Shown in pieces: positions 1-32,058 of a stretch of 32,058 nucleotides of DNA. The first letter of the stretch is position 1. Each line of letters begins with the position of its first letter. The stretch comes from a virus. The translations under genes were made by a program, and so were the position numbers. A model generated the notes under the pieces. That model was not told where the DNA came from. It saw only the letters and a list, made by a program, of their open reading frames with translations, and did not search any database. Location of the stretch: the IMG/VR virus record IMGVR_UViG_3300005608_000015, positions 1 through 32,058 of that record. One strand, written 5' to 3'.

Positions 1-261
1 AAACTAGGTGTAAGTTCAAGAGGGTCAGGTAACGTAAATGAAACCGGTGAAGTTCAAGGATTTGAAATTATCACTGTTGACATTGTTGCTCAACCTTCGG
101 CCCCCGATGCCTACCCAAAAGCCATTTATGAAGGCTTATGGAATATGAGGGGTGGTCAACAACTACATGGTTTGAGTCAAGCAAGTTTGTTTGATAAACA
201 AGCCGAGAAGTATTTGGCCAAAGAAATTACGAAACTAATAAGTGAGTTAAACAAGAAGTAA
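1..261 (+). CDS. 21: Prohead core protease gp21, C-terminal part
   Basis: The window opens inside this gene; 86 codons remain before TAA at 259-261. The motif GVSSRGSG at residues 3-10 of the fragment and the stretch ITVDIVAQPSAPDAYP are typical of the T4 gp21 prohead serine protease, and the SSRG segment is where the family nucleophile lies. In T4 this enzyme sits in the prohead core and cleaves scaffold, capsid and internal proteins after (L/I)xE, then destroys itself. The position directly before gp22 and gp23 is the T4 order. Matching cleavage motifs are visible in gp23 (YLAE/A) and in the protein at 17134. The start lies outside the window. Confidence 0.9.
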   Translation, partial: KLGVSSRGSGNVNETGEVQGFEIITVDIVAQPSAPDAYPKAIYEGLWNMRGGQQLHGLSQASLFDKQAEKYLAKEITKLISELNKK

Positions 262-271
262 GGAGATTCAG

Positions 272-1360
272 ATGGCAGACATTAAAGAAATTTTTGGATC
301 AGATGTTTTAAGCGAAGAGCTTACGACACAAGTTCAAGAAGCTTGGGAGAAAAAGCTGTCCGAGACTCGAGAGGAAATCTCAGCAGAACTTAGAGAAGAG
401 TTTGCACAGAGATATGAGAATGATAAATCACAGATTGTTGAAGCAATGGACAACATGATGTCAGATGCATTAAAGAAAGAAATTTCAGAATTTGCAGAAG
501 ACAAAGCAAATGTTGTTAAAGAAAGAGTTGCTTATAAAAAAGCAGTAGGTGAGCATTCAAATATGCTGTCTAAATTTATCACTGACGCTTTAGTAAAAGA
601 AGTTAGTGAGCTAAGGGAAGATAGAGATAGCCTTAAAGGTCAATTTACAAAATTGGAAAATTTTGTAGTCAGACAACTCTCTAAAGAGCTAACTGAATTC
701 GAACAAGATAAGAAAGATCTAGTTGAAAGAAAAGTAAAATTAGTTGCTGAAGGTAAGAAAATTATCGAAGAAACTAAATCAGCTTTCATCAAGAGAGCCT
801 CTTCTCTTGTAGAGAAAACAGTAGACTCAATTCTACGAAATGAAATGACAACACTTAAAGAAGATATTAAAGTTGCTAAAGAAAACAACTTTGGTAGAAA
901 AGTGTTTGAAGCTTTCGCAGGTGAGTATATGAGTTCATACCTTTCAGAAAGTGGTGAAATTAAAAAATTGCAATCAGATATAACTGAGAAGCAAAATGCA
1001 ATTTCAGAACTAGAAGGAAAAGTAGAGCAAAAAGATACTGAAATTCAAGAAACAGAAACTAAACTAAAAATCGCTGAGGACAAAATGGTTAGAGAAAAAA
1101 CTTTAGCAGAACTTGTCGCTCCGTTATCAAAAGACAAGCGTCAAGTTATGGTCGAGTTACTTGAATCAGTTCAAACTGCAAACTTAAAAAAGCAGTTCGA
1201 CAAATATTTGCCAGCAGTGCTTAATGAAACAGCTGAAGTACAAGAATCAGCTAACATCATTACAGAACACACTGGTGATAGAATAAATAATCAATCTATT
1301 AATAGTAACGAATCAGACGATATCGTGAACATTAAAAGACTAGCAGGACTAAGGAGTTAA
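272..1360 (+). CDS. 22: Prohead scaffolding core protein gp22
   Basis: A 362-residue, highly charged, largely helical protein rich in Glu, Lys and Ser, with long coiled-coil stretches (about residues 20-290), lying between the gp21 protease and gp23. This is the position and character of T4 gp22, the main core scaffold that templates prohead assembly and is then degraded by gp21. Sequence similarity in this family is low, so the call rests mostly on synteny and composition. The C-terminal region near residues 270-310 (LAELVAPLSKDKRQVMVELLE) resembles the conserved end of gp22 proteins. AAGGAG lies 6 nt before the ATG. The gene is probably cotranscribed with gp21 and gp23, as no promoter is visible in the 10-base gap. 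Confidence 0.85.
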   Translation: MADIKEIFGSDVLSEELTTQVQEAWEKKLSETREEISAELREEFAQRYENDKSQIVEAMDNMMSDALKKEISEFAEDKANVVKERVAYKKAVGEHSNMLSKFITDALVKEVSELREDRDSLKGQFTKLENFVVRQLSKELTEFEQDKKDLVERKVKLVAEGKKIIEETKSAFIKRASSLVEKTVDSILRNEMTTLKEDIKVAKENNFGRKVFEAFAGEYMSSYLSESGEIKKLQSDITEKQNAISELEGKVEQKDTEIQETETKLKIAEDKMVREKTLAELVAPLSKDKRQVMVELLESVQTANLKKQFDKYLPAVLNETAEVQESANIITEHTGDRINNQSINSNESDDIVNIKRLAGLRS

Positions 1361-1364
1361 TACT

Positions 1365-2537
1365 ATGTCAGAAAAAACATTAACTGAAAATTGGAATGAT
1401 ACTAAGTCAGCACTGTTAGAAGGTTTAGAAGGCCAAAAAAAAGATACTATGAGTGTAATCTTAGAGAACACTCAATCGTACTTGGCAGAGGCCGCCTCAG
1501 CAGGTGCAACAGGAGCCGGTAACGTTGCCGCTCTTAACAAAGTAATTCTTCCAGTAATTAGAAGGGTTATGCCTACAGTTATCGCTAACGAAATCGTTGG
1601 TGTACAACCTATGACAGGACCAGTGGGTCAGATCCACACATTAAGAGTAAGATACGCAGAAACAGACCAAGGCGTTACAGCAGGCGAAGAAGCATTATCA
1701 CCAGCTAAAATTGCCAGAGGTTATTCTGGAGAAGAAGGTGCTACGACTGATACAGCCGCAGGTACTTCTACTATGGAAGGTAAAGCAGGAAACAAGCTAT
1801 CTATTCAAATTTTAAAACAAACAGTTGAAGCTAAGACAAGAAAACTATCAGCAAGATGGACTTTTGAGTCAGCTCAAGATGCCAATGCAATGCACGGTTT
1901 AGACGTAGAAGCAGAAATCATGGCCGCTTTAGCACAAGAAATAACAGCTGAGATCGATCAAGAAGTGATCAACTCACTATTATCATTGGCTACTGCCGCA
2001 GGTTCAGACTACGACCAATCGGCAACAACTGGTACAGCAACTTTCGTTGGTGATAAACACGCCGCTTTGGCAGTTTTAATCAACAGAGAAGCTAACAGAA
2101 TCGCACAAAGAACAAGAAGAGGTGCAGGTAACTACGCAGTTATGTCACCAGCCGCTTTAACAGTTCTTCAGTCAGCGACAACTTCAGCTTTTGCAAGAAC
2201 AACTGAAGGTACATTCGAAGCACCAACTAATACTAAAATGGTTGGTACACTTAACGGTGCAATGAGAATATATGTAAACTCATACGCTTCAGACGGTACT
2301 TCAATTCTTGTAGGTTACAAAGGTGCAGGTGAAGTAGATTCTCCAGCATTCTATTGTCCTTACATTCCACTAATGAGCTCAGGCGTTGTAATTGATCCAG
2401 CTACATTTGAACCAACAGTGTCATTCATGACAAGATACGGTTATGTAGAATTATCAAACACAGCATCTTCATTAGGTAATGCAGGTGACTACCTATCAAA
2501 AATTAACGTAAACTCAGGTAACTTATCTTTTATCTAA
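1365..2537 (+). CDS. 23: Major capsid protein gp23
   Basis: Major head subunit of the T4 type (HK97 fold). Diagnostic stretches include IGVQPM-type sequence (IVGVQPMTGPVGQIHTLRVRY, residues about 77-97) and a C-terminal FMTRYGYVEL segment. The N-terminal 42 residues form a propeptide ending YLAE, followed by A43, a good match to the gp21 cleavage consensus; T4 gp23 is cut at an equivalent LAE/A site. At 390 residues it is shorter than T4 gp23 (about 520), as in marine T4-like phages, which lack parts of the insertion domain. AAGGAG precedes the ATG by 8 nt, and only 4 nt separate it from gp22. A strong terminator follows at 2565-2594. Confidence 0.97.
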   Translation: MSEKTLTENWNDTKSALLEGLEGQKKDTMSVILENTQSYLAEAASAGATGAGNVAALNKVILPVIRRVMPTVIANEIVGVQPMTGPVGQIHTLRVRYAETDQGVTAGEEALSPAKIARGYSGEEGATTDTAAGTSTMEGKAGNKLSIQILKQTVEAKTRKLSARWTFESAQDANAMHGLDVEAEIMAALAQEITAEIDQEVINSLLSLATAAGSDYDQSATTGTATFVGDKHAALAVLINREANRIAQRTRRGAGNYAVMSPAALTVLQSATTSAFARTTEGTFEAPTNTKMVGTLNGAMRIYVNSYASDGTSILVGYKGAGEVDSPAFYCPYIPLMSSGVVIDPATFEPTVSFMTRYGYVELSNTASSLGNAGDYLSKINVNSGNLSFI

Positions 2538-2564
2538 GAGATATATTACAGTTTTACTTTATTC

Positions 2565-2594
2565 AAAACGCCCGGCTTTATGTCGGGCGTTTTT
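2565..2594 (+). terminator. Rho-independent terminator after gp23
   Basis: Perfect stem ACGCCCG (2568-2574) with CGGGCGT (2584-2590), a 9-nt loop, extended by A-U pairs on both sides and followed by TTTTTCTTTT. It stands 30 bases after the gp23 stop and insulates the capsid operon from the fibre-like gene. Confidence 0.93.
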
Positions 2595-2615
2595 CTTTTA
2601 TGCTCTCCCTAAGAT

Positions 2616-2623
2616 GGTAAATA
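2616..2623 (+). promoter_or_regulatory. Late promoter GGTAAATA for the fibre-like gene
   Basis: T4-type late promoter variant right after the gp23 terminator. The expected start site is about 2629, giving a short leader that contains GAAGGAAC before the ATG at 2642. The 11-mer TGGTAAATAAT is repeated exactly at 8931 and 23204. Confidence 0.65.
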
Positions 2624-2641
2624 ATTACGAAGGAACAAGTT

Positions 2642-5119
2642 ATGGGCAGAACCACTAGAAAAACCACAGGAACACTGACATTCTCAAGTGATGTAGAATT
2701 TAACAATGAAGCACTCAAAGTTAATACTACAGACCTTACAACAGGTGATAATATTATCACACTTAATAAGAATCAAGGTTCATTATCAGATGCAGGACTT
2801 GAAGTTGATAAAGCAGGATCAATACAAGCAAGTCTAATTTATAACGACTCTGGAACTGGTACTTGGAGATTTACAGGTGCAAGTGCAATTGATATGACTG
2901 GTGCATCACTGACAAACTTTTCCGTAACGAGCTTAACTAATCTTAATGTAACTAATTTTGTATCTAACAATGTTGATATAGGTGGCGGAGCCATTGATGG
3001 CACTACAATTGGTGGAACAACACCAGGTGCAGGTAGTTTTACCACACTTCAAGCATCAGGTGGTATTACTGGTACACTTACTGGTACAGCATCATCGATA
3101 GCTAATCATTCAACTACTAATCTAGCAGAAGGTTCAAATCTATATTATACTGACACTAGATGGGATAGTAGATTAGGAACTAAAACAACAGATAATTTAT
3201 CAGAAGGTTCTTCAAATTTATATTTCACAGATGCAAGATGGGATACAAGACTTGGTACAAAGTCAACAACGAATTTAGCAGAAGGCACTAACTTATACTT
3301 TACCAATGCTAGAGCAGATGCTAGAGCAGATGTTAGAATAGCGGCATCATCAATTAATGCTTTATCAGATGTTAATACATCAGGTGTTGCAACAAATCAT
3401 GTACTACAATGGAATGGCACAGCTTTTGTACCAGCATCAATTGGTAATTCTTTTTCTAACATTGTAACAGATAAAGATAATAGCACTAGTGCTGTAACAG
3501 GTGCCACACTTCAAAACGAAGCGGCATCAGGTCTTACAGCAACTATTACACCACAAGATTCGAGTGCAAAACTTTTAATACAATCTAATATAAAATACAG
3601 TGTACAATCATCAACAGGTAGCACTGCATTTTATATCAGATTATGGAGAGACAAAGGTGCAGGCAGTGAAAAACTATTAGCAGAAGATGTAGTATATGAA
3701 GCTACAAACACAGCTACAACATTTCAAACTAACTTTAGTATATTTGATGCCCCGGGTGATACAAGTGCTCACACGTATGCAGTATACTATGATGCCTCAA
3801 CTGCTAATGGTACATTAACACCAAATCCGGCACACTCTGAAGGAACTGCAAGTGAGAATTATATAACGGCTTCTGAATCAATTATAACTGCAGATTTAGT
3901 CACGTTAACAGGTTCAAATACTTTAACAAATAAAATATTAACATCACCAACTATTACTACTCCAATTATAAATGGCACAATTTCTGGTACAGCTATTAAA
4001 GATGAAGACAATTTTGCTTCAGACAGTAATCAACATTTAGCAACACAGCAAAGTATTAAATCTTATGTTGATGCACAGGTTCAATCAAAAGATACATTAG
4101 GTGAACTTACAGATGTTGATACATCAGGTGCTTCAAATGGTAAGATTATAAAATATAATGGTACTACTTGGGTAGTAGCAGATGATACAGACACAGATAC
4201 AGGTATATTAAATGTTGTAGAAGATACAACTCCACAACTTGGCGGAGGATTAGATTTAAACTCGCAAAATATTACAGGTACTGGATCAATTAACATAACT
4301 GGTGGTATTACAGCGTCTACAACAGGTGCATTTAAAGATGGAACATATTCAGGTAACGTTACAGTAAGTGGTAATTTAACTGTTGAAGGAGATACAACTA
4401 CAATTGATGTAACTCAGTTAGAAGTTGAAGATCCAATGATTTATCTAAATAGAAATGCTGGTAGTAATTCAACTAACACATATGACTCTGGTATATTAAT
4501 TGAAAGAGGTAGTAGTGAAGTTCATGCTGGTATGATTTGGCAAGAAGCTACAGACAGATTTAAATTTTTAACATCAACAGGAATCACACCTTCAACAACA
4601 GTTGTACCGTCAATTACATTAGCAGACGTACAAGCGGCTACAGTACATACAAATGGTATATTACCTAGTGCAGATGCTACATATGACATTGGAAGTTCGT
4701 CATTAGGATATAACATGGTTTACGCAAAAGCAACATCGGCTCAATATGCTGACTTGGCAGAGCTTTATGTTTCAGATGCAGAATATGAACCTGGCACAGT
4801 TGTCGTGTTTGGTGGTGTCGAAGAAGTAACGCAATCAACAGCCTCTTTAGATCATAAGATTGCTGGAGTAGTTTCTACTAAACCTGCATACTTAATGAAT
4901 GACAAACAAGAAGGTTGCACAGTTGCAGTTGCATTAAGAGGTAAAGTTCCGGTTAATGTTATAGGTCCAGTTAGCAAAGGCGACTTAATTGTTTCAAGTG
5001 ATACACCAGGTGTTGGTAAAGCACATCCAGGTGTTACAAATTGTGTTTACGTTATTGGAAAATGTATTGAAGATGACGATTCAGAAAATCTTGTTAGACT
5101 AGTTAATTGTGTAGTTTAA
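2642..5119 (+). CDS. Fibre-like virion protein with repeats
   Basis: An 825-residue Thr/Ser/Gly/Asn-rich protein with the beta-helical look of phage fibres. Residues about 156-230 hold three copies of a short module of the form NLAEGxNLYYTDxRWDxRLGTK. Later segments (LGELTDVDTSGASNGKIIKYNG near 482; VEDPMIYLNRNAGSNST near 595) are common in structural proteins of marine myoviruses. The last 90 residues (YADLAELYVSDAEYEPGTVV onward) resemble C-terminal caps found on several phage fibres. The position directly after gp23, behind its own late promoter, suggests a head- or tail-attached fibre made late. The exact attachment site and any receptor role cannot be read from the sequence. Its stop overlaps the stop of the convergent gene by 4 bases. 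Confidence 0.7.
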   Translation: MGRTTRKTTGTLTFSSDVEFNNEALKVNTTDLTTGDNIITLNKNQGSLSDAGLEVDKAGSIQASLIYNDSGTGTWRFTGASAIDMTGASLTNFSVTSLTNLNVTNFVSNNVDIGGGAIDGTTIGGTTPGAGSFTTLQASGGITGTLTGTASSIANHSTTNLAEGSNLYYTDTRWDSRLGTKTTDNLSEGSSNLYFTDARWDTRLGTKSTTNLAEGTNLYFTNARADARADVRIAASSINALSDVNTSGVATNHVLQWNGTAFVPASIGNSFSNIVTDKDNSTSAVTGATLQNEAASGLTATITPQDSSAKLLIQSNIKYSVQSSTGSTAFYIRLWRDKGAGSEKLLAEDVVYEATNTATTFQTNFSIFDAPGDTSAHTYAVYYDASTANGTLTPNPAHSEGTASENYITASESIITADLVTLTGSNTLTNKILTSPTITTPIINGTISGTAIKDEDNFASDSNQHLATQQSIKSYVDAQVQSKDTLGELTDVDTSGASNGKIIKYNGTTWVVADDTDTDTGILNVVEDTTPQLGGGLDLNSQNITGTGSINITGGITASTTGAFKDGTYSGNVTVSGNLTVEGDTTTIDVTQLEVEDPMIYLNRNAGSNSTNTYDSGILIERGSSEVHAGMIWQEATDRFKFLTSTGITPSTTVVPSITLADVQAATVHTNGILPSADATYDIGSSSLGYNMVYAKATSAQYADLAELYVSDAEYEPGTVVVFGGVEEVTQSTASLDHKIAGVVSTKPAYLMNDKQEGCTVAVALRGKVPVNVIGPVSKGDLIVSSDTPGVGKAHPGVTNCVYVIGKCIEDDDSENLVRLVNCVV

Positions 5120-5784
5120 ACAGCATAATCATCTTTGATATTGTTAACCTTATTATAAAATTCAGTAAAAACTCTTAACCATTTAGTCATATCTTTTATC
5201 ATATCTTGAATATGATAATAACTGATTGGTAAAGTAAAAAAGCTATGTCTTTTTTTAGTATCTTTGTATTTTTTTTCTATTGTTCTTAAACCATTTAAAT
5301 CTTTTTCTATATCAATCATTAATCTTTTATAAAAATCATCACTTCTAAATCTATTGTATATAAATTGATGATTTTCATCTTCACTGATATATTTTATGTT
5401 AACTTCTTGTACATCAAAATATAATGCTCTTACAGGATTAATATTTGGTCTATATTTTTTTAATATACTTGGAAAATAGTAAGTAGATCCTTTTGTTAAA
5501 AAGTTTTCAATAACCGTAAAATATGAATCTTCTAAATCATACCTTAATTGTAAATCTATTTCTGAATCATTTTTTGTTTGTCGTTGGTAAGCTAAAACTA
5601 ATTTATTATAAAGTTTTTTAACTTCTGGTCTTTCAATACCGTCAAAAAACTCGTAAAACTTTTTCTTATTAACACCATTCTTGTGCATATATGATTTTAA
5701 AACAGGACTCATTTGATTTTTATTTAGATATATTTCTAAATCATTAATAAGTCGCAAGTGTTTTATATGATAGATTTTGCTCAT
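5116..5784 (-). CDS. Unknown 222-residue protein
   Basis: Not recognised. The protein is charged and rich in Tyr, Lys, Asp and Phe, probably all-helical, with no membrane segment, signal peptide or obvious catalytic motif. It lies in the minus-strand block with the Nudix and neck genes. Its ATG is preceded by AGTAAATA and exactly 5 nt (TATGT), so the late transcript should begin at the start codon; there is no Shine-Dalgarno sequence. Late expression suggests a virion or assembly role, but this is inference. The 3' end overlaps the fibre-like gene by 4 bases, with no terminator between the convergent genes. Confidence 0.7.
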   Translation of the reverse strand: MSKIYHIKHLRLINDLEIYLNKNQMSPVLKSYMHKNGVNKKKFYEFFDGIERPEVKKLYNKLVLAYQRQTKNDSEIDLQLRYDLEDSYFTVIENFLTKGSTYYFPSILKKYRPNINPVRALYFDVQEVNIKYISEDENHQFIYNRFRSDDFYKRLMIDIEKDLNGLRTIEKKYKDTKKRHSFFTLPISYYHIQDMIKDMTKWLRVFTEFYNKVNNIKDDYAV

Positions 5785-5789
5785 ACATA

Positions 5790-5797
5790 TATTTACT
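5790..5797 (-). promoter_or_regulatory. Late promoter AGTAAATA, leaderless
   Basis: On the minus strand AGTAAATA is followed by TATGT and then the ATG at 5784. The T4 late element normally spans about -13 to -6, which places +1 on the A of ATG. Confidence 0.65.
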
Positions 5798-5809
5798 TTT
5801 GTCTTTGAC

Positions 5810-6229
5810 TCATTTCAAGTTAACTAAATCTTTTAGCTTCTTGATGTTTTTCTTATTGCTTAAAGTAATTTTAGCGCCGTTGTGTAGGGGTTTAGGAAAC
5901 TGTCCTATGTCTACCCATGCATATCCTGAACTTTCGTGATTAAGTGTAGGTACAAACTCTTTTGGTGTAATTATAGCATACGTGTAATATGTAAAACTTT
6001 TATCTTTTGAATGATATGTATCTAATGGATTTAAAGTTTCTATAGGCGGAACAAATCCCATTTCTTCTTGTAGTTCTCTTCGTAAAGCATCCATTGGTTG
6101 TTCGTCTTTTTCAATCTTACCTCCCCAAAAAGACCATGTATATGGGTAACTAACTTTGCCACTTCTTAAATTTAAGAGCATTCTGTTAGTGCTTTTAACG
6201 ACAAATGTGGTTCCTACTGCTTTATACAT
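5810..6229 (-). CDS. Nudix hydrolase
   Basis: A 139-residue Nudix pyrophosphohydrolase. Residues 37-59 hold the complete Nudix box Gx5Ex7REUxEExGU: G37, E43, R51-E52, E55-E56 and G58 are all present, so metal binding and hydrolysis should be intact. The substrate is not determined by the box. T4 NudE acts on ADP-ribose and related nucleotides, and the N-terminal TWSFWGGKIEKDE segment also recalls sugar-nucleotide hydrolases. I chose ATG at 6229 because AAGGTG stands 5-6 nt upstream; a GTG at 6235 would add two residues but overlaps that site. A strong sigma70-like promoter (6259-6287) lies upstream, so this gene is probably early although its neighbours are late. Confidence 0.9.
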   Translation of the reverse strand: MYKAVGTTFVVKSTNRMLLNLRSGKVSYPYTWSFWGGKIEKDEQPMDALRRELQEEMGFVPPIETLNPLDTYHSKDKSFTYYTYAIITPKEFVPTLNHESSGYAWVDIGQFPKPLHNGAKITLSNKKNIKKLKDLVNLK

Positions 6230-6258
6230 ATTCACCTTATTATTTTTATTACTTGTTT

Positions 6259-6287
6259 ATTATAGTAAATTTATGTCTATGGTGCAA
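6259..6287 (-). promoter_or_regulatory. Sigma70-like early promoter for the Nudix gene
   Basis: On the minus strand: TTGCAC, a 17-nt spacer and a perfect TATAAT. The expected start is near 6252, leaving a leader of about 23 nt with AAGGTG before the ATG at 6229. The -35 box lies just upstream of the gp15 stop codon, inside gp15. Confidence 0.72.
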
Positions 6288-7638
6288 GTTCTAATTTCCA
6301 AAAACCGTTTTTATATTGCCCTCTATGACTGTCTATCCACTCAGCACCAGTCCATCTATATTGAGTACCTGTGTTAGTATTAGTCACATAGTGAGTTGAA
6401 GATTCTGCTGATGCATCAAAACTGATTGACCACGCACCACTAGTATATTGAATTATATCGTTAGCACCGGCTGAGAATGTACTACCGAATGTTTTATTAC
6501 CTGCAAGTATTGGATTAATGATCAAATATCTTTGTCCGTTTTGTGCAGTTGGTAAACCGTTTCCTGGGTAAGATGTTTCAGGGTCGACAATTTTATCAAC
6601 TGCCACCTGTGTATTTGTTGGTAGAGAATCTACATCTAATGTAAACACTAATTTATTTTTATCACTTGGATGATAAGCTATTGTTCCAAAAACGTCTAAA
6701 CTAGCATCTTCTGGATCACTGCTTTGTCTTAAAATTAATTTACTAATACCATCTTGCAACTCACCGTACTGTTCTAAAAATTCTTTCCATTGTTCATTAT
6801 CGTTAACACCATATGCACCTAGTAATGCTACATTATTTCCAACAACAGAAATCTGTGCATTTTCTGGTGTAATAATTTGTGTAGCAATTTGTCCTGGAAA
6901 GTTTTCAAAGAAATCAATAAATCTTGGATCATAATCTAAATCGTCAATTGAATCTGTATTATTAACTCTCGCAACAATTTGTTTAATGATTGATTGTTTT
7001 TTAACTTTAGCAGGAGGATTTAACCATACAGGCAAACTAAATGTTAATGTTGCAACATCAAGTTCACTTGTTGTTCCTTGCGGTACTGTTCTAGAAGTAT
7101 AGTTAATATCAATTAATTCTACGTTAGTTATGTTAGTCCAATCTAATGGATTATCGTTAGCTTGTAGTTCTACAGCAGGATTAAACAATACTAATATTTG
7201 TTCTAATATTTGTAATTTTTGATCAGTGTTTGAACACCATACATCGACAGCCATGTTTAAGTTATAAGGAACAGGCATATGACGTTCTACAGTATACGTA
7301 TTACCTATTTCAGCAATATAATTTTTTGATGACGTATCAAATTTTCTTTCATTAACTTGAACTTTGTCAATTGATCTTGGTTCTTGTAATCTATCTCTAG
7401 CAATTTGTAAATTAGTAATATAAGCACTCATAAAAGGTGCCGAGTTCATAACATTTTCTGAGTTATGTCTTAAAAGGTGTGCGACCATTCTTGACATATC
7501 AGCATAACGTATTGGAACTCTAATAAATGATTCACTATCGCTGTTATCTTTTTTACCAGTTTGTACAGAAAAATTATCAAACAGTCTTATAAACTGTAAA
7601 ATGTATCTTCTTATTTGTTGATCATACCAATATTGCAT
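6277..7638 (-). CDS. 15: Tail terminator / sheath stabiliser gp15
   Basis: The N-terminus (MQYWYDQQIRRYILQFIRLF, then SFIRVPIRYA near residue 38) aligns by eye with the T4 gp15 start, which has FGYFYNSSFRRY and DKFIRVPITYA. The conserved QKLQILEQILVLFNP and LTFSLPVWLNPP segments also match. In T4, gp15 forms a ring on the last sheath/tube disc and connects the tail to the neck. This protein has 453 residues against about 270 in T4; the extra C-terminal part (about 350-453, with GQRYLI, DIIQYTSGAW and TQYRWTGAEW) looks like a Trp-containing beta module repeated in phage structural proteins. It starts 2 nt after gp14 ends and is on the minus strand, opposite to gp13 and gp18. Confidence 0.85.
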   Translation of the reverse strand: MQYWYDQQIRRYILQFIRLFDNFSVQTGKKDNSDSESFIRVPIRYADMSRMVAHLLRHNSENVMNSAPFMSAYITNLQIARDRLQEPRSIDKVQVNERKFDTSSKNYIAEIGNTYTVERHMPVPYNLNMAVDVWCSNTDQKLQILEQILVLFNPAVELQANDNPLDWTNITNVELIDINYTSRTVPQGTTSELDVATLTFSLPVWLNPPAKVKKQSIIKQIVARVNNTDSIDDLDYDPRFIDFFENFPGQIATQIITPENAQISVVGNNVALLGAYGVNDNEQWKEFLEQYGELQDGISKLILRQSSDPEDASLDVFGTIAYHPSDKNKLVFTLDVDSLPTNTQVAVDKIVDPETSYPGNGLPTAQNGQRYLIINPILAGNKTFGSTFSAGANDIIQYTSGAWSISFDASAESSTHYVTNTNTGTQYRWTGAEWIDSHRGQYKNGFWKLELAP

Positions 7639-7640
7639 TT

Positions 7641-8891
7641 TTAATCCGCCTTAGGTTTTATTACTTTACTTAAGAATTGTCTTTCTTTGCCGTCTTCTGT
7701 AGCAGTTGATGGTGATGTATTATTGATAAAGCTATCAAGTTCTTTAGTTGAACTTACATAAGTTCCTCTCATGTTTTCAGAAATCTTAATAAATCTGTTA
7801 CCTTCTTTTCTAAACAATCTACTAGGCGAATAATCAGTTCTTAACACATACTGACCATCTTTGATAGATGATGGAAAACTGTTACCAGTGTGTGATATTG
7901 TAATACCTTTGCCTGCTGTACCATCTTGGTTTTTTAAATTTATCTTATGTGTATCTACTTCGTTAGTATATAAATGACTAACGTCCATTCCTTTAGTAGG
8001 AACGTTACTTTGTGCTTCGTTAATTATTGCATCATTAATATCAATTTCAGATTGATATGTTGAAATAATATTTTTTAAATCGTCGGCATTTTCACCACTA
8101 CCAACAATATCTCTAAATTCTTGTGTGTCTTGCATTGCAACAGCTCTACATCTCCAAATATGCGGCCACCAACCTGGATCATATCCATCAGCACCTTTGG
8201 CTGTATCTTCAACTACAAAAAACTTATTAATTTTTATATTTTCTTTTGGAGTAAAACTTGATACAGTTGCACTTGTTTCACTTTTATCTCCAGTGATAGT
8301 TTCGTTTTGTGCAAAGTCTCCACTTATAGGAGTGATCCTAATTGTTTTAGCTTCGTGATTATAATTGATAACAGTTGCTTGAGTACCACTAGTACCACCT
8401 GTTATAGTTTCACCTTTTCTAAATTTTTTTGTCGGTTTAGCTGACAATGTAATACTTGCAGATTCTAATCTAGAATCATCTTCTAGATGAGGCATTTCAA
8501 ACACATCACCTGGCATAATTTTTCTACCAACTCTGTCAATCATGTCGTTGGTATGAAATGTAATAAAAATAGTATCAGCAGTTTGAAACAAACCAAACTG
8601 TGTTAAATCAAAATCTTGATCAGCTACATTGTATACACCACGTAAATCAAATACGTCTGAATCATACTTTCTATCTCTGTTTTCACCAAATAGTAAATCT
8701 TGTACATTTAAAACACTTGTTATAGAGTTAGTAGGCTGATCAGAACTTGCACTGTTAGTATTAATATGCGGACCTATGTATTTGTGTAAAAATACGCCCG
8801 TACCTCCCACTAAGAAGTGTTCTTTAATTGTACGATCTGCAAACTTGTAGTCGTTACCTTTATTTGGTTTCCATAAACTTAATCTTGGCAT
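7641..8891 (-). CDS. 14: Neck protein gp14
   Basis: Motifs match T4 gp14 by eye: QDLLFGENRDRKYD (about 66-79) with T4 DLIFGED, DLTQFGLFQTADTIFITFH with T4 SNFGMQVQDEVTLSI, and GRKIMPGDVFEMPHL with T4 EPKEGDLIYFP. T4 gp14 joins gp13 to close the filled head and form the neck. The 416-residue length exceeds T4 (about 256). The extra sequence includes two tandem copies of a short beta module (KFRKGETITGGTSGTQATV and DFAQNETITGDKSETSATV, about residues 157-215). AAGGA lies upstream of the ATG, downstream of an AATAAATA late promoter. Divergent from gp13. Confidence 0.85.
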   Translation of the reverse strand: MPRLSLWKPNKGNDYKFADRTIKEHFLVGGTGVFLHKYIGPHINTNSASSDQPTNSITSVLNVQDLLFGENRDRKYDSDVFDLRGVYNVADQDFDLTQFGLFQTADTIFITFHTNDMIDRVGRKIMPGDVFEMPHLEDDSRLESASITLSAKPTKKFRKGETITGGTSGTQATVINYNHEAKTIRITPISGDFAQNETITGDKSETSATVSSFTPKENIKINKFFVVEDTAKGADGYDPGWWPHIWRCRAVAMQDTQEFRDIVGSGENADDLKNIISTYQSEIDINDAIINEAQSNVPTKGMDVSHLYTNEVDTHKINLKNQDGTAGKGITISHTGNSFPSSIKDGQYVLRTDYSPSRLFRKEGNRFIKISENMRGTYVSSTKELDSFINNTSPSTATEDGKERQFLSKVIKPKAD

Positions 8892-8909
8892 AGTATTATC
8901 CTTACAAAG

Positions 8910-8917
8910 TATTTATT
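8910..8917 (-). promoter_or_regulatory. Late promoter AATAAATA for gp14-gp15
   Basis: On the minus strand AATAAATA precedes CTTTGTAAGGATAATACT and the gp14 ATG at 8891, so this unit has a short leader with a Shine-Dalgarno site. Together with 8932-8939 it forms a compact divergent pair of late promoters. Confidence 0.68.
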
Positions 8918-8931
8918 GAAGTAATAAAATT

Positions 8932-8939
8932 GGTAAATA
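8932..8939 (+). promoter_or_regulatory. Late promoter GGTAAATA for gp13
   Basis: GGTAAATA followed by 8 nt and the gp13 ATG at 8948. The predicted start is about 8945, giving a leader of at most a few bases with no Shine-Dalgarno site. A TTG at 8930 in the same frame would lie upstream of the promoter element and is unlikely to be the start. Confidence 0.62.
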
Positions 8940-8947
8940 ATTATGTA

Positions 8948-9694
8948 ATGGCAAAAGAACAAAGCAAAAGACAAGAATTAATTGAAGATATTAAGACTAT
9001 ACTGGGCGACGGTATGGTAGATGTAGAGCTTGATCCAAAGCACTACGAACAAGGTATTGATTTAGCTGTTGATAAGTTTAGACAAAAAAGCTCAAATAGT
9101 ACTGAAGAAGCATACATATTTCTAGAATTTCAACCAGATGTAAACGAATATACACTATCAAGCGAAGTAATAGAAGTAAGAGATATATTCAGAAGATCAG
9201 TAGCAGGTTCTAATAGCAGTATTGATTTAGATCCTTTTGAACTAGCTTACACTAATTTGTACTTTTTACAAGGTGGTAGAATTGGTGGCTTATTAACATG
9301 GGATGCTTTTGCTCAATATCAAGAAGTTGTTAGAAGATTATTTGGAGGTCATATAAATTTTAAATATAATCCAAATAATAATAAACTAACAATTATGAGA
9401 AGACCAAGAGCAAATGAAAATGTTCTTATAAGATGTTACATGGAAAAACCTGTAGATACATTAATTACAGATAGATATAGCAGATCTTGGATTAGAGATT
9501 ATTCATTAGCACAATGTAAAATGATGTTAGGTGAAGCAAGATCAAAATTTGGAGCATTGCCAGGTGCTCAAGGATCGGTATCATTAAATGGTGACACTCT
9601 TAAAAATGAAGCCCAAGCATCAATAGAAAAACTTGAAAGAGATATTGAAACTTACGGCACTGGAGAAGATCCACTTACATTCGTTATTGGATAA
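8948..9694 (+). CDS. 13: Neck protein gp13
   Basis: Matches T4 gp13, the head-closure neck protein that acts with gp14 after DNA packaging. The conserved core runs from LLTWDAFAQYQEVVRRLFGG through FKYNPNNNKLTIMRRP and RSWIRDYSLAQCKMMLGEARSKFG to QGSVSLNGDTLKNEAQ, each corresponding to a block in T4 gp13. I place the start at ATG 8948 (MAKEQSKRQ, 248 residues), because the upstream in-frame TTG at 8930 lies before the late promoter GGTAAATA. The gene is transcribed away from gp14 and gp15, so the neck genes, adjacent on one strand in T4, are split by an inversion here. Confidence 0.9.
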   Translation: MAKEQSKRQELIEDIKTILGDGMVDVELDPKHYEQGIDLAVDKFRQKSSNSTEEAYIFLEFQPDVNEYTLSSEVIEVRDIFRRSVAGSNSSIDLDPFELAYTNLYFLQGGRIGGLLTWDAFAQYQEVVRRLFGGHINFKYNPNNNKLTIMRRPRANENVLIRCYMEKPVDTLITDRYSRSWIRDYSLAQCKMMLGEARSKFGALPGAQGSVSLNGDTLKNEAQASIEKLERDIETYGTGEDPLTFVIG

Positions 9695-9708
9695 ACTATA
9701 AAAATCAG

Positions 9709-9737
9709 TTGACATCTTTGTTTTTATCAAGTAATAT
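9709..9737 (+). promoter_or_regulatory. Sigma70-like promoter, leaderless, for the dNMP kinase
   Basis: TTGACA (consensus -35), a 17-nt spacer, then TAATAT as -10. The next 6 nt lead to ATG at 9744, so the usual +1 falls on the A of the start codon. There is no ribosome-binding site in the gap. Confidence 0.68.
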
Positions 9738-9743
9738 AAACAT

Positions 9744-10367
9744 ATGATCATTGGACTTGTTGGATTTATCGGCTCTGGAAAAAACACGGTTGCAGAGTCA
9801 TTTCAAAAAAAAGGTTACAAATTTGATAGCTTTGCGGCACCATTAAAAGACTGTGCTTCAAGTGTATTTGGCTGGCCTAGAGAAATGCTTGAAGGAGATT
9901 CAGATCAAAGTAGAAGTTTTAGAGAAGCACCAGACCAGTGGTGGAGTAATAAATTAGGTATAAAAGATTTTACTCCTCGTTTTGCATTACAATATCTAGG
10001 TACAGAAATATTTAGAGATAGCTTTAATGACAACATATGGTTATCTAGTTTAGAGGGTAGATACATGGGTAATGGGCGTAAAAAAACTATAGTGAGCGAT
10101 TGTCGATTTAAGAATGAGATAGGTTTAATTAAAACTATGGGCGGAGCAGTTGTAAGAGTTTCGCGTGGTGCAGAGCCACATTGGTATGAAACAGCTATTC
10201 AAGCCGCCGAAGGAGATGCATTTTCTCAGCATACTTTAAGTGAAATGGGTGTACATAAAAGCGAATGGGACTGGGTAAGTTCTAGGGTTGATTACACAAT
10301 TTACAACGATAAAGACATTACACACTTAGATAACGAAGTAGACAAAATTATAAAAGATTTATCTTAA
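9744..10367 (+). CDS. 1: Deoxynucleoside monophosphate kinase (gp1-like)
   Basis: A 207-residue P-loop kinase. The N-terminus MIIGLVGFIGSGKNTVA carries Walker A (GFIGSGKNT, residues 7-15), followed by FDSFAAPLKD like the T4 gp1 YQLAGPIKDA segment. Further matches are RFALQYLGTEIFRDSFNDNIW (T4: RRLMQALGTDLIVNNFDRMYW), IVSDCRFKNEI and GGAVVRVSRG. T4 gp1 phosphorylates dTMP, dGMP and hydroxymethyl-dCMP to feed phage DNA synthesis. The gene sits among late neck and tail genes but has its own sigma70-like promoter, which suits an early metabolic enzyme. Nucleotide specificity cannot be read from the sequence. It ends with a 4-base overlap with the convergent HNH gene. Confidence 0.85.
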   Translation: MIIGLVGFIGSGKNTVAESFQKKGYKFDSFAAPLKDCASSVFGWPREMLEGDSDQSRSFREAPDQWWSNKLGIKDFTPRFALQYLGTEIFRDSFNDNIWLSSLEGRYMGNGRKKTIVSDCRFKNEIGLIKTMGGAVVRVSRGAEPHWYETAIQAAEGDAFSQHTLSEMGVHKSEWDWVSSRVDYTIYNDKDITHLDNEVDKIIKDLS

Positions 10368-10735
10368 ACATCGGGTTTTAAATCACCCTGCTTCCAGCCT
10401 ACTTCCTCAACACTTTTTACTCTACTACAATTAGCACATATTGTTTTTAAATTATTCCAGCTAGAATTTTTTAAATTACCATCTACATGATAAACATCCA
10501 TTTGTGCAGGGTGTTTAGCTTTAAACCCACACTTCTCACATATTGACTTTCTTTTGTATCCGCTTTTTTCCCATGAGTGTTTTAAGCCTGTTCTTAAGCC
10601 TAAATCTTCTTTTATACACTGATCGCATTTACTACGATAGTATACTTTGCCTTTACGTCTATAGTTAAACGCACTAGGCCTTGTTTTACACTTGTGACAA
10701 AGCGGTCTAATATGCTTGGAAACTTGTACATTCAT
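10364..10735 (-). CDS. HNH endonuclease-like zinc protein
   Basis: A 123-residue basic protein with four CxxC pairs: C13/C16, C37/C40, C66/C69 and C100/C103. The last two flank an HNH-type core, MDVYHVDGNLKNSSWNNLKTIC, with H83 as candidate general base and N94/N95 and the flanking cysteines as structural residues. This is a zinc-stabilised HNH fold as in many small phage nucleases. It could be a homing-type endonuclease between dNMP kinase and gp18 or a nuclease used in DNA processing; neither is proven. On the minus strand GTTAAATA, 5 nt and ATG form a leaderless late start, so it is transcribed late, unlike most early-expressed homing enzymes. Confidence 0.82.
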   Translation of the reverse strand: MNVQVSKHIRPLCHKCKTRPSAFNYRRKGKVYYRSKCDQCIKEDLGLRTGLKHSWEKSGYKRKSICEKCGFKAKHPAQMDVYHVDGNLKNSSWNNLKTICANCSRVKSVEEVGWKQGDLKPDV

Positions 10736-10740
10736 AAGTG

Positions 10741-10748
10741 TATTTAAC
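10741..10748 (-). promoter_or_regulatory. Late promoter GTTAAATA, leaderless, for the HNH gene
   Basis: On the minus strand GTTAAATA is followed by CACTT and the ATG at 10735, the 5-nt geometry seen at seven other genes. No Shine-Dalgarno sequence. Confidence 0.63.
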
Positions 10749-10800
10749 AGATTCGATACCTTTAAAGGTGAGTTGTATTCAGCTTTATTTGTGAAAAAAC

Positions 10801-10808
10801 TATAAATA
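10801..10808 (+). promoter_or_regulatory. 18: Late promoter TATAAATA for gp18
   Basis: Exact T4 late consensus. The predicted start is near 10814, leaving a leader of about 45 nt that contains AGGAAA, an 11-codon upstream frame (10836-10871) and GGGAGA before the sheath ATG at 10859. Confidence 0.78.
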
Positions 10809-10858
10809 TTAATATTAATTTAGGAAACATAATATATGTTTGAACAGGGAGATTTAAA

Positions 10859-13800
10859 ATGCCAACACTAACATCACCAGGTGTATCAGTAAGCGTCATT
10901 GATGAATCTATGTATGCCCCGGCCGGCCAAGGTACAGTACCTTTGGTTGTACTTGCAACTAAACAGGATAAAACAGATCCAAGTTCAAGTAACATAGCAG
11001 TAGGAACAACTGCCGCTAATGCCGGTAAGCCATATTTGATTACATCTCAACGTGAACTAGTTACAACCTTCGGCGAACCAGCTTTCCAATCGTTGTCAGG
11101 AACACAAATTCACGGCGATGAAAGAAATGAGTATGGTTTGCTATCAACTTATTCTTATTTAGGAATTTCAAATAGAGCTTATGTTGTAAGAGCAAATATT
11201 GACTTAGACGAAGTCAAAGCTTCATCAACAGCTCCAGCACTAACACCAGCAAACGGAACATACTGGTTAGACACTACCAACACAGACTTCGGTTTATTTC
11301 AAGCGAATACAACCGCAGGTGCATGGGAAAAACTAACACCAGCAGTATTAATGGACAAACCGGGTGCAAATGGTGGTAACGTATCATCAGCTGGTACAGG
11401 TGCTAAACCAATATCAAGTTATGGTAACAACGGAGACTTTGCTATCGTAGGTTCAGCCACACCAATTAGAGCTTATCAAAAAATAGGCGGTGCGTGGTTA
11501 GTAATCGGCGGTGGTACTTGGAAAGGTGCTTCAGGTACAAACGGTGCTAACGTTTATATTAGACCAGGTACAGGAACACCACCAACAGTAGCCAAAACAG
11601 GTAACTTCAATGATATATGGTTAAAAACAACTTCAGCAGGACAAGGTGCTAACATCGTTGTTAAGAAATACAGTTCTTCAACAGGTGCATTTTCATCAGT
11701 CACAGCTAACGTCTACTCAAGAGATGATTCAGCTACTGCTTCTTTAGGATCAGGACTTGCAGAAAATGACGTCTATGTAAGATTTGACGATTGGTCAGAT
11801 GAAACTATGGCGGCAGAAATAAAAGCAAACTTGATTTCTTCAGCATCAACTTTAGCAACTACGGCCGTATCTAAAAGAGATATTCTAACAAACGCAGGTG
11901 CAACAGCATCTCCGGAGATAGAATTTAACTTAAGAGTTAGAGGCGCAGGTACTTCAACAGTCATAACTGGTACAACTTCACTACACAGTGGAATTAACTT
12001 AACTGGTTCTGAAACACACGCGGTATTTGAGCTTAACGGTCAAACAATAACAGCAGTAGGTTCTGGCGCAGGCGGAACAGTATCACTAGCAAACGTTGTA
12101 ACTGCAATTAATAATTCAGCTTCAACAACTGGTGGCGTATCAGCTGATATTGATTATCAAAGTGCTACAAAACAATATCTAAGATTAACTAGAGCAGGTG
12201 GTTATGCAGTCTACATCCAAAAATCAGATGATGACAGTAACGTGGCGACTCAAGCATCAGAAGTAACAGCATTAGGATTTACTCCTAATCTTGCTGTAGC
12301 TTCAGCGGCACATAAAGCATACTACAAAACACTTTGGTCAGATCTAAGTTATGAAGCATCTAATTCAGCACCAACTAGTGATCCAGTTAATGGAACACTT
12401 TGGTACAAATCAACACAAGACGCTGATATCTTTATAGCAGTTAACGATGGCGGAACAATGAAATGGCACGCCTACGCAAACTCAAAAGATAGATTCACAG
12501 CAGGTTCAGTTGTATCAGGTGGTTTAAAAGATTTACAAATTGTATCTTCAGAACCAACTACACAATCAGATGGAACTGCTTTAGAATCAGGCGATGTTTG
12601 GATTGATTCAAATGAGTTAGACTCATATCCAAAAGTTTACAAATACAACACAGGAACAAGCAAATGGGTATTAATTGATAATACAGACCAAAGCTCTGCA
12701 TCAGGAATAGTTTTTGCAGATGCAGTTGGTAATCCAGGCGGTACAGGTGAAGACGGTCAAGATTGGGGTTCAGCATACAGCAACTTCCATTCAGATGCAC
12801 CAGATCCAGCTGTATATCCAGAAGGCATTTTGCTTTTCAATACAAGACTATCAGGTTACAATGTTAAAAAATACGTAACAAACTACACTTTTGATAGTAC
12901 AAACAACGGAAATGTTTGGGTAACTGAATCAGGTAATAGAGTAGATGGCACACCATTTATGGGTAGAGCCGCTCAAAGAAGAGTTATTGTTACTGCAATG
13001 CAGGCCGCATTAGCAAACAATGATGATATCAGAGCAGAATCTAGATTCTTTAACTTGATTGCCGCACCAGGATATCCAGAGTTGTTAGACGAAATGATTA
13101 CATTAAGTACAGACAGAAAATTAACTGCTTTCGTACTTGGTGATACTCCATTTAGACTAGCACCAGACGGAACTTCAGTACAAAACTGGGCAACTAATAC
13201 AGATAAAGCCGCAACAAATGGTGAAGAAGGTTTAACTTCAGCATCAGCTTTTGCTGGTTTATATTATCCATCAGGTTTTACAACAAACTTAGATGGTAAT
13301 AATGTAACTGTTCCACCAACGCATATTGCGATGAGAACAATTGCATTTAATGATCAGGTTGCTTTTCCATGGTTCGCACCAGCAGGATACACAAGAGGTA
13401 TAGTTGACAATTCAACTTCAGTAGGTTATATCACAACTGAAGGAGAGTTTCAACCAGTAACTTTATCAGAAGGTCAAAGAGATACGTTATACGCAAACAA
13501 GATTAACCCGATTGCGTTTATTCCAAATAGAGGTTTAACAGTGTTTGGTCAGAAAACATTATCACCAGTGTCATCAGCTCTGGATAGAATTAATGTTGCA
13601 AGACTAATAGTACACATGAGATATCAGTTAGACTTATTAGCGAAACCGTTCTTGTTTGAACCAAATGATAGAGTAACAAGAGATCAAGTAACAGATACAT
13701 TTAACAGATTCATGGAAGATTTAGTGACTAAGAGAGCACTATTTGATTTCCTAGTAGTTTGTGATGAAACAAATAACACAGGTGCAAGAATTGATAGAAA

Positions 13801-13900
13801 TGAATTGTACATTGATATTGCAATACAACCAGTAAAAGCAATTGAATTTATATACATTCCACTTCGAATCAAAAACACAGGTGAGGATTTAACAAGTTAA
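10859..13900 (+). CDS. 18: Tail sheath protein gp18, enlarged
   Basis: Contractile sheath subunit. The start MPTLTSPGVSVSVIDESMY and the C-terminal block (RVTRDQVTDTFNRFMEDLVTKRALFDFLVVCDETNN, then IDIAIQPVKAIEFIYIPLRI) are hallmarks of T4-like sheaths, as is the PWFAPAGYTRGIVD segment. At 1013 residues it is much longer than T4 gp18 (659). The extra sequence in the middle (about residues 130-640) carries several short modules with a pattern such as GDVWIDS...YKYNTGTSKWV or GTLWYKST...W, plus a region resembling flagellar-hook-type beta domains, so the sheath is probably decorated outside. GGGAG lies 8 nt before the ATG. A terminator-like hairpin follows. Confidence 0.95.
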   Translation: MPTLTSPGVSVSVIDESMYAPAGQGTVPLVVLATKQDKTDPSSSNIAVGTTAANAGKPYLITSQRELVTTFGEPAFQSLSGTQIHGDERNEYGLLSTYSYLGISNRAYVVRANIDLDEVKASSTAPALTPANGTYWLDTTNTDFGLFQANTTAGAWEKLTPAVLMDKPGANGGNVSSAGTGAKPISSYGNNGDFAIVGSATPIRAYQKIGGAWLVIGGGTWKGASGTNGANVYIRPGTGTPPTVAKTGNFNDIWLKTTSAGQGANIVVKKYSSSTGAFSSVTANVYSRDDSATASLGSGLAENDVYVRFDDWSDETMAAEIKANLISSASTLATTAVSKRDILTNAGATASPEIEFNLRVRGAGTSTVITGTTSLHSGINLTGSETHAVFELNGQTITAVGSGAGGTVSLANVVTAINNSASTTGGVSADIDYQSATKQYLRLTRAGGYAVYIQKSDDDSNVATQASEVTALGFTPNLAVASAAHKAYYKTLWSDLSYEASNSAPTSDPVNGTLWYKSTQDADIFIAVNDGGTMKWHAYANSKDRFTAGSVVSGGLKDLQIVSSEPTTQSDGTALESGDVWIDSNELDSYPKVYKYNTGTSKWVLIDNTDQSSASGIVFADAVGNPGGTGEDGQDWGSAYSNFHSDAPDPAVYPEGILLFNTRLSGYNVKKYVTNYTFDSTNNGNVWVTESGNRVDGTPFMGRAAQRRVIVTAMQAALANNDDIRAESRFFNLIAAPGYPELLDEMITLSTDRKLTAFVLGDTPFRLAPDGTSVQNWATNTDKAATNGEEGLTSASAFAGLYYPSGFTTNLDGNNVTVPPTHIAMRTIAFNDQVAFPWFAPAGYTRGIVDNSTSVGYITTEGEFQPVTLSEGQRDTLYANKINPIAFIPNRGLTVFGQKTLSPVSSALDRINVARLIVHMRYQLDLLAKPFLFEPNDRVTRDQVTDTFNRFMEDLVTKRALFDFLVVCDETNNTGARIDRNELYIDIAIQPVKAIEFIYIPLRIKNTGEDLTS

Positions 13901-13910
13901 TTAAAGAATA

Positions 13911-13960
13911 GTTAAGGGGATAGGCAACTATCCCTTTAATAACCCTTTAACAAATTTTTT
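13911..13960 (+). terminator. Terminator region after gp18 with two competing hairpins
   Basis: Hairpin 1 pairs 13912-13923 with 13928-13939 (12 bp, one G-U) around a GCAA tetraloop of the GNRA type. The left arm GTTAAGGG (13911-13918) can alternatively pair with CCCTTTAAC at 13943-13951, which is followed directly by AAATTTTTT. The second form has the classic terminator layout. Confidence 0.72.
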
Positions 13961-13984
13961 ACAATGGTAAGAAACAAATTAAAG

Positions 13985-13992
13985 AGTAAATA
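13985..13992 (+). promoter_or_regulatory. Late promoter AGTAAATA for gp19
   Basis: The start is predicted near 13998, giving a 17-nt leader with AAGGAG immediately before the gp19 ATG at 14015. It allows tube protein synthesis to be set apart from the sheath gene behind the terminator. Confidence 0.68.
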
Positions 13993-14014
13993 CAGTAATA
14001 AGGAGCAGTAGACA

Positions 14015-14608
14015 ATGGCAACACTTTCAAAATTTGGTGTACCAATCGACGGATCGACAGGTAGAGGTGGTATTTTACAACCTAAATTAAAATATAGATT
14101 TAGAGTAAGATTCACTAACTTTGGGAATCTAGGTGCTTCTCCACTGCAATTAACACAACAAGTTATGTCAGTAACGAGACCAAAAGTAAATCATGAGGAA
14201 GTACCAGTTCACTCGTACAACTCAATTTCATATATGCAAGGTAAACATACATGGGAAGCGATTAACATTACTTTAAGGGACGATATTAACAATAACATTT
14301 CTAAACTAGTTGGACAACAAGTTCAGAAACAAATGAACCACTTTGAACAAACTTCAGCAGTAGCTGGATCTAATTACAAGTTTGGTACTAAAATAGAAAT
14401 ATTAGATGGTACTAATAACACAGAATTAGAGCAATGGGACGTAGAAGGTTGCTTCTTACAGAACGTTGATTATTCAGATGGTGACTATGCAGTGTCAGAA
14501 CCAGTACAAGTTATTTTGACAATAAGATATGATAACGCAATACATCAAGCACCGGGTGATACAATTTTCCCTCTACTTTCAGTAGGTCTTGGTGGTACGA
14601 ACGCATAA
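14015..14608 (+). CDS. 19: Tail tube protein gp19
   Basis: A 197-residue inner tube subunit of the contractile tail. Typical gp19 segments include KYRFRVRFTNFG near residue 28, VTRPKVNHEEVPVHSYNS near 53, and GKHTWEAINITLRDDINN near 78. The C-terminal VEGCFLQNVDYSDGDYAVSEPVQVILTIRYDNA corresponds to the conserved end of the T4 tube fold. The gene follows gp18 as in T4 and has its own late promoter and AAGGAG site. The T4 neighbour gp20 (portal) does not follow; it presumably lies upstream of gp21, outside the window. Confidence 0.95.
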   Translation: MATLSKFGVPIDGSTGRGGILQPKLKYRFRVRFTNFGNLGASPLQLTQQVMSVTRPKVNHEEVPVHSYNSISYMQGKHTWEAINITLRDDINNNISKLVGQQVQKQMNHFEQTSAVAGSNYKFGTKIEILDGTNNTELEQWDVEGCFLQNVDYSDGDYAVSEPVQVILTIRYDNAIHQAPGDTIFPLLSVGLGGTNA

Positions 14609-14619
14609 TATTATTAGTC

Positions 14620-14627
14620 TATAAACT
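14620..14627 (+). promoter_or_regulatory. Possible late promoter TATAAACT
   Basis: A weaker match to the late consensus, 6 nt before the ATG at 14634. No Shine-Dalgarno sequence is present, so this may be another near-leaderless start, or the gene may be read through from gp19. Confidence 0.4.
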
Positions 14628-14633
14628 TGTTCG

Positions 14634-15644
14634 ATGAGTACAGTATTAAAACCCGCAAACAGAGCCGCGAAACTTTATACAAGCGGCTCTGACTTTCAAT
14701 CAGCACCCAGACAACAACATCAGTTTGTAGTAGTTTTCAACTTATATCCTGATGTTATTGACAGCTTTCTGAGACCACAACAACAATTCTTAAAAAACTT
14801 TAGAGACAATTTACATTTTATTTGTCATACTGTTGATGCACCTAATTTTAGTGTAGTACAAGATATTGTTAATCAGTACAATCGAAAAAGAGTTATTAAT
14901 AGAAAAGTAGAATTTGATCCTATGACGTTAAGAATGTATGACACACATGACGGCTTGGGAATAAAATTTATAAAACTATTGTATGAATTTGAATTCAATT
15001 CAGCAAGGCTTTATAAGAAAAAAGGATCAGGTACAAGAGATGTTAATGAAGACCACAACTACATTCAAAGTATCTATCAAACAGAAGAACAGTTTCAACG
15101 TACTCATAACTTTGGTTTAAGAGAGTTTGAAGCAGACAAACACAGATTATTAAAAAGCATAGACTTCTATCAACTTGCAGGTAAAGTTTATACAAAGACA
15201 AGAGTAGTACATCCTAGATTGTCTAGAGTAGATATGGATAACTTTGATTATAGCTCGAGTCAACCAGTTAATTTAGCAATGGCATTTACATATGAAAACT
15301 TATTATTTGAAGAAGTAAATGTAGAATTTGAAGAAGCTGAATATGATTTAAAAGCCATGATGGATGAAACAGCAGACTTTGAAGATTTTGTTCCAGCTCC
15401 ACCTTCAACAGAAAAATCTCCGGCTTTGACTAAAAAAGATGGACCACCTCCGGGACATCCTGAATATAACAAAGGTGCAGGAGGAAAAGAACCAGCACTG
15501 GAAACTGCCAACGAAACACTTAACAATTTAAATGTACAAAAAGTTGTTGATGGAGTTGGTAATGTTAAAAATGAAGTAGCTGGAAAAGTCAGGAATACAG
15601 CCAAGTCAATTGGTAGTATGTTTAACTTTGGTGGAAAAGCCTAA
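14634..15644 (+). CDS. Tail-tube-like baseplate tube initiator (gp54-like)
   Basis: A 336-residue protein. The first 235 residues have the layout of the tail-tube fold: FVVVFNLYP near residue 31, FICHTVDAPNF near 62, NRKVEFDPMTLRMYDTHDG near 89, and a C-terminal strand pair at VNLAMAFTYENLLFEEV near 216. The order resembles T4 gp54 and gp48, which start tube polymerisation on the baseplate. The last 100 residues are Pro-, Glu- and Lys-rich and probably disordered, ending in an amphipathic helix. The position right after gp19 supports a tube-related role. It could equally be an alternative tube protein, as I can match only the general pattern. Confidence 0.55.
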   Translation: MSTVLKPANRAAKLYTSGSDFQSAPRQQHQFVVVFNLYPDVIDSFLRPQQQFLKNFRDNLHFICHTVDAPNFSVVQDIVNQYNRKRVINRKVEFDPMTLRMYDTHDGLGIKFIKLLYEFEFNSARLYKKKGSGTRDVNEDHNYIQSIYQTEEQFQRTHNFGLREFEADKHRLLKSIDFYQLAGKVYTKTRVVHPRLSRVDMDNFDYSSSQPVNLAMAFTYENLLFEEVNVEFEEAEYDLKAMMDETADFEDFVPAPPSTEKSPALTKKDGPPPGHPEYNKGAGGKEPALETANETLNNLNVQKVVDGVGNVKNEVAGKVRNTAKSIGSMFNFGGKA

Positions 15645-16078
15645 TGAGCAATAAAAGAATAAGCACACAATTATTTGAAGGTATAGGAGCAATCAAACAA
15701 GTCATAAGACAGTTTGGTACAATTACAAATGAATTGGCTACTAATTCTTTAGATCCATCAACAGCCATACTTGAAAATATTGATCCATCAGTTGCTAGAC
15801 AAAGTATTAATGGTGGCAAGTATGATATTATAAAAGGCATTTTTGACAAACACGTCGAGAACGAGCAGTTGTCAAATGCATATACATTATTGGCCTTAGA
15901 TGCTTTAAAAAAGTTTAATTTAAGATTTGATGAATTACTAGAAGAAAAAGAAAACAGTATTTCATTTAGTGAATTAGGTATTGCAGTGCTTAATAATTAT
16001 AGACCAAGTACAAGTCAACTTGGTAATAAACAGCCAATAACTGCAACACCAAATGTTGCAAGACATATTATACAATAA
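15644..16078 (+). CDS. Unknown late protein
   Basis: A 144-residue protein I do not recognise. Its ATG overlaps the stop of the preceding tube-like gene (TAATG), implying translational coupling and a shared function in tail or head completion. It is predicted mainly helical, without membrane segments or catalytic motifs; the segment GKYDIIKGIFDKHVENEQLSNAYTLLALDALKKF (about 50-83) looks like a helical bundle core. Likely a minor virion or assembly protein. Confidence 0.65.
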   Translation: MSNKRISTQLFEGIGAIKQVIRQFGTITNELATNSLDPSTAILENIDPSVARQSINGGKYDIIKGIFDKHVENEQLSNAYTLLALDALKKFNLRFDELLEEKENSISFSELGIAVLNNYRPSTSQLGNKQPITATPNVARHIIQ

Positions 16079-16086
16079 TAAAACGA

Positions 16087-16094
16087 AGTAAATA
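16087..16094 (+). promoter_or_regulatory. Late promoter AGTAAATA, leaderless, for gp4
   Basis: AGTAAATA, CTTGT, ATG at 16100: the 5-nt geometry, with no Shine-Dalgarno site. Confidence 0.66.
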
Positions 16095-16099
16095 CTTGT

Positions 16100-16525
16100 A
16101 TGAGAAAGTTTCACTCGGGTACATATGAGCCAAAGAATCCTCAAAAATATGCTGGGAAAAAGAATCCCAGATATAGATCAGGTTGGGAATTAACCTTCAT
16201 GCGAATGTGTGATAACCACCCAGCTGTTTTAAGTTGGCAAAGTGAGCCAGTAAGAATACCATATAGAAATCCATTTACTGGAGACTATACATATTACGTT
16301 CCTGATTTTGTAATGATATATAAAAATAAGACAGGACGTAAAGTAGCCGAGTTAGTTGAAATAAAACCTAGTAGCCAAACTATTTTGGAAAGAGCTAAAA
16401 ATAAGTACGATAAAGCTAGAATAATATTAAATAAAGCAAAATGGAAAGCGGCAGGCGAGTGGGCAAAGAGAAAAGGAATGCGATTTAGGGTCTTGAATGA
16501 AGACTCAATATATGCTATAAAGTAA
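16100..16525 (+). CDS. 4: Head completion protein gp4
   Basis: A 141-residue homologue of T4 gp4 (gp50/gp4). The segments YEPKNPQKYAGKKNPRYRSGWE, WQSEPVRIPYRNPFTGDYTYYVPDF, VEIKP and KWKAAGEWAKRKGMRFRVLNED each match T4 gp4 blocks. In T4 it is needed after packaging to make heads competent for tail joining. The spacing of E30, D69 and E87-x-K89 follows the PD-(D/E)xK / TnsA-like nuclease pattern, suggesting a nuclease-fold active site that may trim or bind the DNA end; nuclease activity is inference. It starts at a leaderless late promoter and is followed 1 nt later by gp16. Confidence 0.87.
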   Translation: MRKFHSGTYEPKNPQKYAGKKNPRYRSGWELTFMRMCDNHPAVLSWQSEPVRIPYRNPFTGDYTYYVPDFVMIYKNKTGRKVAELVEIKPSSQTILERAKNKYDKARIILNKAKWKAAGEWAKRKGMRFRVLNEDSIYAIK

Positions 16526-16526
16526 T

Positions 16527-17129
16527 ATGAATAAAAAATTAGAAGAAACATTTAACTTACCAAGCATGGAAGAAGCTATGGAAAAAGAAAAAGAAGAGAT
16601 AGAAAACCATATTGAAGAAAACACACTGTCAACACCTTTGTCAGAATATGAAGCAATAGAAGAAGCTACAGAAGAAAAAGAAACTAGCAAAGAACTTGAA
16701 GAACAACAAGTTAAAAAAGCATTATCAACTGCTGAAAAGATCGACAAAGCATTACCACAAGTTAAAGACTTAGAATCACATGATTCTGATATGGACCAAT
16801 ATTCTACGGAAGCTATAAAGAGCTACAAAGAGCTTATGGATTTAGGTATGGCGTCAGAAGCCAGACACGCAGGTAAGTTTTTTGAAGTAGCACAAACAAT
16901 GATGAAGAACGCCATAGAGGCTAAAAACGCCAAAGCTGACAAAAAATTGCGTATGATTGAGCTACAACTTAAGAAACAAAGGGTAGATCAATGGGATAAT
17001 AAAGGCGGAAAAGACGAAGAAATCATTGAAGGAGAGGGCTATATTGTAGGAGATCGCAACAAATTATTAGATCAAATCATTGATAGAGTTAACGAAAACG
17101 ACAAAGATACTGACAAAGGAGATAAATAA
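16527..17129 (+). CDS. 16: Small terminase subunit gp16
   Basis: A 200-residue acidic, helical protein. After a Glu-rich N-terminus, residues about 88-150 (SDMDQYSTEAIKSYKELMDLG, ASEARHAGKFFEVAQTMMKNAIEAKNAK) resemble the central coiled-coil of T4 gp16, and the C-terminal GEGYIVGDRNKLLDQIIDRV matches the T4 segment NATVFMGSPTELMDEIGD. T4 gp16 forms an oligomeric ring that recognises DNA and stimulates gp17 ATPase. It precedes gp17 by about 4.5 kb instead of being adjacent, because unknown and radical SAM genes lie between. Its stop codon lies within the late promoter of the next gene. Confidence 0.75.
   Translation: MNKKLEETFNLPSMEEAMEKEKEEIENHIEENTLSTPLSEYEAIEEATEEKETSKELEEQQVKKALSTAEKIDKALPQVKDLESHDSDMDQYSTEAIKSYKELMDLGMASEARHAGKFFEVAQTMMKNAIEAKNAKADKKLRMIELQLKKQRVDQWDNKGGKDEEIIEGEGYIVGDRNKLLDQIIDRVNENDKDTDKGDK
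17121..17128 (+). promoter_or_regulatory. Late promoter GATAAATA, leaderless
   Basis: GATAAATA, ATTGT, ATG at 17134. The element overlaps the gp16 stop codon. AAAGGAG at 17115-17121 could serve read-through mRNA but is rather far (12 nt) from the ATG. Confidence 0.66.
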
Positions 17130-17133
17130 TTGT

Positions 17134-17757
17134 ATGAAAACGTTTAAGCAATACCTAGCGGAAGCAGTCAAAGAAATTCCAGTTAGAATAAAAGTAGCAT
17201 CTGAAGTAACAGATGATATGATGAATACTATTGAGTCTGAATTACAAAGATATGATGTAGTTACAGTAGGCTCTCCACAAAAAACTATTATGCAAGAGCA
17301 TCCATTAGATTTTGGAACTAAAATTAGAAATGCAGAAGTGTTTATAATTGACGCTGTTATAAGAATGCCAATGAGTTTTGAAACGTTTAGAAGAAATTTA
17401 TCTGATAAAACGGGTATACCATATGATTACGTTGTAGTCAAAGGTGAGAACGATCCGTTAGAAGCAGAAAACGAAGCTGAGATTAAAAGAAACACAGCTA
17501 ACGCAGAAGACTATGAACCAAAGATAGGCCAAGAATATACTGACGAAGAAGGTAAAGTTGAAGGCGAACACTTTGGTGAAAAGCACAAAGAGAATTTTTT
17601 AAAGACTTTACAAGATAATAAAGAGAAAGATCCAGATAGAGCTGAGGTTACAGTTGAAGGACCATTAAGTCAAAAGAAAGCAGATGCACCAGCTGACAAT
17701 AGTCAGCCTAAAGAAAGCGAAGCATCAGCATCTCCTTTAACAAAGGACAACAGATAA
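17134..17757 (+). CDS. Putative internal head protein with capsid-targeting peptide
   Basis: A 207-residue protein. I start it at ATG 17134, since an upstream in-frame ATG at 17080 lies within gp16 and before the late promoter. The first 11 residues, MKTFKQYLAEA, closely resemble the capsid-targeting sequence of T4 internal proteins (MKTYQEFIAEA) and hold a gp21 cleavage site LAE/A; gp23 of this phage has the same YLAE/A. A folded part follows (about 12-110, with IPVRIKVASEVTDDMMNTIESEL and RNLSDKTGIPYDYVVVKGEN), then an acidic, Glu/Lys-rich disordered tail. By analogy with T4 it would be packed into the prohead core and clipped by gp21. Its function after injection or inside the head is unknown. 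Confidence 0.7.
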   Translation: MKTFKQYLAEAVKEIPVRIKVASEVTDDMMNTIESELQRYDVVTVGSPQKTIMQEHPLDFGTKIRNAEVFIIDAVIRMPMSFETFRRNLSDKTGIPYDYVVVKGENDPLEAENEAEIKRNTANAEDYEPKIGQEYTDEEGKVEGEHFGEKHKENFLKTLQDNKEKDPDRAEVTVEGPLSQKKADAPADNSQPKESEASASPLTKDNR

Positions 17758-18242
17758 TGGAGCCTAAAGTTCAGAAGTATTCAGTACACGTGAACGATCT
17801 TGGAGACTTTGATTTAGACGAAGATAGATCAATTGCACCATCAATTGAGTTTGCTCTTAAACAGGCAGGCATTGAAGCAACAGTTGATCAAAACGAATTT
17901 AATAGTTCTGGTGTAGAAGTTAGTACAACAGCTACAGCAGGCGAAGTTGAAACAGCTCTACAAAGAGATGAAATAGATGCAGAGGTATCAATTATGGAAG
18001 ACAACGAGCAATATGTAAAAACTGGTCCAGGTCATTTTAAACAAGATGACTTTACTACTTCAGTTAAAAAATCAAAGAAATTTAAATACGTTCCAGCAAA
18101 ACATGGTGACAATGGTTTAGCAAATGAAGATGAGCTAACCAAAGAAAAAGTCAAAGAGATGGAAGAACGCTTTGATAAGCTGATGGTAGAATACCAAGAG
18201 TTTATAGCTGAGTCATCAGATCAAAAAAAAAGACTGAAATAA
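17757..18242 (+). CDS. Unknown late protein, frame-0 product of a frameshift gene
   Basis: Read alone this is 161 residues, starting at an ATG that overlaps the previous stop (TAATGG). The first 100 residues contain two alpha/beta segments (QKYSVHVNDLGDFDLDEDRSIAPSI and STTATAGEVETALQRDEIDAEVSI) that resemble the start of the preceding protein in style; the rest is charged and helical. Residues 146-152 are YQEFIAE, identical to the core of the T4 internal-protein targeting and cleavage peptide. Four codons later the sequence runs into nine A residues (18223-18231), and the frame closes at TAA 18240-18242, while the -1 frame stays open to 18802. I see no catalytic motif. Confidence 0.65.
   Translation: MEPKVQKYSVHVNDLGDFDLDEDRSIAPSIEFALKQAGIEATVDQNEFNSSGVEVSTTATAGEVETALQRDEIDAEVSIMEDNEQYVKTGPGHFKQDDFTTSVKKSKKFKYVPAKHGDNGLANEDELTKEKVKEMEERFDKLMVEYQEFIAESSDQKKRLK
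18223..18231 (+). promoter_or_regulatory. Candidate -1 ribosomal frameshift site (A9 run)
   Basis: Zero-frame codons are CAA AAA AAA AGA, so the heptamer A AAA AAA (18224-18230) fits the X XXY YYZ rule. Slippage by -1 joins the upstream frame to an open frame of 190 codons. I see no strong stimulatory hairpin or upstream Shine-Dalgarno sequence. Confidence 0.5.
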
Positions 18243-18802
18243 GCGAAGCTCCATTTACCCAGCCAACAGGCAGTGCGGCGAATACACCTGCACCGACTCC
18301 TACATCAAACGCCATTGGCGATGAAGAAAAAAAGCAGGCAAGATCTAGATCACAAGACGCAATAACAAACGTTATTTCCAGAGACTATAATGACCTCATA
18401 AAGAAAAGAGGTATAGCTAAAAATGATCCTATGTTCCAAAAAGCAATTGGACAAATTTTTTCAATTGGCACAGGACAAAGAAACAAAGGCAAAATTATCA
18501 CAGTAGGTGACGTTGATGATGTTGCTAGAAGTATCAGACAAACTAAATCAGGAATAGGTCCTATAAGAACAGGCAAACAAGATGTTGGCCTAATTAAAAA
18601 AGTATTAGGCAGATTACCATCAGGTGAACCTTTCGCAGGGTTAGAAGACATGATTAATACACCAGAAGATGCTGAGAAGTTTATGAAGATTAGAGATTTA
18701 AGCCTTGACATTTTAAACACAATCAGTACAGAGAGAAAACTGAGAGGATTGGCAGACTTACCTAATGCCTTTGATGATTTTGAACGTTCAGTAACTGGAT
18801 AA
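18230..18802 (+). CDS. -1 frame extension of the 17757 gene
   Basis: This frame is open from 18212 to 18802 but has no credible start: the first ATG is at 18431, deep inside coding-like sequence and without a ribosome-binding site. From the A9 run it reads through a Pro/Thr-rich linker (TEISEAPFTQPTGSAANTPAPTPTS) into a folded region (ITNVISRDYNDLIKKRGIAK, GQIFSIGTGQRNKGKIITVGDVDDVARSI, LIKKVLGRLPSGEPFAGLEDMI). Joined to the upstream frame it would make a protein of about 348 residues. Either programmed -1 frameshifting, a real indel, or a sequencing error in the homopolymer would explain the layout. I do not recognise the family. Confidence 0.6.
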   Translation, partial: KTEISEAPFTQPTGSAANTPAPTPTSNAIGDEEKKQARSRSQDAITNVISRDYNDLIKKRGIAKNDPMFQKAIGQIFSIGTGQRNKGKIITVGDVDDVARSIRQTKSGIGPIRTGKQDVGLIKKVLGRLPSGEPFAGLEDMINTPEDAEKFMKIRDLSLDILNTISTERKLRGLADLPNAFDDFERSVTG

Positions 18803-18817
18803 TTAAAAGATTCTATC

Positions 18818-20137
18818 GTGAAAAATATTTCACACATTAAAAATGAGTTAGACGAAATATCGCCAAGTTTTTGTGCGGCCAAATGGCAACAGGTAACTTT
18901 ACATTTACAAAATGGTCATACTCATAGTTGTCACCATCCACAAACTCATAAAATACCTTTGGAGGAAATAGAAAAAGATCCTTCAGCATTGCATAATACT
19001 GAGTACAAGAAACAACAACGTAAATTAATGTTAGAAGGCAAACGTCCTGAAGAATGTAGTTACTGTTGGAAAGTAGAAGATACCGAAGGTGCTCACTTCA
19101 GTGACAGGATTAAAAAAAGCAGTAGCTCGTGGGCTAGAAAAAATATACAGACAATAGCTAAACAAGATTGGAACTACAACACAGTACCAACACACGTTGA
19201 AGTCAGTTTTTCAAATGTGTGTAATATGAAATGCATTTATTGTAGTCCTGTGTTTAGTAGTGAATGGTGGAGTGAAATAAATCAACATGGTGGATATCCT
19301 ACCAGCGATCAGTTTAACAATTTAGACTGGATCATGGAAACAAGTAGAACACCGTATTTGAAAAGAGAACACAACCCATACATAGAAGCATGGTGGAAGT
19401 GGTGGCCCACTATCAAAGATAAACTTCATGTTTTACGTGTGACCGGTGGTGAACCTTTTTTAAGCAAGGACACAGCCAAGCTGATAAGTGACATCAAAAC
19501 AGGAGGGTGTGAACAATTGGACTTGCACATCAACAGTAATCTACAAATACCTTTTTGGAAACTAAACAGTTATCTGAATGACATATCCAAATTAAAAGAA
19601 GAGCAACTTATAAAAGATGCAAAAATTTTTACCAGCTGTGATGCACATGGAGAACAAGCAGAGTATATCAGAGAAGGTATGGAATACGAAACATGGTTAA
19701 ACAACTGTAAAAAGGTGCTTAAACGCGGTATATCCTTGCATATAATGGTGACAGCAAATGTTCTGAGCATTGATAGTATGAAACTGTTAATGACGGATAT
19801 ATACCGCTTAAAACAGGATTATAAGGCGGTTACGTACGGGGTCAGCATATTAAACAGTCCTAAGTTTTTAAATGTATTGAACTTGCCCAAAACCAAATAT
19901 TGGATAGAAAAGTTCGATGAGCTAGTTGAATATGTGTCTGAACATCCACTTACAGAAAATAACGAGCTGAATTATATACAACGGTTAAGGAACTATTTTG
20001 TTAACAACGAAGTTAATAACAAAGACTTCACAGTGAACAGAGTAGACTGTCTTAAATTTATCCAAGAAATTGACCGCAGACGTAATAAAAATTTTACTAA
20101 TACATTTACTAACTACAAGTTTCTAATACACACCTAA
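18818..20137 (+). CDS. Radical SAM protein with N-terminal twitch-like domain
   Basis: A 439-residue radical SAM enzyme. The cluster motif is CNMKCIYC (C135, C139, C142), followed by RVTGGEPFL near residue 208, the SAM-binding GGE motif. Unusually, an auxiliary-cluster region precedes the core: C19, C38, C80 and C83 in the context NGHTHSCHH, PLEEI and GKRPEECSYC, which is the SPASM/twitch pattern normally found after the barrel. Such N-terminal-twitch enzymes occur in other marine phage genomes; their substrate is unknown. The start is GTG at 18818, with no Shine-Dalgarno site; GTGAAA and TTTCAC around the start form a small inverted repeat. Two such enzymes lie in tandem here. Confidence 0.85.
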   Translation: MKNISHIKNELDEISPSFCAAKWQQVTLHLQNGHTHSCHHPQTHKIPLEEIEKDPSALHNTEYKKQQRKLMLEGKRPEECSYCWKVEDTEGAHFSDRIKKSSSSWARKNIQTIAKQDWNYNTVPTHVEVSFSNVCNMKCIYCSPVFSSEWWSEINQHGGYPTSDQFNNLDWIMETSRTPYLKREHNPYIEAWWKWWPTIKDKLHVLRVTGGEPFLSKDTAKLISDIKTGGCEQLDLHINSNLQIPFWKLNSYLNDISKLKEEQLIKDAKIFTSCDAHGEQAEYIREGMEYETWLNNCKKVLKRGISLHIMVTANVLSIDSMKLLMTDIYRLKQDYKAVTYGVSILNSPKFLNVLNLPKTKYWIEKFDELVEYVSEHPLTENNELNYIQRLRNYFVNNEVNNKDFTVNRVDCLKFIQEIDRRRNKNFTNTFTNYKFLIHT

Positions 20138-20175
20138 AAACGCATACAAGTAACTTTTTAAGTTAGCACATACGG

Positions 20176-20183
20176 TTTAAATA
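20176..20183 (+). promoter_or_regulatory. Late promoter TTTAAATA, leaderless
   Basis: TTTAAATA, CAACT, ATG at 20189. No Shine-Dalgarno site; the second radical SAM gene is therefore probably late. Confidence 0.63.
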
Positions 20184-20188
20184 CAACT

Positions 20189-21280
20189 ATGTATAATTTA
20201 CTAAAGCCAACAGATATAAAAATACTAGAAATTGAAGGTTCTTCATATTGCAATGCAGGTTGTCCTTACTGTGCTAGACACTTACCTGGAACTAGTATTC
20301 GCGACACTGGATTTACACAAACACATCTAACGTTAGACGTATTTAAAAAAGCTGTATCTGATCTTGGAAATCATGCACACAATATGGAATGCTGGTTTGT
20401 TGGAAACTTAGGTGATGCAATAATGAATCCAGACATATTATCAATGTGGCAAATAGCTGTTAATAGTTTCAAGTCTTGCGAAATAGAAACTAATGGCGGA
20501 TTACGATCAAAAGAATTTTGGAAGCAGATGGGAGAAGTTGGATATCAAGCTAACAAAAAAAATGACACCAACAGTAACATAATAACATTTTCAATTGATG
20601 GACTAGAAGATACTAACGAAATTTATAGAAAGAAAGTTAATTGGAATAAGTTGACAGACAACATTAAATCTTATATTGATGCTGGTGGTACTGCTCACTG
20701 GAAATGGTTAACGTTTGAACACAACGAACATCAAATAGAAGAAGCAAAAGCACTTGCAAAAAGTTTAGGATTTAGAAAATTTATAACAACACATTCTACA
20801 AGATATGCAGAGCAACAAAAAGAAAAAGAATTTTATGATAAATTAAGCGATGATCAAAGAACAGTTGGACTTAAATCAGATATTGAAAAAATTGTTGAAC
20901 AAAAACTTAATGAAGTTGATTATTACAAAGAAGAAAAAATGATAAGCTGTAAAAATTTAAAAACAAAAAGAATGTATTTAAATGCAAAAGGAAAAGTTTG
21001 GCCTTGTTGTTGGCATTCGGCCAAATACGACAAGTATGATGACTTACGAGAAATGGATACAGCGTTGATAAAATATTACAAAGATGGATTTAATGATTTA
21101 GCTACAAGAAGTCTACAAGAAATTTTTAGTTCTCAAGCATGGGTAGATTTAACAGGCAGTTGGGAAACATCAGCAATTAATAAAAATACACCGTTTCAGT
21201 TGTGTGCAAAAAAATGCAAAAATGATAAATGGCAAGCCACTTGTGCTATAAGACAACCTACCCAACATCTTCAAAGATAA
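20189..21280 (+). CDS. Radical SAM protein with C-terminal SPASM-type domain
   Basis: A 363-residue radical SAM enzyme in the usual domain order. CNAGCPYC (C21, C25, C28) binds the SAM cluster; EIETNGG and FSIDGLEDTNEIYR follow in the barrel. The C-terminal part holds auxiliary-cluster cysteines: SCKNLKTKRMYLNAKGKVWPC-CW, then LCAKKCKNDKWQATC. SPASM enzymes often modify peptides or proteins, so a polypeptide substrate is plausible, but no typical Cys-rich or leader-type precursor peptide is visible nearby. It has its own leaderless late promoter. The only small gene next door is the Usg-like protein. Confidence 0.87.
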   Translation: MYNLLKPTDIKILEIEGSSYCNAGCPYCARHLPGTSIRDTGFTQTHLTLDVFKKAVSDLGNHAHNMECWFVGNLGDAIMNPDILSMWQIAVNSFKSCEIETNGGLRSKEFWKQMGEVGYQANKKNDTNSNIITFSIDGLEDTNEIYRKKVNWNKLTDNIKSYIDAGGTAHWKWLTFEHNEHQIEEAKALAKSLGFRKFITTHSTRYAEQQKEKEFYDKLSDDQRTVGLKSDIEKIVEQKLNEVDYYKEEKMISCKNLKTKRMYLNAKGKVWPCCWHSAKYDKYDDLREMDTALIKYYKDGFNDLATRSLQEIFSSQAWVDLTGSWETSAINKNTPFQLCAKKCKNDKWQATCAIRQPTQHLQR

Positions 21281-21312
21281 CTTAACACATCATATAAATT
21301 TTTTACTAAAAG

Positions 21313-21320
21313 TTTAAATA
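21313..21320 (+). promoter_or_regulatory. Late promoter TTTAAATA, leaderless, for the Usg-like gene
   Basis: TTTAAATA, five T, ATG at 21326. No Shine-Dalgarno sequence. Confidence 0.63.
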
Positions 21321-21325
21321 TTTTT

Positions 21326-21574
21326 ATGATACTGTTTCCAGAAAGAGTAACAACACTTAAAATATATTATTGGATGCCAGATTATAACAACATCCTACAA
21401 CTTTTTATGTGGCAGTTTAATGACATACCACCTGAGTTTAAAAAAGCTCATAAGTTTTTAAATCACTGGCACAACAACGTTGATGCAGTTATTGAAGAAG
21501 TACTTCTTGCACATTCTGGAAAATATAAGCAAGTAGAATTCAATCCAGTTGACGAAATATTTAAACTTCATTAA
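21326..21574 (+). CDS. Usg-like protein
   Basis: An 82-residue protein. The stretch VTTLKIYYWMPDYNNILQLF, then MWQFNDIPPEFKKAHKFLNHWHNNVDAVIEEVLLAH, follows the pattern of the alphaproteobacterial Usg family (…YxMPDxxxxLQxFVWQxxDxAPxFPxLxxFLxFW…VxVAH) as I recall it. Usg proteins are small conserved proteins of unknown function. A phage copy is noteworthy and points to an alphaproteobacterial host lineage. It has its own leaderless late promoter and lies between the second radical SAM gene and gp17, so it could act with either. Confidence 0.72.
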   Translation: MILFPERVTTLKIYYWMPDYNNILQLFMWQFNDIPPEFKKAHKFLNHWHNNVDAVIEEVLLAHSGKYKQVEFNPVDEIFKLH

Positions 21575-21581
21575 ATACGTA

Positions 21582-21589
21582 TATAAATA
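21582..21589 (+). promoter_or_regulatory. Late promoter TATAAATA, leaderless, for gp17
   Basis: Exact late consensus, then CAGTT and the ATG at 21595. A second TTAAATA lies a few bases upstream (21571). Confidence 0.75.
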
Positions 21590-21594
21590 CAGTT

Positions 21595-23199
21595 ATGGTA
21601 AGAAAAAGTTTAGAAGGTAATCTGACTAAAAGGGCTTATTCTAAGTCTACATATGATGATAAGAAGATACTTGATTTAAAGAAATGTGCCGATAAGCAAC
21701 ACGGATATCTTTATTTTATGGAAAACTTTATGTGGATTCAACATCCAACTAGAGGTAGATTAAAGTTTGAACCTTATGATTTTCAAAAGAGTTTATTAGA
21801 TACCTACAATAGTAATAGATTTGCAATCGCCATGTGTGCGAGGCAGACAGGTAAGACAACCTGTGCGGCAGGATATCTATTATGGTATGCAATGTTTCAT
21901 CCTGATGTCTTAATATTAATTGCGGCACACAAATATCAAGGTGCACAAGACATCATGCAACGTGTGAGATTTGCATATGAAGAAACACCTGATTATATTA
22001 GATGTGGTGTAACAAGTTATAATAAAGGATCGATGGATTTTGACAACGGTTCGAGAATCATAGCACAAACAACTACAGAAACAACTGGTAGAGGTATGTC
22101 TATATCACTAGTATACATGGATGAGTTTGCTTTTGTTGAACCACAACAAAAAGCTAATGAGTTTTGGACTTCCTTATCTCCTACATTATCAACAGGTGGT
22201 AAATGTATTATTACATCAACACCAAATAACGATGATGATGTTTTTGCAGGACTGTGGAGAGGTGCAAACAAACGTGTTGACGAGTTTGGTCAGCCAACTA
22301 GAGATGGTACTGGTATAAATGGTTTCAAAGCAATTGGTGTTCATTGGAGCGAACATCCAGATAGAGATGAACAATGGGCAAAAGATGAAAGAGCAAGAAT
22401 TGGTGAAGAAAGATTTAGACGTGAACATGATTGTGAGTTCATTGCGTTTGATGAAACATTAATTGACGGATTAAAATTAGTTTCATTAGCAGGTAAAGAT
22501 CCTTTATATAAGACAGGACAAGTACGTTGGTATGAAAGACCTAAAAAAGGTCAAACATACGTGGCGGCACTTGATCCAAGTTTAGGTACAGGCGGAGACT
22601 TTGCGGCAATACAAGTTTATAGTGTGCCTGAATTAAAACAAGTTGCCGAATGGCAACATAATAAAACTTCTATACAAGGCCAGGTCAGGGCGTTGTTAGG
22701 TATATTAAAAGAGTTAGATAGCAATTTAAAAGAACAAGGATCACAGTCACCTGAAATATATTGGACAGTTGAGAACAATGCATTGGGTGAAGGAGCCATT
22801 GTAGCCATTGAAGAAATGGATGAAGCTAGATTTCCTGGATTCTTTTTACATGAACCAAGACGTGCAGGACAACAAAGAAGAGATGTTCACAAACGTAAAG
22901 GTTATAACACAACACACAAAGCAAAAATAACAGCTTGTAGTAAACTAAAACATTATGTTGAAACAGGTAAGATGACACTTAATAGTAGAAATTTAATTAG
23001 AGAATTAAAGTTGTTTGTAGCCAGAGGTAATTCTTTCTCTGCTAAAATAGGTGAGAACGATGACCTAGTATCAGCAACATTACTTTGTTGTAGACTAGTA
23101 GCATACCTGGCCAAATATGATCCTGTATTTGAGCAAAGTTTAGGAGAAGAAGGTGATCCTGATCAGGACAATATGACACCAATGCCAATGATTATATAA
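21595..23199 (+). CDS. 17: Terminase large subunit gp17
   Basis: The 534-residue packaging motor. Walker A is ARQTGKTT (residues 82-89), Walker B lies in SLVYMDEFAFVE (about 168-179), and CIITSTPN is the coupling motif. The C-terminal nuclease domain begins near AALDPSLGTGGDFAAIQVY (about 325), with its first catalytic Asp, and continues through WTVENNALGEGAI and KIGENDDLVSATLLCCRL near the end. It pumps DNA through the portal and cuts concatemers with gp16. Its length is somewhat shorter than T4 gp17 (610). The ATG lies 5 nt after a perfect late promoter and without a Shine-Dalgarno site. Confidence 0.97.
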   Translation: MVRKSLEGNLTKRAYSKSTYDDKKILDLKKCADKQHGYLYFMENFMWIQHPTRGRLKFEPYDFQKSLLDTYNSNRFAIAMCARQTGKTTCAAGYLLWYAMFHPDVLILIAAHKYQGAQDIMQRVRFAYEETPDYIRCGVTSYNKGSMDFDNGSRIIAQTTTETTGRGMSISLVYMDEFAFVEPQQKANEFWTSLSPTLSTGGKCIITSTPNNDDDVFAGLWRGANKRVDEFGQPTRDGTGINGFKAIGVHWSEHPDRDEQWAKDERARIGEERFRREHDCEFIAFDETLIDGLKLVSLAGKDPLYKTGQVRWYERPKKGQTYVAALDPSLGTGGDFAAIQVYSVPELKQVAEWQHNKTSIQGQVRALLGILKELDSNLKEQGSQSPEIYWTVENNALGEGAIVAIEEMDEARFPGFFLHEPRRAGQQRRDVHKRKGYNTTHKAKITACSKLKHYVETGKMTLNSRNLIRELKLFVARGNSFSAKIGENDDLVSATLLCCRLVAYLAKYDPVFEQSLGEEGDPDQDNMTPMPMII

Positions 23200-23204
23200 T
23201 CAAT

Positions 23205-23212
23205 GGTAAATA
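23205..23212 (+). promoter_or_regulatory. Late promoter GGTAAATA, leaderless
   Basis: GGTAAATA, ATAGC, ATG at 23218. The in-frame ATG at 23203 overlaps the promoter element and is unlikely to be used from this transcript. Confidence 0.64.
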
Positions 23213-23217
23213 ATAGC

Positions 23218-24594
23218 ATGGCAGTAAATTACTCATCAGTTGCAGAAAAAGTATTCAAAGTACTCAAAGGATCTGGATTAAACATTCAGATGTTTGATGC
23301 ACAAGATGGAAAAGAACTATCAAATCCTCAACAATCAAGATTTTTTTATGTAGCAGACCCAAACTTGATGATCAATTTAGACGAGCAAAATCAAGAGTTA
23401 AAAGTGCATAAAGGCCCAGAAAACATAGCAGTTTTATCTGATTTACTTAAATCATTAAGAAATTTAGCAAAAGATAACCTTTTAGACTTTGATTTAAGGG
23501 AATTTGGCAGGGAAATAAAGCCCAAAAATTACACTTATCGGTTAAATAGTAATAAGGTTACAGAAGAAATGGACAACGACATGGAAAAAGATCAAGATAA
23601 AATGAACACTACAGCAAATCTAAGAGATGTTGTATCACAAAAATTAACAGCACCAGTAATGATGCATCAAAGAAGTGCTTCTCAATCAGAATTTGATCCA
23701 GAGAAAGTTACACAGTTCAGAGATAAAGATGCCAAAATTGCATTTAGATTAAGTGACTTGGCCGCTAGAGCACATGACGATGAGATTTCAGTTTACCTTG
23801 CAAGAATGAGTGATAAGTTTTCAGGCAATGATCCAGAAGGTTGGTCTTCACCAGCTGAAAGAAATACAGACATAAAAGTAATCAATGCGATACTTAAAAA
23901 AATTCAAGAACCAAAACCAGTTGCAAAAGCAGAAGCAACAAATTCAGAACTACCAGAGTTTAATCAGTTAGAAGAAGCATTAAACAGATTAACAGGAACT
24001 GATGTAGTAGTTGATGTAGTAGTTGAATCAAGTCATGACTCAATGATTAAAGACAGAGAAGATTACATGGCTAAAAGAAAAGCATTACAAGATATTCAAA
24101 TGAGACCAATGGATGATAAATTAAAAGCAGAAGTTATGCGTAGAAAAGCAGAACTAGAAGATGCGGCTAAAAAAATGGGTCTTAAAGAAAGTATTACTGA
24201 AGGTGGTAATGCTTGGGATTTAGCTGACACAGAAGCTAAAGAAACAATTGAAAACTCAGGCAGTGAACAAGAAGCAATACAAGGATTAACAGATATGCTT
24301 TACCCAAGTCCAAAAGACGCTGACGAAAATTGGGCTAATGACATAATCAATGATTATATTGAAAGTGTTAAAAAGCATGGTCTTGACAAAGTACAAGCTG
24401 GTATTGAAAGAGATAGTTTTGAACCTGATATGCCAGAATCAAAAGGAACTGATCACGATAAAGATGGTGATATAGATTCAGATGATTATATGGCTTCTAG
24501 AGATAAAGCCATTAAAAAAGCAATGGGCAAAGAAGAAGCTGTTGAAGAAGATAACGAATTTATCGCTAGATTAAAAGAGTTATCAGGCATATAA
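23218..24594 (+). CDS. Unknown late protein with calcium-loop motif
   Basis: A 458-residue acidic protein (start at ATG 23218, MAVNYSSVAEKV, chosen because the upstream ATG lies in the promoter). The N-terminal 100 residues look folded and include LREFGREIKPKNYTYRL. A central region has LSDLAARAHDDEISVYLARMSDKFSG, and the C-terminal half is charged and partly disordered. Residues 412-424 (DHDKDGDIDSDDY) form a canonical EF-hand-type loop, with Asp at positions 1, 3, 5, 9 and 12 and Gly at 6, so calcium binding is plausible. It follows gp17 with its own late promoter, so a virion or packaging role is likely; the family is unknown to me. Confidence 0.75.
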   Translation: MAVNYSSVAEKVFKVLKGSGLNIQMFDAQDGKELSNPQQSRFFYVADPNLMINLDEQNQELKVHKGPENIAVLSDLLKSLRNLAKDNLLDFDLREFGREIKPKNYTYRLNSNKVTEEMDNDMEKDQDKMNTTANLRDVVSQKLTAPVMMHQRSASQSEFDPEKVTQFRDKDAKIAFRLSDLAARAHDDEISVYLARMSDKFSGNDPEGWSSPAERNTDIKVINAILKKIQEPKPVAKAEATNSELPEFNQLEEALNRLTGTDVVVDVVVESSHDSMIKDREDYMAKRKALQDIQMRPMDDKLKAEVMRRKAELEDAAKKMGLKESITEGGNAWDLADTEAKETIENSGSEQEAIQGLTDMLYPSPKDADENWANDIINDYIESVKKHGLDKVQAGIERDSFEPDMPESKGTDHDKDGDIDSDDYMASRDKAIKKAMGKEEAVEEDNEFIARLKELSGI

Positions 24595-24613
24595 AAAAAT
24601 CCAAAAAAAACAC

Positions 24614-24642
24614 TTGACTTTTATCTAAATACTAAATATACT
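24614..24642 (+). promoter_or_regulatory. 32: Sigma70-like promoter for gp32
   Basis: TTGACT, a 17-nt spacer, TATACT; five of six matches in each box. The predicted start is about 24649, giving a leader of nearly 80 nt. The spacer also contains TCTAAATA, which could be a weak late promoter, as T4 gene 32 is also served by several promoter classes. Confidence 0.75.
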
Positions 24643-24644
24643 AG

Positions 24645-24720
24645 TGTTTAATGTTAAAAATATTAAACATTAACAGGCAACAACATAGGCTAATAAAGGC
24701 ACATATAGGCACAAGGAGGC
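24645..24720 (+). promoter_or_regulatory. 32: gp32 leader: 5' hairpin and five phased AGGC repeats
   Basis: Near the predicted 5' end TTAATGTT (24648-24655) can pair with AACATTAA (24666-24673); TGTTTAAT (24645-24652) with ATTAAACA (24662-24669) is a competing stem. Downstream, AGGC occurs at 24675, 24687, 24697, 24707 and 24717, spaced 12, 10, 10 and 10 nt, the last one touching the AAGGAGG ribosome-binding site. By analogy with T4 gp32, which binds a 5' structure and an open leader to repress its own translation, this may be an autogenous operator. Confidence 0.5.
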
Positions 24721-24727
24721 TCAAATT

Positions 24728-25795
24728 ATGGCAACACTAGCAGAAATCCGTGCGAAACTGGCGGAACAAGAAAACAAATCCTCGTCAAGAGGTTCAGTAT
24801 CGGATAACGCAATTTATCCGTTCTGGAATATTCCGGAAGGAACAACTTCAACAATTAGATTTTTACCAGATGCAGATAAAAGTAATACTTTTTTCTGGGT
24901 AGAAAGAGCAATGATCAAATTACCTTTTCCAGGTGTTAAAGGTCAAGCTGATACTAAACCAACTATTGTACAAGTACCGTGTATGGAAATGTGGAATGAA
25001 CCATGTCAAGTACTAGCGGAAGTAAGAACTTGGTTTAAAGATAAATCATTAGAAGATATGGGAAGAAAATATTGGAAGAAACGTTCTTATATTTTTAATG
25101 GTTTTGTAGTTAATTCAACATTAGATGAAGATACTGTTCCTGAAAATCCAATTAGAAGATTTGTAATTAATCCTTCTATCTTTAATATTATCAGATCAGC
25201 ATTGATGAATCCAGATATGGAAGATCTACCAACTGATTTAGAATCAGGAAGAGATTTCAAATTAACGAAAACTCAAAAAGGTGGATATGCTGACTATTCA
25301 ACATCAACTTGGAGTTTCAAAGCAAGATCAATTAGTGAATCAGAAAGAGGAGCAATTGATCAATATGGTTTACATAATTTAAGTGACTATATGCCTAAGA
25401 AACCATCTCAAGAAGAACAAAAAATTATTCAAGAGATGTTTAAAGCATCAGTTGATGGAGAACTATATGATCCAGATAGGTTTGGTCAATACTATAAACC
25501 AGCTGGATTACAGACTTCGGGTTCTACAAACAGTGCACCAGCAACAGCATCAGCGACTGCAACTGCACCAGTAACTGAAACTGCGACAGCTACACCAGTA
25601 GCACAGGCGCCAGTAACAGCTACACCGGTAGTAGAAGCTCAAGCACCAGTAGTAGAAAATACTCCTGAACCTGCAAAAGTAGAAGTAGCCGAGACAGTAA
25701 CGGCAACTGCTACTGAATCAACTTCAGCTACAGGAAGCAAAGTATCCGCTGACGATATTTTGTCAATGATCAGAAGTAGACAAGCAAACAAATAG
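24728..25795 (+). CDS. 32: Single-stranded DNA-binding protein gp32
   Basis: A 355-residue T4-type SSB. The N-terminal MATLAEIRAKLAEQE helix is the self-assembly region. The core contains YPFWNIPEGTTSTIRFLPD (about 30-48), IVQVPCMEMWNEPCQVL (80-96), RSYIFNGFVVNSTLD and FVINPSIFNIIRSAL. The T4 zinc site (His plus three Cys) is incomplete here; only C85 and C93 are present. Residues about 265-335 are an Ala/Thr/Pro/Val-rich linker in place of most of the acidic T4 tail, ending with a short helix VSADDILSMIRS. It coats single-stranded DNA in replication and recombination with UvsX and UvsY, encoded next. AAGGAGG precedes the ATG by 8 nt. Confidence 0.93.
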   Translation: MATLAEIRAKLAEQENKSSSRGSVSDNAIYPFWNIPEGTTSTIRFLPDADKSNTFFWVERAMIKLPFPGVKGQADTKPTIVQVPCMEMWNEPCQVLAEVRTWFKDKSLEDMGRKYWKKRSYIFNGFVVNSTLDEDTVPENPIRRFVINPSIFNIIRSALMNPDMEDLPTDLESGRDFKLTKTQKGGYADYSTSTWSFKARSISESERGAIDQYGLHNLSDYMPKKPSQEEQKIIQEMFKASVDGELYDPDRFGQYYKPAGLQTSGSTNSAPATASATATAPVTETATATPVAQAPVTATPVVEAQAPVVENTPEPAKVEVAETVTATATESTSATGSKVSADDILSMIRSRQANK

Positions 25796-25840
25796 TAAGT
25801 TAATGTATGATGGTGCATATTATTTGCACCATCATCTTAC
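25795..25840 (+). promoter_or_regulatory. Intergenic hairpin between gp32 and uvsX
   Basis: Perfect 11-bp stem ATGATGGTGCA (25807-25817) with TGCACCATCAT (25825-25835), loop TATTATT. Outer GTAAG (25795-25799) and CTTAC (25836-25840) could extend it across a one-sided 7-nt bulge. No U-tract follows; AAGGAG of uvsX starts a few bases later. It may stabilise or process the gp32 mRNA or tune read-through. Confidence 0.65.
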
Positions 25841-25855
25841 TCAAGGAGAATTAAA

Positions 25856-26956
25856 ATGGTACGACCGTTCGATGTAAGTAAATTTAGAAATAGCTTAACA
25901 AAAAGCATACAAGGTATTTCTGTAGGATTTGATTCTGATCCAGATACATGGATTTCTACAGGAAATTATACTTTAAATCATCTTATCAGTGGAGACTTTG
26001 AAAGAGGAATTCCGTTAGGTAGGGTAACTATGTTAGCAGGTGAATCAGGCTCAGGTAAAAGTTTGATAGCATCTGGTAATATTATTAGAAATGCACAAAA
26101 ACAAGGAATCTTTTGTGTAGCACTTGACTCAGAAAATGCATTGCATGAAACTTGGTTACAAGATTTAGGAGTAGATACTTCTGATGACAAGTTACTAAGA
26201 ATTAATGTAGCAATGGTTGATGATGTTGCAAAAATTATTAGTGATTTTATTACTAATTACAAAAAAGATTATCAAGATAAACCACAAGAAGAAAGACCAA
26301 AAGTACTTTTTATAATTGATTCTTTAGGTATGTTGTTAACACCAACAGACAGAGATCAATTTGAAAAAGGTGATATGAAAGGTGATTTAGGTAGAAAAGC
26401 AAAATCACTTACAGCATTAATTAGAAATACTGTTAATTTAATTGGTAGTTTGAATATTGGTTTATTAGCAACCAATCACACTTATGCATCACAAGATATG
26501 TTTGATCCAGATGATAAAGTATCAGGCGGACAGGGTTTTGTATATGCAAGTAGTATTGTTATTGCAATGAAAAAACTAAAATTAAAAGAAGATGAAGATG
26601 GTAATAAAATATCTGATGTTCGTGGTATTAGAGCAAGTTGTAAAGTCATGAAAACCAGATTTAATAAACCATTTGAAGCTGTTCAAGTTAAAATTCCATA
26701 CGAATCAGGAATGGATCCATATAGTGGTCTTGTTGATTTGTTTGAGAAAAAAGGCATATTAGTCAAACAAGGAAACAGACTAAAGTATGTTGACAGAATG
26801 GGCAAAGAACATTTGCATTATCGTAAACAATGGACTGGAGAAAATCTAGATTTGATTATGGCTGAATTTCAAGAACCTTCTGAAAAACAAACTATAAATA
26901 AAACCGAAGGAGCAACAAGCAATGACGATGCAAATGGAGGCGGAGATGCTACTTGA
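25856..26956 (+). CDS. uvsX: Recombinase UvsX
   Basis: A 366-residue RecA/Rad51-type strand-exchange protein. Walker A is GESGSGKS (residues 62-69), followed by FCVALDSENAL; Walker B lies in KVLFIIDSLGML (about 149-160). LLATNHTYASQDMFDPDDKVSGGQGFVYASSIVIAMKKLK covers the DNA-binding loop region typical of UvsX. It drives recombination-dependent replication with gp32 and UvsY. AAGGAG precedes the ATG by 8 nt. A strong hairpin separates it from gp32, and the next small gene starts inside its 3' end. Confidence 0.95.
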   Translation: MVRPFDVSKFRNSLTKSIQGISVGFDSDPDTWISTGNYTLNHLISGDFERGIPLGRVTMLAGESGSGKSLIASGNIIRNAQKQGIFCVALDSENALHETWLQDLGVDTSDDKLLRINVAMVDDVAKIISDFITNYKKDYQDKPQEERPKVLFIIDSLGMLLTPTDRDQFEKGDMKGDLGRKAKSLTALIRNTVNLIGSLNIGLLATNHTYASQDMFDPDDKVSGGQGFVYASSIVIAMKKLKLKEDEDGNKISDVRGIRASCKVMKTRFNKPFEAVQVKIPYESGMDPYSGLVDLFEKKGILVKQGNRLKYVDRMGKEHLHYRKQWTGENLDLIMAEFQEPSEKQTINKTEGATSNDDANGGGDAT

Positions 26957-27164
26957 AGCTTGGCAAAAGTTGATAGAGTTTATTCCAGCAAAAGATAAAC
27001 CAGATGCGGCAAGATCATATGTGTCACTAATTGACGAATATAGTATTGATGATCAACAAATTCAAGAGATCAAAGATGCTGACGGTCTTTTAGAAGCGGC
27101 ACTAAATGAATATTATCATGACGAAAATGAAGATGTCGATGATGATGAATCAGAGGAGTGGTAG
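26922..27164 (+). CDS. Small acidic protein between uvsX and uvsY
   Basis: 80 residues, overlapping the end of uvsX by 35 bases in another frame and ending 1 base before uvsY. The N-terminal two thirds are helical (LLEAWQKLIEFIPAKDKPDAARSYVSLIDEYSIDDQQIQEI), the last 15 residues almost all Asp and Glu. Similar small acidic proteins occur at this place in marine T4-like phages; the function is unknown. The acidic tail could mimic DNA or bind the recombination proteins. Internal ATGs at 26928, 26934 and 26946 are alternative starts; GAAGGAG lies 14 nt before 26922, so its start is not certain. Confidence 0.7.
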   Translation: MTMQMEAEMLLEAWQKLIEFIPAKDKPDAARSYVSLIDEYSIDDQQIQEIKDADGLLEAALNEYYHDENEDVDDDESEEW

Positions 27165-27638
27165 ATGCCACAAGGCTGGTACGGGCAAGTAACATCTGAT
27201 CTTGGTAAGATTGCTGAATGTATTACTTTCTACGAAGGTGAATTAGATCAAGCTAGAGTAGAATGTGGGTTAACCGGAAACATTGAAAAGAATGCTTCTA
27301 AGGTACCCGGCATAGTTGAGCATAGATTCAACCAATTACAAGAAATTGAAGCTATTCTAGAATTTCTAAATATACAATTACGCAAAATTAGAAGTATCCA
27401 TTATAAAAAGTTCTTAGAAACCTATCAAAGAGCTTTGACATCCAACGATGTGAAAAATTATATTGATGCAGAAGATGAAGTAGTCAGTATGACCAACATT
27501 GTAAATGAGTTTGCATTACTAAGAAATAAGTTTCTTGGACTAATGAAAGCCATTGATGCCAAGCAATTCCAGATCAATAACATAGTCAAATTACGTGTAG
27601 CAGGTCTTGATGATGCAGAACTATTTGCAAAAAAATAG
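27165..27638 (+). CDS. uvsY: Recombination mediator UvsY
   Basis: A 157-residue helical protein with the UvsY pattern: an N-terminal helical region (about 60-80, HYKKFLETYQRALTSNDVKNYIDAEDEVV near 87-115), NEFALLRNKFLGLMKAIDAKQFQINNIVKLRVAGLDDAEL at the end, the last resembling the conserved C-terminus of T4 UvsY. T4 UvsY loads UvsX on gp32-coated DNA. The gene follows uvsX directly, as expected for interacting partners, and has AGAGGAG just before its ATG, within the preceding gene. Confidence 0.85.
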   Translation: MPQGWYGQVTSDLGKIAECITFYEGELDQARVECGLTGNIEKNASKVPGIVEHRFNQLQEIEAILEFLNIQLRKIRSIHYKKFLETYQRALTSNDVKNYIDAEDEVVSMTNIVNEFALLRNKFLGLMKAIDAKQFQINNIVKLRVAGLDDAELFAKK

Positions 27639-27653
27639 TTTCTGTGTTACAAT
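27625..27653 (+). promoter_or_regulatory. Sigma70-like promoter, leaderless, for a small membrane protein
   Basis: TTGCAA, 17-nt spacer, TACAAT, then 6 nt and ATG at 27660. The expected +1 is the A of the ATG. The -35 box lies in the end of uvsY. It would also serve uvsW and the genes after it. Confidence 0.62.
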
Positions 27654-27659
27654 AATGTT

Positions 27660-27818
27660 ATGAATAAAAGAAATGTGATAATAATCGCTGGGCTACTAGT
27701 AATAGTTGTATTTTCTGTATTTGTATATTTAGAAACACATATAGAAAACAACTGCACTGATGATGGTTGTCCTAGTTTTTTCTTAGGAACTAAAATTTTA
27801 ACGGAAATAAAAGAATAG
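27660..27818 (+). CDS. Small single-pass membrane protein
   Basis: A 52-residue reading frame between uvsY and uvsW. After MNKR the segment NVIIIAGLLVIVVFSVFVYL is a clear transmembrane helix, followed by a short outside part with two cysteines (NNCTDDGCPSFFLG) and a KILTEIKE tail. The positive N-terminus suggests N-in topology, so the cysteine pair would be periplasmic and could form a disulfide. It starts directly at a sigma70-like promoter and ends 1 base before uvsW. It may act on the host envelope; I do not recognise the family. Confidence 0.65.
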   Translation: MNKRNVIIIAGLLVIVVFSVFVYLETHIENNCTDDGCPSFFLGTKILTEIKE

Positions 27819-27819
27819 A

Positions 27820-29271
27820 ATGCAAAAAGCAATATTACAAATAAGAGATGAAGTAAACGTAAAGTTTGAAGGCTTAGACGTCAGCACACGAAGAAAAATA
27901 TCTGACAAACTAAAGTATTTCGTACCTTATGCTTATCATCTACCAGCATATAAACTTGGAAGGTGGGATGGATTCATTAGATTTTGTGACATTGGCGGAA
28001 GAACATATTTAAATTTAATTGATAAAATACTACCTTTGATTGAACAGCAAGGTTATGAAATAGATATTCAAGATAATCGTAAAGAATACAATTTTGTATT
28101 TGATAAAATTGATAAAAATTATCTCAGCGATATTGTATGGCCTAAAAGTCATACACATGAAGGACAAAAAATAGAATTAAGAGATTACCAAGTACAAGTC
28201 ATAAATGATTTTATAAACAATCCACAGTGTTTGCAAGAGATTGCCACTGGAGCAGGTAAAACAATCATTACTGCCAGTTTAAGTAAGCTGTGCGAACAAT
28301 ATGGAAGAACAATTATTGTTGTGCCAAACAAATCATTAGTAACACAAACGGAACAAGATTACATCAATGTTGGTTTAGATGTTGGTGTATATTATGGTGA
28401 AAGAAAAGAATTAGGTCGTCAGCATACTATTTGCACTTGGCAAAGTTTAAACAACTTAAACAAAAAAACTAAAAAAGATGAAGCTGACTTTCCTATAGAA
28501 GAGTTTTTAAAAGATGTAGTATGTGTTATGGTAGACGAAGTACACATGGCTAAAGCAGATGTACTAAAACAGTTATTAACTGGACCATTTGCAGGTGTGC
28601 CAATTAGATGGGGACTGACTGGAACAATACCAAAAGAAGAATATGAACAAGCAAGTCTTATAGCAAGTTTAGGTGCAGTTATAAGCAAATTAAGTGCCAG
28701 TGAACTGCAAGAAAAAGGTGTGTTAGCAAATTGTCATGTTAATGTTATACAAACACAAGATGTACAAACATTTAGAGGCTATCAAGAAGAGTTAGCCTAT
28801 TTGACTACTAACATAGATAGATTAAAATTTTTAAGTAATCTTGTAGAAGAAATTAGAAGTGGAGGTAACACGTTAATATTAGTTGATAGAATTAAGTCAG
28901 GCGAGCTATTAGCAGATTTGATTCCAGGTTCAGTTTTTATTCAAGGAAAAACTAAAATGGAAGATAGACAAGAAGAGTATGACGAAGTAGCTACAGAACA
29001 GTTTAAAGTTTTAATTGCAACATACGGAGTTGCGGCAGTAGGTATTAACCTACCCAGAATATTTAATTTAGTTCTAATGGAACCTGGCAAGTCTTTTGTA
29101 AGAGTAATACAAAGTATTGGTAGAGGAATTAGAAAAGCGAAAGACAAAGATCATGTGCAAATATGGGATATAACCTCGGCTTGTAAGTTTTCAAAAAGAC
29201 ATCTTACAACAAGAAAAAAGTTTTACAAAGAGGCAAATTACCCGTATACTATTAACAAGGTAAATTTATAA
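27820..29271 (+). CDS. uvsW: ATP-dependent helicase UvsW
   Basis: A 483-residue SF2 helicase. Walker A is TGAGKT (residues 143-148), the DEVH box at 239-242 (VMVDEVHMAK), WGLTGTIP is motif III, and QSIGRGIRKAKDKDHVQIWD is motif VI. The N-terminal 110 residues (with YKLGRWDGFIRF) form the DNA-binding part seen in T4 UvsW. In T4 it remodels branched DNA and R-loops and shifts replication from origin-dependent to recombination-dependent. It lies in one operon with uvsX and uvsY, reached also from a promoter at 27625. Confidence 0.92.
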   Translation: MQKAILQIRDEVNVKFEGLDVSTRRKISDKLKYFVPYAYHLPAYKLGRWDGFIRFCDIGGRTYLNLIDKILPLIEQQGYEIDIQDNRKEYNFVFDKIDKNYLSDIVWPKSHTHEGQKIELRDYQVQVINDFINNPQCLQEIATGAGKTIITASLSKLCEQYGRTIIVVPNKSLVTQTEQDYINVGLDVGVYYGERKELGRQHTICTWQSLNNLNKKTKKDEADFPIEEFLKDVVCVMVDEVHMAKADVLKQLLTGPFAGVPIRWGLTGTIPKEEYEQASLIASLGAVISKLSASELQEKGVLANCHVNVIQTQDVQTFRGYQEELAYLTTNIDRLKFLSNLVEEIRSGGNTLILVDRIKSGELLADLIPGSVFIQGKTKMEDRQEEYDEVATEQFKVLIATYGVAAVGINLPRIFNLVLMEPGKSFVRVIQSIGRGIRKAKDKDHVQIWDITSACKFSKRHLTTRKKFYKEANYPYTINKVNL

Positions 29272-29274
29272 ATT

Positions 29275-29775
29275 ATGAAAATATTAACAACAGACAACAA
29301 CTATTATAATCTAAATAGAGTACCAGAGCAAGGTGATGACATTCAGTATTGTGTGTTAGATACAACTAATACTAAAAACATTGACTTCTTTTTTATTCCA
29401 TTAATTTTTATGGAGACGTTTAATGCTCCGAGTATGATTATGGAAGTAGGCCCATATTCTGTACAGATGCCGATTGATTATAGCATTTTGGTCATTGAAA
29501 GAGAATTAGGACAATGCGAAATGGTACCATTAACAAGTCTAAATGATAGAGGTTTTGAAGCATTGGTTATCAATCCTTTGACATCAAAGATAGTTGATAG
29601 TCACGAAATTAAAATAGTAAATGTATTCCAAGATGTTAGATGGTATATGCCAAAGTTAAAACATGGACATTTACTAGCAGTACCCGTTGAAGAAAAGAAA
29701 CAACCACAATGCTTGTTCTTTGCAAAAGATATAAACCAAATACCAGATGTACTTGAAACAGGAAACATTCTATGA
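29275..29775 (+). CDS. Conserved-looking unknown protein in the replication operon
   Basis: 166 residues, not recognised. It appears beta-rich and globular: FNAPSMIMEVGPYSVQMPIDYSILVIE (about 50-76), MVPLTSLNDRGFEALVINPLTS (about 84-105) and RWYMPKLKHGHLLAVPVEE (about 121-139) look like well conserved segments. No membrane helix or catalytic motif is evident. It starts 3 nt after uvsW and overlaps gp62 by 4 bases (ATGA), which ties it to replication. Confidence 0.72.
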   Translation: MKILTTDNNYYNLNRVPEQGDDIQYCVLDTTNTKNIDFFFIPLIFMETFNAPSMIMEVGPYSVQMPIDYSILVIERELGQCEMVPLTSLNDRGFEALVINPLTSKIVDSHEIKIVNVFQDVRWYMPKLKHGHLLAVPVEEKKQPQCLFFAKDINQIPDVLETGNIL

Positions 29776-30248
29776 CGAAACCTACTATAAATTTAAATCA
29801 AATGTTAACAGCAATAGATGTTGGTAACAATGATTTTTATAGTAATTTAGATAGTGAACTTAAAAAAGCATTTTCACCTTATGTGAGTATGAGATTTACT
29901 TCAAACGTGAAGTCAAATAAAACATCACAAGAAAATCATATTGAAAATGTTAATGAGTTTTGCAACAAACATTTTAGCACAGTACAAAAGCATGGTGATG
30001 ATAGTTTGCTATTTTGGAAACTGTTATGCTTGTCTGGGTCAGGCAAAAAACAATTTCACCCATGGTTAAAAGCACCAAAAGGAAAAAGAAAAAGAACTAA
30101 GATACTTGACTTCTTACATGAATGTTATCCAAACTATAAAAATGATGAAATAGAATTATTAAACTCAATACTAGATAAAAAAGAAATAAAGCAGTTAGCA
30201 AAAGATTATGGAATGGATGATAAAGACATTAAGACGTTAATAAAATGA
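29772..30248 (+). CDS. 62: Probable clamp-loader small subunit gp62
   Basis: 158 residues, small and helical. The opening LNQMLTAIDVGNNDFYSNLDSELKKAFSPYVSMRF resembles the start of cyanophage gp62 proteins (a line of the type LLNxINxxK…DxxxEKxYxPFMxNR), and the later WLKAPKGKRKRTKILDFLHECYPNYKNDEIELLNSI with an IKQL repeat near the C-terminus also fits. In T4, gp62 joins four gp44 subunits to load the gp45 clamp. Similarity is recalled by eye, not measured; gp44 and gp45 are not in this window. Coupled to both neighbours by ATGA overlaps. Confidence 0.55.
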   Translation: MTKPTINLNQMLTAIDVGNNDFYSNLDSELKKAFSPYVSMRFTSNVKSNKTSQENHIENVNEFCNKHFSTVQKHGDDSLLFWKLLCLSGSGKKQFHPWLKAPKGKRKRTKILDFLHECYPNYKNDEIELLNSILDKKEIKQLAKDYGMDDKDIKTLIK

Positions 30249-30922
30249 GCTATGAATGTAAATTTTGTAAAAAAACATTTGGCAGTGAAAGAACACTGTT
30301 AAGCCATCTTTGTGAACCAAAAAGAAGATGGAATAATAGAAATGAAAAAAATGTACAATTGGCTTTTAGATGTTTTCAACACTTTTGGAGAGTTACAGCA
30401 ACTAATATGAAAAGTGAAAAAACATATGATGACTTTATGACTAGCAAATACTATCTTGCTTTCGTTAAATTTGCAAATTACATAATGGGAGTTTATATTG
30501 CCAATGTTGAAAGTTATATTGAATGGCTTTTAAAACAAAGAACACGTATTGATAAATGGAGCAGTGATGAAGTTTATGAAGCATATATCAAAGAGTTTAA
30601 CTTTAGAGAAAGTGTTGATAGAGCAGTTGAAAGAACAGTATTAGAACTTCAGAAATGGAGTCAAGATACAAACAAACCATGGAACAGTTTCTTTAGTCAA
30701 GTATCACAACCACGTGCTATACAAATGATTAGAGCAGGTAAAATATCTCCATGGATATTATATAACAGTCAAAGCGGATTACAGTGGCTTGAATCTTTGA
30801 ACGAAGAACAGATGATCATGATCAATGATTATATTAATCCAAATGATTGGGGACAACGTTTTAGCAATAGCCCAGAAGACGTAAGGTTTGTGTTAGACTT
30901 AACAAAGAAAGCAGAACTGTAA
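30245..30922 (+). CDS. C2H2-type zinc-finger protein of unknown role
   Basis: 225 residues. The N-terminus carries one zinc finger, CKFCKKTFGSERTLLSHLC (C5, C8, H21, C23), followed by EPKRRW. The remainder is helical with several aromatic stretches (YYLAFVKFANYIMGVYIANVESYIEWLLKQRTRIDKW, about 71-107) and ISPWILYNSQSGLQWLESLNEEQM (about 165-188). I recall similar proteins in other marine T4-like phages, all without a function. The finger suggests binding to DNA or RNA, or to a polymerase. ATGA overlap with gp62 and TAATG overlap with the next gene. Confidence 0.72.
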   Translation: MSYECKFCKKTFGSERTLLSHLCEPKRRWNNRNEKNVQLAFRCFQHFWRVTATNMKSEKTYDDFMTSKYYLAFVKFANYIMGVYIANVESYIEWLLKQRTRIDKWSSDEVYEAYIKEFNFRESVDRAVERTVLELQKWSQDTNKPWNSFFSQVSQPRAIQMIRAGKISPWILYNSQSGLQWLESLNEEQMIMINDYINPNDWGQRFSNSPEDVRFVLDLTKKAEL

Positions 30923-31224
30923 TGAATGAAGATTTAGTTAAAACAATTGCAAAAGCAATGACAATACAACAAAGCACAAACAAATCGCTTAAAAAACAAT
31001 GGAGAGATTTAGATATGCAATTGCAGTTGACTGAAAAAGAATTATTTAAACACAATTTAGATACTATAAGTGGTTTAATATCTGAAGTTGAAAATGTTAA
31101 AGCAAGAATACATCAATTGGAAACATATGGTGGAGCCGCGAAAAACAGAATGGAACAATATATTTCTGAAAATGAAGAAGCAATAAAAGAAATTAAAAAG
31201 AGATTAGATGAACAATATAGCTAA
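30922..31224 (+). CDS. Coiled-coil protein
   Basis: 100 residues, nearly all helical, rich in Glu, Lys and Gln, with heptad-like spacing from about residue 22 to 98 (KSLKKQWRDLDMQLQLTEKELF; ISGLISEVENVKARIHQLE). No family recognised. It starts in the stop codon of the zinc-finger gene and overlaps the next gene by 17 bases, so it is part of the same translation-coupled chain. Confidence 0.68.
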   Translation: MNEDLVKTIAKAMTIQQSTNKSLKKQWRDLDMQLQLTEKELFKHNLDTISGLISEVENVKARIHQLETYGGAAKNRMEQYISENEEAIKEIKKRLDEQYS

Positions 31225-31792
31225 AACAGATATTGATATTGATACTAAGAATAGAGACGATATTCTTAATCTCATAAAACATATACCAGCAAGTATCATT
31301 AACGAAAAAGAATCTAAAAAACACAACACTGGAGTATATGTTACAGATGTGCCAGTTAATCCTTTTATAGAAGCATCTAATATTGATTATAAAGAAGCAG
31401 AAGATAGGGGATATTTTAAATTAGATATATTGAATGTTGGTGTGTATGAAAGTGTAAAAGATGAAACACATCTTGTAGAACTAGTAACTAAAGAACCAGA
31501 TTGGAGTTTGTTAGAACACAAAGAGATAGTAGAACAACTATTTCATATACATAATCATTTTGATATTGTAAACACACTAAAGCCAAAATCAGTAGAACAA
31601 CTTGCGGCCGTGTTGGCAATTATAAGACCAGCAAAGCGACATCTAGCCAAACAGAATTGGAATGAAATAGATGACAATGTTTGGAAAAAACCCACAGACG
31701 GTACATATTTCTTTAAGAAGAGTCATGCTGTAGGATATGCAATGGCTATTGTTTTACAACTGAATTTGCTCACTGAACAAGTTGGAAAATAA
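31208..31792 (+). CDS. Miniature DnaE (Pol III alpha)-like protein
   Basis: 194 residues. In order it shows motifs in DnaE-family order: DIDID with R16-D17 (residues 8-17), like E. coli DnaE PDFDVDF…KRD with D401 and D403; KHNTGVYVTDVPVNP (38-52), like HAAGVVIS; IDYKEAEDRGYFKLDILNV (59-77), like …EYAGLVKFDFLGL, where D555 lies; EIVEQLFHIHNHFDIVNTLKPKSVEQLAAVLAIIRP (106-141), like VFQLES…LKP…ALVALFRPG; and FFKKSHAVGYA (168-178), like YGFNKSHSAAYA. All three catalytic Asp positions could be filled by D10/D12 and D73. The PHP, beta-binding and OB domains are missing. Whether it polymerises DNA or is a regulatory relic is unknown. Confidence 0.7.
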   Translation: MNNIAKTDIDIDTKNRDDILNLIKHIPASIINEKESKKHNTGVYVTDVPVNPFIEASNIDYKEAEDRGYFKLDILNVGVYESVKDETHLVELVTKEPDWSLLEHKEIVEQLFHIHNHFDIVNTLKPKSVEQLAAVLAIIRPAKRHLAKQNWNEIDDNVWKKPTDGTYFFKKSHAVGYAMAIVLQLNLLTEQVGK

Positions 31793-31793
31793 A

Positions 31794-31815
31794 TTTATTT
31801 TTTCTTTATTTTTTC
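31794..31815 (+). repeat. Tandem T-rich 11-mer
   Basis: TTTATTTTTTC twice in a row (31794-31804, 31805-31815), immediately after the DnaE-like gene and before a promoter -35 box. It could act as an UP-like element. Confidence 0.6.
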
Positions 31816-31817
31816 TA

Positions 31818-31845
31818 TTGACTTATTTTTAAAATCTGCTATAGT
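31818..31845 (+). promoter_or_regulatory. Sigma70-like promoter with extended -10
   Basis: TTGACT, 16-nt spacer ending TGC, then TATAGT; the TGn makes an extended -10. The start should be near 31852, leaving a leader of about 70 nt before the ATG at 31924, with AAAAGGAAA as ribosome-binding site. Confidence 0.75.
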
Positions 31846-31923
31846 ATACTTTAATTAAACGAATATTAAAATACTTTGGATTGTCCAACTTATTAGATAT
31901 TCAATACTTAAAAGGAAAAAAAC

Positions 31924-32058
31924 ATGAACACACAAGTTCTAAAGATGCCTAAACCAAATCATAATAGGCATACAAATCAAAAACAAAACTACCACAACAT
32001 TGTAAACTATGATGATAAGCCATATGGTTTTCATCCAATGGGTTATGAAGAGTTGTTG
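31924..32058 (+). CDS. Unknown gene, 5' part, runs off the window
   Basis: 45 codons visible, starting MNTQVLKMPKPNHNRH and ending in YGFHPMGYEELL. No family recognised. AAAAGGAAA lies about 7 nt before the ATG, and a strong sigma70-like promoter stands upstream, so this begins a new early operon after the replication genes. Confidence 0.65.
   Translation, partial: MNTQVLKMPKPNHNRHTNQKQNYHNIVNYDDKPYGFHPMGYEELL

Follow-up and report, generated by a model that had tools for sequence, protein, structure and literature searches.

The DNA that we analyzed, referred to here as the window, was a 32,058-nucleotide stretch (positions 1 to 32,058 of IMG/VR record IMGVR_UViG_3300005608_000015) from a marine T4-like bacterial virus that has not been cultured. 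The window either formed part of a 107-kb contig (G001) or matched it exactly wherever the two were compared. An initial annotation described a pair of radical SAM genes and a Usg-like gene that were located between the small and large terminase genes and had no obvious peptide precursor nearby. The genes themselves were confirmed: positions 18818 to 20137, 20189 to 21280, and 21326 to 21574 contained three intact ORFs on the plus strand, each with a family match, immediately upstream of the large terminase gene TerL (21595 to 23199, plus strand; family match). TerL and a variable gene at 18431 to 18802 (plus strand) formed the downstream and upstream borders, respectively, of a region that we refer to as the slot. 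The gaps around the trio genes were 15, 51, 45, and 20 bases, and no precursor-sized ORF fit into any of them, in agreement with the annotation. An adjacent precursor peptide gene, which would identify a RiPP maturation system, was not found at the slot, and the small protein next to the enzymes was not fixed among relatives.

The placement between two terminase genes was not supported. The upstream border gene (18431 to 18802) matched no family in NCBIfam, Pfam, or PHROGs, was only 27 to 38% identical or was undetected in relatives beyond the closest ones, and had no counterpart in the relatives that carried Usg before TerL. In addition, no small-terminase annotation was found beside TerL in the examined cultured phages that were closest by TerL. 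The correct placement of the trio is directly ahead of the large terminase gene. A separate feature of the border gene was its reading frame, which was open upstream, past the stop codon of the gene at 17757 to 18242, to an A9 run in that preceding gene (window positions 18222 to 18802). The run (C AAA AAA AAA G) was in register for a -1 slip and was present in the window and in the relatives L003 and L002; no start codon was located between the run and the 18431 frame in the window and L003. These features suggested that 18431 to 18802 is possibly a -1 frameshift product of 17757 to 18242, in which case the fusion would be 348 aa in the window and 329 aa in L003.

The first gene of the trio (18818 to 20137) had a GTG start and encoded a 439-aa protein that matched NF033640, the "twitch domain-containing radical SAM" family (N_Twi_rSAM), with a score of 299.8 bits (cut-off, 170) over model positions 1 to 395 of 398. 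Four cysteines located before the CxxxCxxC motif (C19, C38, C80, and C83) were invariant in an alignment of 30 viral relatives, as were the CxxxCxxC cysteines themselves (C135, C139, and C142; 30 sequences). Thus, the protein resembled NF033640 members in its full-length match and in the N-terminal twitch cysteine set ahead of the barrel, but the window copy was located in a TerL-adjacent slot rather than in a sugar island. No homolog was found in cultured phages at an E value of 1e-5, and none of the 14 cellular control genomes had a member of the twitch family above the cut-off.

The second gene (20189 to 21280) encoded a 363-aa protein that exceeded the Pfam cut-offs for Radical_SAM (35.6 versus 29.5 bits) and SPASM (22.0 versus 21.5 bits). 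The CxxxCxxC motif and the cysteines C254, C273, C274, C339, and C343 were invariant in an alignment of 14 viral relatives. The two alignments agreed with the initial annotation in placing the putative auxiliary-cluster cysteines before the barrel in one enzyme and after it in the other. In its CxxxCxxC barrel and C-terminal SPASM cysteines, the second enzyme was like the SPASM maturases (SkfB, SuiB, anSME, and TIGR04317), and its partial NCBIfam matches were mostly to maturases. In contrast to those enzymes, it was far below every equivalog cut-off and had no precursor peptide nearby. For example, TIGR04317 (tungsten cofactor oxidoreductase maturase) gave 56 bits against a cut-off of 380, and the known radical SAM equivalogs that were compared (MoaA, HxsC, the W maturase, and others) were all far below their cut-offs. 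Homologs in cultured phages were limited to distant Campylobacter phage matches (E value of 1e-5). Only two relatives, with 20 to 21% identity, were found in cellular genome contigs, so the cellular context gave no substrate.

These comparisons bear on the idea that the two enzymes are auxiliary metabolic genes that strengthen a pathway of the host (related to cofactors, nucleotides, or Fe-S) and that their proximity to TerL is incidental. Radical SAM genes of marine viruses were treated as Fe-S-related auxiliary genes in the accessible part of an earlier study (PMC5332604), and we found Fe-S carrier genes in two related large contigs. However, no metabolic radical SAM equivalog was matched above its cut-off, the cellular controls lacked twitch family members above the cut-off, the only cellular SPASM relatives were the two distant ones, and the putative promoters described below were of the late type. 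We therefore considered a metabolic role to be unlikely.

A PDB sequence search with the twitch and SPASM proteins yielded no match for either one. The structure model of the twitch protein (pLDDT of 92) had a mixed set of nearest solved structures, namely, the peptide maturases SkfB (Z score of 14.2) and SuiB (Z score of 12.7), the nucleoside-sugar enzyme BlsE (Z score of 13.7), and viperin. The resemblance of this model to SkfB and SuiB, together with the fact that SPASM domains are common among peptide maturases and dominate the partial matches of the second enzyme, would fit a scheme in which both proteins are RiPP-like peptide or protein maturases that directly modify a virion protein (terminase, head, or tail) or the small protein next to them, with no glycan involved. 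However, SkfB was tied with BlsE, an enzyme whose substrate is a sugar nucleoside, and the gaps lacked a precursor ORF. The predicted fold does not decide between a peptide and a sugar.

Both enzyme genes were under purifying selection. Relative to the L003 copies, dN/dS was 0.04 for the twitch gene and ~0.2 for the SPASM gene, which argues that both enzymes function; the SPASM gene evolves faster than the twitch gene. The SPASM gene was 81% identical to the L003 copy, compared with 95 to 96% for the adjacent genes, and 79% identical to the L025 copy, while the twitch protein was only 63% identical to that of L025. These identities indicated that the SPASM gene was exchanged separately. The content of the slot differed from phage to phage, as described below, which is what would be expected if the enzymes were passengers that lack a late function and were kept by chance. 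This reading was disfavored by the purifying selection on both genes, the retention of all cluster cysteines, and the conservation of the promoters, and we regarded it as the least probable of the explanations considered here.

The third gene (21326 to 21574) encoded an 82-aa protein that matched the Pfam family PF06233 (Usg) at 67.4 bits against a cut-off of 27 and over profile positions 6 to 80 of 80; its dN/dS was 0.05. The protein was ~37 to 39% identical to plasmid-borne Usg of alphaproteobacteria. Among the plasmid matches that were listed by genus, the genera were alphaproteobacterial, and Caulobacter was the only 1 of the 14 control genomes with a Usg family match. It is a reasonable inference that the host of the phage is an alphaproteobacterium. 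Cellular Usg genes adjoin trp genes. The protein in the window shared the above-cut-off match and the identity noted above with its alphaproteobacterial counterparts, but phage copies adjoined TerL or other structural genes. Specifically, the neighbors of phage Usg genes were TerL, major capsid and tube-like genes (L163 and L165), or, in another type of phage, other genes (L125 and L141). Searches for a Usg homolog in cultured phages yielded nothing, even at an E value of 1, and a PDB sequence search yielded nothing meaningful. The AlphaFold model (pLDDT of 84) had no Foldseek match in the PDB below 0.001; it matched one viral structure that was already annotated as "Usg-like." Assignments to the p56, Dmd, or ERH fold were considered and rejected because Z scores of 5 to 6 were too weak. 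The Usg-like protein emerged as a separate, widespread small protein that is encoded in the structural module of phages.

In several relatives (L025:7611-8045, L034:7546-7980, L039:7549-7980, and others), an unrelated 144-aa protein was found before TerL in the place of Usg. This protein had no Pfam or PHROG match and was under strong purifying selection, with a dN/dS of ~0.04 among close copies. Usg and the 144-aa protein alternated, each preceded by a late promoter of the same type.

The initial annotation had proposed that two of the three genes have their own leaderless late promoter. An exact NNTAAATA-N5-ATG arrangement preceded the SPASM and Usg genes (starts at 20189 and 21326), and the box was TTTAAATA in both cases; the putative promoters, including the 5-base spacer up to the ATG, occupied positions 20176 to 20188 and 21313 to 21325 (plus strand). 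A TATAAATA-N5-ATG arrangement was located at the TerL start at 21595 (21582 to 21594, plus strand). Judged by motif, the starts at 20189, 21326, and 21595 were each closely preceded by a TATAAATA-like box, as in T4-type late promoters. A T4 late promoter sets the start of transcription at the position that is occupied here by the ATG, so the transcripts are predicted to be leaderless. In the window, 8 of the 35 TAAATA sites had an ATG at exactly +5, compared with 0.86 expected from other spacings (Poisson probability of ~4e-6, or ~1e-4 once corrected for 30 spacings). The eight gene starts with the leaderless NNTAAATA-N5-ATG pattern were 16100, 17134, 20189, 21326, 21595, and 23218, as well as 5784 and 10735 on the minus strand. 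Among slot-bearing relatives, the pattern was kept before nearly all starts of SPASM, Usg or the 144-aa protein, and TerL; it was never seen before the twitch gene, and the twitch gene of the window also had no late promoter of its own. Thus, the proposal stood for the SPASM and Usg genes, but the promoters did not single out the trio, since TerL and five other genes had them too. The promoters are a general feature of the phage and support late expression, although late transcription is read here from motifs. A study on pelagimyophages reported that attempts to predict middle and late promoters did not succeed (PMC7029224).

The content of the slot varied among relatives that were collected through TerL, twitch, SPASM, and Usg. 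Twitch, SPASM, and Usg genes were found together in the phage of the window and in L002, L003, L115, and L116. Other combinations were twitch and SPASM with the 144-aa protein (L025 to L027), twitch with the 144-aa protein (L034 and L039 to L041), SPASM with the 144-aa protein (L028 to L030, L036, and L037), and twitch and SPASM only (L038); the L031 locus stopped inside the SPASM gene. In 17 loci, Usg was located directly before TerL and no radical SAM genes were present. The TerL proteins of these loci were ~49 to 74% identical to that of the window, with L170 in two pieces at 41 to 50%. The results indicated that, in one clade of aquatic T4-like phages, the late module contains a variable cassette slot immediately before TerL. 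They ran against the view of the trio as a co-occurring set, as the three genes were mostly apart in relatives. A trio that works as a unit, with Usg as the obligate substrate or partner, was not supported by the same comparison, since Usg preceded TerL in 17 loci without the enzymes and the third gene was swapped or absent. For the scheme with peptide or protein maturases, this meant that the enzymes were kept when the third gene was replaced or, as in L038, missing, and that Usg was kept when the enzymes were missing.

The initial annotation did not mention paralogs of the enzymes. We found that both enzymes belonged to large phage families that were based in islands with sugar enzymes. Contig G001 carried 7 radical SAM genes, among them a twitch gene located in an island that has marker genes, and a related 328-kb contig (G010; locus L119) carried 22. 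The islands, including the one in G001, were arranged as a tail fiber-like gene, a small protein, three marker genes, and then radical SAM genes. Of the distant loci, 10 of 19 twitch loci had markers, and 41 of 71 SPASM loci had at least one of the four marker genes within ~7 kb; the remaining 9 twitch and 30 SPASM loci had no markers. Twitch homologs were also present in 48 of the 71 SPASM loci, and 54 of the 71 had twitch homologs or markers. In 48 TerL-region control loci, there were no markers and a single radical SAM match. Neighbors in islands and clusters that were confirmed with Pfam included dTDP-sugar epimerase, nucleotidyltransferase, NAD epimerase/GDP-mannose dehydratase, UDP-glucose/GDP-mannose dehydrogenase, O-carbamoyltransferase, and LacAB/RpiB isomerase.

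The marker genes themselves looked like glycosyltransferases by reading, but this assignment was not confirmed by Pfam, PHROGs (unnamed families only), or the PDB. Several radical SAM clusters (L119/G010, L183, L184, and L194) had carbamoyltransferase genes and UDP-glucose dehydrogenase-like genes; other genes there resembled those for an amidinotransferase and a 2OG-oxygenase, as judged by reading only. G010 also had an Fe-S carrier gene, and IscU/NifU_N was not found in the four contigs that were searched.

The trees indicated that the slot genes were related to island genes. All slot twitch genes formed one clade (support of 1.0), and the sister of this clade was an island copy (0.96). The slot SPASM genes, including that of L026, formed one clade as well (0.92), with the G001 gene at 10790, another gene of the same phage, as the sister (1.0). 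Given one slot clade per family, the simplest history is a single entry of each family into the slot, followed by loss or exchange. Two other SPASM clades were found among late genes. One was located in the late module between 15644-like and head closure-like genes (L049, L119, and L120), and its members in L119 and L120 had the leaderless promoter. The other was located between a NUDIX gene and a 5116-like gene, beside baseplate-region genes (L228 to L230 and L250). The window also has a NUDIX hydrolase gene (5810 to 6235, minus strand) among baseplate-region genes, and in relatives a SPASM gene is located right behind it.

The islands and the three sites of insertion bear on two further explanations. 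Radical SAM enzymes are known in phage thymidine hypermodification, and the position next to TerL and the carbamoyltransferase near radical SAM genes in G010 would fit enzymes that modify nucleic acid (DNA hypermodification or a change in RNA) in genomes that are about to be packaged. However, nucleotide modification genes were not found in the slot or the examined islands, where the neighbors were tail fiber-like and sugar genes, so we judged this explanation to be very improbable. Three insertions among structural genes and the late promoters would also be expected of the peptide or protein maturases discussed above. However, many members of the enzyme families were located beside sugar enzymes rather than virion genes. 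Taken with the structural comparisons and the swapping of the third gene, this left direct maturation of a virion protein or of the small neighbor as a possible but rather doubtful explanation.

The explanation that we prefer, tentatively and with somewhat less than even confidence, is that the slot holds a late cassette of tailoring enzymes that was relocated from a glycan island and that its target belongs to the virion or the cell surface, namely, a glycan, a glycoprotein, or a structural protein. The twitch and SPASM genes would have moved into the slot from families that are housed in islands with tail fiber-like genes and genes for nucleotide sugars and surface glycans. The SPASM gene and the third gene would be expressed from their own late promoters and the twitch gene probably by transcription that continues from upstream; synthesis of both enzymes would then coincide with virion assembly. 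Cleavage of SAM at a CxxxCxxC cluster, with the help of a twitch or SPASM cluster, is established for such families. Each enzyme would cleave SAM at its CxxxCxxC [4Fe-4S] cluster and then take a hydrogen atom from the substrate, and the predicted auxiliary cluster of the twitch or SPASM type may bind the substrate or accept an electron. The outcome could be an oxidation, an epimerization, a cross-link, or a similar change on a glycan, glycoprotein, or structural protein at the surface of the virion or infected cell. The Usg-like protein would be a separate small late protein, with a place before TerL that is independent of the radical SAM genes.

The late promoters, and the fact that such genes entered the late module repeatedly, suggest that the target is the assembling virion or the surface of the cell late in infection, and the origin in sugar islands points to a glycan or glycoprotein. 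The suggestion in the initial annotation that late expression hints at a virion protein or a late host target thus fit the promoters and the three late-module insertions, and the sugar islands added a glycan or glycoprotein to the candidates. The glycan link is suggested by neighboring sugar enzymes in a few islands. The late location could also be a convenient insertion site that has no bearing on the substrate.

It is known that marine phages carry radical SAM genes. In the accessible parts of earlier studies, 12 such genes were reported for the T4-like marine viral genome TARA_ERS488813_N000010 (PMC5332604), and pelagimyophages were reported to have radical SAM cassettes in their host recognition cluster (PMC7029224). 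The phages in those studies are like the one examined here in being marine and T4-like and in having many radical SAM genes, some beside tail fiber or host recognition genes. In contrast, the TerL-adjacent slot, the swapping of its genes, the shared origin of slot and island genes, and a contig with 22 radical SAM genes were not found described in the accessible parts. In a literature search that covered mostly papers outside subscription journals, we found no paper that names a function for phage radical SAM enzymes of this kind. A broader proposal, which we consider possible but less probable than the cassette itself, is that aquatic T4-like phages have a growing radical SAM toolkit that is specific to viruses, with as many as 22 genes (in the 328-kb contig), which installs radical-chemistry modifications on glycans or glycoproteins of the virion or cell surface and that its enzymes have repeatedly moved to the late module. 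The pair in the slot would then be the late-acting part of an undescribed virion modification system. Radical SAM enzymes do difficult chemistry, and abundant marine phages carry many copies of their genes. The presence of such genes with late promoters beside TerL, and of their kin in sugar islands of the same phage, leads to a testable prediction, namely, that virions or the surfaces of infected cells may carry unusual modifications.
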